Shown: positions 1 through 64,000 of the stretch, in pieces
How the letters are laid out: the number at the start of each line of letters is the position of its first letter
Numbering within the stretch: position 1 is the first letter of the stretch
Origin: Desulfovibrio sp. Marseille-P6017
GTDB taxonomy: Bacteria > Bacillota_A > Clostridia > Peptostreptococcales > Peptostreptococcaceae
DNA length: 64,000 bases
Reading direction: 5' to 3'
Assembly: GCA_900604495.1 (NCBI GenBank)
Contig: UWOR01000015.1
Coordinates: 1-64,000 of the forward strand
The notes under the pieces: generated by a model
The model's database searches: none
What the model was told of the DNA's origin: nothing
Seen by the model: the letters and a program-made list of their open reading frames with translations, nothing else
Position numbers and translations under genes: made by a program

Positions 1-347
<347 letters not shown>

Positions 348-451
348 AAGTTGTCCATCGCTCAGCTAATCATTATCTGAATATCTGGCTTGGTTGTTTG
401 TGTTTTAATTCTTAAATAAGAATTAGTTATATAAATTAACCTACTGTTTAA

Positions 452-464
452 TTTTCAAAGTTCA
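452..464 (-). promoter_or_regulatory. boxA-like antitermination element of the rRNA leader
   Basis: On the minus strand the leader contains TGAACTTTGAAAA, close to the Firmicute rRNA boxA consensus. It lies between the P2 promoter and the 16S 5' end, where Nus-factor antitermination sites of rRNA operons normally sit. Confidence 0.6.
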
Positions 465-480
465 TTGTTTCGACTTAATT

Positions 481-509
481 ATCTTACCAAGTTTTTATTT
501 CTTAGTCAA
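481..509 (-). promoter_or_regulatory. rRNA promoter P2 (sigma-A)
   Basis: On the minus strand: TTGACT (504-509), a 17-nt spacer, then TAAGAT (481-486). Expected transcription start is near 474, giving a leader of about 125 nt before the 16S gene. It is the downstream member of a tandem pair, as is usual for rRNA operons. Confidence 0.75.
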
Positions 510-563
510 GACTTTTTTTCATTTTTTCTTAAGCCGTTTTCCTTTTTCTTAAGGACAAGTAAT

Positions 564-592
564 ACTATATCACCTAAATTTAATATGGTCAA
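564..592 (-). promoter_or_regulatory. rRNA promoter P1 (sigma-A)
   Basis: On the minus strand: TTGACC (587-592), a 17-nt spacer, then TATAGT (564-569). It is the upstream member of the tandem promoter pair and lies immediately after the stop codon of the small ORF at 607-792. Confidence 0.75.
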
Positions 593-606
593 TACTTTTT
601 TTAAAT

Positions 607-792
607 TTATTTTGCAATTTTATTACTATAAATATGTTCACTCGCTATAACCCTTGATTTCCCAACACTTCTACGGCTTATTTTATTACTCATTTTATTT
701 ATTTTTATTACATCCTTACATAAATATATCATCATTTCTAACACCAAAAAACTTACAGATATATAACATATCCAATTAATAATTTGATACAT
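607..792 (-). CDS. small hypothetical membrane protein, 61 aa
   Basis: I do not recognise this protein. It has a good Shine-Dalgarno, GGGGG about 7 nt before the ATG, which is why I accept it over a chance ORF. The N-terminal half (about residues 5-26) is a hydrophobic segment that could span the membrane once. The C-terminal half is rich in Lys, Arg and Ser. It sits between the lysS terminator and the rRNA promoters, and its stop is about 15 nt from the P1 -35 box. Its own promoter was not identified. It could still be spurious. Confidence 0.4.
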   Translation of the reverse strand: MYQIINWICYISVSFLVLEMMIYLCKDVIKINKMSNKISRRSVGKSRVIASEHIYSNKIAK

Positions 793-1002
793 ATAACTAC
801 CCCCAACAAGATTTTTTTATTATTTATTCTAATTTAATATTCTATTTTCCTTCTTAAAAATTTCTTGTTTTATCAATTTAATCCTCTTATTATTTACATT
901 TTTTATCATATTATATATCTGTTTTTGTAGTTTATTAATTTTTAATAATATTTTTAATACTTACAGCGCACCTGACATGTATAATTTTTTAGATAAATTT
1001 CT

Positions 1003-1042
1003 AAAAAAAGTTGTACATCACTTTAGTGACATACAACTTTTT
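1003..1042 (-). terminator. intrinsic terminator after lysS
   Basis: On the minus strand, AAAAGTTGTA pairs with TACAACTTTT around an inner TCAC/GTGA stem and is followed by a T run. It ends about 14 nt after the lysS stop. Confidence 0.85.
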
Positions 1043-1055
1043 AAATATAATAATA

Positions 1056-2567
1056 TTATTCTTCGTCTGCTTTTTTATTTTCTATCGGTTTCATCGTAGG
1101 GAACAATAATACATCTCTTATAGATGTTGAGTTAGTTAATAACATTATTGTTCTGTCTATTCCGATTCCTAATCCACCTGTAGGAGGTAAACCAACTTCT
1201 AATGCATTTAAGAAGTCTTCATCCATATCACAAGCTTCATCATCGCCTAATTCTTTCTTTCTTAATTGATCCATAAATCTTCCTCTTTGGTCAATTGGGT
1301 CATTTAATTCTGAGAATGCATTACCTAATTCCCACCCATTTGCAAATGCTTCAAATCTATCTGTTCTTCTTGGATCATCTACACTTCTCTTAGCAAGAGG
1401 TGATATTTCAACTGGATGATGAGTTATAAATGTAGGTTGTATTAGTTTATCTTCTCCAAACTCTTCAAAGAAAGCATTAATTACTTCCCCTCTTCTCATT
1501 CCTGGAGTTATTTCTATACCTTTTTCTTTAGCAACAGCTAAAGCTTCCTCATCAGTATTTATTGTAGAGAAATCTACACCAGAATACTCCTTTACACATT
1601 CTTCCATAGTCATTCTTCTCCATGGTGGTGTAAAATCTATTTCTGTACCTTGATAGTTTACTACCATGCTACCTGTAGCAACTTCAGCCATATGAGATAT
1701 AAGGCTTTCTGTTATCTCCATCATGTCAGTATAATCTGCATATGCTTGATATAATTCCATAGCTGTATATTCTGGGTTATGCTTTACAGACATACCTTCA
1801 TTTCTAAACATTCTTCCCATTTCATAAACTTTATCAAACCCACCAACTATAAGTCTCTTTAAGTATAACTCATTAGCTATTCTTAAGTACATAGGTATAT
1901 CTAGTGTGTTATGGTGAGTTATAAATGGTCTAGCATTAGCTCCACCAGCTATAGTATTTAGTATAGGAGTTTCAACTTCTAAGAAACCTCTTTCATCTAA
2001 AAACGATCTTAGCGCTTTAAGAGCCTTAGTTCTAGTTAAAAAAGCATCCTTTACTTCTGGATTAACTATTAAATCAACATATCTTTGTCTATATCTTAAA
2101 TCTTGATCTTTTAAACCATGATACTTTTCTGGTAGTATTTGTAAAGACTTTGATAATAAAATTACTTCATTAGCCTTTACTGATATCTCTTCTTTTTTAG
2201 TTTTGAATACTTCACCTTCAAGACCGATTATATCACCTATATCATATGTAGAGAATATAGAATATTCTTCTTCACCTATTCTATCTAACCTAACATAACA
2301 TTGGATTCTTCCTTCTTGATCTTGTATATCTATAAATCCTGCTTTACCTTGTATTCTTTTGCTCATTATACGACCAGCTATCTTAACTATCTTACCTTCC
2401 ATCTCATCGAAGTTATTTTTTATAGCCATTGAATTGCTTGTTCTGTCATATCTACTTTGGTGGAAAGGATTTCTACCCATTTCTTGTAGCTTAGCTAGTT
2501 TGTCTCTTCTCACTTGAAGAACTTCACTAAGATCTTCTTGTAATTCAACGTGTTGATCTTTATTCAT
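1056..2567 (-). CDS. lysS: lysyl-tRNA synthetase, class II
   Basis: Charges tRNA-Lys with lysine in the cytoplasm. The 503-aa length is normal for the class II enzyme. An N-terminal OB-fold anticodon-binding domain (about residues 60-150) precedes the class II catalytic core. Motif 2 is visible as [19 protein letters not shown] (about residue 250) and motif 3 as [14 protein letters not shown] near the C-terminus. TGGAGGAAG lies just before the ATG. The gene starts 15 nt after greA and ends at an intrinsic terminator, so dusB-greA-lysS is probably one transcript. No T-box leader is visible upstream. Confidence 0.97.
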
Positions 2568-2582
2568 TTTTCTTCCTCCAGC

Positions 2583-3062
2583 TTATCTTCTTATTTCTAA
2601 TATTTTAAACTTCGCTGTTCCATCTGGAACTTGAACGTCTACTTCTTCTCCTACTGATCTCCCTAAAAGGGCTTTTCCTACTGGAGATTCGTTTGATATT
2701 TTACCATCATATGGATCTGCTTCAGCTGAACCTACTATTGTATATTCAACTTCTTCATCAAACTCAACATCTTTAACTTTTACTATAGAACCTATAGTAA
2801 CAACATTAAGATCTATCTGACTTTCATCTATGATAACAGCTTTTCTTATCATATTTTCTAGCTTCATTATTCTTTCTTCAACTTGGGCTTGCTCATTCTT
2901 TGCTTCATCATACTCAGCATTTTCAGATAAATCTCCAAATGATATAGCTACCTTTATTCTTTCAGCAACTTCTTTTCTTCTAACTGTTTTAAGTAATTCT
3001 ACTTCTTCCTCTAATTTGTCATAACCTTCTTGAGTTAAAAGTATTTCATTTTTTTGTTCCAT
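2583..3062 (-). CDS. greA: transcription elongation factor GreA
   Basis: Rescues backtracked RNA polymerase by stimulating transcript cleavage. At 159 aa it has the standard size. The N-terminal coiled coil (about residues 10-75, with [20 protein letters not shown]) inserts into the polymerase secondary channel, and the acidic tip residues are present. The C-terminal FKBP-like domain follows (about 85-159, with [16 protein letters not shown]). AAAGGAG precedes the ATG. It lies between dusB and lysS on the same strand with short gaps. Confidence 0.96.
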
Positions 3063-3153
3063 AACCCCACAACTCCTTTGTTAAATTAAGAATTTCCATT
3101 TATTTTAAAATTCTTTATATCTACTTTATTATGCGGTATATTATAAGTCACTA

Positions 3154-4128
3154 TTATACTAATGTCAAGGCATCTTCCATGTACTCATCAAGCCTTCTTA
3201 TAACATCTTCATAACTTGTTATTTTATTGATTTCATCTCTCACTTTAGCTGAACCTTTTAAACCTTTTAGATACCACGCTATATGCTTTCTCATTTCCCT
3301 TACAGCTACATACTCTCCATGTTCTTCAACTGCAAGATTTAAATGTTTCTTAGCTGTATTTATTTTTTCTTCTAGTGTAGGTTCTGGTAATATCTCTCCA
3401 GTCTGCATATAGTGATTAATTCTTTTAAATATCCATGGATTACCTTGAGCCCCTCTACCTATCATTATAGCATCACACTTTGTTTTTTCTAGCATGTTCT
3501 GAGCATCTTCTACAGTAAAAACATCTCCATTTCCTATAACAGGTATGTTAATTGCATTCTTTATTTCTGCAATTATATCCCAATCAGCTTTACCTGAATA
3601 ATACTGTTCTCTAGTTCTTCCATGTATAGCTAATGCGCTTATTCCACTCGCTTCTGCTATTTTTGCTATTTCTACAGCATTTACACTGCTATCATCCCAA
3701 CCTTTTCTTATTTTTAAAGTAACAGGTTTTGTTGAGTTTTTTACAACAGATTTTAAAACTTGTTCTGCTAACTTAGGATTTTTCATAAGCGCAGATCCAT
3801 CACCATTTTTAACTACCTTAGGCGCTGGACATCCCATATTTATATCTAATATTTCATTTGGATATTCATTCATTATTTGTGCTGCTCTTCCCATAAATTC
3901 TGGGTCCGACCCAAATATCTGAACTGCAATAGGATGTTCTTCTTCTTCTATCTTTAACATTTTCTTTGTATTTTCATCATCATAACATAAAGCTTTCGCA
4001 TTTATCATCTCAGTATACAACATACCACAGTTTTGTTCCTTACATATTAGCCTAAAAGGAAGGTCTGTAACGCCTGCCATAGGTGATAGGAATACTTTAT
4101 TTTTTAACTCGACATTCCCTATTTTCAT
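3154..4128 (-). CDS. dusB: tRNA-dihydrouridine synthase, DusB family
   Basis: FMN-dependent reduction of uridine to dihydrouridine in tRNA. The 324-aa protein is a TIM barrel. The N-terminal LSPMAGVTDLPFR binds flavin and substrate. DINMGCPAPKVVKNGDGSAL near residue 100 holds the catalytic Cys. IGRGAQGNPWIF near residue 225 is part of the FMN phosphate site, and the C-terminal helical tRNA-binding domain is complete. AGGAGAGA precedes the ATG. The gene heads the dusB-greA-lysS group, separated from coaX by a terminator. Confidence 0.93.
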   Translation of the reverse strand: MKIGNVELKNKVFLSPMAGVTDLPFRLICKEQNCGMLYTEMINAKALCYDDENTKKMLKIEEEEHPIAVQIFGSDPEFMGRAAQIMNEYPNEILDINMGCPAPKVVKNGDGSALMKNPKLAEQVLKSVVKNSTKPVTLKIRKGWDDSSVNAVEIAKIAEASGISALAIHGRTREQYYSGKADWDIIAEIKNAINIPVIGNGDVFTVEDAQNMLEKTKCDAIMIGRGAQGNPWIFKRINHYMQTGEILPEPTLEEKINTAKKHLNLAVEEHGEYVAVREMRKHIAWYLKGLKGSAKVRDEINKITSYEDVIRRLDEYMEDALTLV

Positions 4129-4303
4129 TTTGTCTCTCCTTCATAGTTTTCTATATTTTAAATCATTATTTCTTTACCACAAATATATAATTATAAACTT
4201 TTCAATTATACCATTTTTCATTATGATTGTGTTCATTTGATTAAATTAATATACAATTCACATAGTATCTATTCAAATAAGTATATATATATTATCATAA
4301 AAA

Positions 4304-4330
4304 AGGAACTGGATTTTTGCTCCAATTCCT
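4304..4330 (-). terminator. intrinsic terminator after coaX
   Basis: On the minus strand a stem of AGGAA/TTCCT plus TGGA/TCCA is followed by six T residues. It separates the panT-coaX transcript from dusB. Confidence 0.85.
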
Positions 4331-4341
4331 ATCTAAATATT

Positions 4342-5112
4342 TTATTCTTTATTTTTTTCATATATAACCCTTAAACCTTCTAGAGTTAAAAATTTATCTA
4401 CATTATCTATACTATTAGTTTCAGATGCTATTAAAGGCGCAAGACCTCCTGTAGCAACCACTCTTACTGGTCCACAGTTTAACTCATCTTTCATCATAGA
4501 TATTATTTTATCTACTAAACCTACATATCCATATATTATCCCAGATTGCATCGCTGAAACTGTAGTCTTACATATTGATGTTCCAGGCTTTAGTAACTCG
4601 ACTCTAGGTAATTTTGATGCTCTTTGGAATAGAGCTTCACTAGATATTTTTATACCAGGAGCAATTGTTCCTCCTAAGTACTCACCTTTATCTGATATGG
4701 CACAGAACGTCGTTGCAGTACCAAAATCAACCAATATTAGTGGATAACCATATTTTTCTATGCCAGCAACAGCATTTACAATTCTATCTGCTCCAACTTG
4801 CTTAGGGTTATCATATTTTATATTTAATCCAGTTTTTATTCCTGGTCCTACTATCAATGGTTGTTTGTTACAGTATTTTATACAAAAATTTTCAAGAGAA
4901 TGCATTACATTAGGTACAACCGAAGATATTATAACATCCTTAATTTCATTCATATCAATATTTTCATATTTAAATAAACTACTAATTAATATACCATATT
5001 CATCAGATGTTTTTTCTTTATCTGTGTTTATTCTCCAATCCTTAACTAATTCTTTGTCTTTATATATACCTAATACCATATTGGTATTTCCAACGTCGAA
5101 TACTAAAAGCAT
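4342..5112 (-). CDS. coaX: type III pantothenate kinase
   Basis: Phosphorylates pantothenate, the first step of coenzyme A synthesis. Type III kinases belong to the ASKHA fold and are not inhibited by CoA. Visible motifs are [10 protein letters not shown] at the N-terminus (phosphate 1 loop), [12 protein letters not shown] near residue 130 (phosphate 2) and ATGGLAPLI near residue 220 (adenosine). The length of 256 aa is typical. AGAAGG lies before the ATG. It follows the pantothenate transporter gene by about 17 nt, so uptake and phosphorylation appear co-transcribed from the promoter at 5850-5878. Confidence 0.96.
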
Positions 5113-5129
5113 TTATATTAACCTTCTTT

Positions 5130-5729
5130 CTATTTTTTGCTTTTTTTAAGTACAGCAACTACAGCCGATACAACTAAAGCTCCACCTAAGGCTTCTGCTA
5201 TACCATTAGTTGTAGCTATTCCTAGTAAAAGTGTTTTAGCTGCTCCTGCACTTTGCCCTAAAGCTTTTGCATACTCTGCTGCATAAAGCACATATATCAT
5301 TCCTAATACTCCAATTGTATTAGTAATAGATGCCATAGCTCCTGCTATCAAACCTGATACATAAGTATTTTTTATTAGTTTCATAGATAGCCTAAAAGAG
5401 TAACATCCTACTAAACCAATAAAAATCCTTGGCAATACCGAAACTAATGGATTTATAAATACAAATCCTGTAATTCCTGCCATACCTGCCATTGCTCTAA
5501 ACATACTAGTAAGACCAAATATAAGTCCTACCGTAGCTCCTACTATAGGCCCTTCTATAATTCCACCTATTATAACAGGTATACACATTGTAGTTATTGC
5601 TAAGGGACCTATTTGTATGTACCCTAAGGGAATCATCGATAGCATAATCGATATTGCCGAAAGCAGACTTATAATAGTCATTCTTTTAACATTTACTTTC
5701 TTTCTTGCTGATGCTTGTGAGTTCATCAT
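5130..5729 (-). CDS. panT: ECF transporter substrate-binding (S) component, probable pantothenate carrier
   Basis: A very hydrophobic 199-aa protein with about six membrane segments and the Ala/Gly-rich pattern of ECF-type S components (for example PLAITTMCIPVIIGGIIEGP). Such proteins bind a vitamin and use shared EcfA/EcfT energising subunits encoded elsewhere. The pantothenate assignment rests on the immediately downstream coaX. I start at ATG 5729, with GGAGG about 10 nt upstream; a GTG at 5738 overlaps that Shine-Dalgarno and is unlikely to be used. The mRNA leader is structured and described separately. Confidence 0.8.
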   Translation of the reverse strand: MMNSQASARKKVNVKRMTIISLLSAISIMLSMIPLGYIQIGPLAITTMCIPVIIGGIIEGPIVGATVGLIFGLTSMFRAMAGMAGITGFVFINPLVSVLPRIFIGLVGCYSFRLSMKLIKNTYVSGLIAGAMASITNTIGVLGMIYVLYAAEYAKALGQSAGAAKTLLLGIATTNGIAEALGGALVVSAVVAVLKKSKK

Positions 5730-5739
5730 AAAATACACC

Positions 5740-5843
5740 TCCGTTCCAGCTCATAAAGATGCCGGACTTCTAATTTTTTAAGTTTTTACTGAATATCTTC
5801 TCTTGATATTAGTCAGGCTCCTAATTAGGATGCCAGCTGTAAC
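5740..5843 (-). promoter_or_regulatory. structured leader with two similar bulged-A hairpins (possible pan motif)
   Basis: Two stem-loops lie between the promoter and the panT Shine-Dalgarno. Hairpin 1 (complement of 5816-5834) is GGC, bulged A, TCCT, loop AATT, AGGA, GCC. Hairpin 2 (5746-5765) is CCGGC, bulged A, TC, loop TTTAT, GA, GCTGG. Both share GGCATC on the 5' side and GAGC on the 3' side. The published pan RNA motif upstream of pantothenate genes is a stem with conserved bulged adenosines, often in tandem. The similarity is from memory and not tested with a covariance model. Confidence 0.45.
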
Positions 5844-5849
5844 ACAATA

Positions 5850-5878
5850 ATTTTATCAATGTGATATAGCATTGTCAA
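5850..5878 (-). promoter_or_regulatory. sigma-A promoter of panT-coaX
   Basis: On the minus strand: TTGACA (5873-5878), a 17-nt spacer, and TAAAAT (5850-5855). The -35 box abuts the stop codon of the peptidase gene. The predicted start near 5843 gives a leader of about 115 nt carrying the two hairpins. Confidence 0.75.
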
Positions 5879-6844
5879 CTAAACTTGTAATATCGGCATA
5901 TCTTTATATGATAATATATTTTTTACACCCGAAGCATTTTTTATAGCATTTATAATACTCTTTTCAACCACTTCTACAGCAAGAGAACCTAATAGAGTTA
6001 TATCAGTTTCAATTTCTCCTGTTGCCATTGTGAATATAGTATCTCCATCATGAGATGTATGTATAGGAAATATCGCTTTTGCATAACCATCATGAGCCAT
6101 TTGAGATATCTTCTTACATCCAGCCTTATCTAGTTTTGCGTTAGTAGCTACTATACCTATAGTTGTGTTATCTATACTAAACCCACCTTTACTTATCCCT
6201 TGTTTCATTAGTTCATAACTATTTAATACTCTGGTTTTAGAATCATTTAAAACACCAGCTATTACTTCACCATTTTCATATACATCTCCAAATGCATTAA
6301 CTGCAATCAGAGCTGAAACAACCAGTCCATTTTCTAGCTTTATAGAATAGCTTCCTATTCCACCTTTCATAGCATATTCAGGTCCCTTTATCTTTCCTAC
6401 TGTAGCTCCACACCCAGCTCCATAATTCCCTTGATTTAAAACAACATCACTTGCCATTTCACAAGCTTTGTAACCCATTTTTTTATCAGGCCTACATTTA
6501 GGATCTCCTGTTGCTAGATCAAATAATACCGCACCTACTACTATAGGTACTTTAGCAACTCCAACGTCAAATCCTATATTCCTTTCTTCTAAGTATTCAC
6601 TAACTCCACAGGTTGACTCTAAACCAAATGCAGACCCACCCGAAAGAACTACAGCATGTACTTTTTGTATTAAATTTACCGGATCTAATAAATCCGTTTC
6701 TCTAGTACCCGGTGCTGCTCCTCTTACATCAACACCACATACCGCACCCTTTTCACAAATTACAACAGTACAACCCGTTAATCCATTTTCATCTTCAACC
6801 TGTCCTACTTTCAATCCTTTTATATCTAGTATGTTATTATACAT
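5879..6844 (-). CDS. P1 family (DmpA/S58) self-processing peptidase
   Basis: N-terminal-nucleophile hydrolase of the DmpA (L-aminopeptidase/D-esterase) family, which cleaves itself to expose a catalytic Ser or Thr. The 321-aa protein contains GCTVVICEKGAVCGVDVRG, VLSGGSAFGLE, GAGCGATVGKIKG and NTTIGIVATNAK. The Asn-Thr junction in the last motif is the expected autoprocessing point by analogy with Rv1333. I start at ATG 6844, about 9 nt after AGAGGTG. The GTG at 6856 overlaps the Shine-Dalgarno, and ATG 6850 is an alternative. The start overlaps the end of birA by a few bases. The physiological substrate is unknown. Confidence 0.88.
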   Translation of the reverse strand: MYNNILDIKGLKVGQVEDENGLTGCTVVICEKGAVCGVDVRGAAPGTRETDLLDPVNLIQKVHAVVLSGGSAFGLESTCGVSEYLEERNIGFDVGVAKVPIVVGAVLFDLATGDPKCRPDKKMGYKACEMASDVVLNQGNYGAGCGATVGKIKGPEYAMKGGIGSYSIKLENGLVVSALIAVNAFGDVYENGEVIAGVLNDSKTRVLNSYELMKQGISKGGFSIDNTTIGIVATNAKLDKAGCKKISQMAHDGYAKAIFPIHTSHDGDTIFTMATGEIETDITLLGSLAVEVVEKSIINAIKNASGVKNILSYKDMPILQV

Positions 6845-7814
6845 ATCCATGCTCACCTCTTATCGAAATTTCGCCCGAAATTGCTTCAGTAATAGTGCCA
6901 TCTTGCTTTTTAATAACTAAGTTACCTTCTGAATTTATATCAATGCATTCAACAAGTTCTTTTTCATCATTTTTTATTATATATATTTTTTTATTTAAAA
7001 CAACTGAGTAGTTTTTATATAATTCAATTATATTTTTGCTATTTCCATCAACTATATACTCAGTATAGTATTTTTCTAACTCACACAATATTTCTCTTAC
7101 AATATCAACCCTCGATACCTTATATCCTTCTTTATATAAAGATGTTGCTATATTTTCTATTTCATTGGGAAAGCTTAAGTTTTTTATATTCATACCTATT
7201 CCTAAAATAACATAGTTAACCCTTTCTATTTCAGCTGATAACTCAGTTAATATACCACAAAGCTTTTTCCCATTTAATATTATATCATTAGGCCACTTTA
7301 TTCCTACGGTTACACCTAAATTATTTAATGCTTTTGCAATACAACTTCCAGCTAAAATCGTTATAAAAGGTGCTTTATAAGGTAATACATTCGGCTTTAA
7401 TATTATACTCATCCATATTCCCTCATATGCTTTAGAATCCCATATTCTACCTAACCTACCTCTACCTTTACTTTGTTCTTCACTTATTACTACAGTTCCG
7501 TCAATTTCTTCTGAGGCTATTTTCTTTGCATAGGTATTTGTAGAATCTATAGTTTCAAAATGTATAATATTTTTACCTATAAATCTTGTATCTAACCCAT
7601 GAACTATATTTTGAGAACTCAATAAATCTTTAGGCTTTTCTTTGAGTCTGTATCCTTTTTTATTAATCGATTCTATATCATATCCTTCTGCTTTTAATGA
7701 TTTAATATGCTTCCATACAGCGCTTCTCGATATACCTAACTGTTTTGATATTTCTTCACCTGATATAAACTCTTTATCATTATCCAAAATTATATTTATA
7801 ACTTTTTCTCTCAT
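6837..7814 (-). CDS. birA: bifunctional biotin-[acetyl-CoA-carboxylase] ligase / biotin operon repressor
   Basis: Attaches biotin to carboxylase carrier domains. A winged helix at residues 1-60 (ISKQLGISRSAVWKHIKSL) suggests it also represses biotin genes. The ligase core shows GRGRLGR, where biotinyl-AMP binds, and IKWPNDIILNGKKLCGIL. A C-terminal SH3-like domain follows. I place the start at ATG 7814, about 6 nt after GAGGTG. An upstream in-frame GTG at 7829 lies before that Shine-Dalgarno. The gene overlaps the peptidase gene slightly, suggesting translational coupling. Confidence 0.94.
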   Translation of the reverse strand: MREKVINIILDNDKEFISGEEISKQLGISRSAVWKHIKSLKAEGYDIESINKKGYRLKEKPKDLLSSQNIVHGLDTRFIGKNIIHFETIDSTNTYAKKIASEEIDGTVVISEEQSKGRGRLGRIWDSKAYEGIWMSIILKPNVLPYKAPFITILAGSCIAKALNNLGVTVGIKWPNDIILNGKKLCGILTELSAEIERVNYVILGIGMNIKNLSFPNEIENIATSLYKEGYKVSRVDIVREILCELEKYYTEYIVDGNSKNIIELYKNYSVVLNKKIYIIKNDEKELVECIDINSEGNLVIKKQDGTITEAISGEISIRGEHGYV

Positions 7815-7840
7815 TTCACACCTCATCACTTATATTTTAC

Positions 7841-7869
7841 AAAAAAGAACCCTATATAGGGTTCTTTTT
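7841..7869 (-). terminator. intrinsic terminator after ftsH
   Basis: AAGAACCCTATATAGGGTTCTT followed by T residues on the minus strand. It overlaps the ftsH stop and separates it from birA. Confidence 0.9.
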
Positions 7870-9841
7870 ATTCTTTATCATCATTTTTAAAATCTCTTCT
7901 CAATTCTATTACATTATCATCTTTCATATCTTTAGATTCTTCTATAACATTATATTCCTCAGTTATAGCATCTTCTTTACTTACTTTTGAAGCACCTTCA
8001 CTAGCTGAATCAACATCTAAAGGTAATTCTTCATTAAATGCTTTAATAAATTGATCTGAATCTAGAGTTTCATATACTAATAAAGCTTTTGCAACATAAT
8101 CTAACTTCTTCATGTTTTCTTGTAGTATATGTCTACATTCTCTATATGCTTTATCAACAATACGTCTTATTTCTTTATCTATTTCAGAAGCAACCTCTTC
8201 AGAATAATTTCTCTTAGTTGCGAAACTATTTCCTAGGAATACTTCATCATCATTATCTCCAAATACCATAGGTCCAAGTTTTGAACTCATACCATATTTA
8301 GTAACCATTCCTCTTGCTATAGAAGTTACTCTTTCTAAGTCATTAGAAGCTCCAGTTGATATATCTTCCATAACTAATTCTTCAGCAACTCTACCACCTA
8401 GAGCCATTACAATTGTTTCTTCCATCTCTAACTTTGTACCATACATTTGATCTTCTTTTGGAAGAGGTTCTGTAAATCCTCCAGCTCTACCTCTAGGTAT
8501 TATTGTAACTTGATGAACTGGACTTACATTTTCTAGTACATGCATACATATTGCATGACCTGCTTCATGATAAGCTGTAAGTTTTCTATCTTTCTCACTT
8601 ATAACTCTAGATTTTTTGGCTACACCAACCATAACTTTTGTTATAGCTTCTTCTATAGTTTCCATATGAATCTTTTTATCTCTTCTTCTAGCAGTTAATA
8701 TTGCTGCTTCATTCATTATATTTTCTATATCAGCAGGTGTAAATCCTGGTGTTCTTCTTGCTAAAACATCTGGCTTAACATCTTCTGACAATGGTTTGTT
8801 CTTAGAGTGAACTTTGAATATCGCCTCTCTACCTTTAACATCTGGTGCTCCAACAACAATTTCTCTATCAAATCTACCTGGTCTAAGTAACGCTGGGTCT
8901 AATATATCTGGTCTATTTGTTGCTGCCATTATAATTATACCTTGATTAACACCAAATCCATCCATTTCAACTAGTAATTGATTTAAAGTTTGCTCTCTTT
9001 CATCATGGCCTCCGCCAAGACCTGCTCCTCTTTTTCTACCAACAGCATCTATTTCATCTATAAATATTATAGCTGGAGAATTTTTCTTTGCTTGTTCAAA
9101 TAGATCTCTAACTCTTGAAGCTCCTACCCCAACAAACATTTCAACAAAATCAGAACCACTTATACTAAAGAATGGTACACCAGCTTCTCCAGCAACAGCT
9201 CTTGATAAATATGTCTTACCTGTACCAGGAGGACCCACCATAAGTATACCTTTTGGTATTCTAGCACCTAGGTCTATATATCTTTTTGGATTTTTTAGGA
9301 AGTCTACAACTTCTTGTAAATCTTCTTTTTCTTCTGTTAGTCCTGCTACATCCTTAAATGTTACTCTTGTTTTTTCGTCATCTTTATGAACTTTAGCTTT
9401 TGATTTACCAAAGCTCATAACTTTTCCGCCTCCACCTTGAGACTGATTCATAAATATAAACCAGAAAATTAACATCAGGAATAATATAAGTACACTTGGT
9501 AGCATATCAACAAACCATGGTGTTGATGGTTTTGCTTCTCCTCCAACAACTAATTTGCCATCCATTGCTTGTTGTAGTACTGTGTCAGCAAATTTATCCC
9601 CCATTATTTCCTCAGGTATGTATGATGTAAACTTCTTATTTGTATCTTTTATAGTTCCTTCTACTGCAGTTTGATCTATAAAGTGTAAGCTTAATATGTT
9701 TTCGTCAGTTAACTCCTGGTAAACTTGAGAGAAATTTAGTTGTTCTACTTCTTCAGTTGGTGAACCAGAAAATTGAACTATACCTACTATGATTATAAAT
9801 ATTAGCAGATAGAAACCTGCTCCTTTTAAAAGTTTGTTCAA
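7868..9841 (-). CDS. ftsH: ATP-dependent zinc metalloprotease FtsH
   Basis: Membrane-anchored AAA+ protease that degrades membrane and regulatory proteins. Two membrane segments are visible, near residues 5-22 and 105-125. The AAA domain has Walker [20 protein letters not shown], Walker [12 protein letters not shown] and the second region of homology ending [11 protein letters not shown]. The zinc site HEAGH is near residue 420. I place the start at TTG 9841, about 7 nt after AAGGAGG; an upstream in-frame ATG at 9859 precedes the Shine-Dalgarno. The C-terminal tail is acidic and variable. It follows tilS; the hpt gene often found between them in Firmicutes is absent. Confidence 0.97.
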
Positions 9842-9873
9842 AAGAAGCCCTCCTTTCATAAGTTGTTTTTATT

Positions 9874-11259
9874 CTATAGTTTCTTAAAGCTAACCTTTAA
9901 GACTTCTTTTGTATCTGAATCGATTTTATAATTTTCGCTGTGTCTTAAATCACCAACACTTAGTATTCCTTGCTGATCGGCAATTACAGGAATTTTACTT
10001 CTATCCTCTTTTGGCACTTTTATGTCAATAAATAAATCTTTAATTTTTTTACTTCCTCCAGAAAGTTTAATTTTATCTCCTGCTTTTCTGTTTCTTACAA
10101 CTATACCCCCTTTTATTTTATTAAAATCAAACCATTTGCATGATTTATCTGATTTACTCATTTTATATTTATCTACACTTATTACTTGTGTCTCGATAAC
10201 CATACCTATTTCTTTTACTTTGATAAATCCATTGCTAGGTATATTATAGCAAAATTCTATGTCTTCAATAACAATTTCTTTAGTTGTTATTATTAAACTA
10301 TCTTTTTTTCTATATACAAATACACCTCTTGGTAAATTTATCATTTTATCAATTTTAGATTCATCTTCTAATTCAATAATATCATCTATATGCCTTTGAT
10401 CTATAAAATTTGTATCTCCTAATATGTGCTTGATAGAATTTCTTAAAACTCTAACTTTAATAGAATTATGTAAATTAATATATTTATTTAGTTTAAGTTC
10501 TACACTATCGCTTTTTAAATTAGATACTTCATTAAATTTATTTACTGCCTCAGTTTCTATGTAATCATTATCACTTCTTAAGCTATTTCCCATCCTTACT
10601 ATAGATTCTATTACATTAGAGTTAAAATTATCCTTCATATAAGGTATGAGTTCTAATCTAATTTTATTTCTAGTATAAATACTTTCTAAGTTTGTTTGAT
10701 CTATCCTAGGATTTAATTTATTTTGTTTACAATACTCTTCTATATCATATCTTTCAACATCTAAAATAGGTCTAATTATAACACCATCTCTAATATATTC
10801 TATTCCTTTTAATCCTTGAAGACCAGTACCTCTCATCATACGCATTAATATAGTTTCAGCTTGGTCATTTAAATTATGACCTATTGCTATCTTATTAGCT
10901 CTAGTATTATTTTTTATCTCATAAAACATTTCATATCTAAGCTGTCTTGCCCCTTCTTCTATTGATACTCCATTTTTTTCACAATATTCAGGAACATTTA
11001 TTGACTTTATAAAGAATGTTATTCCTAACTCTTCACAAAGCTTAGAAATATAAAAAGCATCTTTTTGAGCCTCTATACCTCTTATTTGATGATTCAAATG
11101 AGCTGCATAAATCTCTAAATCCCATTCCTCCTTCATCCTATTTAAAATATGTAATAAACAAACAGAGTCTGGACCTCCAGATAATCCAACTACAATCTTA
11201 TCACCCTTTTGTATTAATTCATATTTATTTACAGTACTTAGTACTTTCTCAAATATCAT
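9874..11259 (-). CDS. tilS: tRNA(Ile)-lysidine synthetase
   Basis: Converts C34 of the AUA-decoding tRNA-Ile to lysidine using lysine and ATP. The PP-loop ATPase signature SGGPDSVCLLHIL is near residue 30, and the N-type ATPase domain includes AIGHNLNDQAETILMRMMRG. The C-terminal part contains the TilS substrate-binding domains (GDKIKLSGGSKKIKDLF). The length of 461 aa is normal. GAGGT precedes the ATG. It ends 32 nt before the ftsH start, consistent with one transcript. Confidence 0.95.
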   Translation of the reverse strand: MIFEKVLSTVNKYELIQKGDKIVVGLSGGPDSVCLLHILNRMKEEWDLEIYAAHLNHQIRGIEAQKDAFYISKLCEELGITFFIKSINVPEYCEKNGVSIEEGARQLRYEMFYEIKNNTRANKIAIGHNLNDQAETILMRMMRGTGLQGLKGIEYIRDGVIIRPILDVERYDIEEYCKQNKLNPRIDQTNLESIYTRNKIRLELIPYMKDNFNSNVIESIVRMGNSLRSDNDYIETEAVNKFNEVSNLKSDSVELKLNKYINLHNSIKVRVLRNSIKHILGDTNFIDQRHIDDIIELEDESKIDKMINLPRGVFVYRKKDSLIITTKEIVIEDIEFCYNIPSNGFIKVKEIGMVIETQVISVDKYKMSKSDKSCKWFDFNKIKGGIVVRNRKAGDKIKLSGGSKKIKDLFIDIKVPKEDRSKIPVIADQQGILSVGDLRHSENYKIDSDTKEVLKVSFKKL

Positions 11260-11387
11260 AATTATACCTCATTACTATTTTTTTAACTTTTACTATAAGT
11301 AGTTTCTATAAAAAAACCATAAACCCTTGTATCATTTTTAATTAAAGATATAAAAGATTATATAGATATAATAATACCAAATAAATT

Positions 11388-11416
11388 AAATAAAAGGTAG
11401 TATTTTAACTACCTTG
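11388..11416 (-). terminator. intrinsic terminator after the DUF1934 gene
   Basis: AAGGTAGT and ACTACCTT pair around a TAAAAT loop on the minus strand, followed by a T-rich tail. Confidence 0.8.
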
Positions 11417-11445
11417 TATAAAATTTATATCTATTTATTTATCTC

Positions 11446-11856
11446 TTATTTTTCTACATTTATAGTTATCTTATTTCTTCCGTTAAACATATCATTCATT
11501 TTTAAATTATAGTCTAACTCAATTTTAAAATTATTTTCACTATTATTATCTACATCTAAATGCTTAGTATGTGTTTCTATTAAAAATAAACCGTATGGAG
11601 TTTTATAATTACTGGTATGAACCTTTCCTTTTTCAAAAACCATAGTTGAATTACTTGCTCCAAATCTCTTTATGGTTATTTCTTTTTTAGAAACCTTTAT
11701 GCTTGTTGTAATTTCTACACCTTCATTATCTTCTTTATACATTAAATATGTAGCATCATTTTTTTCATGTAGAGTTCCTACAGTATTCACATTAATAATA
11801 TCTATTTTACTATGCTCATCATACTGAATAGTGTTTATATTGATTTTTACATCCAT
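11446..11856 (-). CDS. DUF1934 family beta-barrel protein (YwiB-like)
   Basis: A 136-aa protein rich in predicted beta strands, with the DUF1934 pattern of a central IKRFGASNSTMVFEKGK and TPYGLFLIETHT. Homologues such as B. subtilis YwiB have a calycin-like barrel of unknown function, usually next to argS; no argS is adjacent here. AGGAGGAAAA precedes the ATG. No membrane segment or signal peptide is seen. It has its own terminator and is flanked by the murI terminator, so it is probably monocistronic. Confidence 0.8.
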   Translation of the reverse strand: MDVKININTIQYDEHSKIDIINVNTVGTLHEKNDATYLMYKEDNEGVEITTSIKVSKKEITIKRFGASNSTMVFEKGKVHTSNYKTPYGLFLIETHTKHLDVDNNSENNFKIELDYNLKMNDMFNGRNKITINVEK

Positions 11857-11880
11857 AGTAAATTTTCCTCCTAAAAATAT

Positions 11881-11911
11881 AAACTTTAGATATAATTATA
11901 TCTAAAGTTTA
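11881..11911 (-). terminator. terminator after murI
   Basis: AAACTTTAGATATA and its reverse complement form a near-perfect 30-nt hairpin with a T-rich tail on the minus strand. It ends the ddl-murI transcript. Confidence 0.8.
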
Positions 11912-11925
11912 TACTATTTAATAAC

Positions 11926-12735
11926 TTAATATTTTTGTATATCTATTTTCTTTACATCATTCATCTCTCTTTTTAAAAACTGCTGACCTATACTAACAAA
12001 TTTTTCCGGTATGTCTGATACATAATACTCATATGTCGAATTATTACAATCCTTAGATCTTAGTATATTTTTTTGCGTTAGTATAATTTCTAAATCTTTT
12101 GCAGTTTCTTTTGCAGGATTCACTAATTTAATGTTATCTCCTACAACTGATCCTATAGTTCTTTTTAATATAGGATAATGAGTACATCCTAAAACTAATG
12201 AGTCTATACCTTCCACTAGTAGATCATTTAAATACTCTTTCGCTGTTAAGTATGCTACTTCTGTATTCGACCACCCTTCTTCAATTATAGGAACAAATAA
12301 AGGGCATGCCTTAGAAACAATTTTAATATCTTTATCTAATTTTTGTATTTCTAAATCATAAGACTTGGAGCTTATAGTACCTTGTGTCCCTATTACACCT
12401 ATAATCTTATCTCTTGTAGAATATACAGCAGCTCTTGCACCTGCTTCGATTACACCAATAATAGGTATATCATATTTTTGCTTTGCTTCTTTTAAACTTC
12501 TCGCTGTAGCCGTATTACATGCTATAACTATAGCTTTTACATTTTTAGATATCAAAAAGTTTATTGCCTGAAAAGTATACTCAATTATAGTATCCTTAGA
12601 TCTAGGTCCATAAGGAACTCTTGCTGTATCTCCAAAATAAACTATATTTTCATTAGGTAAAACTTTTATAATCTCTTTTAAAACAGTTAATCCACCTAAG
12701 CCTGAATCAAATACACCTATAGGTCTATTATCCAT
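11926..12735 (-). CDS. murI: glutamate racemase
   Basis: Makes D-glutamate for peptidoglycan. DSGLGGLTVLKEI near the N-terminus, the first catalytic Cys in VIACNTATA (about residue 73) and the second in LVLGCTHYPIL (about residue 183) are all present. FGDTARVPYG is also intact. Length 269 aa is typical. It starts 13 nt downstream of ddl, so the two cell wall genes are probably co-transcribed. Confidence 0.95.
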   Translation of the reverse strand: MDNRPIGVFDSGLGGLTVLKEIIKVLPNENIVYFGDTARVPYGPRSKDTIIEYTFQAINFLISKNVKAIVIACNTATARSLKEAKQKYDIPIIGVIEAGARAAVYSTRDKIIGVIGTQGTISSKSYDLEIQKLDKDIKIVSKACPLFVPIIEEGWSNTEVAYLTAKEYLNDLLVEGIDSLVLGCTHYPILKRTIGSVVGDNIKLVNPAKETAKDLEIILTQKNILRSKDCNNSTYEYYVSDIPEKFVSIGQQFLKREMNDVKKIDIQKY

Positions 12736-12748
12736 ATTAACACCTACT

Positions 12749-13816
12749 TTACTTTTTTGTATCTAATGCTAGTTCTATAAGTTTATCTATTAGTTTAGAA
12801 TATCCTAAACCTGTAGCTTCCCACATTTTAGGATACATGCTTATATTAGTAAACCCTGGTAATGTGTTTATCTCATTTATAAATATTTTTCCTGAATTTT
12901 TATCTATAAAGAAGTCTACTCTTGAAAGACCTTTACCATCTAATGCTTTAAATGCTTTTATAGCCATACTTCTTATATTTTCCATATCATCTTCACTTAT
13001 ATTAGCTGGTATATCATAAGTTGATGATCCATTTATATACTTATCTTCATAATCATAAAAATCTTTAGCAGGCTTTATTTCTCCAGCTATAGATGCTTCA
13101 ACTTCTTCATTACCTAATACAGCAACTTCTATTTCTCTGGCATCTATACCTTGCTCTAAAACGATTCTAGAATCATATATTAATGCTTCATTTATTCCAG
13201 CTAAAAGTTCTTCTCTATTTGTAGCTTTCGATATACCTACACTAGAACCTAAGTTTGCAGGCTTAACAAATATTGGGAAATTTAATTTACTTTCAATTTT
13301 GTCTAGTTCATCTTCTTGCCTACTATTAAATACCCATCTACTTGTAGAACAGTACTCAACTTGTGGTAATCCAATCTCTGAGTATATAGTTTTACAAATA
13401 AGTTTATCCATTCCCGTACTAGACGCAAGAACCCCACAACCTACATATGGTATTTGGCTTATTTCAAATAAACCTTGAACGGTTCCATCTTCACCATATG
13501 GTCCATGTAATACTGGGAATAATACATCTATCTTTTTTACTATTCCATTTTCAAATAATATGCCAACTTCTTTATTTCCCATTGGAACTAGATTTATTTC
13601 TACATTTCTATTAGCTAATTCAACCCATTTACCACTCTTTATATCCTCTGAGTTTCCTTCATAATATAACCATGTTCCTTCTTTAGTTATACCTATCGTA
13701 AATACATTATATTTATCTTTATTTATATTTTCATATATAGAAGCTGCTGAAGATAATGAAACTTCATGCTCTCCTGATTTTCCTCCAAATATTAAAGCTA
13801 CATTAAGTTTTGCCAT
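12749..13816 (-). CDS. ddl: D-alanine--D-alanine ligase
   Basis: ATP-grasp ligase that joins two D-alanines for the peptidoglycan stem. The N-terminus has IFGGKSGEHEVSLSSA. The central ATP-grasp region includes FPIFVKPANLGSSVGISKA, and the metal-binding end is INEINTLPGFTNISMYPKMW. The length of 355 aa is standard. Tyr after LHGP (LHGPYGEDG) is as in D-Ala-D-Ala rather than D-Ala-D-Lac ligases only by general resemblance. The Shine-Dalgarno is weak (GAAGGGAT). It heads ddl-murI. Confidence 0.95.
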   Translation of the reverse strand: MAKLNVALIFGGKSGEHEVSLSSAASIYENINKDKYNVFTIGITKEGTWLYYEGNSEDIKSGKWVELANRNVEINLVPMGNKEVGILFENGIVKKIDVLFPVLHGPYGEDGTVQGLFEISQIPYVGCGVLASSTGMDKLICKTIYSEIGLPQVEYCSTSRWVFNSRQEDELDKIESKLNFPIFVKPANLGSSVGISKATNREELLAGINEALIYDSRIVLEQGIDAREIEVAVLGNEEVEASIAGEIKPAKDFYDYEDKYINGSSTYDIPANISEDDMENIRSMAIKAFKALDGKGLSRVDFFIDKNSGKIFINEINTLPGFTNISMYPKMWEATGLGYSKLIDKLIELALDTKK

Positions 13817-13905
13817 AATTTTTATCCCTTCTATTTAATAATTATATTATTAATTTTTAATTATATTCAATTTGTTATCTAAATGATTATTATAGTGTAT
13901 TTTAA

Positions 13906-13938
13906 CAAAAAAATAAAGAAGCAAGGCTTCTTTATTTT
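13906..13938 (-). terminator. intrinsic terminator after the SleB-like gene
   Basis: AAATAAAGAAGC and GCTTCTTTATTT pair around AAG, followed by a T run on the minus strand. Confidence 0.9.
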
Positions 13939-13953
13939 CAAATGCATAATGAA

Positions 13954-14466
13954 CTATTTTGCGAATACATGATTTCCTATTCTCATATGCGGGTTAAGCT
14001 TTTGAATCCATTTACACGTAGAAATTTCTGGATTCCAAAAGTATACAGCTTTTTCAGTTGGATCCTCTCCATATAAAGCTGCTTGAGCAGCTTTATATGC
14101 TTCATCAGTTGGATTCATATTTATTGATCCATTTTTCACTACCGAAAACGCATTTTTTTGATATATAACATCTTCTATTGAGTTTGGAAACCTCGAATCT
14201 TTTACTCTATTTATTACAACAGCTGCTACAGCAACCTGTCCTTCATAGCTCTCTCCTCTAGCTTCACTTGTTACCAATTTTGATAACAATAAAATTTCTT
14301 CATTAGTTAAATTTATTACGGCCTTTCTTTCTTCTTTTTTATTTGTCTTTACAGCTGGTATTGATTTATCTTCAAAATCATCCCCTTCTGCAAAACCTTT
14401 ACTAGTGCCAATAATTATGCACATAAAAACTAGTAGAGATACTATAATTTTATAGCACCTATCCAT
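13954..14466 (-). CDS. SleB-like cell wall hydrolase, exported
   Basis: A 170-aa protein with a signal peptide (about residues 1-26, ending GTSKGFA) and a SleB/Hydrolase_2 catalytic domain. The domain shows LLSKLVTSEARGESYEGQVA, where the Glu is the expected lytic transglycosylase catalytic residue, then VINRVKDSRFPNSIEDVIYQ. SleB-type enzymes cut spore cortex at muramic lactam. Size and lack of a peptidoglycan-binding domain resemble the short CwlJ/YkvT-type members. I start at ATG 14466 after AAGGAG; the upstream GTG overlaps the Shine-Dalgarno. It follows spoIIR by 31 nt, suggesting sporulation expression. Confidence 0.87.
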   Translation of the reverse strand: MDRCYKIIVSLLVFMCIIIGTSKGFAEGDDFEDKSIPAVKTNKKEERKAVINLTNEEILLLSKLVTSEARGESYEGQVAVAAVVINRVKDSRFPNSIEDVIYQKNAFSVVKNGSINMNPTDEAYKAAQAALYGEDPTEKAVYFWNPEISTCKWIQKLNPHMRIGNHVFAK

Positions 14467-14497
14467 AGTTAAATTCACTCCTTTTTTTGATTGATGA

Positions 14498-15154
14498 TTA
14501 AAATATCCCCTTCATAACTTCTACTATCTTGAATTTAAATTTAACAACACTTTCCTCTTCCTTATTTTTAGTGGTAATTAATTTGTATTCATCTTCACTT
14601 AATATAGACTGTAGTTTTTCATCTGTAGCCTCATCTATTACTCCATTTTCTTCATCTACAAAACATAATGGAGGAAACATTACACACCACCAGTTTTTAC
14701 CTGTACCGTTTCCTATTACAACTTTTAATGCCTTATACTCTCCTGCAGGCAAAATAACGTTAGAATATTGTTTTGTTGGAAAGTTACTATATTCAATTCC
14801 TACTTTAACATCATAGCTATATCCATTAGCCTCTATCGTTTCTTTGCCTATTTTGTGTAAATTCTCATACTCATTGATTATTATATTTTCACTTTCCTCT
14901 ATACTTTTTGAGTTTCCCAACTTTGGTTGTAAATAACTTATAATTTCATCTCTTACTTTTAATTTTAATTCTTGATCCTCATCACTATCACTGTTAGCTA
15001 TAACATGAAATCTTATCAACTTTTCTTTGTAACTTTCTGTACTACTATCTATTTTATCAACTTCACCTTTTATAGATATAGACATTATTGAAATAATGCC
15101 TATAAAACTTAAAATTAGAATTACCAATCTAGTTTTTATTATTCTCTCTTTCAT
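14498..15154 (-). CDS. spoIIR: stage II sporulation protein R
   Basis: Signalling protein secreted from the forespore that triggers SpoIIGA to process pro-sigma-E in the mother cell. It has one N-terminal membrane or signal segment (about residues 8-28), then the SpoIIR motifs IRFHVIANSDSDEDQELKLK and GKNWWCVMFPPLCF. The length of 218 aa is typical. A sigma-F-like promoter at 15187-15215 fits the known forespore timing. AGGGGGAT precedes the ATG. Probably co-transcribed with the SleB-like hydrolase. Confidence 0.95.
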   Translation of the reverse strand: MKERIIKTRLVILILSFIGIISIMSISIKGEVDKIDSSTESYKEKLIRFHVIANSDSDEDQELKLKVRDEIISYLQPKLGNSKSIEESENIIINEYENLHKIGKETIEANGYSYDVKVGIEYSNFPTKQYSNVILPAGEYKALKVVIGNGTGKNWWCVMFPPLCFVDEENGVIDEATDEKLQSILSEDEYKLITTKNKEEESVVKFKFKIVEVMKGIF

Positions 15155-15186
15155 ATTTTATATCCCCCTAAATATTTTACTATTTT

Positions 15187-15215
15187 GAGTATCTCCATTT
15201 TAGAGGAATTTATAC
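15187..15215 (-). promoter_or_regulatory. putative sigma-F promoter of spoIIR
   Basis: On the minus strand: GTATA (15211-15215), a 14-nt spacer, then GGAGATACTC (15187-15196). This matches the sigma-F/G form GYATA ... GGNRANAMTR at all but the last base. The position, about 35-60 nt before the spoIIR start codon, is right. Confidence 0.6.
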
Positions 15216-15217
15216 AA

Positions 15218-15241
15218 TAAAAAAAGAAGGTTTCCCTTCTC
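15218..15241 (-). terminator. intrinsic terminator after the GntR gene
   Basis: AGAAGG, a GAAA loop, CCTTCT and a T run on the minus strand, directly after the stop codon. Confidence 0.85.
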
Positions 15242-15922
15242 TTATAACTCTTTATTATTTACTGCTTTATCTATCATGAAATGCTCTGCATTTTCTATAT
15301 GTTCCGTAGCATATTTTTTAGCTAATTCACAATCCCCTTTTTCAATCGCATCTAATATATTTTGATGCTCCTCAACTATACTTAAAGATGAATCGTAATC
15401 TGATATGTATGTTACTCTAAATCTATACACTTGTTCCCATAAAGAATTTATTACTTGATGTAGCTTTTTATTATTCGCGGCTTTAAATATACATTCATGA
15501 AACTCAACATCTTTTTTTAATAAAGTTTCTATATCAGAATTTATAGTACTTTCTTTAAATTCTTCTGCTATTTTCTTTAATTTTTTTAAGTCTATATCAC
15601 TTATTCTTTCCGCTGCAAGAGATGCTGATAACCCTTCTAAGCTAGCTCTTACTTCTAATACATCTATTACGTCTTTTAGAGACATATTTGCTACATATGC
15701 TCCCTTTCTTGGTAGCATAACAACTAAACCTTCTAGCTCTAATTTTCTTATTGCCTCTCTAACTGGTGTTCTACTAACACCTAATTGTTCTGCAAGTTGA
15801 ACTTCCATTAATCTTTGACCTGGTTTTAAGTTACCTTCTAGTATAGCTTCTCTTAAGTTTTCAAATACTACATCCCTTAATGGTTTATAATCATCTAAAT
15901 TTAATTTAGTTAAATTATCCAT
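15242..15922 (-). CDS. GntR family transcriptional regulator with FCD ligand domain
   Basis: Winged-helix DNA-binding domain at residues 10-75 (LREAILEGNLKPGQRLMEVQ, GVSRTPVREAIRKLELEG) followed by an all-helical FCD domain (about 85-215) that usually binds a carboxylate or sugar acid. The length of 226 aa is typical. The start is ATG 15922 after AAGGAG; an in-frame GTG at 15943 precedes the Shine-Dalgarno. It overlaps the end of ispE by 8 nt, so it is translated with ispE. The ligand is not evident from context. Confidence 0.88.
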   Translation of the reverse strand: MDNLTKLNLDDYKPLRDVVFENLREAILEGNLKPGQRLMEVQLAEQLGVSRTPVREAIRKLELEGLVVMLPRKGAYVANMSLKDVIDVLEVRASLEGLSASLAAERISDIDLKKLKKIAEEFKESTINSDIETLLKKDVEFHECIFKAANNKKLHQVINSLWEQVYRFRVTYISDYDSSLSIVEEHQNILDAIEKGDCELAKKYATEHIENAEHFMIDKAVNNKEL

Positions 15923-16796
15923 TAATTTCAACTCCTTTCTCACTACTATTAACTACATATACTTGTTTATATTTCTTCAGTAATTCCTTTTTCCCTTTTA
16001 AAGCATCTTCCTTATTTTTGTATAAACCAAATACAGTAGGACCACTTCCGCTCATCATAGAACCTAATGCCTTATTTTCATTCATAATTTCTTCTATTTC
16101 TTTTATTTGAGCATGATTTTTACTGGTAACTGCTTCAAGTACATTTACCATATTTCTTGATATAGAATCTATATCATTGTTTTTTAAACATTGTATTAAG
16201 TATTCATTATTAGGCCTAATTTTGATATTACTTAAGTCTAATCCCTCGTATACCTCTTTTGTCGAAACAAATAACTCTGGCTTGCAAACTAATATACTAA
16301 CATCTTTAGGTAAACCTTTTATGTATGTAAGCTCTTCTCCGACACCTTTAGCTAAAGCCGCATTTCCTACTATACAAAAAGGTACATCCGCTCCTAATTT
16401 AAATCCAAGTTCTTGTAATTTTTTATCCGATAAGTTTAAATTCCACATCTTATTAAGACCTACTAATACTGCTGCTGCGTTAGAGCTACCTCCAGCCATT
16501 CCTGCTGCTATAGGTATATTCTTTTCTATAAAAATTTCAACTCCCTTTTCTATAGAAAAAGTACGTCTAAGTAGATCTACAGCTTTATAAACTATATTAT
16601 CTCCATCTAATGGAATATCTGAGCTATTACTGTTTATTATTATGTCATTATTATTAACTTCTTTAATTTTTATGATGTCGTACAGGTCTATTGTCTGCAT
16701 TATCATTTCGACTAAATGATATCCATCCTGTCTTTTACCTAGGACATCTATTGATAAATTTATTTTTGCCCTGCTCTTTAATTCTATAGAATTCAT
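15915..16796 (-). CDS. ispE: 4-diphosphocytidyl-2-C-methyl-D-erythritol kinase
   Basis: GHMP kinase of the non-mevalonate isoprenoid pathway. The N-terminal SRAKINLSIDVLGKRQDGYH binds substrate, PIAAGMAGGSSNAAA (about residues 95-110) is the GHMP ATP loop, and MMSGSGPTVFGLY near the C-terminus is motif 3. The length of 293 aa is typical. AAAGGAGGC precedes the ATG. It is followed by the overlapping GntR gene. Confidence 0.95.
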   Translation of the reverse strand: MNSIELKSRAKINLSIDVLGKRQDGYHLVEMIMQTIDLYDIIKIKEVNNNDIIINSNSSDIPLDGDNIVYKAVDLLRRTFSIEKGVEIFIEKNIPIAAGMAGGSSNAAAVLVGLNKMWNLNLSDKKLQELGFKLGADVPFCIVGNAALAKGVGEELTYIKGLPKDVSILVCKPELFVSTKEVYEGLDLSNIKIRPNNEYLIQCLKNNDIDSISRNMVNVLEAVTSKNHAQIKEIEEIMNENKALGSMMSGSGPTVFGLYKNKEDALKGKKELLKKYKQVYVVNSSEKGVEING

Positions 16797-16851
16797 TTTA
16801 GCCTCCTTTATATATCGTATAATGCATTCCTATTTATAAATATTATACTAC

Positions 16852-16898
16852 AAAAAATAAAATAATAGGGCATTATAACACCCTATTATTTTATTTTT
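16852..16898 (-). terminator. intrinsic terminator after sipL
   Basis: AAAATAATAGGG and CCCTATTATTTT pair on the minus strand, followed by a T-rich tail. Confidence 0.88.
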
Positions 16899-16906
16899 AT
16901 ATAATA

Positions 16907-18457
16907 TTAATCAACCATAACTACTTTCTTCTCTAATATTAAGCATTTTCCTGGTTTTAATATATCATCATCTTTTAAATCATTAAGTTCAGAAATTTCT
17001 TCTTCTGTTGTATTATATTTTTTAGCTATATTCCAAAGACTATCCCCTTCTTTACATATATAAACTATAATGCTTGGTGCCTTTGATAAATCATAATCTC
17101 CGCAATCTTCACCTTTTATTATAAAACTTTCTGATTTTTTATCTATTACTTCTATGAATCTGTTAACTTTAACAGACACATCTATTTGGTCTCTATTTAA
17201 ATCAACTTCTACTTTTTCTATGCATACTGTATTGAATACAGACGAAGTATCTGATAAACCATCAACTTCAACATCGTGTTCAAACGGTATTTCTTCACTT
17301 ATTTTATATACGATTTTTAATCCTTCTACAGGAACATATAGTATATCCATTTTTATTATACCTTGTATTATGCTTTTACCATCTTCCATATATGCATTTT
17401 CGATTGAAATTGATGGGCAAACACTTACAATATCTTTTATTTGTATATCTTCATTATCATTTTTTATAGTATCCCTAACTACAAAACTTTCTGTATCACT
17501 AGCTAATACTTTGTTTAGTTCTATTAATCTATGATCAAACTTAAGTACTTTTTGTGGTGAGTATGCATCTTGTAATACTTCTCGTGCAACTTCATCTGTC
17601 ACTTTTACTTTACTACTTATAGTACAATCAATTTCTAATATACCAGTATTGCTATCACCATTTTGCTTAAATATATAATTAAAATCATTTATAGATAGTA
17701 ATGTTTCTTCATTCATACCATCACAAACCCCAGGAACCTCTATAAATTGAGTAAAATCAATATCTACTTTATCTAGTTCTACAAGCTCTCCATCATAAGT
17801 GCATGCAAGAGGATTTATATCTAGTACACCACCAATTATAACCTTATTATCACTAACTCTACTTTCTTTTATTCTTACATATGGATTCACACTTATAATT
17901 GATTGTACTTCCTCTGTATTTATAGTTATTGTATCTCTTATAACACTCTCTGATTTTTCTATACCCACTATATCTTGATAACTAACTTCTTTTCTACTTT
18001 TTTGTATTCCCTCTACTTGAGATACATCTTTTACTATATCTAGTCTTTTCTTTTCAAATAGGCTACCTTTTATATTGATCAAAGCTCCTATTCTAATCTT
18101 TCTCTCATTCATTATTGTACAATCAACATGTTCTATTTCAGGGTATAACATATACTCCATGTCTTGAGTAACATTATCTTTGTCTATTACCTCATTTATG
18201 TCAATTTTACCATCTACATTTGAAATAGTATTCTTATCATCAGCTATATAAATCACATTATAATTAAAACTACCTCTACACACTACTTTCCCATCTGCAA
18301 TTTCTATTTTTTTCAGAGCTATGTACCCCTCTGTTTTTACAATGTCATACACATCTGATTTTTTATCTGGCACTACTGCCTCTAACTCTATAAATGTTTG
18401 AAATTTTCCAAAGTCCATTCTATTGTCAATCTTTATAACATCTTTTATTAGTTCCAT
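16907..18457 (-). CDS. sipL: spore coat morphogenetic protein SipL-like: DUF3794 (SPOCS) repeats plus LysM
   Basis: A 516-aa protein with repeated DUF3794/SPOCS-type segments (around residues 30-120, 160-270 and 315-410) and a C-terminal LysM domain (about 465-510: YICKEGDSLWNIAKKYNTTE). In C. difficile the protein of this architecture next to ispE and spoIIR is SipL, which binds SpoIVA through LysM to encase the forespore with coat. The neighbours veg, yabG and spoIIR support the assignment. There is no signal peptide, as expected for a mother-cell protein. Confidence 0.85.
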   Translation of the reverse strand: MELIKDVIKIDNRMDFGKFQTFIELEAVVPDKKSDVYDIVKTEGYIALKKIEIADGKVVCRGSFNYNVIYIADDKNTISNVDGKIDINEVIDKDNVTQDMEYMLYPEIEHVDCTIMNERKIRIGALINIKGSLFEKKRLDIVKDVSQVEGIQKSRKEVSYQDIVGIEKSESVIRDTITINTEEVQSIISVNPYVRIKESRVSDNKVIIGGVLDINPLACTYDGELVELDKVDIDFTQFIEVPGVCDGMNEETLLSINDFNYIFKQNGDSNTGILEIDCTISSKVKVTDEVAREVLQDAYSPQKVLKFDHRLIELNKVLASDTESFVVRDTIKNDNEDIQIKDIVSVCPSISIENAYMEDGKSIIQGIIKMDILYVPVEGLKIVYKISEEIPFEHDVEVDGLSDTSSVFNTVCIEKVEVDLNRDQIDVSVKVNRFIEVIDKKSESFIIKGEDCGDYDLSKAPSIIVYICKEGDSLWNIAKKYNTTEEEISELNDLKDDDILKPGKCLILEKKVVMVD

Positions 18458-18516
18458 ATTTGTCCCCCTTGTATATAAAAAATATAAGTTATCACACTAT
18501 ATTTATATTTATAAGA

Positions 18517-18554
18517 CAAAAAAAAAATTACACCTATTTTTAATAGGTATAATT
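18517..18554 (-). terminator. intrinsic terminator after veg
   Basis: On the minus strand ACCTATT pairs with AATAGGT around AAA, extended by AAATTA/TAATTT, and runs into a long T tract. Confidence 0.9.
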
Positions 18555-18832
18555 TTAACTTGCGTTTAATTTATCTTTCTCTCTACCTTTATACACTTGT
18601 AACTTAACATTAGCTGTTAATAAATCTGAATAACTATAAGATACTCTTGAGTATCCATTTTGACTGTCGTCTAATCTTACAACAAATACACTAGGATAAA
18701 CTTTTTCAAGTACTCCCTTTCTTGTTATAACTTGTTTTCTCCCCTTGTTAGCCTTTAGTATTATCCTCTTTCCTAAATGTCTTTCCAAACTTGATCTTAT
18801 CTTATCTTATCTAAAGTTTGAACAGTAGCCAC
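18555..18832 (-). pseudogene. veg: Veg family protein, frameshifted by a 5-bp tandem repeat
   Basis: The Veg protein is a conserved small Firmicute factor linked to biofilm stimulation in B. subtilis. Reading from GTG 18832, which has AAGGTGAT upstream, gives VATVQTLDKIR and then a TAA at 18797-18799. The expected continuation (SSLERHLGKRIILKANKGRK) lies 5 bp further, in another frame. The cause is an AGATA repeat: three units plus AGATC, where two plus AGATC would restore the frame. A TTG at 18788 could restart a 77-aa product but has no Shine-Dalgarno. It may be decay, a reversible slippage switch or a sequence error. Confidence 0.85.
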
Positions 18833-18865
18833 AATATCACCTTCTTTAAACGTTTGTATGTTTAC

Positions 18866-18894
18866 ATAATACCATGTTTTTATTTAATTGTCAA
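18866..18894 (-). promoter_or_regulatory. strong sigma-A promoter of veg
   Basis: On the minus strand: TTGACA (18889-18894), a 17-nt spacer, TATTAT (18866-18871). The veg promoter of B. subtilis is also strong. A 12-nt sequence TTTAAACGTTTG at the upstream side reappears inverted (CAAACGTTTAAA) just downstream of the start region; see findings. Confidence 0.8.
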
Positions 18895-18975
18895 ACGTTT
18901 AAACTAATAATTTTATATATTTTTTAATAAAAAGTCAATAGTATTTTTTAAGAATACAGTATAATATTGTTTTTT

Positions 18976-19836
18976 TTAGTATAAAATTGTTTTTGGCATA
19001 GCCCATCTAAATTTTCCTCTTGTTTCTGAACCACCAATTCCTTTATATCCAGTGACTGTCTGTTCTATAACTTCATCGATTGGTACAACAACATCTATTC
19101 TAGAGCAGGCTATTTTTTCTACTATAAATACTGGGTCTAGAGCATGAATCATTATTCTACCTGGTGAACTTGCATAGTTAGCACCTGATTTTATTATTTG
19201 TTCATAATTTGACTGACACGCTCCTGCAAATATTACAAGATTATCCACATTTGGTTCCCACTTTCTGGCTTCTTTAACAGCTTTTATAAAGTTTAATGAA
19301 TTTCTATAATTACTTAAGTCCTTTATATTTCCTTTTTTTGATGTAAGTGCATCGTGACCTGTAATTACCAATATATCTGGATTATGCTTTTCTAAAAGAC
19401 TTCTTACTTCTTTATATTGGTTTGCTTCAGATATAGAAACTCCAACAGCTGGTATTCCTAATTGAGTGTATACATCTAGGCATATCTTTAAATATTCTTT
19501 ATCTCCATCTATTTGAAGTACTTTACCTGGCATTCCATACATATTAGTATTTGATTGAGCTTTTGGTAATCCCCTCATATTTTTCTTTTGTCTTTCTCTA
19601 GCCTTTTTCACTGATCTATATAATAAATTTTCTACATTTCTATCTATTAAAATATCATTCATATCAGGCATCTGTACAATTTCTAGATCTTCTAAATATG
19701 CATCTGCTAAAACCCTAAATGCAACCCCTTTTAATACAGCTATTTTTTTATTATTTTCATCTATATTAAACCCAACTATCTTAAATATAATATCTTTATT
19801 ATATGACTTTCTCGCTACTATATCCCCTATTTTCAT
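18976..19836 (-). CDS. yabG: sporulation-specific protease YabG
   Basis: Cysteine-type protease that processes spore coat and cortex-related proteins in sporulating Firmicutes. The 286-aa protein opens MKIGDIVARKSYNKDIIFK and contains ILVITGHDALTSKKG and the conserved FAGACQSNYEQIIKSGANYA, followed by SSPGRIMIHALDP. The start is ATG 19836 after GGGAGG; an in-frame TTG at 19854 lies before the Shine-Dalgarno. It sits upstream of veg, as in many Bacillota. A sigma-K-like promoter is visible at 19869-19896. Confidence 0.95.
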   Translation of the reverse strand: MKIGDIVARKSYNKDIIFKIVGFNIDENNKKIAVLKGVAFRVLADAYLEDLEIVQMPDMNDILIDRNVENLLYRSVKKARERQKKNMRGLPKAQSNTNMYGMPGKVLQIDGDKEYLKICLDVYTQLGIPAVGVSISEANQYKEVRSLLEKHNPDILVITGHDALTSKKGNIKDLSNYRNSLNFIKAVKEARKWEPNVDNLVIFAGACQSNYEQIIKSGANYASSPGRIMIHALDPVFIVEKIACSRIDVVVPIDEVIEQTVTGYKGIGGSETRGKFRWAMPKTILY

Positions 19837-19868
19837 GACTGTCCTCCCAAGCAAAATTTATCTTACTT

Positions 19869-19896
19869 TATAATATGTCCATCAATGTTTTTTGTT
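19869..19896 (-). promoter_or_regulatory. putative sigma-K promoter of yabG
   Basis: On the minus strand: AACA (19893-19896), a 15-nt spacer, CATATTATA (19869-19877), matching CATANNNTA. YabG is under sigma-K in B. subtilis. Sigma-E has a similar -10, so the assignment is not exclusive. Confidence 0.5.
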
Positions 19897-20008
19897 CCTT
19901 ATTGATGAATATAAAACATTTTATTGTTGAAAAATAGAAAATATGGTGATAACATATTTTGAAACCAATACTTATAAAAATAAGTAATTATCTATTTGGG
20001 GTGATAAT

Positions 20009-20911
20009 ATGACTGACAGAGAAAAAGAAATTTTAAGTATCTTAAAAAAAAATCCATTAATATCTCAAAAAGAACTTGCATCCATACTTTCTATAACTAG
20101 GTCTTCCGTTGCTGTACATATAACAAATCTCATGAAAAAGGGTTACATTAAGGGAAAAGGATACATAATAAAAAAAGAAAACTATATCACTATAATTGGA
20201 GGTTCTAGTATAGATATTGAAGGGATGTCAAACAATAAACTAGTAATGTTTGATTCGAATCCTGGAAAGATAAACCTATCTGTAGGTGGCGCTGGTATGA
20301 ATTTAGCTGAATATATTCGTAAATTAGGATTTAATACAAAACTTATATCTGCAATTGGAAATGATTTGTATGGTAATACAATTTTATCAGAGTGTAAAAG
20401 TTATGGTATAGATGTAGATGATTGCTATATATCAAGTGATGATTCAACATCAATATATATATCAATATTCAATAATTTAAATGATATGCAACTTGCTATA
20501 TCTCATATGGATATTACAGAGAAAATCGATGTTAATTTTATTAATTCAAAGCATTCAGCTATAAGCGATTCTATTGCTATTATACTAGATACAAATTTAC
20601 CAGAAAAAACTATAGACTTTATAACAAAATTCTACTCTCATATTCCAATTTTAATAGACACTGTATCTTCTTCAAAGTGTATTAAAGTTAAAAATATGGT
20701 TGAAAGATTTGATTTTATAAAATTAAGTCAAAGTGAAGCTGAGATACTATCAGATATAAAAATTTATAATGAAGATGATATATCTAGATGTTGCAACTAT
20801 TTTTTAAATAAAGGAGTAAAGCGTGTATTTATAAAAATAGGAAAAGATAAATTTATTTCATCGGATGGAATTAACTTAGAAGAAACATTAAAGGAGCTAT
20901 CATTATGTTAG
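20009..20911 (+). CDS. winged-helix/PfkB protein related to pseudouridine kinase, lacking the catalytic C-terminus
   Basis: Residues 1-55 form a winged helix (EKEILSILKKNPLISQKELA, TRSSVAVHITNLMKKGYIKG), followed by a PfkB-fold domain with FDSNPGKINLSVGGAGMNLA, the substrate-side motif of pseudouridine kinases (usually GGVGRNIAE). The ORF ends at residue 300, just after FIKIGKDKFISSDG. Intact family members continue about 65-75 residues with the GAGD motif that holds the catalytic Asp, as in the gene at 33984-34943. The end overlaps the next gene by 7 nt. It is probably not an active kinase, and a sensor-regulator role is inference. Confidence 0.75.
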   Translation: MTDREKEILSILKKNPLISQKELASILSITRSSVAVHITNLMKKGYIKGKGYIIKKENYITIIGGSSIDIEGMSNNKLVMFDSNPGKINLSVGGAGMNLAEYIRKLGFNTKLISAIGNDLYGNTILSECKSYGIDVDDCYISSDDSTSIYISIFNNLNDMQLAISHMDITEKIDVNFINSKHSAISDSIAIILDTNLPEKTIDFITKFYSHIPILIDTVSSSKCIKVKNMVERFDFIKLSQSEAEILSDIKIYNEDDISRCCNYFLNKGVKRVFIKIGKDKFISSDGINLEETLKELSLC

Positions 20912-21660
20912 AAAAATATTTAAACATACATCCTGAAGTTCAAAAATCAATCTCTTTTGGCTACCCAGTTGTAGCCTTAGAGTCTCATTCAATCATCAAT
21001 ACTACTAATTACCCTAAGAATATAGAAGTTTCAAATAAAATTTGTGAAATTATAAGAAATAATGGGGCTATACCTGCTACAACTGCAATTATAAATGGAA
21101 TATTAAAAGTTGGACTTACTGAAGAAGAACTTAATATTTTATTAACTAACAGTAAAACTCAATCAGCAAGTATAACTGATTTACCATTTGCTATATCTCA
21201 TAGTTTAACATGTACTACAACACTATCTTCTGCTATAACAATAGCTAACCTAGCAAATATAAATGTACTTCTTACTAATAAGATAAATGGAATTTTTAAA
21301 ACAAACTATAATCAGATACAAGTTCCATCTGATTTACAAAAACTATGTTCTAATGAAATTTTTATTATATCTAATAAAGTAAACACTGATATGGATTTAG
21401 ACATTACATTAAATTACTTAGAGTCTCACAATATAATAGTTTTAAATAACAAAGCTGCAAAATATAAAATAAATTCTACATCTGAAATTTCAAAAATTTT
21501 TAAAATAAAAAAGGACTTAAATCTTGATGGTGGTTTTTTGATAATAAATTCAAATCTTATTGTAGACAGCGATGAAAATTCCCACATAAAACAACTTTAT
21601 ATTAATGCTGAATTAGCCTCTAAAATTGCTAGAGATATTTCACTTATATGCAAAAACTAA
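20905..21660 (+). CDS. degenerate pseudouridine-5'-phosphate glycosidase (PsuG) homologue
   Basis: The 251-aa protein aligns by eye to PsuG (about 305 aa) over PVVALES, NNGAIPATTAIINGILKVGL, DLPFAISHSL, SDLQKL and ITLNYLES. The Glu of VALES remains. Other key sites are changed: HGMPYP is NTTNYP, GGIGGVHRG is NKINGIFKT, and the Schiff-base Lys of CAGAKS appears to be Asn in SNKVNT. About 50 residues near the C-terminus are also missing. AAGGAG precedes the ATG, the frame is open, and the ORF overlaps the HTH/PfkB gene. A catalytically dead partner is likely; slow decay is the alternative. Confidence 0.75.
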   Translation: MLEKYLNIHPEVQKSISFGYPVVALESHSIINTTNYPKNIEVSNKICEIIRNNGAIPATTAIINGILKVGLTEEELNILLTNSKTQSASITDLPFAISHSLTCTTTLSSAITIANLANINVLLTNKINGIFKTNYNQIQVPSDLQKLCSNEIFIISNKVNTDMDLDITLNYLESHNIIVLNNKAAKYKINSTSEISKIFKIKKDLNLDGGFLIINSNLIVDSDENSHIKQLYINAELASKIARDISLICKN

Positions 21661-21723
21661 AAGGGTACTTCTCAGTTGAATTACTAAGATATTATTTCTT
21701 AATACTTCAATGAGAATACCCTT
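21661..21723. terminator. bidirectional terminator between convergent genes
   Basis: AAGGGTA/TACCCTT, TTCTCA/TGAGAA and TTGAA/TTCAA make a long hairpin with T-rich tails in both directions. It separates the PsuG-like gene from the SEC-C gene. Confidence 0.75.
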
Positions 21724-21744
21724 ATTTATTCCATTATATTCAAA

Positions 21745-22242
21745 TTATTTTCCACAACACTTCTTATATTTTTTACCACTTCCACATGGACAAGCATCGT
21801 TTCTTCCTACTTTGTCTTCTTTAACTATAGTCTTAGAGTTTTTGAAAGCCTTAGTTAATTCTTTTCTCTTCTCTACAGATAATATTCCTTCCCAACCTGG
21901 TAAAGTATGTAACCAGTGTGCTTCTACAGCTACCATGTTGTAGAATAATTTTTCGAAATCTATTTTAACAGTAACCTTAGTGTCAGCTTCTATAGATTCT
22001 AAATCTATATCTTCTTGTAAGCTTTCACTTATTCCATCTAAGAATCCCATTATGTATTCATTTGAAGTATTGAATTTTTCAGCTAACTCAGCTACAGTTC
22101 CTTCTAATACTTCTATTTTGTCGTTTAATATTTCATTGTATATAGTTGTCTCTACCTTTAAGTACTCTTCCCAGAACTTTATTTCAGCTTCTTGGCTGTC
22201 ATGGTTTTCACTTAAAGATCTCCATTCAGTAAATAAACTCAT
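21745..22242 (-). CDS. SEC-C motif protein
   Basis: A 165-aa protein with an N-terminal helical region and a C-terminal SEC-C zinc motif, [20 protein letters not shown], with the CxC and CC ligands intact. The same motif ends SecA and many stand-alone proteins. Its metal-binding role is known, but the function of this family is not. AGGAGGATT precedes the ATG. The usual Pro between the Asp and first Cys (NDPCPC) is Ala here. It is alone on its transcript as far as can be seen. Confidence 0.8.
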
Positions 22243-22325
22243 GTTTGAATCCTCCTAAAATTTATCTCTTTTTTATAATATAAATTACTTAAATTTCTAA
22301 CTTATACTATAGTATAAATAATTAA

Positions 22326-23033
22326 CTATTCTATTATATCATAATTAAATAATTCTTTTAATACTTTTATAGCATAGTCTTGCTCTATAAAGTAAGGACT
22401 GGTAGCTATGGTTATAACTTTCGCACCTTTTATAAGGTCTTTTATTTTATTTAACCTTAAGTCATAAGGTATATAATCCATATCTTTTGAGAATATATCT
22501 AAATCTATATCTAGTATATATTCTCCATCTATATTTATATCAAATCCATATGAACTATCTATTATTATAACCTCAGAAAAAATACCATATTTTAAAGCCG
22601 GCTTTATAAAGTTACCCACATTTAAAACTTTATTTGTATATCTAAATACATCTTTCATATTATATAAATCTACATCATAATTTATAGGTTCTCTCATATC
22701 CTTATGTTGATCTACATGAATTAATTTGCATCCCTTAGTAAAATGATTTAGATTAAGACTTTTCATCCAAAAATAAAGTGCATGATTGTGATTATCAAAA
22801 ACATATACATCCTTATCACCTATATTACAGTGAACCATGTTTTTTAAGCCTTTAGCCTTTATTTCATTACCTTCATCAATCTCATTAAATACAATATTTT
22901 CACCTAAAACAACATCATTTAAAGTTCCTTTTATTAGTTTTGGAATAAATATCTTCTTATTTTCTCTTTCATCATAAGAAAAAACATTGTTTCCAACAGG
23001 TTCTTCAATATAAAATCCCACATAATTATTCAT
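22326..23033 (-). CDS. UPF0489 family protein
   Basis: A 235-aa cytoplasmic protein. The motifs DNHNHALYFWMKS (about residue 80), LIHVDQHKDMREP (about 105) and LDIDLDIFSKDMDY (about 180) resemble UPF0489 proteins, where His and Asp residues arranged like an arginase metal site are conserved. The biochemical role is unknown. A perfect 31-nt palindrome lies about 40 nt upstream of the start codon. The Shine-Dalgarno is weak (GAGGAAT). Confidence 0.6.
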   Translation of the reverse strand: MNNYVGFYIEEPVGNNVFSYDERENKKIFIPKLIKGTLNDVVLGENIVFNEIDEGNEIKAKGLKNMVHCNIGDKDVYVFDNHNHALYFWMKSLNLNHFTKGCKLIHVDQHKDMREPINYDVDLYNMKDVFRYTNKVLNVGNFIKPALKYGIFSEVIIIDSSYGFDINIDGEYILDIDLDIFSKDMDYIPYDLRLNKIKDLIKGAKVITIATSPYFIEQDYAIKVLKELFNYDIIE

Positions 23034-23072
23034 ACTTAATTCCTCATTTACATACTAAAGTTTTTATTATTT

Positions 23073-23103
23073 GATTAAACTATTATACTATAATAGTTTA
23101 ATC
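23073..23103. repeat. perfect inverted repeat, 15-nt arms
   Basis: GATTAAACTATTATA is followed by one base and then its exact reverse complement. It lies about 40 nt upstream of the UPF0489 start codon. No T tract follows, so an operator seems likelier than a terminator. Confidence 0.7.
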
Positions 23104-23199
23104 AATATTTATATTACTTATCAAATATATTATTATTTTTAAACTTCATATCTTAAAATAAAAATAGAGCATCTATAAAGTTTATTTTTAAATATATAA

Positions 23200-23233
23200 A
23201 CATAAAGACAGAATAATTATTCTGTCTTTATGT
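23200..23233. terminator. terminator after the RluA-family gene
   Basis: A perfect 34-nt palindrome with arms ACATAAAGACAGAATAA. The minus-strand tail is T-rich, about 30 nt after the pseudouridine synthase stop. Confidence 0.75.
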
Positions 23234-23263
23234 AGTACACAAAATAAATTTTATAAAGCCCTT

Positions 23264-23935
23264 TTATTTATCAAACAAATTCCATGGAAGTTCTTTTGGT
23301 GGCTCACAAATAAACTCCATTTTTTCTTTTGTTGTAGGATGATCTATTTCTATTTTATAAGACCATAGTGCAATTTGTTGCCCAATTTTATTTACATTTT
23401 GACCATATCTTTGATCCCCAAATAAAGGATGTTTCCTACTTGCAAATTGAACTCTTATTTGATGTGGTCTTCCAGTTTTCAAATCTATTTGAACCAAACT
23501 AAAATTATTTTTAACTTGTAAAGTCTCATAATTTAATTCAGCATTTTTAGAATCTTTATGATTCTTATTTACAACACTGACCATATTAGTTTTTTTATTT
23601 TTATAAAGATAATCTTTTAAAGTATCTTCTTTTTTATTCATAGCTCCATGTATAACAGCTCTATATGTTTTTTTAAAACTTTTGTTTCTAACTTGTTCTG
23701 ATAATCTAGATGCTGCTTTTGAAGTTTTAGCAAATACCATTACTCCACCTACTGGTCTATCCAATCTATGTACTAATCCAATAAACACATTTCCTGGTTT
23801 ATTATATTTTTCCTTTACATAGTTTTTAAGAAGGTTAACCATATCCTTATCATTAGTGTCATCACCTTGTGATAGTATATTCACAGGCTTTTCTACAACT
23901 AATAGATGGTTATCTTCATATATAACTTTTACCAT
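23264..23935 (-). CDS. RluA family RNA pseudouridine synthase
   Basis: Isomerises uridine to pseudouridine in RNA. The catalytic Asp lies in VHRLDRPVGGVMVFAKT (about residue 55). KTYRAVIHG and LKTGRPHQIRVQFASRKHPL are the other family motifs. At 223 aa there is no N-terminal S4 domain, so it is a short member; the target RNA cannot be inferred. The start codon overlaps the stop of the methyltransferase gene by one base (TAATG), which implies translational coupling. Confidence 0.92.
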   Translation of the reverse strand: MVKVIYEDNHLLVVEKPVNILSQGDDTNDKDMVNLLKNYVKEKYNKPGNVFIGLVHRLDRPVGGVMVFAKTSKAASRLSEQVRNKSFKKTYRAVIHGAMNKKEDTLKDYLYKNKKTNMVSVVNKNHKDSKNAELNYETLQVKNNFSLVQIDLKTGRPHQIRVQFASRKHPLFGDQRYGQNVNKIGQQIALWSYKIEIDHPTTKEKMEFICEPPKELPWNLFDK

Positions 23936-24807
23936 TACTTACTCTCCCATCTTCCAAATATACCACATGGAAGAACTTTTCCATCTCTTGATGTTGGTAT
24001 TCCTATTTCTCCACCATATATATTACCACCCTTAGCTTTTCTAGCTACTGTAGCATCTAGTATATGTTCTAATATTATTGGAGATAAACCTGTTGTATAT
24101 GAGTTTATCAAGAAGAATAAAGGATTATCTGATAATACCTTAGTACATAAATCTACTAATCCATATAATTTTTCTTCTATTTGCCATACTTCTCCCTTAG
24201 GTCCTCTTCCATAAGATGGAGGATCCATTATTATAGCATCGTATTTATTACCTCTTCTTATTTCTCTTTCCACAAATTTAACAACATCATCTACTATAAA
24301 TCTTACTTTTCTATCTCCAAGTCCTGATGTGTGTAAGTTTTCCTTCGCCCAAGTAACCATACCTTTAGATGCATCTACATGACAAACTTCAGCTCCTGCA
24401 GCTGCACATGCAACTGTAGCTCCTCCTGTATATGCAAAAAGATTTAATACCTTTATAGGTCTTCCAGCATTTTTTATCTTTTCCATAGACCAATCCCAGT
24501 TAGCTGCTTGCTCTGGGAATAAACCTGTATGTTTGAATCCTGTTGGGCTTATATTAAATTTTAAATTTTTATAACTGATAGTCCACTTTTCAGGATATTT
24601 CTTTTTAGTTTCCCAGTGTCCTCCACCTCTTTCACTTCTGTGGTAATGACCGTGTGGATTTTTCCATAACCCACTTTCATTTCTAATCGGCCACATAACT
24701 TGAGGATCTGGTCTTCTTAATACTATATTACCCCAACGCTCTAATTTCTCTCCGTTACCCATATCTATAAGTTCATAATCTTTCCATTTATCTGCTAATA
24801 TTAACAT
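23935..24807 (-). CDS. SAM-dependent rRNA methyltransferase, RlmI/RlmK-like
   Basis: The 290-aa class I methyltransferase has the SAM loop VLNLFAYTGGATVACAAAGA (about residue 125) and the catalytic-side motif IIMDPPSYGRGPKGEVW (about 210), typical of RlmI-type m5C and RlmK-type enzymes. The N-terminal PUA domain of RlmI is not evident. It likely modifies rRNA, but the target base is not predictable. AGGAGGAAT precedes the ATG. It is coupled to the downstream pseudouridine synthase, so the pair is an RNA modification operon. Confidence 0.85.
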   Translation of the reverse strand: MLILADKWKDYELIDMGNGEKLERWGNIVLRRPDPQVMWPIRNESGLWKNPHGHYHRSERGGGHWETKKKYPEKWTISYKNLKFNISPTGFKHTGLFPEQAANWDWSMEKIKNAGRPIKVLNLFAYTGGATVACAAAGAEVCHVDASKGMVTWAKENLHTSGLGDRKVRFIVDDVVKFVEREIRRGNKYDAIIMDPPSYGRGPKGEVWQIEEKLYGLVDLCTKVLSDNPLFFLINSYTTGLSPIILEHILDATVARKAKGGNIYGGEIGIPTSRDGKVLPCGIFGRWESK

Positions 24808-25003
24808 TATATTCCTCCTGTCAAAAATTCTTTTTAATCTTCTGTATTATACCATATTTAGTTATATTTTCGCTCTTTTAAATAGTTTATATACTTTCAT
24901 TTGCTTTCTTACAAACATTATTTTATTTATTTTATTATTAATAATTTAAATTTTCATCGCATATTATATTGTAATTGATAATCTAAATAAAGGGGGATTC
25001 TTT

Positions 25004-25732
25004 GTGTCTAATTCTCAACCCGCAAGTAATTGTCTGTATAATCTTATTTATACTGATTTCAATGAAGAGTTTTCTAGAGGCTCTACTTTTCACTACAATA
25101 TTCAATATCCAGCTTTCTTTAATTTTAATACCGGATATTTCTTCGCAAATCCATCTATATTAAATAATATAAGTAATCTTATAAAAGAAGATGTTAATGA
25201 TTTTAGAGATGGCCTTGCAAAAGAAGAACAGGATTATAACTCAACTGTAGCTGATAATAAACCTGAAGAAAAAAGAATTTATAGCGCATTTTCTAATTTT
25301 GCAGTTACCTTTAATAAAAATCATTTGCTTAGTGTTATTATCAATGTATTAGGATTTTCCGGAAATAATTTACCTAGGTACGATACATTGTATAACTATA
25401 ATTATGATTTACTTACTGGAAATAAAATCGCTTTAAAAGATATATTTAATCCAGGTGTAGATTATATAAAAGTTATTACTGACTATGTAAATTATAAAAT
25501 AAACCAGAATAAAGATTTATACTTTGAGAATGTTGAATTTTTTATTACTGATGATCAAGCTTTTTATCTTGAAAATGATGGGTTAGTAGTGTATTTTGAT
25601 GCTGGTCAACTTGCAAAGGAAGAGTTTGGAACTTCTAAATTTAAATTAACATTTAGTAAATTTGCTCCATATATACATCCTAGATTCTATTGTGAAGGTA
25701 CAAATCTCAAAAGAAGAATTTATAGGAGATAA
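25004..25732 (+). CDS. DUF3298 (RsiV-like) domain protein without signal peptide
   Basis: A 242-aa protein starting at GTG, 8 nt after AAAGGGGG. A DUF4163/DUF3298-type architecture is suggested: an N-terminal strand-rich segment, a central IYSAFSNFAVTFNKNHLLSV, and a C-terminal LKDIFNPGVDYIKVITDYVN followed by FYLENDGLVVYFD. In exported relatives such as RsiV this region binds lysozyme or other ligands. No signal peptide or membrane anchor is seen, so it is probably intracellular or spore-associated. It ends at a clear terminator and stands alone. Confidence 0.65.
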   Translation: MSNSQPASNCLYNLIYTDFNEEFSRGSTFHYNIQYPAFFNFNTGYFFANPSILNNISNLIKEDVNDFRDGLAKEEQDYNSTVADNKPEEKRIYSAFSNFAVTFNKNHLLSVIINVLGFSGNNLPRYDTLYNYNYDLLTGNKIALKDIFNPGVDYIKVITDYVNYKINQNKDLYFENVEFFITDDQAFYLENDGLVVYFDAGQLAKEEFGTSKFKLTFSKFAPYIHPRFYCEGTNLKRRIYRR

Positions 25733-25758
25733 AAATTTAGTCTATTTATATAAGTTAA

Positions 25759-25816
25759 CCTAAAGACTGTAAGCTATAAAATAATTAATAGCTTATAGTC
25801 TTTAGGTATATTTTTT
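25759..25816 (+). terminator. intrinsic terminator after the DUF3298 gene
   Basis: CCTAAAGACT and AGTCTTTAGG, with inner TAAGCTAT/ATAGCTTA, form a stem followed by TATATTTTTT on the plus strand. Confidence 0.9.
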
Positions 25817-25863
25817 CTATTTATGTCCATAATTTAGATAAATATATTCTAGGGGGTATAAAT

Positions 25864-26049
25864 ATGATTGAATTAAATAGACAAAGTATAGTTGAAGGAA
25901 TACTTGAATTACAAAGAGAAGAAGAATTTAAATTAAAAAGTGCTTTAAAATCAATAAAGCTTATATTAGACGAAGATGGAATTTCAGATTTTGATAAATT
26001 AAAATATATAAATTCTCAACTTAGAGATATAATAATGCTTAATATATAA
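25864..26049 (+). CDS. small hypothetical protein, 61 aa
   Basis: I do not recognise it. CTAGGGGG precedes the ATG at a good distance, and it has its own terminator, so it is probably real. The sequence is strongly helical and charged (ELQREEEFKLKSALKSIKLI) with no membrane segment. It lies between the DUF3298 gene and the convergent carB gene. Confidence 0.6.
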   Translation: MIELNRQSIVEGILELQREEEFKLKSALKSIKLILDEDGISDFDKLKYINSQLRDIIMLNI

Positions 26050-26082
26050 AATGGCTACCTCATACTTAAGGTAGCTATTTTA
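26047..26082. terminator. bidirectional terminator between the 61-aa gene and carB
   Basis: AAAAT.GCTACCT and AGGTAGC.ATTTT pair around an 8-nt loop. The position ends both convergent transcripts. Confidence 0.8.
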
Positions 26083-26094
26083 TATATCTAATAT

Positions 26095-29000
26095 TTACTT
26101 TGCTATATCATAAACTTCTAATCTAGATTTGTTTATTTGCTTTTTCTTAACACCCACTAAAGCTTTTAATGTATCTAAAGATGTCATTACTTCAGTTGAG
26201 AACTCAGTTGCAGTTCTTCTTATTTTAAATCCATCTCTAGTTGAGTCATTACCTTTTGTAGGAGTATTTATCACTATATCAACTTGTTTATTTCTTATTG
26301 CATCTAATATATTTGGTCTAGATTCCTCTACTCTATTGACTACAGTAGCTTCTATTCCATTTTCTTCTAAACTCTTAGCTGTTCCTGATGTAGCCACAAA
26401 TGTATATCCTAGTTCTTTCATATCTTTTGCTATTTCCATAAATTCAGCTTTATCATAATTATTTATAGTAGCAAGCACAACTCCTCTTTCATCAGACATT
26501 TGCTTTCCTGCACCTATAAATCCTTTATATAGCGCTTCTTCTAAAGTTTCCCCTACACCTAAAACTTCTCCTGTAGATTTCATTTCAGGCCCTAAACTTA
26601 CGTCAACTCTAGATAACTTAGACATAGAGAATACTGGAACTTTAACTGATATTAACTTAGGCTCTTTATATACTCCTGTTCCATATCCTAAATCTTTTAA
26701 CTTAGCTCCTAACATACATTGAGTTGCTAAATCAACAATTGGCACTTTACTTACCTTACTTATATATGGAACTGTTCTACTTGCTCTTGGGTTAACCTCT
26801 ATTATATATAATTCCCCTTGGAATTCTATAAATTGTATGTTAACCATTCCAAGTACGTTAAGCTCTAATGCTATTTTCTTAGTATAGTCTAATATTTTAG
26901 CTTTTATTTCATCAGATACATTTTGGCTAGGATACATAGTTATACTATCTCCAGAGTGAACACCAGCTCTTTCTAAGTGCTCCATTATACCTGGTATTAA
27001 TATTTCTTCTCCATCACAAATTGCATCTACTTCTATTTCTCTACCAGTTAAATACTTATCTATAAGTACTGGGTTTTTCTTATCTCTTTCAAATGCACTT
27101 TGTAAGTATGCTTCTAACTTATGCTCTTCATAAGTTATTTCCATACCTTGACCTCCAAGTACATAAGATGGTCTAACAAGTACAGGGTATCCTAATTTAC
27201 TAGCTTCCTCTATACCTTCTTTAACTGACCATACAGCCTTCCCTTTCGGTCTATTTATATTTAATTTTTCTAATAATTCATCAAACTTTTCTCTATCCTC
27301 AGCTGCATCTATATCTGCAAAATTTGTACCTAGTATTGGTATTCTCTTTTCATCTAAGAATTTAGCTAACTTTATAGCTGTTTGACCACCAAATTGCAAT
27401 ATTACTCCATCTGGTTGTTCTTTTTCTATTATGTTTAATACTTCTTCCTCTGTTAATGGTTCGAAGTATAATTTATCAGATGTATCGAAGTCTGTACTTA
27501 CTGTTTCTGGGTTGTTGTTAACTATTATAGTTTCTATTCCCATCTTTCTAAGTGCTTTAACACAGTGAACTGAACAGTAGTCAAACTCTATACCTTGACC
27601 TATTCTTATAGGACCAGAGCCTAAAACTACAACTTTTTTCTTGTCATTTACTACAACTTCATCATATTGCTCATAAGTTGAATAGTAGTATGGAGATAAT
27701 GCATCAAACTCCCCACCACAAGTATCAACCATCTTATATGCAGGCTTTATGCTATATAAAGTTCTTAATTCATAAACTTTCTCTGGACTTATTTTCATTA
27801 AGTCAGATATCCCCTTATCTGAGAATCCTTTTTTCTTTAATTCAAGAAGATACTCTTTAGTTAAGTCCTCTATCTTCATTCCTTTTAACTTTTCTTCTTG
27901 CTCTACTATCCATTTGAATCTATTTATAAACCACTTATCTACACCAGTGATTTGTTCTATCATATCTATTTTGTAGCCTCTTCTTATCATTTCAGCTAAG
28001 TCGAATAGTCTTTCATCATCTGGTACTACTATACTAGCCTTTAATTCTTCTAAGCTCTTTTCTTCAGAAGGAGCATGAACTAATGAGTATTTTCCTATTT
28101 CTAGAGATCTTATACCTTTAAGCATAGCTGCTTCAAAGTTACTTCCTATACTCATTATTTCACCTGTTGCCATCATCTTTGTTCCTAACTTTCTGTTAGC
28201 TTGCTTAAACTTATCAAATGGCCACTTTGGTATCTTAACTACTACGTAATCAAGAGTTGGTTCAAAACATGCGTAAGTTTTCTTTGTTACTGCATTTTCT
28301 ATTTCATCTAATGTATATCCTAAAGCTATTTTTGCTGCAACTTTAGCTATTGGATATCCTGTAGCTTTCGATGCAAGAGCTGAAGATCTTGAAACTCTAG
28401 GATTTATTTCTATTATTGCATACTCTAAACTATGAGGATTTAGCGCTATTTGAACGTTACATCCTCCTTTAACTTCTATTGCATTTATTATATCTATAGA
28501 TGCTTTTCTAAGCATTTGATATTCTTTATCGCTTAAAGTCTGGCTAGGTGCAACAACTATACTATCTCCTGTATGCACTCCAACAGGGTCTATATTTTCC
28601 ATGTTACATACTGTTATACAGTTTCCATTACCATCTCTTATTACTTCGTATTCTATTTCTTTCCAACCCTTTATACTTTTCTCAAGTAGTACTTGTTTAA
28701 CTGGACTTAATTGTAAACCTTGAGTAAGTATTTCTGTTAATTCTTCAACGGTTTCAGCTATACCTCCACCAGTTCCACCTAATGTGTATGCAGGTCTTAC
28801 AACTACTGGATATCCTATTTTATTTGCAAATTCTAATCCACTTTCTAAATCAGTTACTATATCACTTACTACTACTGGTTGATTTATTTGTCTCATTACT
28901 TCTCTGAATGTATCTCTATCTTCACCTTTTTTTATAGATTCAACAGATGTTCCTATTATTTCAACATTATACTTTTCAAGTATACCTGCTTCATGTAATT

Positions 29001-29301
29001 CAACAGCTAAATTAAGAGCAGTTTGACCACCCATTCCTGCTAATAAACTATCCGGTCTTTCTTTTTCTATTATTTTTTCTATAAATTCTATTGTTAATGG
29101 CTCTATGTATATATTATCTGCAATCTCTTGATCCGTCATTATCGTTGCAGGGTTACTATTTATTAATATAACTTCTACTCCCTCTTCTTTTAAAGCCTGA
29201 CACGCTTGAGTTCCTGAGTAGTCAAATTCAGCCGCTTGACCTATTATTATTGGCCCTGATCCCAGTACTAATGTCTTTTTTATACTCTCTATTTTAGGCA
29301 T
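26095..29301 (-). CDS. carB: carbamoyl-phosphate synthase large subunit
   Basis: Makes carbamoyl phosphate from bicarbonate, ammonia and two ATP. The 1068-aa protein has the full layout: first ATP-grasp unit (about 1-400), oligomerisation domain (400-550), second ATP-grasp unit (550-930), and a C-terminal MGS-like regulatory domain (930-1068). [19 protein letters not shown] and [19 protein letters not shown] mark the two duplicated halves. AAGGAGATT precedes the ATG. Third gene of pyrF-carA-carB, 38 nt after carA. No pyrK/pyrD/pyrE follows; a terminator ends the operon. Confidence 0.98.
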
Positions 29302-29339
29302 AATCTTAATCTCCTTAATCTCTTAAATATTTATAACAA

Positions 29340-30386
29340 CTATACTAATTCTAAGAATTTATCAAATACATAATCACTATCTTTTGGTCCAGGACAAGCT
29401 TCTGGATGATATTGTACGCTGTATATTGGTAATTCTTTATGTCTCATACCTTCCACTGTATTATCATTTAAGTTTATATGAGTAACTTCCATATTTTCTG
29501 GCATCTCACATACATAGTACCCATGATTTTGAGATGTTATAAATACTTTCCCTTCTTCTAAATCTTTAACTGGATGGTTCCCACCTCTATGTCCGAATTT
29601 AAGTTTTCCTGTTTTTCCACCTAATGTTAAAGCTAAAAGTTGGTGTCCTAAGCAGATTCCTACTATTGGCTTTTTACCTACTAATTCTTTTATATTTTCT
29701 ATTACTTCTTCTAAATCTTCTGGATCTCCAGGCCCATTTGATAAGAATATTAAATCTGGGTTTATAGATAATACTTCTTCTGGCTTAGTTAATGCAGGGA
29801 ATACTGTTACATCACAACCACGAGATGCAAATGATCTTAGTATATTTTGCTTAACACCAAAATCCATAACTGCTACTTTAGGTCCATTTCCTTCTATACG
29901 TTCTATTTCTTTTCTTGTTACTGTCTTTACTGCCTGTGTATTTGAGAAACTTTCTAACTTAGCCTTAACATCTTCTAATGAAGTATTTTCTAAAGTTATT
30001 ATTCCTCTCATTGTACCGTTATTTCTTAATATCTTTGTTAAAGCTCTCGTATCTATCCCCTCTAAACCGATTACTTTATTTTGCTTTAAGTATGTATCTA
30101 TATCCATTTCGCATCTAAAGTTATTAGGAGTGTCACTCTTTTCTCTTACTATAAATCCTTTTACATGAACACCTTTCGACTCAACATCTTCTAAATTTAT
30201 TCCATAGTTTCCTATAAGAGGATATGTCATTGTAACTATTTGACCATAGTATGATGGGTCAGTTAAAACTTCACCATAACCTGTCATTGATGTATTGAAT
30301 ACTACTTCCCCTACGCTATCCTTTAAATATCCAAAGGCTTTTCCCTCAAATATCGTTCCGTCTTCTAATATTAATTTACCCTTCAT
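29340..30386 (-). CDS. carA: carbamoyl-phosphate synthase small (glutaminase) subunit
   Basis: Releases ammonia from glutamine for CarB. The N-terminal CarA domain includes FNTSMTGYGEVLTDPSY. The C-terminal class I glutaminase has the nucleophile Cys in VGICLGHQLLAL (about residue 240) and the His/Glu pair in YSVQYHPEACPGP (about 325). The length of 348 aa is typical. AGGGGGTAGG precedes the ATG. It starts 12 nt after pyrF and shares the PyrR-type leader. Confidence 0.97.
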   Translation of the reverse strand: MKGKLILEDGTIFEGKAFGYLKDSVGEVVFNTSMTGYGEVLTDPSYYGQIVTMTYPLIGNYGINLEDVESKGVHVKGFIVREKSDTPNNFRCEMDIDTYLKQNKVIGLEGIDTRALTKILRNNGTMRGIITLENTSLEDVKAKLESFSNTQAVKTVTRKEIERIEGNGPKVAVMDFGVKQNILRSFASRGCDVTVFPALTKPEEVLSINPDLIFLSNGPGDPEDLEEVIENIKELVGKKPIVGICLGHQLLALTLGGKTGKLKFGHRGGNHPVKDLEEGKVFITSQNHGYYVCEMPENMEVTHINLNDNTVEGMRHKELPIYSVQYHPEACPGPKDSDYVFDKFLELV

Positions 30387-30398
30387 TTAACCTACCCC

Positions 30399-31115
30399 CT
30401 AAGCATTTTCTATTTCATTTACTATTTTTTCAGCTGCTTTTCTTGGATTTTCTGCTTTAGTTATAGGTCTTCCGACAACTAAGTAGTGAGCTCCTCTGTT
30501 TATTGCATCAGCTGGAGTAACAACTCTCTTTTGATCTCCTACTTCTGACGATGCAGGTCTTATTCCTGGACAAACTGTCACGAAATCTTTACCACAAGCC
30601 TCTACTATCTTATCAACTTCTTGAGCTGAGCAAACTATTCCATCTATTCCTGCTTCCTTAGCTAACTTAGCTCTCTTTATAGCTAATTCTTCTGTATTCA
30701 TGTTACATCCTATATCTTGTAAATCTTGATTGCTTAAAGATGTTAAAACTGTAACTCCAACTATTATTGGCTTTTCTATATTTAATTTTTCTGCTTCTTC
30801 TTTTGCAGCTAAAGCACACTGTCTCATACCTTCCATATCAGATACATGTATTGTCATTAACCATACCTTATCTCTTACTGCTGCTCTTACTGCACTTTGC
30901 ATCGTATTTGGTATATCGTGAAACTTAAGATCTAAGAATACTTTTTTTCCTTTTTCATTTAAGTAATCTACTGTTTTTCCTCTTGTTGCTACATATTGCT
31001 CTAAACCAACTTTAAATATATCTACACTATCTTCTAACTTATCTATTAACTCTCTAGCTTTATCAAATTCATTAGTGTCAATTGCAACTATTAATTTTTC
31101 TTTACCATTTCTCAT
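30399..31115 (-). CDS. pyrF: orotidine-5'-phosphate decarboxylase
   Basis: Last step of UMP synthesis. The 238-aa TIM barrel starts IVAIDTNEFDKARELIDKL. The catalytic Asp-Lys-Asp set is in VFLDLKFHDIPNTM (about residue 60). VCPGIRPASSEVGDQKRV and HYLVVGRPITKAENP are the phosphate-binding parts. AAAAGGAGAAGG precedes the ATG. It is the first gene behind the attenuator leader at 31151-31440. Confidence 0.97.
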   Translation of the reverse strand: MRNGKEKLIVAIDTNEFDKARELIDKLEDSVDIFKVGLEQYVATRGKTVDYLNEKGKKVFLDLKFHDIPNTMQSAVRAAVRDKVWLMTIHVSDMEGMRQCALAAKEEAEKLNIEKPIIVGVTVLTSLSNQDLQDIGCNMNTEELAIKRAKLAKEAGIDGIVCSAQEVDKIVEACGKDFVTVCPGIRPASSEVGDQKRVVTPADAINRGAHYLVVGRPITKAENPRKAAEKIVNEIENA

Positions 31116-31150
31116 ATGCCTTCTCCTTTTTAATAAAGCCTTTATCTAAT

Positions 31151-31187
31151 AAAAAAGTCCTTATACCTATAAAGAGGTATAAGGACT
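31151..31187 (-). terminator. pyr attenuator terminator 2
   Basis: On the minus strand AGTCCTTATACC pairs with GGTATAAGGACT, followed by a T6 run. It is the last leader element, about 35 nt before pyrF, and would be the main shut-off point when PyrR binds site C. Confidence 0.9.
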
Positions 31188-31227
31188 CTATCTAAACTTA
31201 ATTTTAAATCCATAATTAGTTTTTAGA

Positions 31228-31266
31228 TATCTTTCTCAGCCTCTCTGGACTATTTTAAAAGACTTT
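31228..31266 (-). promoter_or_regulatory. PyrR-binding anti-antiterminator site C
   Basis: The minus strand reads AGTCCAGAGAGGCTGAGAAAG, the conserved PyrR RNA loop (AGUCCAGAGAGGCU), within a weak stem GTCTTT/AAAGAT. UMP- or UTP-bound PyrR would stabilise it and favour terminator 2. Confidence 0.85.
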
Positions 31267-31285
31267 ATTCATTTTTTATTTTTAT

Positions 31286-31314
31286 AAAAAAAACCTTTAT
31301 CATCCAGATAAAGG
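31286..31314 (-). terminator. pyr attenuator terminator 1
   Basis: On the minus strand CCTTTATC pairs with GATAAAGG around a short loop, followed by eight T residues. It follows PyrR site B. Confidence 0.85.
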
Positions 31315-31344
31315 GTTATAATGTAATCAAGTTTATATTATATA

Positions 31345-31376
31345 ACCTTCTTAGACTCTCTGGACTAAATTTAAGG
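31345..31376 (-). promoter_or_regulatory. PyrR-binding anti-antiterminator site B
   Basis: The minus strand reads TTTAGTCCAGAGAGTCTAAG enclosed by CCTT/AAGG. It keeps the core AGTCCAGAGAG of the PyrR loop. Confidence 0.8.
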
Positions 31377-31407
31377 TGTATTTTATTTTTATTTAACTAA
31401 TATAATG

Positions 31408-31439
31408 CTTAAAACTCTCTCTGGAGTAAATTAAAGCTT
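31408..31439 (-). promoter_or_regulatory. PyrR-binding-like site A, without its own terminator
   Basis: The minus strand reads TACTCCAGAGAGAGTT within GCTT/AAGC. The core has one change (ACTCC for AGTCC). No terminator hairpin is visible between site A and site B. Confidence 0.6.
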
Positions 31440-31460
31440 TATCTATTTTTCTTAAAACAA

Positions 31461-31488
31461 TTATTACATTAAATTTAAAGTATGTCAA
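31461..31488 (-). promoter_or_regulatory. sigma-A promoter of pyrF-carA-carB
   Basis: On the minus strand: TTGACA (31483-31488), a 16-nt spacer, TAATAA (31461-31466). A 17-nt spacer would give AATAAT. The predicted start near 31453 places all PyrR sites in a 340-nt leader. Confidence 0.75.
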
Positions 31489-31496
31489 CAGTTCTT

Positions 31497-32306
31497 TTAT
31501 TCAATAGATTTATTTTCAATTATACTACAAATATAATTTTTGCCTCTTTTTTTCTTTAAATTTATTTTTTCAAACTTTACATCTATATTAAACCTTTCAC
31601 ATGCTAGATAAAAGTGTTTTAATGCTATACCCATACTTATTTTTGATTCGTTTACTATACCTTTTTTAGGCTTCTCTTCATATACATCAAATCCATAATC
31701 TTTAGCGTAAAATACCCATGGCTGGCTATTTTTAATAGAAGGAGCGAATCTAACTGCTTTAAGAACTTTAATCCACTTTTTATCAATTTTTTTACAAATC
31801 TTTTTTAATCTTTTTCTGTCTGGTTCTGAATTCATAGATTTAAAAAGCTTTTCTTCTTTTTCTGCATATCCAAATGCAATTATAACATATGGTCTCTCTA
31901 ACTTCTGTTCATAATCTTCATCTTCAATATCTATGTCTTCAAAATTAATAAACTCTAGTACGTCCTCTCTCTTTAAATTAGATTGTATCCAGCATGTAGC
32001 TATTCCTAGAGATGTTAACCCTAACACAATCTCTTCTACTGCAAAACCGATATTTTCTAAATAATCTTCACCTTTATTAGATGTTATTACTATGTAATGA
32101 GGAGCTTTTATATCACATGATTTTCCCATTAAAAATTGAATTAAATGCCCTCTATCTATTACATGTGCTTTTATATTTGATTCTTCATTTAGATAAGTTA
32201 TATTGCTACATAGACACTTAACTTCTTCCATTAATGATGATTTTATACTTTTATTTGAATAATTTTTTATAGATTTTCTATAAAAAATAGCATCATATAA
32301 CTCCAT
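31497..32306 (-). CDS. nitroreductase family protein
   Basis: A 269-aa FMN oxidoreductase-like protein. It opens LYDAIFYRKSIKNYSNKSI, the usual nitroreductase start, and has two half-domains, with GLTSLGIATCWIQSNLKRED (about 120) and VRFAPSIKNSQPWVFYA (about 190). This layout resembles the putative-TM-nitroreductase family, though no membrane segment is seen. The substrate is unknown. AGGAGGAAA precedes the ATG. Its stop lies just upstream of the pyr promoter, so some read-through into the pyr leader is possible. Confidence 0.8.
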   Translation of the reverse strand: MELYDAIFYRKSIKNYSNKSIKSSLMEEVKCLCSNITYLNEESNIKAHVIDRGHLIQFLMGKSCDIKAPHYIVITSNKGEDYLENIGFAVEEIVLGLTSLGIATCWIQSNLKREDVLEFINFEDIDIEDEDYEQKLERPYVIIAFGYAEKEEKLFKSMNSEPDRKRLKKICKKIDKKWIKVLKAVRFAPSIKNSQPWVFYAKDYGFDVYEEKPKKGIVNESKISMGIALKHFYLACERFNIDVKFEKINLKKKRGKNYICSIIENKSIE

Positions 32307-32582
32307 CTATTTCCTCCTAACTTAACAATTTATTTTAAATTGCCTTACTTCATCGATTTATCTCCATTACTCTATTATAAATTCTTTTAAATATTTTTGT
32401 ACATATATTTAATATAAAATCTATATTAATTTATATTATTTTTACCTATAAATATACACATTACTTATTATTATATAAATCAATTTAAAATAAGTATTTT
32501 TCTCTTAGTTATTCCCTAAAATATAAGTATGATATAATAAAATATATATAAATTTTACTTAACTTAACATTGGAGGTATTAT

Positions 32583-33812
32583 ATGGATTTTAATAAAAAT
32601 TTAGATAAGTATGCTGAGTTAGCAGTTAAAGTTGGTGTTAATATTCAACCCGGTCAAGAATTGCTTGTTAGATCACCAATCGAGTGTGCTCAATTTGTAA
32701 GAAAAGTTGTTAAACATGCTTATGATATAGGTGCTAAAAATGTATATGTAGAGTGGTCTGATGAAGAATGTACTCTAATAAGATACTTAAATGCACCTAA
32801 AGAAGTGTTTAATGAATTCCCAAGATGGATAGCTGATCAATATGTTGATATTGCTAAAAAGGGAGGTGCATTTTTAAGTATTCATGCTGCTAACCCAGAT
32901 TTATTAAAGGATGTTGATCCTCAAAGAGTTGCTAATTATCAAAAAGCTTCTGGATTAGCTTTAAAAGAATGGAGATCTTATACATTAACTGATAAGTGTA
33001 AGTGGAGTATCGTATCTGTACCTACTGAGGCTTGGGCAAAAAAAGTATTCCCTAATGTATCCTCAAATGAAGCTATAGATAAACTATGGGATGCTATATT
33101 TAAATGTTCTAGAGTTGATGGGCAAGATCCAATTAAAGCATGGAAAAAACATAATGATGATTTAAAACTAAGAATGGATTTCTTAAATGATAAAAACTTT
33201 AAAGTTTTAAAATTTAAATCTGAAAAAACTGATTTAACTATGGAATTACCAGAGGGTCATATATGGCTAAGTGGTGCTTCGGTTGACCCTAATGGAGTTA
33301 AATTTAATCCTAATATACCAACTGAAGAAGTATTTTGCTTACCTCATAAATTTAAAGTTAATGGAATTGTTTATAGTACAAAACCACTAGTTTATGGTGG
33401 AAATGTTATAGATAATTTTTCCTTAACATTTAAAGATGGTAGAATAATAGACTATACTGCTAAAAAAGGTTATGAGACATTAGGAAAGCTTATAGAAACA
33501 GATGAAGGTTCTCATTATTTAGGTGAGGTTGCTTTAGTTCCATTTAAATCTCCTATATCTGATACTAATATAGTATTCTTTAATACCTTATATGATGAAA
33601 ATGCATCTTGTCATTTTGCAATAGGTTCTGCATATAAGACTTGTATAAAAAATGGTGATAATATAAAAGATGAAGATCTTGATAAGTACGGAATAAACGA
33701 TAGTTTAACTCATGTTGATTTTATGATAGGTTCTTCTGATATGAATATTATTGGTGAAACAAATAATGGAGATACTATACAAATATTTAAGGATGGAAAT
33801 TGGGCTTTCTAG
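32583..33812 (+). CDS. aminopeptidase, M29 family (AmpS/PepS type)
   Basis: Metal-dependent aminopeptidase of about the usual size (409 aa). M29 features include QELLVRSPIECAQFVRKVVK near the N-terminus, ELPEGHIWLSGASVDPNGVK in the middle, FCLPHKFKVNG, TDEGSHYLGEVALVPFKSP (metal ligands Glu/His) and SLTHVDFMIGSSDMNI at the C-terminus. No signal peptide; likely cytoplasmic peptide turnover. TTGGAGGTAT precedes the ATG. It is monocistronic with its own terminator. Confidence 0.93.
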   Translation: MDFNKNLDKYAELAVKVGVNIQPGQELLVRSPIECAQFVRKVVKHAYDIGAKNVYVEWSDEECTLIRYLNAPKEVFNEFPRWIADQYVDIAKKGGAFLSIHAANPDLLKDVDPQRVANYQKASGLALKEWRSYTLTDKCKWSIVSVPTEAWAKKVFPNVSSNEAIDKLWDAIFKCSRVDGQDPIKAWKKHNDDLKLRMDFLNDKNFKVLKFKSEKTDLTMELPEGHIWLSGASVDPNGVKFNPNIPTEEVFCLPHKFKVNGIVYSTKPLVYGGNVIDNFSLTFKDGRIIDYTAKKGYETLGKLIETDEGSHYLGEVALVPFKSPISDTNIVFFNTLYDENASCHFAIGSAYKTCIKNGDNIKDEDLDKYGINDSLTHVDFMIGSSDMNIIGETNNGDTIQIFKDGNWAF

Positions 33813-33830
33813 TAAAATATCTATATATAA

Positions 33831-33867
33831 AAAAATAGGCTAAGTTATAAAAACTTAGCCTATTTTA
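33831..33867 (+). terminator. intrinsic terminator after the M29 peptidase gene
   Basis: ATAGGCTAAGTT and AACTTAGCCTAT pair around ATAAA, followed by TTTT on the plus strand. Confidence 0.9.
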
Positions 33868-33983
33868 ACTTTGTTGACGACAAAATTTTATATTAATCTA
33901 TCTATATTATAATATAGATTAATTTCTAATACTAGGTTTATTGTACTTAAATTATATATAATTTATTCGATTTAGTAAAATCT

Positions 33984-34943
33984 TTATTTATCAAATTTTA
34001 CTTCACTCCAAATTATATCATTTACGTACTTTTGAACTAAATCAAATCCCATCTCTGGATGAATAGTTTCTTCTGTAGATATAGTTATTGTAGACATTGA
34101 TATAGCAAACTTTAGTGTATCTATTAAGTTGCACTTGTTAGCATATCCATATGCTATACCTGCTACAAATGAGTCTCCTGCACCTGTAACGTTTACAACA
34201 TTTACATCATTAGCTTTAATTTTACCTTCTTCTACTCCATTATTGTAGTAGATTCCATCTTCATCTAATGTTATAAATACATTTTCTATACCTAAGTCGA
34301 TGAAGTATCTTCCTGCTTTTCTTAAGTCTTCATCATTTTTTATTTTCATTCCACACATTATTTCAGCTTCATATCTATTTGGCTTTATTGTATGGAAGTA
34401 TTTTATTAAATGTTTTACTTCTTTTGCTTTAGCCGCTGATACAGGGTCTAATATAAACTTAGTGTTTCCACTAAAGTTCTTTAATATATATTCTACTATA
34501 TCAGGTCTATCTGAATCTAGTATCATATATTCGGCGTTTCTTATTATATCAGCCTTAGAATCAATAAATTCAGTTGTAAATTTATCTATTATTTTCATGT
34601 CTACTACTGCAGACACCATTTCTCCGTGCTCGTCTAAAACGGCCATATAAGTAGGTGTATGTCCACCTTCTATAATTAATGAATTACTCATATCATAGTT
34701 CATTTGCTTAGAATGTTCTAGCATTGCTTTACCAGCTTCATCATCACCTAGGATAGATATAAACTGAGTATTAACTCCTACCCTTGACATACATTCAGCT
34801 ATATTTCTACATACTCCTCCGAATGATGTCCTTACTTTTCCTGGGTTAGAATCATTACATCTATAGTTACTATCTGTAAATCCACATATATCAAAAACTG
34901 ATACTCCGAAAACTAATGTATACCTTTGGTTATTTTCCATCAT
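33984..34943 (-). CDS. PfkB carbohydrate kinase, probable pseudouridine kinase
   Basis: A 319-aa ribokinase-fold enzyme. The motif CNDSNPGKVRTSFGGVCRNI (usually GGVGRNIAE) is characteristic of pseudouridine kinases. The catalytic PfkB signature VNVTGAGDSFVAGIAYG is intact near residue 250. Unlike many family members it has no N-terminal winged helix. No glycosidase partner (psuG) is adjacent; the only PsuG-like gene in the window is the degenerate one at 20905-21660. GGGAGGG lies 14 nt before the first of two adjacent ATGs. The specific substrate is inference. Confidence 0.82.
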   Translation of the reverse strand: MMENNQRYTLVFGVSVFDICGFTDSNYRCNDSNPGKVRTSFGGVCRNIAECMSRVGVNTQFISILGDDEAGKAMLEHSKQMNYDMSNSLIIEGGHTPTYMAVLDEHGEMVSAVVDMKIIDKFTTEFIDSKADIIRNAEYMILDSDRPDIVEYILKNFSGNTKFILDPVSAAKAKEVKHLIKYFHTIKPNRYEAEIMCGMKIKNDEDLRKAGRYFIDLGIENVFITLDEDGIYYNNGVEEGKIKANDVNVVNVTGAGDSFVAGIAYGYANKCNLIDTLKFAISMSTITISTEETIHPEMGFDLVQKYVNDIIWSEVKFDK

Positions 34944-35046
34944 ATCTTTTCGTACCCTCCCTAAGAATCACCTTCCCATTTTATCACATTCTTATGCTTT
35001 TTTTCTACATTTTTCGATTTTAAATTTCATTTATACAGATTTTTAC

Positions 35047-35079
35047 AAAAAAAATAAGGGTTAAACCCTTATTTTTTTA
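35047..35079 (-). terminator. terminator after the metH remnant
   Basis: AAATAAGGGTT and AACCCTTATTT pair, with a T run on the minus strand. Confidence 0.9.
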
Positions 35080-35086
35080 TTTTAAG

Positions 35087-36485
35087 TTAAAAACTAAGCT
35101 TTGCTATCTCAACTGCTGATTTTGCATCTTTTGAATAATAGTCTGCACCTATATTCTTAGCATATTCTTCTGTTAAAACAGCTCCACCTACAAAAACTTT
35201 TGTATCTATTCTATTTTCTCTTAAAACTTTTATAGTATTTTTAAGTGTTGTAGTCATAAATGCACTTAATCCTACAAGTTTTACATTATATTCTTTAGCT
35301 TTTTGTACAATATCCATTATAGGTACATCTTTTCATGAATCCATGACCTTATATCTATAATTTACTAACATTATCTTAACTATATTTTTTCCTATATCAT
35401 GAATGTTACCTTGTACTGTTGCTACAATTATTTTTCCTTTTGATATATTATTTTTATTTTCTTTTAATAAATGATCTTTAATTATATTTAAAGAAAATTT
35501 TACTGTTTCAGCTGATTTAATCAATTGAGGTGGAAATATCTACCCTAATTTTTACTTTTTACCTATTGTATCTAATGTTGGATTTATAATCATTTTTTGT
35601 TTTATGTAATTTTATATTGTTAATATTGTCACATATCTCTTTTATAAATTTTGGACTTGTTCCACAACATCCACCTATAATTCTAACTCCTAGCCTTATA
35701 AAAACTTCTACTCCTTTATAGAAATCTTTTTCATTCATATTATAATATGCTTTACCATCTATTATATTTGGCAATCCTGCGTTAGCTTTAACTATTACTG
35801 GAACTGTTGCTATTTTAGTTATCTTCTCAATTATAGGTATAAGTTTTTTAGGGCCTAAAGAGCAATTAACTCCTATTGCATCTACACCTAAGCTTTGAAT
35901 AGTTTCAACCATACTTTCTGGTGTACATCCTGTAAAGCTTCTTTCATCTTCATCAAAAGTCATTGTACAGAATATTGGTAACTCACTATTTTCTTTTGCT
36001 GCTAAAACTGCTGCTTTTGCCTCATATAGATCCATCATTGTTTCTATTATAATTAAGTCTACCCCTGACTTTACCCCTTGTATAACTTGCCTTTTAAATA
36101 TTTCATAAGCTCTATCAAAGCTTAATTTACCCGTAGGCTCTAACATTTATCCTATCGGGCCTATATCTAGTGCTACAAATCTAGGTTTAGAGTTATCTGC
36201 TTTTTCAATAGCCATCTTAGCAATTTTTATAGCACTATCTAAAACTTCTTCAACTGTATATCCTAATTTATCTAATTTTAATTCATTTGCTCCAAATGTA
36301 TTTGTTGTTATTACATTAGATCCTGCATCTAGATACATCTTATGGATTTTCATTAGTACTTCTGGATTTTTTAAGCCAAATAACTCTGGATTTTCTCCTA
36401 TTTCTAATCCATTTTGTTGGAGCATAGTTCCCATTGCTCCATCAAATATTAATATATTATTTTTAATATAATCTTTAATTTTCAC
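35087..36485 (-). pseudogene. metH: methionine synthase (cobalamin-dependent) pseudogene: two nonsense codons and a large internal deletion
   Basis: The homocysteine-methyltransferase domain is readable: ILIFDGAMGTMLQQNGLEIG, then a TAA where family members have Gln in DIGPIG-Q-MLEPTG (36147-36149), then on to VRIIGGCCGTSPKFI. The pterin-binding domain (about 270 aa) is missing. Reading resumes at PPQLIKSAETVKFS in the B12 cap and continues to IHDIGKNIVK, the cobalamin His motif. A TGA at 35333-35335 replaces a Gly codon, after which KDVPIMDIVQKAKE continues in the same frame. It follows luxS on the same strand by 25 nt. Confidence 0.92.
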
Positions 36486-36510
36486 AGTTATTAGACCCTT
36501 TTGCTATCAT

Positions 36511-36966
36511 TTATTCTCCATATATATTTAAAGAGAATCCTTCTTCTAATACTTTTTTTGCATATTCTTTTGCTCCAAATAAAGATAGATCCTTATAGTT
36601 ACCACATTCAATTGGTGTAGCAGCTGGAACTTCTGTTGAATCTATTACCATTTTCAATGCTTTTTCTAGACCAATTTTAATTACAGACGAATCTACATCA
36701 TCCCATACTATAAGATAGAATCCTGTTCTACATCCCATTGGAGATAAATCAATTATATTATCTAGTGTTTCTCTTAAATATGTTGCCAATAAATGTTCCA
36801 ATGCATGCATAGCAGCTGTCCCAAATGATTCTACATTAGGCTGTAAGAATCGCAAATCAAATTTACTTACCTTATCACCTTTTAATCCATCTAAAACACA
36901 ACATTTTCTAACATACGGTGCTTTAACCTTTGTATGATCTAATTTAAAACTTTCTACTTTTTGCAT
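36511..36966 (-). CDS. luxS: S-ribosylhomocysteine lyase
   Basis: Splits S-ribosylhomocysteine to homocysteine and the AI-2 precursor DPD. The 151-aa protein has the metal site HALEHLLAT (HxxEH, about residue 55), the catalytic Cys in SPMGCRTGFYLIVWD and the third ligand Cys in ATPIECGNYKDLSL. AAGGGGGAT precedes the ATG. The homocysteine product would normally feed MetH, whose downstream gene is broken here. The leader has a promoter at 37086-37114 and an unexplained hairpin. Confidence 0.96.
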   Translation of the reverse strand: MQKVESFKLDHTKVKAPYVRKCCVLDGLKGDKVSKFDLRFLQPNVESFGTAAMHALEHLLATYLRETLDNIIDLSPMGCRTGFYLIVWDDVDSSVIKIGLEKALKMVIDSTEVPAATPIECGNYKDLSLFGAKEYAKKVLEEGFSLNIYGE

Positions 36967-37038
36967 TTAAAATCCCCCTTATTATAAATTTTATTTCCAT
37001 AGAAATATTATAAATAGTTTTATATTTTTATACATAAA

Positions 37039-37065
37039 AACGTCTAAAGTATTTCTTTAGACGTT
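37039..37065 (-). promoter_or_regulatory. terminator-like hairpin in the luxS leader
   Basis: On the minus strand AACGTCTAAAG and CTTTAGACGTT pair around AAATA, followed by TTTTATG. It begins about 15 nt after the predicted luxS transcription start, so it lies within the leader and not after another gene. Confidence 0.65.
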
Positions 37066-37085
37066 AAAATATTCAGTTTACATGA

Positions 37086-37114
37086 ATTATATATCACTTT
37101 ATATCCAATGTAAA
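37086..37114 (-). promoter_or_regulatory. sigma-A promoter of luxS
   Basis: On the minus strand: TTTACA (37109-37114), a 17-nt spacer, TATAAT (37086-37091). The predicted start is near 37079. Confidence 0.7.
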
Positions 37115-37218
37115 TATTTTAATTTTTTAAAAATTCATTCTAATTGTTCATATTATTTAATTTTGTTATAATATTTGCATCGTTTAGATTTTACTTTCTA
37201 AAAAGGAGGAAGACATAT

Positions 37219-37938
37219 ATGCAAAAGTTACTTAGCAAAGCACGTCAAGCAATAAAAGATTTTAATATGATACAAGAGAATGATAAAATCGCTGTTGGTT
37301 TATCAGGCGGAAAAGATAGCCTTACATTACTTCATATATTAAAAAATTACCAAAGATTTTCACCAGAAAAATTTGAATTAATCGCAATTACTTTAAATCC
37401 TGGAGGAGTGGATAATTCACCTTTATATAAATTATGTGAGGATTTAGATATACCATTTTATGAGGTACAAACAGATATAAAGGAAATTGTATTTGATATA
37501 AGAAAAGAAAAAAATCCATGTTCTTTATGTGCAAATTTAAGACGTGGAGCCTTAAATGATAATGCAAAAAAATTAGGATGTAACAAGGTTGCATTAGGTC
37601 ATCATAAAGATGATGCAATTGAAACATTTTTATTGTCTATGTTATATGAGGGAAGAGTAAATTGCTTTTCTCCAAAAACACATATGGACAGACAAGATTT
37701 AACAATAATAAGACCTATGGTTTATATAGATGAATATATGACTAAAAAAGCTGCAAAAGACTTTAATTATCCAATTATAAAAAACCCTTGTCCTGCAGAC
37801 GGTAAAACTAATAGACAAGATATTAAAGAACTTATATCAAATTTAAATAAAGAAATTCCTGGTTCTAAAAAAAATATTTTTGGTGCTTTAAATAATTCTG
37901 AAAGACTATTTATTTGGGATAAAGAAAAGATAAAATAA
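37219..37938 (+). CDS. TtcA-like PP-loop ATPase, probable tRNA thiolation enzyme
   Basis: A 239-aa N-type ATP pyrophosphatase with the PP-loop AVGLSGGKDSLTLLHIL (about residue 25), the metal-cluster CxxC pair NPCSLCANLRRGA (about 100), LGHHKDDAIETFLLSML, and the C-terminal IIKNPCPADGKTNRQ whose Cys is the third cluster ligand. This matches the TtcA family, which thiolates tRNA position 32. The start is the ATG after AGGAGGAAGA; an upstream TTG extension is not supported. It is convergent with the DUF488 gene. Confidence 0.88.
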   Translation: MQKLLSKARQAIKDFNMIQENDKIAVGLSGGKDSLTLLHILKNYQRFSPEKFELIAITLNPGGVDNSPLYKLCEDLDIPFYEVQTDIKEIVFDIRKEKNPCSLCANLRRGALNDNAKKLGCNKVALGHHKDDAIETFLLSMLYEGRVNCFSPKTHMDRQDLTIIRPMVYIDEYMTKKAAKDFNYPIIKNPCPADGKTNRQDIKELISNLNKEIPGSKKNIFGALNNSERLFIWDKEKIK

Positions 37939-37944
37939 ATTATA

Positions 37945-37971
37945 AAAGGCGAGTATAATTACTCGCCTATA
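37945..37971. terminator. terminator between convergent genes
   Basis: AGGCGAGTA/TACTCGCCT hairpin with a T-rich tail best on the minus strand. Confidence 0.75.
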
Positions 37972-38576
37972 TGTTCTATCCTATATCCAATATCTTTATT
38001 AGCCATTCTATATGCTTCATCTATCATTTCTTCTCTAGAAAGTGATGGTCCAATTAAATTCTCTATTGTTATTTGATGTCTATTTTCAAAATACTTATCT
38101 AATATTCTTTCTTCTATATATCTTTGATTTTTTATAGTGTAATCATCTAATATATGATTTATTTTAAAACCATGCTTTTCAAGTTCTCTTCCAAGTAAAA
38201 TCGATCTATGGCATCTTATAGGGTCTTGCATTGCACCTAAAAGAACTATCCTATAACCTTTTTTACATCCATTTTTTAATCTCTTAATTCCATTAATAAA
38301 ATCTTCTTCTTTTACAACCTTTTCAAAATCTGAATAACCTTCTTTATTATATGATATTTTATTTTCTCTTTTAGCTGCAAACTCTTTTGCCATGTAAATA
38401 TACACATACCCAGACTTAATTAAAGTATTTTTTATATTATCTTTATTATATTGAATATTATACTTAGAATAGGGTGTTCCTCTTATATCTACAACGCAAT
38501 TTATATTATAAAATTTAAGCATGTCTATAAGCTTATCAATTGAGTAATTTGAATGTCCTATTGTAAATATATCCAT
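37959..38576 (-). CDS. DUF488 domain protein
   Basis: A 205-aa protein with the DUF488 pattern: IFTIGHSNYSIDKLIDML at the N-terminus, VVDIRGTPYSKYN, and a MQDPIRCHRSILLGRELEKHG segment where the Cys-His-Arg triad is conserved. The family is widespread and its activity is not established. The start ATG has a weak Shine-Dalgarno. It is apparently monocistronic. Confidence 0.85.
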   Translation of the reverse strand: MDIFTIGHSNYSIDKLIDMLKFYNINCVVDIRGTPYSKYNIQYNKDNIKNTLIKSGYVYIYMAKEFAAKRENKISYNKEGYSDFEKVVKEEDFINGIKRLKNGCKKGYRIVLLGAMQDPIRCHRSILLGRELEKHGFKINHILDDYTIKNQRYIEERILDKYFENRHQITIENLIGPSLSREEMIDEAYRMANKDIGYRIEHIGE

Positions 38577-38671
38577 AGCATTTACCTCTTTATTTTAATA
38601 AAATATCTTTATTTAAAATTATATATTTCACATCTATTCTAAATCATTCCTATTATTCTCTATTTCTATTC

Positions 38672-38716
38672 TAAAAAATATCTTAGGTTTTCATATGAAA
38701 CTCTAAGATATTTTTT
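38672..38716 (-). terminator. intrinsic terminator after the ferredoxin gene
   Basis: AAATATCTTAG and CTAAGATATTT pair, with an inner TTTCAT/ATGAAA, followed by T residues on the minus strand. Confidence 0.9.
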
Positions 38717-38737
38717 GTTAAATTATTTATTAAATTA

Positions 38738-38926
38738 TTATTCAACAGTTATAGCAGAAACAGGACAACTATCTTGAGCATCAACAGCTAAATCTTGTAA
38801 TTCTGAATTTAGTTCACCTTCTATAGCAACTGCTAAACCATCATCATCCATATCAAATACATCTGGGCATATACCTGTACATGCTCCACATCCTATACAT
38901 ATGTCTTTATCTACAAATGCCTTCAT
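38738..38926 (-). CDS. 4Fe-4S ferredoxin, 62 aa
   Basis: Small electron carrier with one [4Fe-4S] cluster. The ligands are CIGCGACTGICP (about residues 10-21) and the Cys of DSCPVSAI near the C-terminus. The rest is acidic, as is usual. AGGAGGATTT precedes the ATG. The second cluster of 2[4Fe-4S] clostridial ferredoxins is absent. Redox partners are not identifiable from the neighbours. Confidence 0.95.
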   Translation of the reverse strand: MKAFVDKDICIGCGACTGICPDVFDMDDDGLAVAIEGELNSELQDLAVDAQDSCPVSAITVE

Positions 38927-39045
38927 TTTGAAATCCTCCTAAGTATAAATTATTTCAATATTATATTTATCCTTATTTTTTAGACTATAAACATTTTTCT
39001 ATATATTTTATTATAAATTTATTTATAACCATACACATAAATACA

Positions 39046-39600
39046 CTACCTTGTATATACAATTATATTTTGAAACTTACATTTACCTTTTCCAATATTA
39101 GTATACATGTGGTTTATATTTGCAAAAAATCTTACTGCTTTCCCTTTGTTCAATATTATATAATCACAACCAAGTTTAATTTCTAAATCACCATCATTTA
39201 CAATAACGTACTCTTCTACTCCATCAATATGATTAGATGATTTGTGAACACATCCTTCTTCTAATTCTATATTTAAAATTTCAAACTTATTATTTATATC
39301 AAATGGAAAAATCGTATAAATTTTCATATTTCCATTCTCTTCTGATATAGGTTTTATATTTTTATAATTTACTATTTCATACTTAGCTTTATTTTTTTCC
39401 ATAAATGATGAAAATGGGACTTTCAATCCTGTTGATATTTTCCATAATGTTGATATAGTTGGATTAGACTTTCCACGTTCAATTTGACCTAACATAGATT
39501 TACTAACTCCTGTAATTGAAGATACTTCATCTAAGCTTAAATTTCTTTCGTTTCTTATTTTATATAAATTAGCACTAATTATTGAGTTTAATTCTTCCAT
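39046..39600 (-). CDS. XRE family regulator with C-terminal cupin domain
   Basis: The helix-turn-helix occupies residues 10-65 (LSLDEVSSITGVSKSMLGQI, GKSNPTISTLWKISTGLKVP). A cupin follows, with HKSSNHIDGVEEYVIVNDGD and ANINHMYTNIGKGKC. Such regulators often sense a small metabolite in the cupin. It is divergent from the transporter gene at 39729, with palindromes between them, so it probably controls that gene and itself. Confidence 0.9.
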   Translation of the reverse strand: MEELNSIISANLYKIRNERNLSLDEVSSITGVSKSMLGQIERGKSNPTISTLWKISTGLKVPFSSFMEKNKAKYEIVNYKNIKPISEENGNMKIYTIFPFDINNKFEILNIELEEGCVHKSSNHIDGVEEYVIVNDGDLEIKLGCDYIILNKGKAVRFFANINHMYTNIGKGKCKFQNIIVYTR

Positions 39601-39618
39601 AAATCCTCCCTTGCCTTT

Positions 39619-39657
39619 GTGCGTTATATTGCACTTTTGTATTTTATAATGTACAAT
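39619..39657 (+). promoter_or_regulatory. divergent promoter with overlapping palindromes
   Basis: Plus-strand promoter: TTGCAC (39629-39634), a 17-nt spacer, TACAAT (39652-39657). GTGCGTTATATTGCAC (39619-39634) is an imperfect palindrome covering the -35, and TTGTA/TACAA arms (39637-39656) cover the spacer and -10. A bound XRE regulator here would block transcription. Confidence 0.5.
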
Positions 39658-39728
39658 ATTAAGCTGAATCGTATAATAAAATTATACATATTATACTATA
39701 ATTTAATTAAATTTTAAGGAGGATATAA

Positions 39729-40664
39729 ATGAAAAAAGCATTAATTTATGGAATAGTTTCTTCAATATTCTTTGCTTTTACATTCATACTCAACAGTAGC
39801 ATGAATATTTCTGTAGGAAACTGGATGTGGAGTTCATCACTAAGATACATATTTATGTTACCAGTATTATATATTATCGTACTAAAACAAAAAGGAATTC
39901 ATAGGGTCTTAAATTCAATTAAAAACGACACTTCATATTGGTTAATTTGGAGTACAATAGGATTCGGATTATTTTATGTTCCACTTACATTTGCTTCGTC
40001 TTACGGTCAATCTTGGCTAGTTGCTGGTTGCTGGCAAATAACTATAATTGCAGGTATATTATTGACACCTCTATTTAAACAAAAAATTCCTATCAAGAGT
40101 TTACTAATGTCTTGTATTATACTGTTAGGAGTATTTTTAATTCAATATGAACAAGCTACATATGTTAATCTAAATCAGGTTTTATTGTCAATAATTCCAA
40201 TTTTAATGGCAGCATTTGCTTATCCATTAGGAAATAGAAAAATGATGTCTATATGTAATAATTCTCTAACTACTACAGAAAGAGTCTTTGGTATGACCTT
40301 ATGTAGTATGCCATTTTGGATAATAATTTCATCTTTTGCTTATTCCTATGTTGGTTTTCCTAGTTATAGTCAAATTATACAATCTATGATAGTTGCTATT
40401 TTTTCTGGTGTAATTGCTACAATATTATTTTTTAAGGCTACAGAACTAGTTAAAAATAATTCTTCTCAATTGGCAATTATTGAAGCTACACAGTCTGGAG
40501 AAGTTATTTTTGCTATATTAGGAGAGGTATTTATGCTTGGTGGTAGTATTCCTACACTAAATGGCCTTATAGGTTTAGCTATAATAGTATTAGGTATGAT
40601 CTTAAATAGCATTAGCTCATCAAAACCTAAAAATGATTCAACTTCTAATTTAAATCTCAACTAG
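39729..40664 (+). CDS. multidrug resistance efflux transporter family protein (DMT-like)
   Basis: A 311-aa membrane protein with about ten hydrophobic segments and two similar halves. It matches the multidrug-resistance efflux transporter family related to EmrE/DMT (for example NWMWSSSLRYIFMLPVLYII, GQSWLVAGCWQITIIAG, IIEATQSGEVIFAILGE). The substrate is unknown. AAGGAGGAT precedes the ATG. Divergent from the XRE-cupin regulator. Confidence 0.85.
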   Translation: MKKALIYGIVSSIFFAFTFILNSSMNISVGNWMWSSSLRYIFMLPVLYIIVLKQKGIHRVLNSIKNDTSYWLIWSTIGFGLFYVPLTFASSYGQSWLVAGCWQITIIAGILLTPLFKQKIPIKSLLMSCIILLGVFLIQYEQATYVNLNQVLLSIIPILMAAFAYPLGNRKMMSICNNSLTTTERVFGMTLCSMPFWIIISSFAYSYVGFPSYSQIIQSMIVAIFSGVIATILFFKATELVKNNSSQLAIIEATQSGEVIFAILGEVFMLGGSIPTLNGLIGLAIIVLGMILNSISSSKPKNDSTSNLNLN

Positions 40665-40752
40665 TATAGCTCTTTATATTTAATAACTTCTCATAATTTA
40701 TCTTACCTAGGGACAACCTAATTATAAGGTTATTCTTATAAGGAGGTAATTT

Positions 40753-41796
40753 ATGAGAATTTTAAAGTATATGCTTATATTTATACCTATAAGCTTTATA
40801 GCTAAATTTATGAATGCATCTGGCTCTATAATGTTCTTATTATCATGCCTATCTATAATTCCACTTGCAGGTCTTATGGGTGAAGGCACAGAAGAAATTT
40901 CATTTTACTCAGGACCTAAAATAGGTGGTTTTTTAAATGGTACATTTGGCAATGCAACCGAACTTATAATCTCATTTTTCGCTCTTAAAGAAGGTTTATT
41001 TGAAGTCGTTAAATCATCTATTGCTGGAGCTGTTATAGGAAACATATTATTAGTAATCGGTGCTAGTATGTTAGCTGGTGGATTAAAATATAAAACACAA
41101 AAATTTAATCAAAAGGTAACTGAAGTTACTTCAAGTATGTTATTATTTGCAGTTCTCGGATTGTGTATTCCAGCTATATTTACACATACAGTTGATCCAA
41201 GTTTATTAAATACTAGATATGAAGGTTTAAGTATTTTTGTTGCTATTGTAATGATTATTATATACGCTTTAAGCTTACTATTTTCATTTAACACTCATAA
41301 AGATATATATATCAATGAAGAAAAAGATAGTGAATCATCTAAATGGGCACTAAAAAAATCTATATTTATACTAGTTATATCAACTGTTTTAATAGCAGTT
41401 GAAAGTGAATTCTTAGTAAATGGTATTGAACCTATAACAGCTAGTTTAGGATGGAGTGAGTTTTTTGTAGGTATAATTTTAATACCTATAATAGGAAATG
41501 CCGCTGAACATAGTACGGCTATAGTTATGGCTAGAAAAGATAAAATGGATGTTGCTTTAGAAATCGCTATTGGGTCTAGTTTACAAATAATATTATTCGT
41601 GGCGCCTATATTAATATTTTTAAGATTAATATTTACCCCTATGAGCATTGTATTTAATGAATTTGAATTAGTTGCACTAATAGCCTCAGTAGTAATAGCA
41701 AATAGAGTTTCTCATGATGGTGAATCTAATTGGTTAGAGGGGATTCAGCTTTTAGCTGTATATCTAATAATTGCAGCTTCATTCTTTATCTTATAA
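40753..41796 (+). CDS. calcium/proton (cation) exchanger
   Basis: A 347-aa CaCA-family antiporter with about eleven membrane segments. The two alpha-repeat motifs are clear: NGTFGNATELIISFFALKEG (about residue 65) and IIGNAAEHSTAIVMARKDKM (about 250). It exports Ca2+, or another divalent ion, in exchange for protons. AAGGAGGTAA precedes the ATG. A small AACCT/AGGTT hairpin lies just upstream, of unknown meaning. It ends at a terminator shared with the convergent gene. Confidence 0.93.
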   Translation: MRILKYMLIFIPISFIAKFMNASGSIMFLLSCLSIIPLAGLMGEGTEEISFYSGPKIGGFLNGTFGNATELIISFFALKEGLFEVVKSSIAGAVIGNILLVIGASMLAGGLKYKTQKFNQKVTEVTSSMLLFAVLGLCIPAIFTHTVDPSLLNTRYEGLSIFVAIVMIIIYALSLLFSFNTHKDIYINEEKDSESSKWALKKSIFILVISTVLIAVESEFLVNGIEPITASLGWSEFFVGIILIPIIGNAAEHSTAIVMARKDKMDVALEIAIGSSLQIILFVAPILIFLRLIFTPMSIVFNEFELVALIASVVIANRVSHDGESNWLEGIQLLAVYLIIAASFFIL

Positions 41797-41800
41797 AATA

Positions 41801-41838
41801 AAAAAGATGGTTATGATAATCCATTTCCATCTTTTTTT
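41801..41838. terminator. bidirectional terminator between the exchanger and PhnA-like genes
   Basis: AAAAAGATGG and CCATCTTTTT pair around a 16-nt loop, with T runs on both strands. Confidence 0.85.
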
Positions 41839-41845
41839 CAATTTA

Positions 41846-42187
41846 TTAAGCTTTTTTAACAACTGAAGATTTTAGTTTCATAGCTCCGAAACCATCTATT
41901 TTACATTCTATATCATGTCCATCAGCAGCATCTGGTATTAAACGTATACTTTTTACTTTTGTTCCAATTTTTATAGATGAAGAACTTCCTTTTACTTTAA
42001 GGTCTTTTATTACTGTTACAGCATCTCCATCATTTAATATGTTTCCATTTGCATCCTTTATAACACTTGTTTCCTCAGCTTCTGATGCTGAAGGGTTCCA
42101 TTCATGTGCACATTCTGGACATACTAAAAGACTTCCATCTTCATAAGTGTATTCTGAGTTACATTTTGGACAATTTGGTAAATTCAT
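41846..42187 (-). CDS. PhnA-like zinc ribbon protein (YjdM family)
   Basis: A 113-aa protein with an N-terminal zinc ribbon ([20 protein letters not shown], about residues 5-27) and a C-terminal strand-rich domain ([20 protein letters not shown]). The start is ATG 42187 after CGGAGG; an upstream ATG at 42217 lies before that Shine-Dalgarno. Despite the PhnA name this family is not phosphonoacetate hydrolase, and its role is unclear. Confidence 0.9.
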
Positions 42188-42301
42188 AATTGCATTTCCT
42201 CCGTTCATCGTTGTCATTTTTAATTCTTTTACAGGTATTTATAATATCATATTCTCATAAGATTGACAAACTATCCTGCTAACTATATTTTATGTTATAT
42301 A

Positions 42302-42892
42302 TTAAAAATTATATATATTTGCATCTTCGTCTTTTTCTGATTTTTCACCTTCATTTGTATTAACTGAACCAATTTTAGCAATCATTAATTCCTCATTAAT
42401 ATCTGCTTTTACACTCTTAGGTATATTTATATCTTTAACTAGTATTTGATCACCGTATTCTAACTCAGATACATTTATTTCTATATTTTGTGGTATTTCA
42501 CTTGCTTCTCCTTGTAATGGTATCTCCGAAATAAAATCTTCTATTAACAATCGTCTTGATTCTAATCCTTCTTGACCTATAAAATTAACTGGTACTTTTA
42601 ATTTTATGGTCTCACCCTTTTTTATACATTGGAAATCTATATGTATTATATTTCCAAAAGGATCTCTTTGTAACTCTTTAATTACACACTTTTTTATATC
42701 CCCATTTAAGTTTAGATTTAGAATAGAACTGTCTGTATAGTTTAGTATATTTATCATTTCTCTTTTAGTTATTTTAGCTGATATTGATTTATCTAAATTC
42801 TGTCCATAAAGTATACATGGAATTTCTCCATCATGTCTAACTTTATTTACTTTCTCATCTCTTTTTGTAATATTAAACTCTAAGTTTTTCAT
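42302..42892 (-). CDS. 50S ribosomal protein L25 / general stress protein Ctc
   Basis: 5S rRNA-binding protein of the long Ctc (TL5) form, 196 aa. The N-terminal L25 domain (about 1-90) includes VRHDGEIPCILYGQNLDKSI and IKELQRDPFGNIIHIDF. The C-terminal TL5 domain (about 95-180) contains VPVNFIGQEGLESRR. A charged tail ends the protein. It appears monocistronic. Confidence 0.92.
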   Translation of the reverse strand: MKNLEFNITKRDEKVNKVRHDGEIPCILYGQNLDKSISAKITKREMINILNYTDSSILNLNLNGDIKKCVIKELQRDPFGNIIHIDFQCIKKGETIKLKVPVNFIGQEGLESRRLLIEDFISEIPLQGEASEIPQNIEINVSELEYGDQILVKDINIPKSVKADINEELMIAKIGSVNTNEGEKSEKDEDANIYNF

Positions 42893-43083
42893 AGTAATCC
42901 CTTCCTTACATATCTTTATATTTTACCTACTTTTATATATAGTCTTTTTTGTAATGAAAGATGATTACTTTTATAAAGAAATCTGCACATATATATACCT
43001 ATACTCAAATAAGAGATACTATTCTTTTATTCATAACTTATTTAATTAGAGAAAATTTTATACATTATAATTAAACTCTTCAT

Positions 43084-43124
43084 ATAAAAAGTCTTGGCCA
43101 TTTTATTATGCCAAGACTTTTTAT
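43084..43124 (-). terminator. intrinsic terminator at the end of the hexuronate operon
   Basis: AAAAAGTCTTGGC and GCCAAGACTTTTT pair on the minus strand. It lies about 60 nt after the uxaC stop. Confidence 0.9.
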
Positions 43125-43179
43125 ATATTACTCTACCCTTATCAAAGTAATATATCTTTTTAAATAAATATATTTATAT

Positions 43180-44580
43180 TTAATTCTTTAAATATTTTTC
43201 TATATTGTTATAACATATATTTTCTATAATTTCACCTAATATTTCCATATCATTAGGGTATTCGCCATTATCTACTAAACATCCTATGTAATTACATAAA
43301 ATTCTTCTAAAGTATTCATGTCTAGTATACGATAAAAAGCTTCTTGAGTCTGTAAGCATACCCACAAATTGGCTTATAAGACCCAGTTGAGATAAAGCCA
43401 TCATTTGTCTTTCCATACCATCCTTTTGATCGTTAAACCACCATCCAGAACCAAATTGAATTTTTCCAGAAACTCCTCCGCCTTGGAAATTACCAATCAT
43501 AGTTCCTAAAACTTCATTATCTTTTGGGTTTAAACAATATAATATAGTCTTTGGAAGTTCATATGTCATATCTAATGCATCTAATAATCTAGATAAACCT
43601 GTTGCTATTTCTCCATCATCTATACTATCAAATCCTACATCCGCACCTAACTTTTTAAACATTCTAGTGTTATTATTTCTAAGTGCTCCTATATGTAACT
43701 GCATTACCATATTACGTTTACTATACATTCTTGCTAAACTTATCATAGTTAATGTAAAGTATTTTTCTATCTCTTCTTTAGATAGTTCTTCGTTAGCTAA
43801 AGCCTTTTTTAATATATCATTAACTTCTTCAGCTGTAGCTTCTCTAAAGTAAACTCTCTCTAAAGAATGATCAGTTATTTTACACCCATTTTCAACAAAG
43901 AAATCTAATCTTTTTTCTAGTACTTTTAATAAAGTTTCATAATCATTTATATCTATGTTTTCTGTCTTTCCTAATAAGCTTATATATTCAGAAAATCCTT
44001 CTAATTGTATTTTCAGAACTCTATCAGGTCTAAAACTTGGCCTAACTTCACATTCAAAGCTTTTATCTTTTGATATCTGAATATGATATTCAAGATTATC
44101 TATTGGGTCATCTGTTGTTCCTATATACTTAACATTAGATTTTTTTATCATAGCTCTTGCACTAAATTCATCACTATTTATTATTTTATTACATTTATCC
44201 CATATAAGTTTACAAGTCTTTGGACTTAATGTTTCTTCTATTCCAAAATATCTTTTCAGCTCTAGATGAGACCAGTGATACATTGGATTTCCTATTAAAT
44301 ATGGCATAACCTTTGCAAAAGCTTCAAACTTTTCATAGTCACTAGCATCTCCAGTGATATATTTCTCTTCTATACCAAAACTTCTCATGGTTCTCCATTT
44401 ATAATGGTCGCCACCTAGCCAAATTTCAGTTATATTGTTATACCTCTTATCTTCTGCTATCTCTTTTGGATTTAAGTGACAATGATAGTCACATATAGGC
44501 ATATTTTTAGCATGATTATGATATAAATTTATTGCTGTATCTGTTGATAGTAAGAAATTATCGTCCATGAATTTTCTCAT
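43180..44580 (-). CDS. uxaC: glucuronate (uronate) isomerase
   Basis: Converts glucuronate to fructuronate and galacturonate to tagaturonate. The 466-aa amidohydrolase-fold protein has the metal motif CDYHCHLNPKEIAEDKRYNN near residue 30, GTTDDPIDNLEYH, MQLHIGALRNNNTRM and the C-terminal MLTDSRSFLSYTRHEYFRR. The start is ATG 44580 after GAGGAG; an ATG at 44595 contains the Shine-Dalgarno. Last gene of the operon, with a hairpin between it and uxuA that may lower its expression. Confidence 0.96.
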   Translation of the reverse strand: MRKFMDDNFLLSTDTAINLYHNHAKNMPICDYHCHLNPKEIAEDKRYNNITEIWLGGDHYKWRTMRSFGIEEKYITGDASDYEKFEAFAKVMPYLIGNPMYHWSHLELKRYFGIEETLSPKTCKLIWDKCNKIINSDEFSARAMIKKSNVKYIGTTDDPIDNLEYHIQISKDKSFECEVRPSFRPDRVLKIQLEGFSEYISLLGKTENIDINDYETLLKVLEKRLDFFVENGCKITDHSLERVYFREATAEEVNDILKKALANEELSKEEIEKYFTLTMISLARMYSKRNMVMQLHIGALRNNNTRMFKKLGADVGFDSIDDGEIATGLSRLLDALDMTYELPKTILYCLNPKDNEVLGTMIGNFQGGGVSGKIQFGSGWWFNDQKDGMERQMMALSQLGLISQFVGMLTDSRSFLSYTRHEYFRRILCNYIGCLVDNGEYPNDMEILGEIIENICYNNIEKYLKN

Positions 44581-44609
44581 TTTACTACTCCTCATAAAAT
44601 ATTATTTAA

Positions 44610-44643
44610 AATAAAAGCCCTTGCTAAAACAAGAGCTTTTATT
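44610..44643 (-). terminator. internal terminator-like hairpin between uxuA and uxaC
   Basis: On the minus strand AATAAAAGC and GCTTTTATT enclose CTTG/CAAG, followed by TTTAAATAATATTTT. It looks like an intrinsic terminator inside the operon. Confidence 0.7.
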
Positions 44644-44651
44644 AATTATTA

Positions 44652-45701
44652 TTATTTTTTGCCTTTATTTATAGCTTCTTTAATACCATTTATATATACA
44701 GCTCCTAAAGCTCTATCATATAAACCATATCCTGGTCTTCCAGTTTCACCCCATATCATTCTTCCATGATCTGGTCTGAATGGTCCATCAAAATTATAGT
44801 CACAGTAAGCCTTAACTATTTCATAGAAATCTAATGATCCTTCTTCTGATAAGTGAGCAACTTCATTAAAGCTGCTTTCTCCTGTTATTTTAACATTTCT
44901 TAAATGAGCAAAATGTATTCTATTTCTTTCTTGTCCAAAATGTTTTATCATTTCAACTACATCATTAGTTTTACTTGCACCAAAAGATCCTGTACATAAA
45001 GTAACCCCATTGTAGTAACTATCATATAAGTCTAAGAATCTATCTAAGTTTTCTGTATTTGTTATTATTCTTGGTAGTCCAAATATTGACCATGGTGGAT
45101 CATCTGGATGTATAGCCATTTTAACTTCTTCTTCTTCCGCTGTTGGCATTATTCCTTTTATGAAGTACTCTAAGTTTTCCCAAAGTTTTTCTTCATCAAT
45201 ATCTTTATATTGATCAAGTAATGCACCTAATCCGCCTTCACCATATGAAGTATCCCATCCTGGTAATTCTAATTCCCCTAATGCTGGGTCCATTTTAGCA
45301 ACCTGTTCTTCATCATATATTAAACAAGTTGAACCATCTTCTAACTCATATTCTAAATCAGAACGAGTCCAGTCAAATACTGGCATGAAGTTGTAGCATA
45401 TAGTTTTTATTCCTGCTTTACTTAAGTTTCTTATAGTTTGACAATAGTTTTCTATATATTTATCTCTAGTTGGTAATCCTAACTTTATATCTTCATGTAC
45501 TGGAACACTTTCTATTACAGAAAGTTCTAATCCTGCATTTTCAACCGTTTTCTTTAACTCTAATATTCTCTCTAAAGGCCATACTTCACCTACTGGTATA
45601 TCATATATAGCCGTTACAATGCCTTTCATTCCTGGTATTTGACGTATGTACTCTATTTTAACAGGGTCATCTTGTCCATACCATCTAAATGTCATTTCCA
45701 T
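44652..45701 (-). CDS. uxuA: mannonate dehydratase
   Basis: Dehydrates D-mannonate to 2-keto-3-deoxygluconate. The 349-aa TIM barrel has [20 protein letters not shown] at the start, [18 protein letters not shown] with metal-binding His, [16 protein letters not shown] and [15 protein letters not shown]. The length is typical of Firmicute UxuA. GGAGGAATAG precedes the ATG. It lies between kdgK and uxaC. Confidence 0.96.
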
Positions 45702-45743
45702 AGATACTATTCCTCCTAATTATATATATATATTCCTTTATAT

Positions 45744-46775
45744 TTATCTATTTATGTTTTCAATTCCACTATTCATAAGAGCCTGTACTTGCTCTAAATC
45801 CACCATATTTATATCGCCCTTTATACTATGTTTTAAAGCGCCTGCACAAGTTCCAAACTCAACAATTTCATTGCTATTCATATTAGTTAAAATTCCATGT
45901 AAGATTCCAGCTGTATATGCATCTCCTCCACCGACTCTATCTAATATGTCAATATCATGTACTCTTGATGCACTTAACGTCTTGCCGTCAAAGAAAAATC
46001 CTTGTAATAAATTATTATTAACTGATTTCACAGTTCTCTTTGTACATGATGCAAACTTTATATTTGGATATTGCTTAAATAGTTCACTGTATAAATCTTT
46101 TAATTTTGATTCAAAAGTTTCTTCTTCTATTACGTCATACTTTAATATATTTATAAAGTCTAATATTCCTAAAAATGCTATGTCAACAAAAGGTAGTATC
46201 TCTAGCATAAAACTTCTAGCTTCCTCTAAAGACCAAAGTTTTGATCTATAATTAGAATCATATGATACTAGTATACCTTTTTCTTTAGCAGTTTTTATAA
46301 GCTCAACAGATATTTCATACAAATTAGAGCTTAAAGCCGGTGTTATCCCTGATATATGTAGCATTTTGACACCATTTAAAATATTATCAAAGTTAAACTC
46401 TTCTTTCTTTGCTAATGATATAGAAGAATATTGTCTGTCATATATTACATTAGAGTTTCTAACCCCAAAACCTTGCTCTAAGAAATATATACCAAGTCTT
46501 CCTTCTCCTCTTAAAACATCTTTTGTGTCAACACCAAAACTACTCATAGACCTTATTACTTTATCCCCCAAAGCATTATCTGGTAATTTTGTAACTAACT
46601 TTGTATTATGCCCAAACATACTTAAACTACAAACAACATTAGCTTCTCCCCCAGCATAAGTTGCATCAAACTCTTGTGCTTGTATAACCCTTTGGAAGTT
46701 TGTAGGAGTAAGTCTAAGCATAACTTCTCCAAAGGCTAGCACTTTATTATTTTGATTATTTTCTAATTTGTGCAA
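45744..46775 (-). CDS. kdgK: 2-keto-3-deoxygluconate kinase, PfkB family
   Basis: Phosphorylates 2-keto-3-deoxygluconate. The 343-aa ribokinase-fold protein has FGEVMLRLTPTNFQRVIQA, TYAGGEANVVCSLSMFG and the catalytic IDILDRVGGGDAYTAGILHG (GGGD instead of the usual GAGD). The annotated start is a TTG at 46775 that overlaps the end of the aldolase gene by 20 nt and has no clear Shine-Dalgarno. A GTG about 11 codons in is an alternative. The pathway context supports the substrate. Confidence 0.9.
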   Translation of the reverse strand: MHKLENNQNNKVLAFGEVMLRLTPTNFQRVIQAQEFDATYAGGEANVVCSLSMFGHNTKLVTKLPDNALGDKVIRSMSSFGVDTKDVLRGEGRLGIYFLEQGFGVRNSNVIYDRQYSSISLAKKEEFNFDNILNGVKMLHISGITPALSSNLYEISVELIKTAKEKGILVSYDSNYRSKLWSLEEARSFMLEILPFVDIAFLGILDFINILKYDVIEEETFESKLKDLYSELFKQYPNIKFASCTKRTVKSVNNNLLQGFFFDGKTLSASRVHDIDILDRVGGGDAYTAGILHGILTNMNSNEIVEFGTCAGALKHSIKGDINMVDLEQVQALMNSGIENINR

Positions 46776-47367
46776 TTTTAGATTTAAACTCTTTAGCTAA
46801 ATTTTCTATATCATCTAAAGAGCCTGCTCCTAATAGTGAACTTCCTACTCCTACACAAGAAACTCCCATTTCAAACCATTGTTCTATATTATCTATAGAT
46901 ACACCACCTGTTGGCATAACTTCAACATGAGGTATTGGAGCTTTTAATGCTTTAACATATTTAGGTCCAAAAACCTCCCCTGGAAATAACTTAATCATCT
47001 TATTTCCTTTATCTAATGCATTCATAACTTCTGTTACTGTCATACACCCTGGTAAATATAATGTATTCATTTCATTACAAACACTATTTACTTCATCAGA
47101 AAACCCAGGGCTTACAACATAACTTGCGCCTGCTTCTATAGCATCTTTTGCCATTTTTCTATTTAATACACTACCTACACCAACCAATACATCATTATAG
47201 TTTTCACTAACATTTTTTATTAGCTCAACTACATTTGGTATTGTATAAGTAAGTTCTATAGCTTTTACACCACCATTTACACAAGCATTTATATATCCAA
47301 TAGCTTCTTCATGGTCTTTAGCTCTTATTACAGCTACTATACCTTCTTCTTTTATTTTGTTTAACAT
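46756..47367 (-). CDS. kdgA: KDPG aldolase (bifunctional 4-hydroxy-2-oxoglutarate type)
   Basis: Splits 2-keto-3-deoxy-6-phosphogluconate to pyruvate and glyceraldehyde 3-phosphate. The 203-aa class I aldolase has EGIVAVIRAKDHEEAIGYIN at the start, VGVGSVLNRKMAKDAIEAGA, and the Schiff-base Lys in NKMIKLFPGEVFGPKYVKAL. MPTGGVSIDN completes the phosphate site. It lies between uxuB and kdgK and overlaps the latter. Confidence 0.94.
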   Translation of the reverse strand: MLNKIKEEGIVAVIRAKDHEEAIGYINACVNGGVKAIELTYTIPNVVELIKNVSENYNDVLVGVGSVLNRKMAKDAIEAGASYVVSPGFSDEVNSVCNEMNTLYLPGCMTVTEVMNALDKGNKMIKLFPGEVFGPKYVKALKAPIPHVEVMPTGGVSIDNIEQWFEMGVSCVGVGSSLLGAGSLDDIENLAKEFKSKIAQIRK

Positions 47368-47396
47368 AATAATATATGCCCCCTATATCGTAAAGA

Positions 47397-48248
47397 TTAA
47401 ACTCCAGAATAAGCTGAGAATGCGCCATCAACTGGTATGCATACTCCATTAACAAATCCTGATGCTTTACTATCTACTAAGTATAATAAAGTACCTAATA
47501 GTTCTTCTGCTTCTCCAAATCTTCCCATTGGAGTGCTATTTAATATTTTCTCACTTCTTGGTGTTGGAGTTCCATCTTCGTTGAATAATAATCTCTCATT
47601 TTGTGCTGTTACAAAGAATCCTGGCGCTATTGCATTTACTCTTATTCCAACCTTTGACATATGTACTGCTAACCATTGAGTAAAGTTACTTACTGCAGCC
47701 TTAGCTCCTGAATATGCAGGTATTTTTGTAAGAGGTGTATAAGCATTCATTGATGATATATTTATTATTGTTGCACCTTCTCTATTTATCATGTCTTTTG
47801 AAAACTCTTGTGATGGAAGTAATGTTCCTAAGAAGTTTAAGTTAAATACAAAATTTACACCTTCTGGATCTAAATCAAAGAAAGTAGTTAATTCTTCATT
47901 ATTTAAATCTTCTGGTAATAAGTATTCATTAGTTGTAGTTCCTTTTGGATGGTTTCCACCAGCTCCATTTATTAATATGTCACATGGACCGAATTCTTTT
48001 AATATTATTTCATGAGCATTTTTTATGCTTTCTTTATTTAATACATTTGTTTCTATACCTATAGCAATTCCGCCTTTAGCTTTTATTTCTTCAGCTTTGG
48101 CATTGCATACATCTTGGTTTAATGCAAGTATCGCTACTTTAGCTCCACATTCAGCTAAAGCATCAGCCATAGCTCCACATAGTACTCCTGTTCCCCCTGT
48201 TACTACTGCTACTTTATTTTTTAAATCAACATTAAATGGTAATTTCAT
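47397..48248 (-). CDS. uxuB: SDR-type D-mannonate oxidoreductase (fructuronate reductase)
   Basis: A 283-aa short-chain dehydrogenase with the nucleotide loop VVTGGTGVLCGAMADALAEC, NGAGGNHPKGTTTNEY, ISSMNAYTPLTKIPAYSGAK (Ser and YxxxK catalytic residues) and a C-terminal PVDGAFSAYSGV. SDR proteins in this position (YjmF-like) reduce fructuronate to mannonate in Firmicutes. It is the first gene of the hexuronate operon. GGGAGGCAAA precedes the ATG. Confidence 0.88.
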   Translation of the reverse strand: MKLPFNVDLKNKVAVVTGGTGVLCGAMADALAECGAKVAILALNQDVCNAKAEEIKAKGGIAIGIETNVLNKESIKNAHEIILKEFGPCDILINGAGGNHPKGTTTNEYLLPEDLNNEELTTFFDLDPEGVNFVFNLNFLGTLLPSQEFSKDMINREGATIINISSMNAYTPLTKIPAYSGAKAAVSNFTQWLAVHMSKVGIRVNAIAPGFFVTAQNERLLFNEDGTPTPRSEKILNSTPMGRFGEAEELLGTLLYLVDSKASGFVNGVCIPVDGAFSAYSGV

Positions 48249-48295
48249 ATTTTGCCTCCCAAGTTTATATATATTATATGCAAGTTATTCATACT

Positions 48296-48327
48296 TGTAT
48301 ACTAGCATACATAACAAAATTATGCAA
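48296..48327 (-). promoter_or_regulatory. promoter and probable GntR operator of the hexuronate operon
   Basis: On the minus strand: TTGCAT (48322-48327), a 17-nt spacer, TAGTAT (48299-48304). The palindrome TGTATACTAGCATACA (48296-48311, 14 of 16 positions symmetric) covers the -10 box. FCD-type GntR repressors of uronate genes bind similar sites. Confidence 0.6.
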
Positions 48328-48421
48328 GCTTTTTCCCAAATATTTTTATCTATAAAAATAAAAAAAGGACAATGAAATATAATCCATTAACCTCCTCTAT
48401 TTTTACATTTAAAATTTATAA

Positions 48422-49114
48422 CTAATTACTGCTTTTTAAATACTTTATTAAATCATTTTCTTGTGCAATAGCTAACCAGTCCTGGGTAGAATCTTTGATG
48501 TGAGATGTTATAATTTCATCAATTCCGTCCATTGATTTATTTTTAATTAAATTTAAATACCTTTCATGATCTTCTATATTTTTCTTTTTATCATTTTTTA
48601 ATTCAATTAATAATCTCATTCTATTATAATGAGTGCTCATATTTAATATGCAATCCCATATATCACCTTTATTAGTTCCTCTAAATAATAACTCATGGAA
48701 TTCTTTATCTAACTTATGGAATTCAATTGCTGAATTAGATTTATTGCTTATTAATTTTTGAGCAAATAAATTTTTTTCTAACTCAATTATAATATCTTCA
48801 CTTAGTCCATTGCATGCTTCTTTTAATACTTCTTTTTCTAGTGTATATCTCATGAATAAAGCTTGTTCAACCATATTAATATCTATTAATGATATATATG
48901 TTCCTGTTTGAGGCTTTACTTCTATTAAATGTTCATTTTTTAGTCTCATTAATACTTCTCTTATTGGTGTTCTAGATATTCCAAGCTTTTCAGATAAATC
49001 AGCTTCACTTAGTAATTCACCTGGTTTTAAATTTAAAGTCATAATATTATCTTTTAATACTCTGTAAGCATAATCCTTACTATTTTCTTTTTCTTTTTTC
49101 TCATATAATATCAA
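48422..49114 (-). CDS. GntR/FCD family regulator, probable hexuronate repressor
   Basis: Winged helix at residues 15-80 (YRVLKDNIMTLNLKPGELLS, LGISRTPIREVLMRLKNEH) and a helical FCD effector domain (about 90-220). The position just upstream of uxuB-kdgA-kdgK-uxuA-uxaC and the palindrome over their promoter suggest it represses the operon until a uronate intermediate binds. I place the start at TTG 49114, 9 nt after AAGGAG; the TTG at 49123 abuts the Shine-Dalgarno. Confidence 0.85.
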   Translation of the reverse strand: MILYEKKEKENSKDYAYRVLKDNIMTLNLKPGELLSEADLSEKLGISRTPIREVLMRLKNEHLIEVKPQTGTYISLIDINMVEQALFMRYTLEKEVLKEACNGLSEDIIIELEKNLFAQKLISNKSNSAIEFHKLDKEFHELLFRGTNKGDIWDCILNMSTHYNRMRLLIELKNDKKKNIEDHERYLNLIKNKSMDGIDEIITSHIKDSTQDWLAIAQENDLIKYLKSSN

Positions 49115-49258
49115 ATTTTTCAACTCCTTGACCTTATTTTTTAGATTTAACTATATTTATATTTTTGTAATTTATTTAATAAACATAACTTTCAGACTAA
49201 TTTTCAAGTTTATATTATATCATTTATTTAATTTTGTCAAAATGATGCACACTTATAT

Positions 49259-49786
49259 CTAGCAGTTCCACTTTATTTTTGCTGGATTAGTCTCACCTAT
49301 TATAGCAATTTTATGTAAAGCATCCTCCATTTTTTTACACTCTTTTTCTGCTATTTCATCATAAATTTCTATCGTTCCATTAACACCTATGGATTAGTAT
49401 GCTATTGCTGCACAACCATAAAATGCAAGTCCTAAAGAACTTGTAACATTATTAATTGCTGTTGTCGCTGATCCTATTGCTCTAGCTGCAGCTTGTGCAG
49501 CTGGATTTTCCTCTACTTCCCTTGCAACTATTTGAGCCTCCTTAATAATTTTTCTTGCTTCTGTTAATTTTATATTTCCTTATAACCATTGATTAGAAGC
49601 GTCCAATACCATTCTTAAACGAGTATCATTAGGATACTCGTTTTCATAAATAGGTAAAATATAATCTTTCGCATATTCATTACACCATTTTACAATCGTT
49701 TTTTTACTTTGTGTTTCTATTAATCTCATAAGAGAAACAATGTAGGGTGAATCTGCTTTTCCAAGCATTTTTCTTGCTTTAGCCAT
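49259..49786 (-). pseudogene. putative immunity protein (Imm5-like), two in-frame stop codons
   Basis: Reading from ATG 49786 gives ARKMLGKADSPYIVSLMRLI and further sequence, then TAA after DASNQWL. The same frame goes on with KLTEARKIIKEAQIVAREVE and NPAAQAAARAIGSATTAINN, meets a second TAA after AAIAY, and ends TNPAKIKW. This is the pattern of the putative-immunity-protein family often found beside polymorphic toxins. No frameshift is needed; both stops are single-codon changes. No toxin gene is visible nearby. Confidence 0.8.
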
Positions 49787-49857
49787 AATGACTCCTTCTT
49801 CTTAAATATATTTTTATTCTATCATACAAAATACCATTCAATAGACTACTTAATATT

Positions 49858-50679
49858 TTATAAGTCATCACTTAAAACTTGACTTGGCCATGAAAGTAAA
49901 CTCTTTCTTGATATTTTTAATTGCTTTTCATCTGGAAAATTCAGATCACAAAAATAATTATGGTAATTAGCTGTCCATACATATTTATCCCATACTCTTA
50001 TATTCTTTCTATGAATATTTAACATTTCTTCAATTTTATCTTTATGTCTAAGTAATAGTTCTAATTGTATTCTCTCAAATTCATATTCATTATTACATTC
50101 TCTATAATATTTAAATATAGTATTTAAATAATTTAAAAACCATTGCCCATCACTATCTATAAGTATTTTATTGTACTGTGGTGCTACATCATAATAATTT
50201 ATATATTTCTTTAATCTTTTTACAGTTTTATCATCTAGTATAATTCTTGGATAACATGCAAGCTTACTCTCTGTGTTATGCGCATCTAAAAGAGCTGGAC
50301 CAAATACAATGTCTTCATTTATATAAAACTCACCAACACTTACACCACCTCTAACAAAAAGTCCTTCTAATGATAGATTAAACTGATATTCTGATACATT
50401 ATCCAGAATTTCATTTAATTCGGCTTCTCCATCATCTTTTATAGGGTATCCTATTATCATATTATCAGTGTATATTTTTATATTACCTTTGCTATATTTA
50501 TTTGGAATTATACATTGCTTATTCTTATTTATAAGATAGTTAATATCTTTTAATAACTCATCTCCATATCCATCTCTACATGAATCTATTATCATTTGCG
50601 AAAATCCAAGTATGTCTATTGCACATACCATTGAATTAACCAATTTAGGATTATCTTTATCATATTTTTGAGTATTCAT
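49858..50679 (-). CDS. stand-alone nucleotidyl-cyclase-like domain protein
   Basis: No named family is recognised with certainty. The 273-aa protein has the order of motifs of class III cyclase-fold proteins: VCAIDILGFSQMI (first metal-binding Asp position), IKIYTDNMIIGYPI (second Asp), LFVRGGVSVGEF, IVFGPALLDAHNTESKLACY and PRIILDD. Pycsar PycC cyclases and several uncharacterised accessory proteins share this pattern. No membrane segment is visible. No typical effector gene is adjacent, so a defence role is only a possibility. The Shine-Dalgarno is weak (AAGGAC). Confidence 0.6.
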   Translation of the reverse strand: MNTQKYDKDNPKLVNSMVCAIDILGFSQMIIDSCRDGYGDELLKDINYLINKNKQCIIPNKYSKGNIKIYTDNMIIGYPIKDDGEAELNEILDNVSEYQFNLSLEGLFVRGGVSVGEFYINEDIVFGPALLDAHNTESKLACYPRIILDDKTVKRLKKYINYYDVAPQYNKILIDSDGQWFLNYLNTIFKYYRECNNEYEFERIQLELLLRHKDKIEEMLNIHRKNIRVWDKYVWTANYHNYFCDLNFPDEKQLKISRKSLLSWPSQVLSDDL

Positions 50680-50792
50680 TTTAACACGTCCTTACATATT
50701 TATTTTTAATTCTATATTATAAACACTAATTAGTTTATTAAATTAAAGTTTATAATTTTTAACATTTGTTATAACTAAACTTTGTTATTATT

Positions 50793-50828
50793 CTAAAAAA
50801 AACCGTATCATTTATTTGTGATACGGTT
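50793..50828 (-). terminator. terminator overlapping the 19-codon ORF
   Basis: On the minus strand AACCGTATCA and TGATACGGTT pair around CAAATAAA, followed by eight T residues in total. It lies upstream of the cyclase-like gene, so transcription reaching it from the ABC operon would stop here. Confidence 0.85.
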
Positions 50829-50867
50829 CTCCGTATCGGTGTTAAGTGAGGTTGTAAACTTGCTCAT
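50808..50867 (-). CDS. 19-aa peptide ORF, repeated near 56.1 kb
   Basis: AAAAGGAG lies 7 nt before an ATG that opens MSKFTTSLNTDTENRITNK. The stop falls inside the following terminator stem. A homologous frame, TTSLEGVMENSIINK, lies on the same strand at 56119-56162. The similarity at the protein level suggests coding history, but it may be a leader peptide or a remnant. I do not recognise it. Confidence 0.35.
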   Translation of the reverse strand: MSKFTTSLNTDTENRITNK

Positions 50868-50989
50868 TACTTTTCTCCTTTTCTAATATACTTTTAAAAT
50901 TATAATTTAATTACGAGCTACATCCCCATATTATTCTATATAGTAATGTTCAAATTCAACATAGTTGCTCCAAAATTTCTTAACCTAAA

Positions 50990-51024
50990 AGAAGAAGGAG
51001 CATCCTTAACTGATACTCCTTCTC
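50990..51024 (-). terminator. intrinsic terminator downstream of the ABC transporter operon
   Basis: GAAGGAG and CTCCTTC pair around a 15-nt loop, followed by TTCTTTT on the minus strand. Confidence 0.75.
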
Positions 51025-51144
51025 AAAACTTACTTTATATCCAATTGCTTGTTATCCTTTACCATCTTACCCCATTCCCCTAACATCATAATAACTTTCT
51101 CAAGTGAATATCAAGAGTTTTCTAAATTAATCCTTAACAGCTAG

Positions 51145-51507
51145 TTAATCTTTTAAATATTCTATTAATTCTTCTAATTCATTATCATCTTTATTTAATT
51201 TATCAAAGTCTTCTAAATCACTTTTTATATCTTTTTTTACTTCCTTTTTAACATTTAATCCACTGATAATATATCCCATAGAAAATGTTGCTATTGAATA
51301 AAATGCATATGGTAATGATGAATTAATGTAATATGTTATTACCATTAATATACTTTTACTTACCACAATCCTATTTGATGCTACAAGTGATAATATATAT
51401 ACATGTGAATTATATATAGTTAATAATGTATATACTAATATAATTATTGAAATAACATATAATACTTTACTTATTAAATTTATATCTTTAAAATGTTTTA
51501 CTTCCAT
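51145..51507 (-). CDS. small membrane protein, 120 aa, linked to the ABC transporter
   Basis: I do not recognise the family. Three hydrophobic segments (about residues 10-30, 38-63 and 70-88) are followed by a strongly charged C-terminal tail (EDFDKLNKDDNELEELIEYL). GAGGTGGC precedes the ATG. It starts about 37 nt after the ATPase gene, so it is probably the last member of the RR-HK-permease-ATPase operon. An accessory or immunity role is inference. Confidence 0.65.
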   Translation of the reverse strand: MEVKHFKDINLISKVLYVISIIILVYTLLTIYNSHVYILSLVASNRIVVSKSILMVITYYINSSLPYAFYSIATFSMGYIISGLNVKKEVKKDIKSDLEDFDKLNKDDNELEELIEYLKD

Positions 51508-51544
51508 ACTTAAGCCACCTCTTATAAAAGCTTATTAATTTTTA

Positions 51545-52177
51545 TTAATTAATCTGTATTAGTTTTTTATTTTTTAACACAAGTACAACATCCGCTTTTT
51601 TAGCTAATTCCTTACTATGAGTAACCACTATTACGCATTTTTCATGTTTATGTGCACTTACTTTTAATATTTCTATAATTTCATCAGCTGTATCACTATC
51701 TAAATTTCCTGTTGGCTCATCTGCTAATATTACTGGTGAATCTGTAACAAGTGTTCTTGCAATGGCAACACGCTGTTGCTGCCCCCCTGATAATTGTAAT
51801 ACGTTTCTATTAACTTCATCATCAGTTAATCCTAAATTGTTTAAAATTTTCTTATCTGCCTTAGGATTAACTATCTTTAAATTTTCTAAAGGTGTCATAT
51901 AATCAATTAAATTATAATTTTGAAAAATTAATGAAATATTGCTTTTTCTATGATTCTCATACCCTTTTACTTTTATATTTTGATTATTATATAATATTTC
52001 ACCATTTCTAGGTTCATCTAATCCAGCCAGTAATGATAATAATGTTGTTTTTCCTGAACCAGAAACCCCTAAAATAGCATAAAATTTTCCTTCTTCAAAT
52101 TCCATGCTTATATCATTTAAAACTCTTTTTCCATTTTTATATGAATAATTAACTTTATTTAATGCTAAAATTGACAT
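51545..52177 (-). CDS. ABC transporter ATP-binding protein (MacB/LolD type)
   Basis: A 210-aa ATPase with Walker A LGVSGSGKTTLLSLLAGLDE, Q-loop IFQNYNLIDYM, signature LSGGQQQRVAIARTL and Walker B PVILADEPTGNLDSDTA. The sequence is typical of ATPases that drive FtsX-type permeases, which move peptides or lipids or act mechanically. It starts 11 nt after the permease gene. AGGAGGAAGA precedes the ATG. Confidence 0.95.
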   Translation of the reverse strand: MSILALNKVNYSYKNGKRVLNDISMEFEEGKFYAILGVSGSGKTTLLSLLAGLDEPRNGEILYNNQNIKVKGYENHRKSNISLIFQNYNLIDYMTPLENLKIVNPKADKKILNNLGLTDDEVNRNVLQLSGGQQQRVAIARTLVTDSPVILADEPTGNLDSDTADEIIEILKVSAHKHEKCVIVVTHSKELAKKADVVLVLKNKKLIQIN

Positions 52178-52188
52178 TTATCTTCCTC

Positions 52189-53547
52189 CTAGCTCATTTT
52201 GGATAATATTTCTTTTGGTTTTAATCTAATTATTGATGCTGATGATGCCATTACTGAAAGTATAATAATAACTGTTCCTATAACATACACATAAATTAAT
52301 TCTTCAAACTCTACTTTTACATCTATTTCATCTACTGTACGAGTTGCTAAAGAACTATTAGCATCATTTCCTAATGAAAGTCCTCCAAATCCATTTTTAA
52401 CGTCTTGAACCGCTTGCTTACTTGCTTGTGCAACTATTGTATTTCCTATATTTTGTGAAATTACCTTGCTTGATAAATATGATCCTCCAAAAGCTAGTAT
52501 ACTTATAAGTAATAATTCAATTATATATTGAGAAATAATATTAAACTTTGAAACTCCTATTGAAAGTAATATACCGGTTTCATGAACTCTTCCTTGAATC
52601 CAAAATGCTAACACTAATGAAAGTATTATTATTCCAGCTATTATTGCTCCAATTAAAACCATATTTATAATCTTATCTAAAGAATCAAAAGACTTAGATA
52701 AAGCTAAAAATGTATCTTCACTTTTTACTATTGTATACTTATTCCAATCAGCAGAAATATCTTTAAATTTTGATGTTACTTTATCTACATCAGTATCTGT
52801 ATTGAAAGTAGCATTTGTATATTTTACATTTCCATCTGAATATCCATATAAAGTTTTAATAGTATCTACATCAGTAATTAAAAGATTTTCTGACATTTCT
52901 AATTTATGTCCAACTCTTTCAGTATTTTCACTTTCAAAAATACCTACGATTTCAAGGTCATAATCATCTTTAGATAAAGTTGATGCATTAAAATCTACAG
53001 CACTCTTTGTTGCTTTTATAGTATCTCCAACTTTTAAATTATTTGCTTCTGCTAGAGCCTTATGAATTAATACCTTGTTTTTATCAGTAGCAACAATATG
53101 TCTACCATCAATAAGCTTTAATGATTTACTTATAAACTTAATATCATATTCTGAATTTTTATGTGCTTCTACAGAAAAAAGTTTTTCATATTTATAATCA
53201 TCATTATATTGAACTACATTTTTTTCAGGTTTTATATAATTTACATTTTCTAAATCTAAACCAACTCCTTGAATTGCTGCATCATAATTCTTAACACCTT
53301 CTACCTTTGAGCCCTTATCAATTAAACTTTCTGGAATTGTTCCTTCAAAATTACTCTCAAGATTAGCTTGTAATTCAAAAGTATTTGCCATATCCTTGTT
53401 TGAATCTTGTCTTGCTATATTTGCTGCCTTTTTAATTGAAATCCCACTTAAAACTGCCGTTGCTATTCCAAATAATATAAATAGCATAATAATACTTTTT
53501 ATTTTTTTTCTTGTTATATATAATATTGATCTCTTAAATACATTCAT
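52189..53547 (-). CDS. FtsX-like ABC transporter permease
   Basis: A 452-aa protein with one N-terminal membrane segment (about 18-38), a large extracytoplasmic domain (about 40-285, a MacB-like periplasmic core) and three C-terminal segments (about 290-315, 335-355, 410-435), the FtsX topology. This single-permease type resembles the Vex and MacB transporters. AGGAGGACAT precedes the ATG. With the two-component system upstream, it probably exports or resists an antimicrobial peptide; that is inference. Confidence 0.88.
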   Translation of the reverse strand: MNVFKRSILYITRKKIKSIIMLFILFGIATAVLSGISIKKAANIARQDSNKDMANTFELQANLESNFEGTIPESLIDKGSKVEGVKNYDAAIQGVGLDLENVNYIKPEKNVVQYNDDYKYEKLFSVEAHKNSEYDIKFISKSLKLIDGRHIVATDKNKVLIHKALAEANNLKVGDTIKATKSAVDFNASTLSKDDYDLEIVGIFESENTERVGHKLEMSENLLITDVDTIKTLYGYSDGNVKYTNATFNTDTDVDKVTSKFKDISADWNKYTIVKSEDTFLALSKSFDSLDKIINMVLIGAIIAGIIILSLVLAFWIQGRVHETGILLSIGVSKFNIISQYIIELLLISILAFGGSYLSSKVISQNIGNTIVAQASKQAVQDVKNGFGGLSLGNDANSSLATRTVDEIDVKVEFEELIYVYVIGTVIIILSVMASSASIIRLKPKEILSKMS

Positions 53548-53693
53548 ATTTATGTCCTCCTTGTTTATTAACTTGAGTACATTCTATTAGCCTAATATGA
53601 AATATTTATGAAATTAAAAAATTAAATTTATAAAATTCATTAATAATCTTATTAATTATATTATTTTTTATAAAAAATAAGGATATTAACAGT

Positions 53694-55184
53694 CTAATAT
53701 CCCTGTGATTCTCTAACTATTTCATTGTTAAAATTAACTTCAAAACTCATTCCCGTTAATATTGATTTAAAAGAATAATCTAAATTATACATTTTTAAAA
53801 TTTGTTGAACTATGTATAATCCTAACCCATTTCCCCCACTACTCTTATTTCTATCAAAATCAACTCTATAAAATGCCTCAAAAATATGTGCTAAATGTTC
53901 ATCTGCAATTGGCTTACAATCATTTTCCATAATAAGCTTTTTATCTTTTATATATATTCTTATTTCCTTTCCTTCATCAGTATAATTTACTGCATTAGAA
54001 ATAATATTAGAAATTACTTTAGTAAATAATTTTTCATCTACTTTAATATTAAAAGACTCTTTTAAATTAACTTTAATATTAATTTTCTTTGACTTAGCTA
54101 TTAATTTATATGGTTCTATGTTCTTTTGAACTAAACTACCTAAATCTAATACACTTTCATCTTTTTTATTTATTATATTAAGTTTTGAAGTATCTAAAAT
54201 TTCCTGAACCATTTTACTTAATTCACTAACTATATCCTTACATTTTTCTAAATATATATAATGATTTTTATATTTTCCTATATCATATAACATATTTTCA
54301 ATCATTATATTCATACTCATTAGTGGTGTCTTAAGTTCATGTGATGCGCTTCTTAAAAAATCCACCTTTATTTTTTCAGATTCACTTACATTTTTTATTT
54401 CCTCTTCCAATGATACAATTGTATTTAATAAATTATCATATAAACTATTTACATTAGCTGCTAATATTCCTATTTCATCTTCAGTTTCTACCTTACAAAA
54501 GGCTTCTTTATTTAAATTCTCCATTTTTTTTGTAACATCACAAATTTCTTTTATTGGAGTTGTAATTTTTCTTGCATATATATATGATGCAATAAGTGCT
54601 ATAAGCAAGCTTATAAAAATAGAATATGGAAGTATTTTTAATATAACATCTCTTGTTTCTGTAAATGATTCTAAATCCATTACTATTTTAGCACTTCCAT
54701 TTACATCATTGCCTTTTTTAAAGTCCCTACTTTTTATTATTGATAAATTATTTATATTAATATATTGACCGAATCCATCATCACCTATAACTTCTCTATT
54801 TTCATCATTAAAATTTTCTATAATATTTTCACCACTTAAATTAGGAATTATTAAATAGTTTTCTGTAACTTCCTCTTCATTAACATATATATCTACTTTA
54901 TCCAAACCTTGAAATACCTTTTTTTCATCTCCTATAGTAAGTAAAACTTGAATATTATATTTTTCAGCAAAATTCTTTGCTATCTTAAATGATTCCTCAT
55001 TATCAGATTTACTTACTTGTTCAATTAAAGCTTCAATAATTTTATCAGCTTCCTTTTGTTTATTATTCACATATACCTTGGGTAATGCTAAATAAATTAA
55101 AACATTTGAAATTAAAATTATTAAACTTATTATCCCCATGGTAAATATATATGTTTTTGAAAATAACTTTAACTTATTCATCAT
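53694..55184 (-). CDS. sensor histidine kinase
   Basis: A 496-aa kinase. Membrane segments near residues 12-35 and 183-205 flank an extracytoplasmic sensor domain of about 145 residues. HAMP follows (about 205-260), then the phosphoacceptor SASHELKTPLMSMNIMIENM, and the ATPase domain with the N-box VISNIISNAVNYT and G-box SSGGNGLGLYIVQQIL. Its start overlaps the response regulator stop by 4 nt (ATGA). It probably senses a compound handled by the adjacent ABC transporter. Confidence 0.95.
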   Translation of the reverse strand: MMNKLKLFSKTYIFTMGIISLIILISNVLIYLALPKVYVNNKQKEADKIIEALIEQVSKSDNEESFKIAKNFAEKYNIQVLLTIGDEKKVFQGLDKVDIYVNEEEVTENYLIIPNLSGENIIENFNDENREVIGDDGFGQYININNLSIIKSRDFKKGNDVNGSAKIVMDLESFTETRDVILKILPYSIFISLLIALIASYIYARKITTPIKEICDVTKKMENLNKEAFCKVETEDEIGILAANVNSLYDNLLNTIVSLEEEIKNVSESEKIKVDFLRSASHELKTPLMSMNIMIENMLYDIGKYKNHYIYLEKCKDIVSELSKMVQEILDTSKLNIINKKDESVLDLGSLVQKNIEPYKLIAKSKKINIKVNLKESFNIKVDEKLFTKVISNIISNAVNYTDEGKEIRIYIKDKKLIMENDCKPIADEHLAHIFEAFYRVDFDRNKSSGGNGLGLYIVQQILKMYNLDYSFKSILTGMSFEVNFNNEIVRESQGY

Positions 55185-55846
55185 TGCTCCTCAAATTTAT
55201 ATCCAATTCCCTTAACTGTTACTATACAATCTAATAACAACTTTTTTCTTATATTTTTAATATATACATCAATAACCCTATCATTTGGTGATTCTTCAAT
55301 ACTCCATAAATTATCTAAGATTTGTGCTCTTGTTAAAACCTTTCCCTCATACTTTAATAATAACTCTATTAATTTTATTTCCTTAGGTTTTAAATCTATA
55401 TTTTCGCCATTCTTTCTTGCTGAGTATCCTTCAAAATCAATTTCTATGTCTCCATAGAACCACTTTTTATTTTCGCTAACTTTTACTCCCCTTCTAAGAA
55501 GTGCTTCTATTCTTTTATGTAAAACTATTATTGAAAATGGCTTTGTAATATAATCATCTGCCTTTTCATCAAAACTCATAATTTGGGTATAATCATCACT
55601 CATTGCTGTTAACATAATTACTGGAACATTGCTTTCTTGTCTAATTTTATTTAAAACAACAAATCCGTTAGCTTTGGGAAGCATTATATCTAAAATTACT
55701 AAATCAATTTTACTATTCTTAAATAATTCTATTGCTTGCATTCCATCTTCTGCACTTATAACGTTATATCCAACTTCTGATAGATATTCACTTACGCCTT
55801 CCCTTATTTCTTTTTCATCTTCAACAATTAATATATTAATTTTCAT
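55181..55846 (-). CDS. OmpR family response regulator
   Basis: A 221-aa regulator with a receiver domain at residues 1-118. Acidic pocket residues lie in ILIVEDEKE, the phosphoacceptor Asp is in IDLVILDIMLPKANGF, and the conserved Lys is in ADDYITKPFS. The C-terminal winged helix (about 125-220) includes IDLKPKEIKLIELLLKYEGK and DRVIDVYIKNIRKKL. ATGGAGG lies before the ATG. First gene of the regulator-kinase-permease-ATPase group. Confidence 0.96.
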   Translation of the reverse strand: MKINILIVEDEKEIREGVSEYLSEVGYNVISAEDGMQAIELFKNSKIDLVILDIMLPKANGFVVLNKIRQESNVPVIMLTAMSDDYTQIMSFDEKADDYITKPFSIIVLHKRIEALLRRGVKVSENKKWFYGDIEIDFEGYSARKNGENIDLKPKEIKLIELLLKYEGKVLTRAQILDNLWSIEESPNDRVIDVYIKNIRKKLLLDCIVTVKGIGYKFEEQ

Positions 55847-55937
55847 TTATATTTTCCTCCATTTTATATAATATATATCAAAATGAATTTATTTTATAAA
55901 TACATAATAACATAAAGATTCAATTATATTATAAATA

Positions 55938-55970
55938 TAAAAGTGCTAATTTCATAAATTAACACTTTTA
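55938..55970 (-). terminator. hairpin terminator upstream of the two-component genes
   Basis: AAAAGTG and CACTTTT with inner TAATTT/AAATTA pair, followed by ATATTT on the minus strand. It would end the DUF2971 transcript. Apart from this and the peptide-like repeat, the 320-nt gap 55847-56167 shows nothing convincing. Confidence 0.65.
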
Positions 55971-56118
55971 ACATTAAATTACTAATATTATTTATATACC
56001 AATTCCACATATAATTTATCACTAAAGTTCTATCTATAAAGGCTTACTTAAATGACAGTATTATCAACCCTCTCCTTCTCAACTCCCTTTATTCATTAAC
56101 CTAATTTCAGTAAAACCT

Positions 56119-56162
56119 CACTTATTTATGATACTGTTCTCCATTACACCTTCAAGGGAAGT
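56119..56162 (-). repeat. second copy of the ENRITNK-type peptide sequence
   Basis: The minus strand encodes TTSLEGVMENSIINK and a stop, matching TTSLNTDTENRITNK at 50808-50867. At DNA level a 26-nt stretch matches at 22 positions. There is no start codon in a suitable place, since the DUF2971 stop lies directly upstream. Confidence 0.5.
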
Positions 56163-56167
56163 CGTTT

Positions 56168-56860
56168 TTATTTAACTCTTATTTTATTATGCAAACAACT
56201 ATTAAATATCTTTGCTGTAGGATTGTATTTACTTACTAATGATTCAACTATTATCTTATCACCCTCTGTAACATTTGGACCTAATGTTATTTCCATTTGT
56301 TTAAATTTCCCTTCATCTATATTTAAAAAATAACAATTTATATCTAAACCTTCATTACTTTTTAATTTTCTCCAAAAACTATTGTAATTATTTGACTGCA
56401 TTTCTTCTAATGTTACAGGTAATATTTTAATCATATATCTCCACTCTTTTTGGAATGACCAATTAGTTCTCTTATATCTACCTAATTCACCAAATTTAAT
56501 ACTTATGTCATCTCCACTACTTGATAGTAATTTAGGAAATAGTAAAGTTAGATCATCTGTATATTCAAATTTATTCAGTATATTTGTCCAATCTGGAGAT
56601 ATAATGCCATCTTGCCTAAATATTTCATTGAACTTAAAATAACTATAAAAATAACCTTCACTTCCAATATTATTTACTTTGTATTTTTTAAACATATCTG
56701 AAGGTAGCTTTATCCTAACCCCTGACATATTTTTTGTATACATATTCCAAAATGGAATACTCTCTTGTTCATCTTCTGTCCAACAACTTATAAAGCAATA
56801 TTTTCCTACATCTCCTAAATCACTACTTTTAACCTCTTCTCTTTTTATATCTACATTATA
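56168..56860 (-). pseudogene. DUF2971 family protein, 3' remnant cut off by element integration
   Basis: The frame opens at 56860 and reads KREEVKSSDLGDVGKYCFIS, CWTEDEQESIPFWNMYTKNM, SGVRIKLP and later WSFQKEWRYMIK. These are the central and C-terminal DUF2971 motifs (scf-W-Y-kGv and EkEWR). The N-terminal third, with the NDPfE region, is missing: the sequence runs straight into the recombinase gene, whose stop is at 56856. An ATG at 56743 is internal and not a credible start. The missing 5' part may lie at the other end of the element. Confidence 0.8.
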
Positions 56861-58502
56861 TTACAAATTTCAAGCAAGTATAATTAAGCATAGAAACATT
56901 AAAAAAGGAAGGGTCTTCATCTTCTTCAGATGACCCTTCCTTCATTAAGTATCTTATTACATCTTCGTTTATCTGTAACTCTATAGTGTCTATTGCTCTT
57001 GACTTATCTATCGTAATCTTTGACACAAGTAAACTCAACAACTGCTTTCTTTGCTGTCTTGTACTACTCTCCTTAAAAACTTGTCCAAACTTCTTCATTA
57101 CTTTACTTACTAACTCAAAAGGTACTGGTTCTCCTTCTGCTAACATTACATCCTGCTTTATTTCATCTAATCTAAACTTCAATGTGTCTATCTCTTCATT
57201 TAGTTTCTTGACTCTCTCTGCTAATTCATTTTTAGTTAGTATTCCATCTTCAAATAGCTCTATGCTGGAGTTTTTCTTACCATTTAACTTATCAATTTCT
57301 TTATTTACTAAGTTCATTTCATCTAGTTTTGGCTTTAACTTATTAGACTTGTTCTTGTTGATGTTATTTATTACCTTCTTTAGTAGTAGCTCATTGTTTA
57401 CTGTTTCTATCAGCTTATTAATTACAACTTCATCTGCTATCTCAGCTTTTACAGAATTTGAATTACACACTGCTGTTCCTTTATTCTTCCAATTACCACA
57501 TGCATAGTACTCATTTACTGCTTTTGTTCCATCCTTTCTTTTTCTAGTTGACCTACTTACTGTCATTGATGCTCCACAAACAGGACACTTTAATAGACCA
57601 CTTAGAATTAGCTCACTATCATAGACCCTATTGTGAGTTTTGCTTCTATCTTTTAGTATTATCTGTACCTTTTCCCATGTTTCAGTATCTATTATTGCTT
57701 CATGTTCTCCATCTACAAGTATTGGATCAGGATTTATGTTTCTTCTTCTCTTTTCATTCCAATCTTGTCTTAAGTTGTATCTTATCTTTCCAATGTAGAC
57801 TGGATTTTTTAGTATCTCTTTTATTGTAGCTGTAGCAAATGCATTGCCTTTCTTACTTCTATGACCTTCTTGATTCACTCTATTTACAGTAGCTTTGTAT
57901 CCATGTCCTTCACTGTATAACTCAAAGATTCTTCTTACTGTCATTGCTTCTTTTTCATTTATTACTAGCTTAGTATCTTTTCTCTTCTTTCCTTCACTTG
58001 GTATCTCTACTATATCATATCCCAGTACTTTGCCCCCATTCCACTTTCCTTCTCTAGCTCTTGCTATCATCCCCATTTTTACGTTTTCAGCTATAGTACC
58101 ACGCTCAAATTCAGAAATCGCTCCCATGATGTTAAGTTGTAACTTTCCTGCTGGAGTTTCAGTTTCAAAACTCTCTGTTAAAGAACGAAATGCTATACTA
58201 TTTTTATCTAATGTATCTACTATGTTAAGTATATCTATTAACCTTCTACTAATTCTATTTAACTTCCACACAACTACTAAGTCAAATTTTTTATCATTAG
58301 AATCTTTTAGTAAATCTTTTAATCCAGGTCTTCCTGAAATATTCTTACCACTTATCCCTCTATCCTCATAGACTTTAAAAACTTCATGACCTTCTTTCTC
58401 ACAATATTCTATGCACCTTCTCCTTTGCTCATCCACACTGTAGCCTTCTTGAGCCTGTTCTATAGTTGATACTCTGCAATATATTGCTATTCTTTTACTC
58501 AT
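56856..58502 (-). CDS. large serine recombinase (integrase) of a mobile element
   Basis: A 548-aa site-specific recombinase. The resolvase domain holds the catalytic Ser in IAIYCRVSTIEQAQEGYSVD and Arg residues in VVWKLNRISRRLIDILNI. A recombinase domain (about 160-270) and a zinc ribbon (LKCPVCGASMTVSR plus a later YACGNWKNKGTAVCNS) follow, then a coiled coil (about 385-455). The start is ATG 58502 after GGAGG; TTG 58517 overlaps it. Its 3' end abuts the DUF2971 remnant, placing an attachment junction near 56.86 kb. The element extends rightward. Confidence 0.95.
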   Translation of the reverse strand: MSKRIAIYCRVSTIEQAQEGYSVDEQRRRCIEYCEKEGHEVFKVYEDRGISGKNISGRPGLKDLLKDSNDKKFDLVVVWKLNRISRRLIDILNIVDTLDKNSIAFRSLTESFETETPAGKLQLNIMGAISEFERGTIAENVKMGMIARAREGKWNGGKVLGYDIVEIPSEGKKRKDTKLVINEKEAMTVRRIFELYSEGHGYKATVNRVNQEGHRSKKGNAFATATIKEILKNPVYIGKIRYNLRQDWNEKRRRNINPDPILVDGEHEAIIDTETWEKVQIILKDRSKTHNRVYDSELILSGLLKCPVCGASMTVSRSTRKRKDGTKAVNEYYACGNWKNKGTAVCNSNSVKAEIADEVVINKLIETVNNELLLKKVINNINKNKSNKLKPKLDEMNLVNKEIDKLNGKKNSSIELFEDGILTKNELAERVKKLNEEIDTLKFRLDEIKQDVMLAEGEPVPFELVSKVMKKFGQVFKESSTRQQRKQLLSLLVSKITIDKSRAIDTIELQINEDVIRYLMKEGSSEEDEDPSFFNVSMLNYTCLKFVI

Positions 58503-58673
58503 TTTTATTACCTCCAAGACGTCTCTTCTGATTACTTTAATATTAGTTTTCCTTTAAACTATACAATTTGCTTTGTTAATTCAAATAACTTGCTATTATT
58601 TTCTTTTACACTAACCTTAGTAGGTTTTATTTTTATCTACTAAGGTTAATTAAATTATTATCTTGAAACTCTG

Positions 58674-58790
58674 TTACTCATGTTCATTATCTCCTTTGTT
58701 TTTACTTTGAATTATAGATTTTTGAATTATATCACTTAGTATTTCTACTATTTCTTGTGCCTTAATTTGTTCTAAACTAATACCCTCCAT
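58674..58790 (-). CDS. small hypothetical protein, 38 aa
   Basis: TTGGAGGAAAA precedes an ATG opening MEGISLEQIKAQEIVEILSD; the product is 38 aa, helical and charged. Such short ORFs are common beside serine recombinases in Clostridia mobile elements. A 7-codon frame (MSNRVSR) follows its end with AAAGGAG upstream. A hairpin with arms AACCTTAGTAG (58613-58648) lies between it and the recombinase gene, without a T tract. Confidence 0.55.
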   Translation of the reverse strand: MEGISLEQIKAQEIVEILSDIIQKSIIQSKNKGDNEHE

Positions 58791-58876
58791 TTTTCCTCCA
58801 ACATCTAATTTATAATATATGTTTTTGATTATGTTTATTTAACTAAATTTAGACTACTTACTACTTCTTGTATACT

Positions 58877-59062
58877 TTATATAAATTCTTCTTCATTACA
58901 TGCTTCTATGTCTTTAGCTATTAAGTCTAATAATCTTGATGTATATGAATTTGATCTTAAGTAGTTAAAATGTCCTATTTCATCATTTGCTAACGCTTCA
59001 AGCATTTCATTTTCAATTAATTCATATTCCTCGTTAAAAAATTCTAATTCATTGTAGTTCAT
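58877..59062 (-). CDS. small acidic hypothetical protein, 61 aa
   Basis: AGGAGGAGAT precedes the ATG. The protein is rich in Glu and Asn (ELEFFNEEYELIENEMLEAL) and predicted helical. No family is recognised. Acidic proteins of this size in mobile elements are sometimes anti-defence or regulatory proteins, but nothing here shows that. It lies in the element between the recombinase and replication genes on the same strand. Confidence 0.6.
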   Translation of the reverse strand: MNYNELEFFNEEYELIENEMLEALANDEIGHFNYLRSNSYTSRLLDLIAKDIEACNEEEFI

Positions 59063-59091
59063 TTTTTATCTCCTCCTAATTATTATTAAAT

Positions 59092-59335
59092 TTATTGTAT
59101 TTTGGAATTAAGTCTAACAAGACTTAATCTGAAAATTGTTACTACTAGGTTATTAGTTGTTGTTTTTTCTATATCTTCATCTTTAGATAGTTTTATTACT
59201 ATATACTTAGCACTGACTCCTACACTATTTTTTCTAGATTTATTTAATCTATCTTTTTCACAGTCTAAAAATCCATCTTTTTTTCAGATCTTTTAAAACT
59301 ACCATTCTGTTTTCATATCTACCTTCTTTTATCAT
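59092..59335 (-). pseudogene. small hypothetical gene, frameshifted at an A7 run
   Basis: From ATG 59335 the frame reads MIKEGRYENRMVVLKDLKK and then stops early. Removing one A from the seven-A run (T7 at 59278-59284 on the plus strand) restores DGFLDCEKDRLNKSRKNSVG and then AKYIVIKLSKDEDI, ending at TAA 59092. The repaired product would be about 80 aa. Either a homopolymer mutation, transcriptional slippage or a sequence error explains it. The Shine-Dalgarno is poor. Confidence 0.5.
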
Positions 59336-59415
59336 TATTTCAAAAGAAAATTACTCCAAATTATGATTAAGATGTATTAGGAATACTAAAATATCCCTAA
59401 TACATTCAATATCTA

Positions 59416-61884
59416 TTACATTCTAGTTATTTTGATTTCTCTATTTTTACCTTTACTTCTTGCAAATTCAATACCTACATCTAATAAATTACTCTTTATC
59501 TCATTTAATCTTCTTGATAATACATTAGGCGTTTTAGACCAGTTACTATTTGTAGTATCTATTTTTTCAGATTCTGCCACTATTTCTAATTCAGATAGAA
59601 GTTTTGTAGGTGAACCTGTCCATGAAGCTTTATCTTCCATGAACTTATACATAGCAAATCCTACAGGATGAGATTCTAAAGCTTCTATATTAGCATTATT
59701 TTTGTTATTCAAATAAGCTTCTAAGAATTTATCTCCTCCTATACCTGAAACTTCTGCTATTGCATACCCCCATCTTGTGAAATCTGCCATTCTTCCTAAG
59801 TTATTTAACTCTACTTTGTCATATATACTCATTGCTTTAGATAGTGTTTCAAATATTGCACCTAGTATTATCGGTTTATCTTTTTCAAACTCTTCTCTAA
59901 GTACTTTTTCTTCTTTTCTCTCATTTGGAGGTATTCTTTCTAGTTCTAGTAATATGCTTCTGTCTAAAAGATCTGGTCTCGTTGCCACCACATTAATTCC
60001 ATTTAGTACGATAAATCTTTGGAAAAACATAACTTGTTCTTCATCATCTGTATACAACTTTCTCTTTGTGTGACCACCACCTGTGACAGCCATACATAAT
60101 AAGTCACTAACTTGGTTGCTTATTGTATCTATGTTGTCAAAACAAGGAACATAGTTCTTTGAAATATATACTGCTAAATCATCTATTGTTTTAGGAATAG
60201 ATACTACTGGAACAATTGCTGGATCAATTATCTCTCTCACAAGCTTCATTGTACTAGTCTTAGATGAGCCTTTCTCTCCATGTAATACTTGTATTGGTCT
60301 TGCTATATTAGGTATAAATGAAGCTACTAATATTACTTTTTGAAGTATTAAGTGATTTTCATCTTTGTATCTAAACCATTTATCTAATATATTAAGATTG
60401 CCATTCCTTTCTGGTTTTACTTGACTATGCATTGTTTTTGTTCTAGCAAATATAACAGGTGAATCTTTAATGATTTCCCAACCATCTTTTGATACCTTTA
60501 CAACGTTACAGCCATCATCTTTTAAATCATAGTAAATACAATTATTAACTGTAGCACATCTTCTTTCTACTAACACTTCATTTACTTCATTCATTGCCCT
60601 AGCTTCTAAAAGTAATATTATCTTAGCTATATTGTCATTTGTCGGTATTTTTGACTCTCTATTGTAAAATTGTGAAACAATCCATTTTCTGAAATGTTCT
60701 GATTTTACATTTACATTTTCATTGTTTTTTCTAATCTGTATAGTTACATATGTCTCATCCATTGATGTTCTATATGTTTCTATATCTTCAACTATGTCTA
60801 TTAGTACATCTATTTGACCTTTCTTTTCTTCACTTTTACCGTCAATGTTGTCGATATTTTCCTTACTAACTTCATTTATAGGTTCATATTTACTTCTAAG
60901 TGTACTCCAGTTATTTTCTGAACAAGAATTATGATGACATCCTGCTACTATATTTCCATTATTATATTGAATAACATATGCCCCCTTGTCAGTATGATTT
61001 TCGTTCCAAGGACATTGATTTAATACATATATTACTTTATCTGTCTCTTCTTTATGATGAGAAACTTGTATTTCATGCTTTTTTAACCATTCAGCTACAT
61101 CTTTTTTATTGTTCATATTTTTTATTTGTTTATTTGTTGTTACTTTAGTGTTTGTATTATGTTTGTCCTGTAGTTTCGATACTATTTTAGTTATCTGCGA
61201 TATAGTAACCATCTCACCTTCACCTCTAGTTGAAATTATTTTAGCTTGTCTATGTGGTCTTGTTGGCATATTGTCTCCCTTACAGGCTATTGTTCCGTAT
61301 AGCCTACAAATACGAGATGGATTATAAGTAGTTTTATCAACCTCAACTTTGTCATCTGAAAACTCTAAGCTCAACTCATTTAAGAAACTTTTTATTGTAT
61401 CTACATTTTCTTTTGTATTTTCTATATCTACATTTATCAGTATGTGATATCCATTACCGCTACTTGCTATGATAGGTTTTGGTATGTCTTCATTTTCTAA
61501 AAAACATACTATTTTTTCTGATAGTTTTTTAGCATGTTCTTTTTCTTCATCTGTAGATGATATTCCTGCAACTCTATTTGGGTCTAAATCTACTAATATA
61601 TATTTAATTCTAGTTATATCTTTATCTGATGTAGTATTCTTTGCTCTAACTAAATTATTATATGCCCTTGCAATTAAATCTTCGTTTATTTGGTTCATGG
61701 TAAAATAAATATTATTTTTACCTATATAAGGCGCTAAATCTGATGATAGTTTTCTAAAATCATCATAGTATCCTCCCATTGTACCTTTATACTTAACATC
61801 TAATATTCTCACCTCTATAGGTCTATTTCCCACCATATAATTTAAACTTTGTTCTATAGCTGTTTGATATCTAATTGTTAACAT
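59416..61884 (-). CDS. primase-helicase replication protein of the mobile element
   Basis: An 822-aa protein. The N-terminal part (about 1-220) looks like an archaeo-eukaryotic-type primase: ILVDLDPNRVAGI with metal Asp residues, IIASSGNGYHILINV and NPSRICRLYGTIA. A zinc-binding segment CPWNENHTDKGAYV...GCHHNSC follows near residue 290. The C-terminal P-loop domain has Walker A VLHGEKGSSKTSTMKLVREI and Walker B NYVPCFDNIDTIS. This suits autonomous replication of the element. AGGAGGTATG precedes the ATG. A short inverted repeat lies just upstream. Confidence 0.85.
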   Translation of the reverse strand: MLTIRYQTAIEQSLNYMVGNRPIEVRILDVKYKGTMGGYYDDFRKLSSDLAPYIGKNNIYFTMNQINEDLIARAYNNLVRAKNTTSDKDITRIKYILVDLDPNRVAGISSTDEEKEHAKKLSEKIVCFLENEDIPKPIIASSGNGYHILINVDIENTKENVDTIKSFLNELSLEFSDDKVEVDKTTYNPSRICRLYGTIACKGDNMPTRPHRQAKIISTRGEGEMVTISQITKIVSKLQDKHNTNTKVTTNKQIKNMNNKKDVAEWLKKHEIQVSHHKEETDKVIYVLNQCPWNENHTDKGAYVIQYNNGNIVAGCHHNSCSENNWSTLRSKYEPINEVSKENIDNIDGKSEEKKGQIDVLIDIVEDIETYRTSMDETYVTIQIRKNNENVNVKSEHFRKWIVSQFYNRESKIPTNDNIAKIILLLEARAMNEVNEVLVERRCATVNNCIYYDLKDDGCNVVKVSKDGWEIIKDSPVIFARTKTMHSQVKPERNGNLNILDKWFRYKDENHLILQKVILVASFIPNIARPIQVLHGEKGSSKTSTMKLVREIIDPAIVPVVSIPKTIDDLAVYISKNYVPCFDNIDTISNQVSDLLCMAVTGGGHTKRKLYTDDEEQVMFFQRFIVLNGINVVATRPDLLDRSILLELERIPPNERKEEKVLREEFEKDKPIILGAIFETLSKAMSIYDKVELNNLGRMADFTRWGYAIAEVSGIGGDKFLEAYLNNKNNANIEALESHPVGFAMYKFMEDKASWTGSPTKLLSELEIVAESEKIDTTNSNWSKTPNVLSRRLNEIKSNLLDVGIEFARSKGKNREIKITRM

Positions 61885-61914
61885 AAACTCATACCTCCTG
61901 TATTTTTTACTACT

Positions 61915-61943
61915 GAAAATATCGACAACATTGGCGATATTTC
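61915..61943. repeat. inverted repeat upstream of the primase-helicase gene
   Basis: AAATATCG (61917-61924) and CGATATTT (61935-61942) flank a 10-nt centre. It lies about 30 nt before the start codon, a position suited to autoregulation or replication-protein binding. Confidence 0.5.
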
Positions 61944-62005
61944 ATCTATAAAAGTATGATATCATCTTTTATTCGTTAAATCTTCATGGCAAAAAAACCT
62001 ATATT

Positions 62006-62042
62006 ATAAAAAAAGACATATAGATATCAATCTATATGTCTA
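62006..62042 (-). terminator. intrinsic terminator after the 342-aa hypothetical gene
   Basis: AGACATATAGAT and ATCTATATGTCT pair around TGAT, followed by seven T residues on the minus strand. Confidence 0.9.
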
Positions 62043-63055
62043 AACTTTTCATCTATTTTATTTAATTCATGCATTACTTCTTTAAATTCTTTAGCTGTAA
62101 AATCTACCTTAAATTCCTTATTACTTTTGTAGTCATCAACATACCACTCTTTAAATTTTTCTATATCAAATTCAATTTTTTTACCTGATTTCTCAAGTAA
62201 TTCTTTTTCATGTTTTACTCCTTTAATAGTATATACTATGAATCTAATAAGACCTTTCACTTCCATTTTAAAAATATTTCTACTCTCTTTATCAGGGTAT
62301 TCTATGTATAACTCTAAATATTTATGCCTTACATCTATCAATGGTAAATTACCTACTAAAATACTATATGCTAGAAAATCTTTTTTATCTTCATCTTTAA
62401 CTTTTTTATATATTGCACATATATCTTTTATTAATTCATAAGATAATCTTTTCTCTAGCTTATAGTATTGTATATTTTTAAAATTCAATTTACTAGTTTC
62501 TATATCTTCTTTTAATAATTCTATGTAGGATGAATAGCTTTTAAAGTTTATATTATGGATATTATGTTCTCTTACACGTTTATATGTAGTATTTGCATTT
62601 TTTAGTCTTAGATTATTTTCATCTATTTTTTTATAAGCATATATTTTATGAAGGCTATCAAACTCTATTTTATTTTTATTTGATATATTAATGCCTTTAT
62701 ATCTATCTTTGAGTTTATTTTTCTGTTCTTGTCTATTACTATTATTAAATTCTTTCTTTTTATTATTAGATTCCATCTTTCTCTCTTCATTTATGACCGT
62801 GTAAAAGTGTTGAATTTGTTCGTAAAATGATTTTTTATCCAATTCTTTTATATTGTGTGCATTTATTTTTTCATCACTAATCTGCTTTAAATTATTGCTT
62901 TTATTCATATAATTGCTTTCTATATACTTGGCAGTCATATAGAAATTAATATATTTATAAACAGGCTCTAGTCCAACATGAAACTCTCCTGTAACCAAAA
63001 AGAAATTATTTTTAAAAATTTGATGTTCTATTATTGTCCTTATACTCTTTTCCAT
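62027..63055 (-). CDS. hypothetical protein of the mobile element, 342 aa
   Basis: I do not recognise this protein. It is strongly charged (Lys, Glu, Asn) and mostly helical, with a low-complexity Lys/Asn-rich stretch near residues 100-125 (NNKKKEFNNSNRQEQKNKLK). No membrane segments, signal peptide or nucleotide-binding motifs are visible. AAAGGGGAT precedes the ATG. It has its own terminator, so it is transcribed apart from the primase-helicase gene, which follows on the same strand. Confidence 0.7.
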   Translation of the reverse strand: MEKSIRTIIEHQIFKNNFFLVTGEFHVGLEPVYKYINFYMTAKYIESNYMNKSNNLKQISDEKINAHNIKELDKKSFYEQIQHFYTVINEERKMESNNKKKEFNNSNRQEQKNKLKDRYKGINISNKNKIEFDSLHKIYAYKKIDENNLRLKNANTTYKRVREHNIHNINFKSYSSYIELLKEDIETSKLNFKNIQYYKLEKRLSYELIKDICAIYKKVKDEDKKDFLAYSILVGNLPLIDVRHKYLELYIEYPDKESRNIFKMEVKGLIRFIVYTIKGVKHEKELLEKSGKKIEFDIEKFKEWYVDDYKSNKEFKVDFTAKEFKEVMHELNKIDEKFRHID

Positions 63056-63398
63056 AATTTCATCCCCTTTATAATATAAAAATAATTGCTAACTATTCTA
63101 TTTTATATTATACACTCAAAATAATTTCTTCATATACTGCAATTATACTTACTGTAAAATATATCATTATATTCTAATTTTATTTTTATATTTAGACATT
63201 ACTATCTCTTAATTTATTACTAAACTTATTATAAAATATTTTTTCTTCTATTACTTTTGCTATCTAATAACAATTACTAAAATATATTTAATTTATTATT
63301 TACTTAAACATTATTTCTTGTTTGCATGATAAGTATAATTATTTATATCAGAATATGTATTATAGTATTTTATTCTTTATAAGGTTTATATTTAATCT
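63056..63398. other. AT-rich intergenic stretch
   Basis: A very AT-rich non-coding region. A TATAAT hexamer on the minus strand upstream of the 342-aa gene may be its -10 box, but no good -35 is at the right distance. No ORF or repeat worth reporting was seen. Confidence 0.4.
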
Positions 63399-63433
63399 AA
63401 AAAAAGAAGACTAACCTAATAGTTAATCTTCTT
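63399..63433 (-). terminator. intrinsic terminator after the small-gene cluster
   Basis: AAGAAGAxTAAC and GxTTAxTCTTCTT pair with two mismatches, followed by a T run on the minus strand. Confidence 0.75.
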
Positions 63434-63447
63434 GTATCTATTCCACT

Positions 63448-63545
63448 CTATACGAATATAGACTTATTAGAAATCATCCACTCTATCGCTATGCAAATTC
63501 CTAATCCTATTACTGAACCTATTGTAAATTCCTTTATTTTATCAT
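63448..63545 (-). pseudogene. possible small membrane peptide, one-base frameshift
   Basis: After ATG 63545 the frame stops at once, but adding one A to the AAAA run gives MIKIKEFTIGSVIGLGICIA and a 32-aa peptide ending at TAG 63448. It has a Gly-rich membrane segment like the small DUF3789-type peptides of clostridial elements. The Shine-Dalgarno is only 2 nt from the ATG, so the call is weak. Confidence 0.3.
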
Positions 63546-63552
63546 ATCTCCT

Positions 63553-63642
63553 TTACTTTATATATTCTTTCCTCTGTTTCATTACTACGCTAAAAATTGA
63601 CACTCCAAATTTAACACCTGCTACAAATAACTCTAGTGTCAT
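63553..63642 (-). CDS. small peptide, 29 aa
   Basis: AAGGAGGT lies about 8 nt before the ATG of MTLELFVAGVKFGVSIFSVV, a 29-aa peptide with one hydrophobic segment and a basic end. The ATG follows the stop of the upstream gene by one base, which fits a compact operon of small element genes. No function can be assigned. Confidence 0.5.
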   Translation of the reverse strand: MTLELFVAGVKFGVSIFSVVMKQRKEYIK

Positions 63643-63643
63643 G

Positions 63644-63943
63644 CTATTCTACCTCCTTAGTATTAAGAATCCCTCTAAGATTACTTAGAAATTCCTTTGA
63701 AAATACATTTTTCTTTATCGATTCTTTAATCAACTTGATTAAATCATCTTCTGTTAGATCTAAAGGTCTTGCATTAATTGCTGTTTTTTTCTAAAAGTAT
63801 CCTTAAAAATATACGAACCTTATCTTTTCTTGATTCAATGATTTTACAAAAATCTTTTCTATTCCATATCCTACATTTCCATCTCTTATTTTTGCTTGCT
63901 TTAATACTATACAGTATTTAGTTTCATTTCTTGATTTAGACAT
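63644..63943 (-). pseudogene. small conserved mobile-element protein with two in-frame stops
   Basis: AAGGAG precedes ATG 63943, which opens SKSRNETKYCIVLKQAKIRD and GNVGYGIEKIFVKSLNQEKI. A TAA (63803-63805) and a TAG (63791-63793) interrupt, then the same frame gives KTAINARPLDLTEDDLIKLI to the end. Losing one T from the T5 run and gaining one A in the A7 run would replace the stops with a continuous reading (YFKDTFRKK). Small proteins with this PRPLDL pattern occur in Tn916-like and other clostridial elements. Confidence 0.65.
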
Positions 63944-63962
63944 TTTTCTTCTCCTTAAAAGC

Positions 63963-63993
63963 AAAAAGAGATAGCCAAATGCTACCTCTTTTT
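63963..63993 (-). terminator. terminator of a gene beyond the right edge
   Basis: AAAAAGAGxTAGC and GCTAxCTCTTTTT pair on the minus strand, followed by TTTTTGCTTTT. It lies directly upstream of the Shine-Dalgarno of the gene at 63644-63943. Confidence 0.8.
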
Positions 63994-64000
63994 ATTTATT

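What the first reader, a model, noticed from the sequence alone, without database searches (positions are those of the whole stretch)
20009..21660. Operon of an HTH-pseudokinase and a pseudo-PsuG, both missing catalytic residues
Seen: two overlapping plus-strand ORFs related to PsuK and PsuG. The first keeps its winged helix and substrate motif but ends before the GAGD motif. The second lacks the Schiff-base Lys, the GGIGG loop and a C-terminal block. Both have open frames and good translation signals, and they are not split by stops. Known: intact PsuK/PsuG degrade pseudouridine. Inference: the pair may have become a ligand sensor and DNA-binding regulator, for example controlling the intact PfkB kinase at 33984-34943. 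The alternative is coordinated decay.
Basis: partly seen in the sequence, partly recalled or inferred. Interest (0 to 1): 0.72.

Follow-up and report, generated by a model that had tools for sequence, protein, structure and literature searches.

The report
Conserved dead pseudouridine enzyme pair
A bacterial gene pair that once made two enzymes for breaking down pseudouridine has lost the parts needed for catalysis but still looks maintained by selection, with its DNA-binding part kept best, so it may now work as a gene switch rather than as enzymes.

Summary
At 20009-21660 two overlapping plus-strand genes encode a winged-helix PsuK (300 aa) and a PsuG (251 aa), both without catalytic parts. 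The kinase did not simply end early: an in-frame internal deletion removed the GAGD/ATP part and left the tail carrying psuG's ribosome site. This is not one damaged strain. Eleven listed PsuG clusters (243-273 aa, window included) lack the Schiff-base lysine, which 149 of 149 listed full-length relatives have; they form a fast-evolving clade with a 293-aa form that keeps it. Three kinases with lost or altered catalytic motifs form another clade. Simple decay fits poorly: frames are open at about 55% identity, exchanges are conservative, and constraint has moved. HTH invariants are kept 33/34 against 74/112 in the rest of the kinase; in PsuG residues 1-75 are now best conserved and the catalytic region worst. 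Best reading: a pseudoenzyme pair kept for a non-catalytic role, most likely regulation led by the HTH protein; sensing of pseudouridine is plausible but unproven. Nothing links it to the PfkB gene at 33984. dN/dS could not be computed, because no relative's DNA was reachable, and the truncated kinase models poorly.

The parts
20009..20911 (+). HTH-PsuK-like pseudokinase, 300 aa
   Evidence: ORF; HTH_24 1-48 and PfkB 60-281 over Pfam cut-offs
20009..20170 (+). winged helix-turn-helix domain, residues 1-54
   Evidence: 33 of 34 family-invariant residues kept
20171..20863 (+). PfkB kinase body without the C-terminal ATP/GAGD part, residues 55-285
   Evidence: 10 of 12 pseudouridine-contact residues kept, 74 of 112 other invariants kept
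20879..20908 (+). retained C-terminal tail EETLKELSLC after an in-frame internal deletion
   Evidence: alignment with P0122, 7 of 10 identical
20890..20896 (+). AAAGGAG, likely ribosome-binding site of psuG, inside the kinase tail
   Evidence: sequence, 8 nt before the ATG
20905..21660 (+). pseudo-PsuG, 251 aa
   Evidence: ORF; PF04227 150.1 bits; AF2 model pLDDT 88 matches PsuG structures
20905..21129 (+). best-conserved part of pseudo-PsuG, residues 1-75
   Evidence: mean identity 0.72 among 9 pseudo-PsuG against 0.39-0.47 in the other three segments
21274..21303 (+). degenerate GGIGGVHRG active-site loop, residues 124-133
   Evidence: alignment
21382..21384 (+). codon AAC (Asn) at the position of Schiff-base Lys166
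19998..20003 (+). GGGGTG, likely ribosome-binding site of the pseudokinase
   Evidence: sequence
19855..20008 (+). divergent intergenic region to yabG; promoter-like TTGAAA-17-TAACAT at 19927-19955; perfect inverted repeat 19969-19986
   Evidence: 12 promoter-like sites found in 19700-21900, 17.4 expected; repeat not significant: 819 of 2000 shuffles have one as long

Best explanation
The operon descends from a normal winged-helix PsuK plus PsuG pair. Both proteins lost catalysis in an ancestor and have since been kept by selection for a non-catalytic job. Most likely the HTH protein still binds DNA as a transcription regulator, with what remains of its kinase domain as a dimerisation and nucleoside-binding (pseudouridine or similar) module, and pseudo-PsuG, translated from the same message through the preserved overlap, serves as its partner or co-sensor. 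Shown: loss of catalytic residues, clades of such proteins, open frames, shifted constraint, preserved overlap. Inferred: DNA binding, the ligand, complex formation and target genes.
For: PsuG: K166 in 149 of 149 listed full-length relatives and 0 of 11 pseudo-PsuG; the 11 plus P0007 form a clade at 100/100 and the window's own subclade P0001-P0004 at 100/99, in a tree with 38 intact PsuG. Kinase: P0121-P0123 form a clade at 100/99 in a tree with 41 intact kinases; all three have NxxE Asn187 changed to Ser; the GAGD block is absent in P0121, GARD in P0122, NMKE in P0123. Neutral simulation: P(no stop) 0.03-0.055 for the window against P0002, at most 0.005 against P0003 and P0004, before counting frameshifts; exchanges more conservative than neutral single steps, z 3.4-4.7. 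Shifted constraint: HTH against kinase body, Fisher p 1.2e-4 for the window, 0.028 and 8e-4 for P0122 and P0123; HTH/body divergence ratio 0.29-0.36 between pseudokinases, median 0.62 between intact ones. PsuG residues 1-75 against the rest: p 2.6e-4 to 9e-5 in the four comparisons with P0003 or P0004, 2.5e-9 with P0027, against 0.83 for one intact pair; expected neutral missense rates are nearly equal in the two parts. N44, C47 and I195 are fixed in all 11. Pseudo-PsuG is predicted to fold: pLDDT 88, TM 0.88 (by query length) to 4gij. The intact pair is an ordinary operon in Acetoanaerobium noterae.
Against: The kinase model is weak: pLDDT 74 for the best of five, 55-60 for the rest, under 50 at 49-56, 67-91 and 146-166, where pocket residues lie. 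Pocket retention is not significantly above the rest. No significant operator. GC1 of both genes is 5th and 6th lowest of 57 ORFs, as in relaxed genes. The regional test is not significant for P0001 against P0002 (p 0.087) or P0005 against P0084 (p 0.057), and the stop-codon test against P0002 is marginal. The clade of the 11 alone has only 89/52. N44, C47 and I195 also occur in P0007, which keeps the lysine, so they do not depend on its loss. For the other ten pseudo-PsuG clusters the partner kinase was not identified. Protein databases list open frames only, so broken copies are under-seen.
Confidence: 0.45

Rival explanations
1. Slow coordinated decay: both enzymes are lost, residual selection acts only on the HTH (for instance to keep repressing something), and pseudo-PsuG is a passenger.
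For: Fast evolution and long branches, shrinking from 293 to 243 aa, low GC1, weak kinase model.
Against: Eleven listed pseudo-PsuG are open to the end (the database holds open frames only), which neutral drift to about 55% identity would rarely allow, and exchanges are conservative; strong regional constraint in PsuG residues 1-75.
Confidence: 0.27
2. The pair modulates an intact PsuK or PsuG elsewhere in the same genome, for example by forming mixed oligomers, as pseudoenzymes often do.
For: Pseudo-PsuG keeps its predicted fold; an intact PsuK-like kinase lies at 33984-34943.
Against: Whether this genome has an intact PsuG is unknown (no genome is held); the idea does not explain the retained HTH.
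Confidence: 0.15
3. Pseudo-PsuG became a different enzyme.
For: Glu31 and Asp149 are kept in the window; some substitutions are fixed in the clade.
Against: Active-site loop positions vary freely among the 11 (at H137: F, L, S, N, R, Y or a gap; alignments differ slightly there), with no new conserved polar set seen.
Confidence: 0.07
4. Assembly or strain artefact.
For: None found.
Against: An 80% identical PsuG of the same 251 aa is recorded from 14 contigs of other data (P0002).
Confidence: 0.02

Closest known systems
Winged-helix PsuK plus PsuG operon of Peptostreptococcales (HTH-kinase like E. coli YeiI, PRK09954)
   Same: Gene order, overlap or near contact, HTH-PfkB architecture; identity to intact members 61-66% for the kinase and 41-44% for PsuG
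   Different: 117 of 117 other listed kinases keep Asp256 and 149 of 149 full-length PsuG keep Lys166; this pair lacks both
E. coli PsuK (7vkp) and PsuG/YeiN (4gij)
   Same: Fold, 10 of 12 pseudouridine contacts in the kinase, Glu31 and Asp149 in PsuG
   Different: No catalytic Asp256 or ATP part, no Lys166; an HTH is added
FLN1/FLN2, PfkB-type proteins of the plastid RNA polymerase (PMC3409070, PMC4036507; seen as search listing and start of abstract only)
   Same: PfkB-family proteins with a role in transcription; their lack of sugar-kinase activity is recalled
   Different: Plant, no HTH, no PsuG partner (recalled)
Yeast Gal3 and bacterial ROK repressors such as NagC/Mlc (recalled; Gal3 papers seen as listing only)
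   Same: Regulators or sensors derived from sugar kinases
   Different: Other kinase folds; no second dead pathway enzyme in the same operon (recalled)

Membership tests
PsuG, pseudouridine-5'-phosphate glycosidase | PF04227 domain and PsuG fold | tested here: met
   150.1 bits, cut-off 25.2; predicted fold TM 0.88 to 4gij
PsuG, pseudouridine-5'-phosphate glycosidase | Schiff-base Lys166 (PMC7722734, passages) | tested here: not met
   Asn in the window; 0 of 11 in the clade
PsuG, pseudouridine-5'-phosphate glycosidase | Glu31 | tested here: met
   Glu kept in the window, lost in 7 of 11 of the clade
PsuG, pseudouridine-5'-phosphate glycosidase | Asp145 (metal site, recalled) and uracil-contact Asn289 | tested here: not met
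   Gln and His; the N289 column lies beside a deletion, so its alignment is less sure
PsuK, pseudouridine kinase | PfkB domain | tested here: met
   84.8 bits, cut-off 25.8
PsuK, pseudouridine kinase | GAGD motif with catalytic Asp256, and the ATP-binding C-terminal part | tested here: not met
   absent; NxxE Asn187 is Ser
PsuK, pseudouridine kinase | pseudouridine-contact residues (PMC9247573: section 7, and passages) | tested here: met
   10 of 12 identical; N14S and V42A differ
Transcription regulator | winged-helix domain | tested here: met
   HTH_24 47.1 bits, cut-off 21.9; 33 of 34 invariants kept
Transcription regulator | DNA binding and a regulated target | not testable with these tools
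   operator searches in the window gave nothing significant
Pseudoenzyme maintained by selection | dN/dS below 1 | not testable with these tools
   no relative's DNA reachable; protein-level substitutes used
Pseudoenzyme maintained by selection | conserved in several lineages after catalytic loss | tested here: met
   11 PsuG and 3 kinase clusters, window included; organisms mostly unnamed

The most novel reading that the evidence does not exclude
A whole two-enzyme catabolic operon has been turned into a two-protein regulatory device: a DNA-binding pseudokinase that binds free pseudouridine without phosphorylating it, and a pseudo-glycosidase partner, together reporting RNA-turnover products to gene expression.
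Probability: 0.25. Interest if true: 0.75.

Novelty: new variant of a known kind. Interest (0 to 1): 0.52.

Why it matters
Single pseudoenzyme regulators are known. A paired loss of catalysis in two successive enzymes of one pathway, with the gene overlap kept and constraint moved onto the DNA-binding domain and one end of the partner, did not appear in the titles and abstract starts listed by my searches (one search listed 15 of 1,026 papers, one search listed 12 of 30, one search found none). It would offer a graded series (P0007 with 293 aa and the lysine, down to P0027 with 243 aa) for studying how an enzyme operon becomes something else. A bacterial sensor of free pseudouridine would be new to me (recalled; not searched for as such).

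Tried and rejected
Control of the PfkB gene at 33984-34943: the exact palindrome occurs only at 19970-19985; matches with up to 2 mismatches are at chance level (22 found, mean 17 in shuffles), the palindrome itself is not significant, and the best ungapped stretch shared by 19855-20008 and 34944-35558 is matched or beaten in 55 of 60 shuffles. One search looked for repeats within each region only, not between them.

Pocket enrichment: 10 of 12 against 74 of 112, p 0.33. Kept only as 'compatible'.

Preferential loss of active-site residues in PsuG: window 3 of 12 kept against 54 of 121, p 0.23, not significant; p < 0.05 in 6 of 11 pseudo-PsuG. The 16-position site list is partly recalled (HAMAP/UniProt annotation); 12 of the 16 were invariant. 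Not used as main evidence.

DNA of relatives: the genome-contig scan gave one ordinary Lutibacter PsuG; viral contigs none; plasmids 65 and phages 6 records, all under 60% identity. Hence no dN/dS and no synteny test. The yabG query gave nothing in the Acetoanaerobium record, which the tool itself calls uninformative.

The lists show the best 120 of 778, 1549 and 7934 hits, so lower-ranked relatives were not seen.

Rows left out or chosen: P0007 (lysine kept) was counted apart; P0025 (295 aa) is outside the 149 and inside the 150; P0011 and P0093 (near-copies) are not in the segment means; the trees used 38 of about 150 listed intact PsuG and 41 of 117 listed intact kinases, picked by hand for spread.

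Full report
What is there. Two plus-strand ORFs, 20009-20911 and 20905-21660, overlap by seven bases. They lie between yabG (18976-19854, minus; Peptidase_U57), with veg and sipL beyond it, and a SEC-C protein (21745-22242, minus). ORF 1 carries an HTH_24 winged helix (residues 1-48) and a PfkB domain ending at 281; ORF 2 matches Indigoidine_A, the PsuG family. The closest solved structures by sequence are PsuG 4gij (1.7e-30) and E. coli PsuK 7vkp (3.4e-44).

Catalytic parts. Residue roles come from PMC7722734 (passages: Lys166 iminium, Glu31, Asn289) and PMC9247573 (passages, and section 7: pseudouridine contacts and Asp256). On an alignment with the E. coli K-12 proteins (locus) the window PsuG has Asn for Lys166, Gln for Asp145, Asn-Lys for Gly131-Gly132, Phe for His137 and His at the Asn289 column; it keeps Glu31 and Asp149. 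The kinase lacks the GAGD block and has Ser for Asn187 of NxxE, but keeps 10 of 12 pseudouridine contacts. Its last ten residues match the tail of P0122 at 7 of 10 positions, so the missing stretch was removed in frame from inside. That tail carries AAAGGAG, eight bases before the psuG start. PsuG likewise lost inner blocks and kept its C-terminal helix.

Relatives. The protein search for PsuG and a profile search show eleven clusters of 243-273 aa, window included, without Lys166, and P0007 with 293 aa and the lysine. Only P0027 bears a name, 'pseudouridine-5'-phosphate glycosidase' of a Peptostreptococcaceae MAG, which by its residues is a misnomer. All 149 listed relatives of 300 aa or more have Lys166. 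In a maximum-likelihood tree with 38 intact PsuG, the eleven plus P0007 form a clade (100/100) on a stem of 0.53, placed inside the intact PsuG of Romboutsia, Paraclostridium and kin by forks with 93/27 and 86/96; the eleven alone have 89/52, so a single loss of the lysine is likely but not firm; the window's subclade with P0002-P0004 has 100/99. The kinase search gave P0122 (378 aa, GARD) and P0123 (342 aa, motif gone); with the window they form a clade (100/99). The other 117 listed kinases keep Asp256. Intact HTH-PsuK plus PsuG is the ordinary arrangement, seen directly in Acetoanaerobium noterae and by equal contig lengths in at least ten listed pairs (inference).

Decay or maintenance. 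With no DNA of relatives, dN/dS was out of reach. Four substitutes were used. (1) Neutral mutation of the window genes to the observed protein identity leaves no stop in 3-5.5% of runs for P0002, at most 0.5% for P0003 and P0004, and at most 1% for the two kinases, before frameshifts (400 runs per setting). (2) The exchanges are more conservative than neutral single-base changes, z 3.4-4.7. (3) Constraint is uneven and has moved. The HTH keeps 33 of 34 family invariants against 74 of 112 in the rest of the kinase (p 1.2e-4). Among 13 non-redundant intact PsuG residues 126-180 are the most conserved of four segments (0.93); among 9 pseudo-PsuG they are the least (0.39), while residues 1-75 hold 0.72. 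Expected missense rates are nearly equal in both parts (2.58 and 2.49), and one intact pair shows no such difference (p 0.83); of nine pseudo-PsuG pairs tested, seven are below 0.05 and two are not (P0001-P0002 0.087, P0005-P0084 0.057). (4) Three replacements (Asn44, Cys47, Ile195) are fixed in all eleven and also in P0007, so they arose before or apart from the loss of the lysine. Points against maintenance: both genes have low GC1 and PsuG evolves fast. Databases list open frames, so broken copies are under-seen.

Structure. AlphaFold2 gives pseudo-PsuG a confident PsuG fold: pLDDT 88, TM 0.88 by query length on 4gij. The truncated kinase is less convincing: pLDDT 74, the other four models 55-60; much of the HTH and the later half are fair, but segments 49-56, 67-91 and 146-166 are below 50, and the last two hold Ser83 and Tyr150 (E. 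coli Ser30 and Tyr97). It still matches PsuK best (TM 0.66).

Mechanism. The most likely reading is a non-catalytic pair led by the DNA-binding protein. That both proteins are dead is close to certain from the residues. That both are maintained is likely (about 0.8, my judgement). That the HTH protein regulates transcription is likely given its retained winged helix; that it senses pseudouridine is only compatible with the data. The partner's role rests on its constrained first 75 residues and the kept overlap. The suggestion that it controls the PfkB gene at 33984-34943 has no support: opposite strand, about 12 kb away, and no shared element beyond chance.

Novelty. Regulators built from dead sugar kinases are known (Gal3, ROK repressors, plant FLN proteins; partly recalled, listings). 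Among the papers listed by my searches for PsuG or PsuK pseudoenzymes or regulators none describes such a pair in its title or abstract start. I rate it a new variant of a known kind.

Noticed in passing
35559-36485 (-): A gene that looks like homocysteine S-methyltransferase (by recalled motifs; no family search made) is cut by one in-frame TAA in an otherwise open frame, an example of ordinary gene damage in the same window.
   Followed up: partly
33984-34943 (-): Intact PsuK-like kinase without HTH, with GAGD and 10 of 12 pseudouridine contacts (Val for Asn14, Asp for Asn143). The ORFs listed on either side are not PsuG-like by eye.
   Followed up: partly
23264-23935 (-): An RNA pseudouridine synthase (PF00849) lies 1.6 kb from the end of the pseudo-operon, next to a methyltransferase gene at 23935-24807.
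   Followed up: no
31149-31266 (-): PyrR-binding RNA element (Rfam RF00515, 66.5 bits), upstream on the minus strand of minus-strand ORFs at 26095-31115.
   Followed up: no
L003 4831-9543: In Acetoanaerobium noterae the intact HTH-PsuK and PsuG genes are followed directly by a ClpB-like gene (named by eye); the 2.6 Mb record is labelled a plasmid.
   Followed up: no
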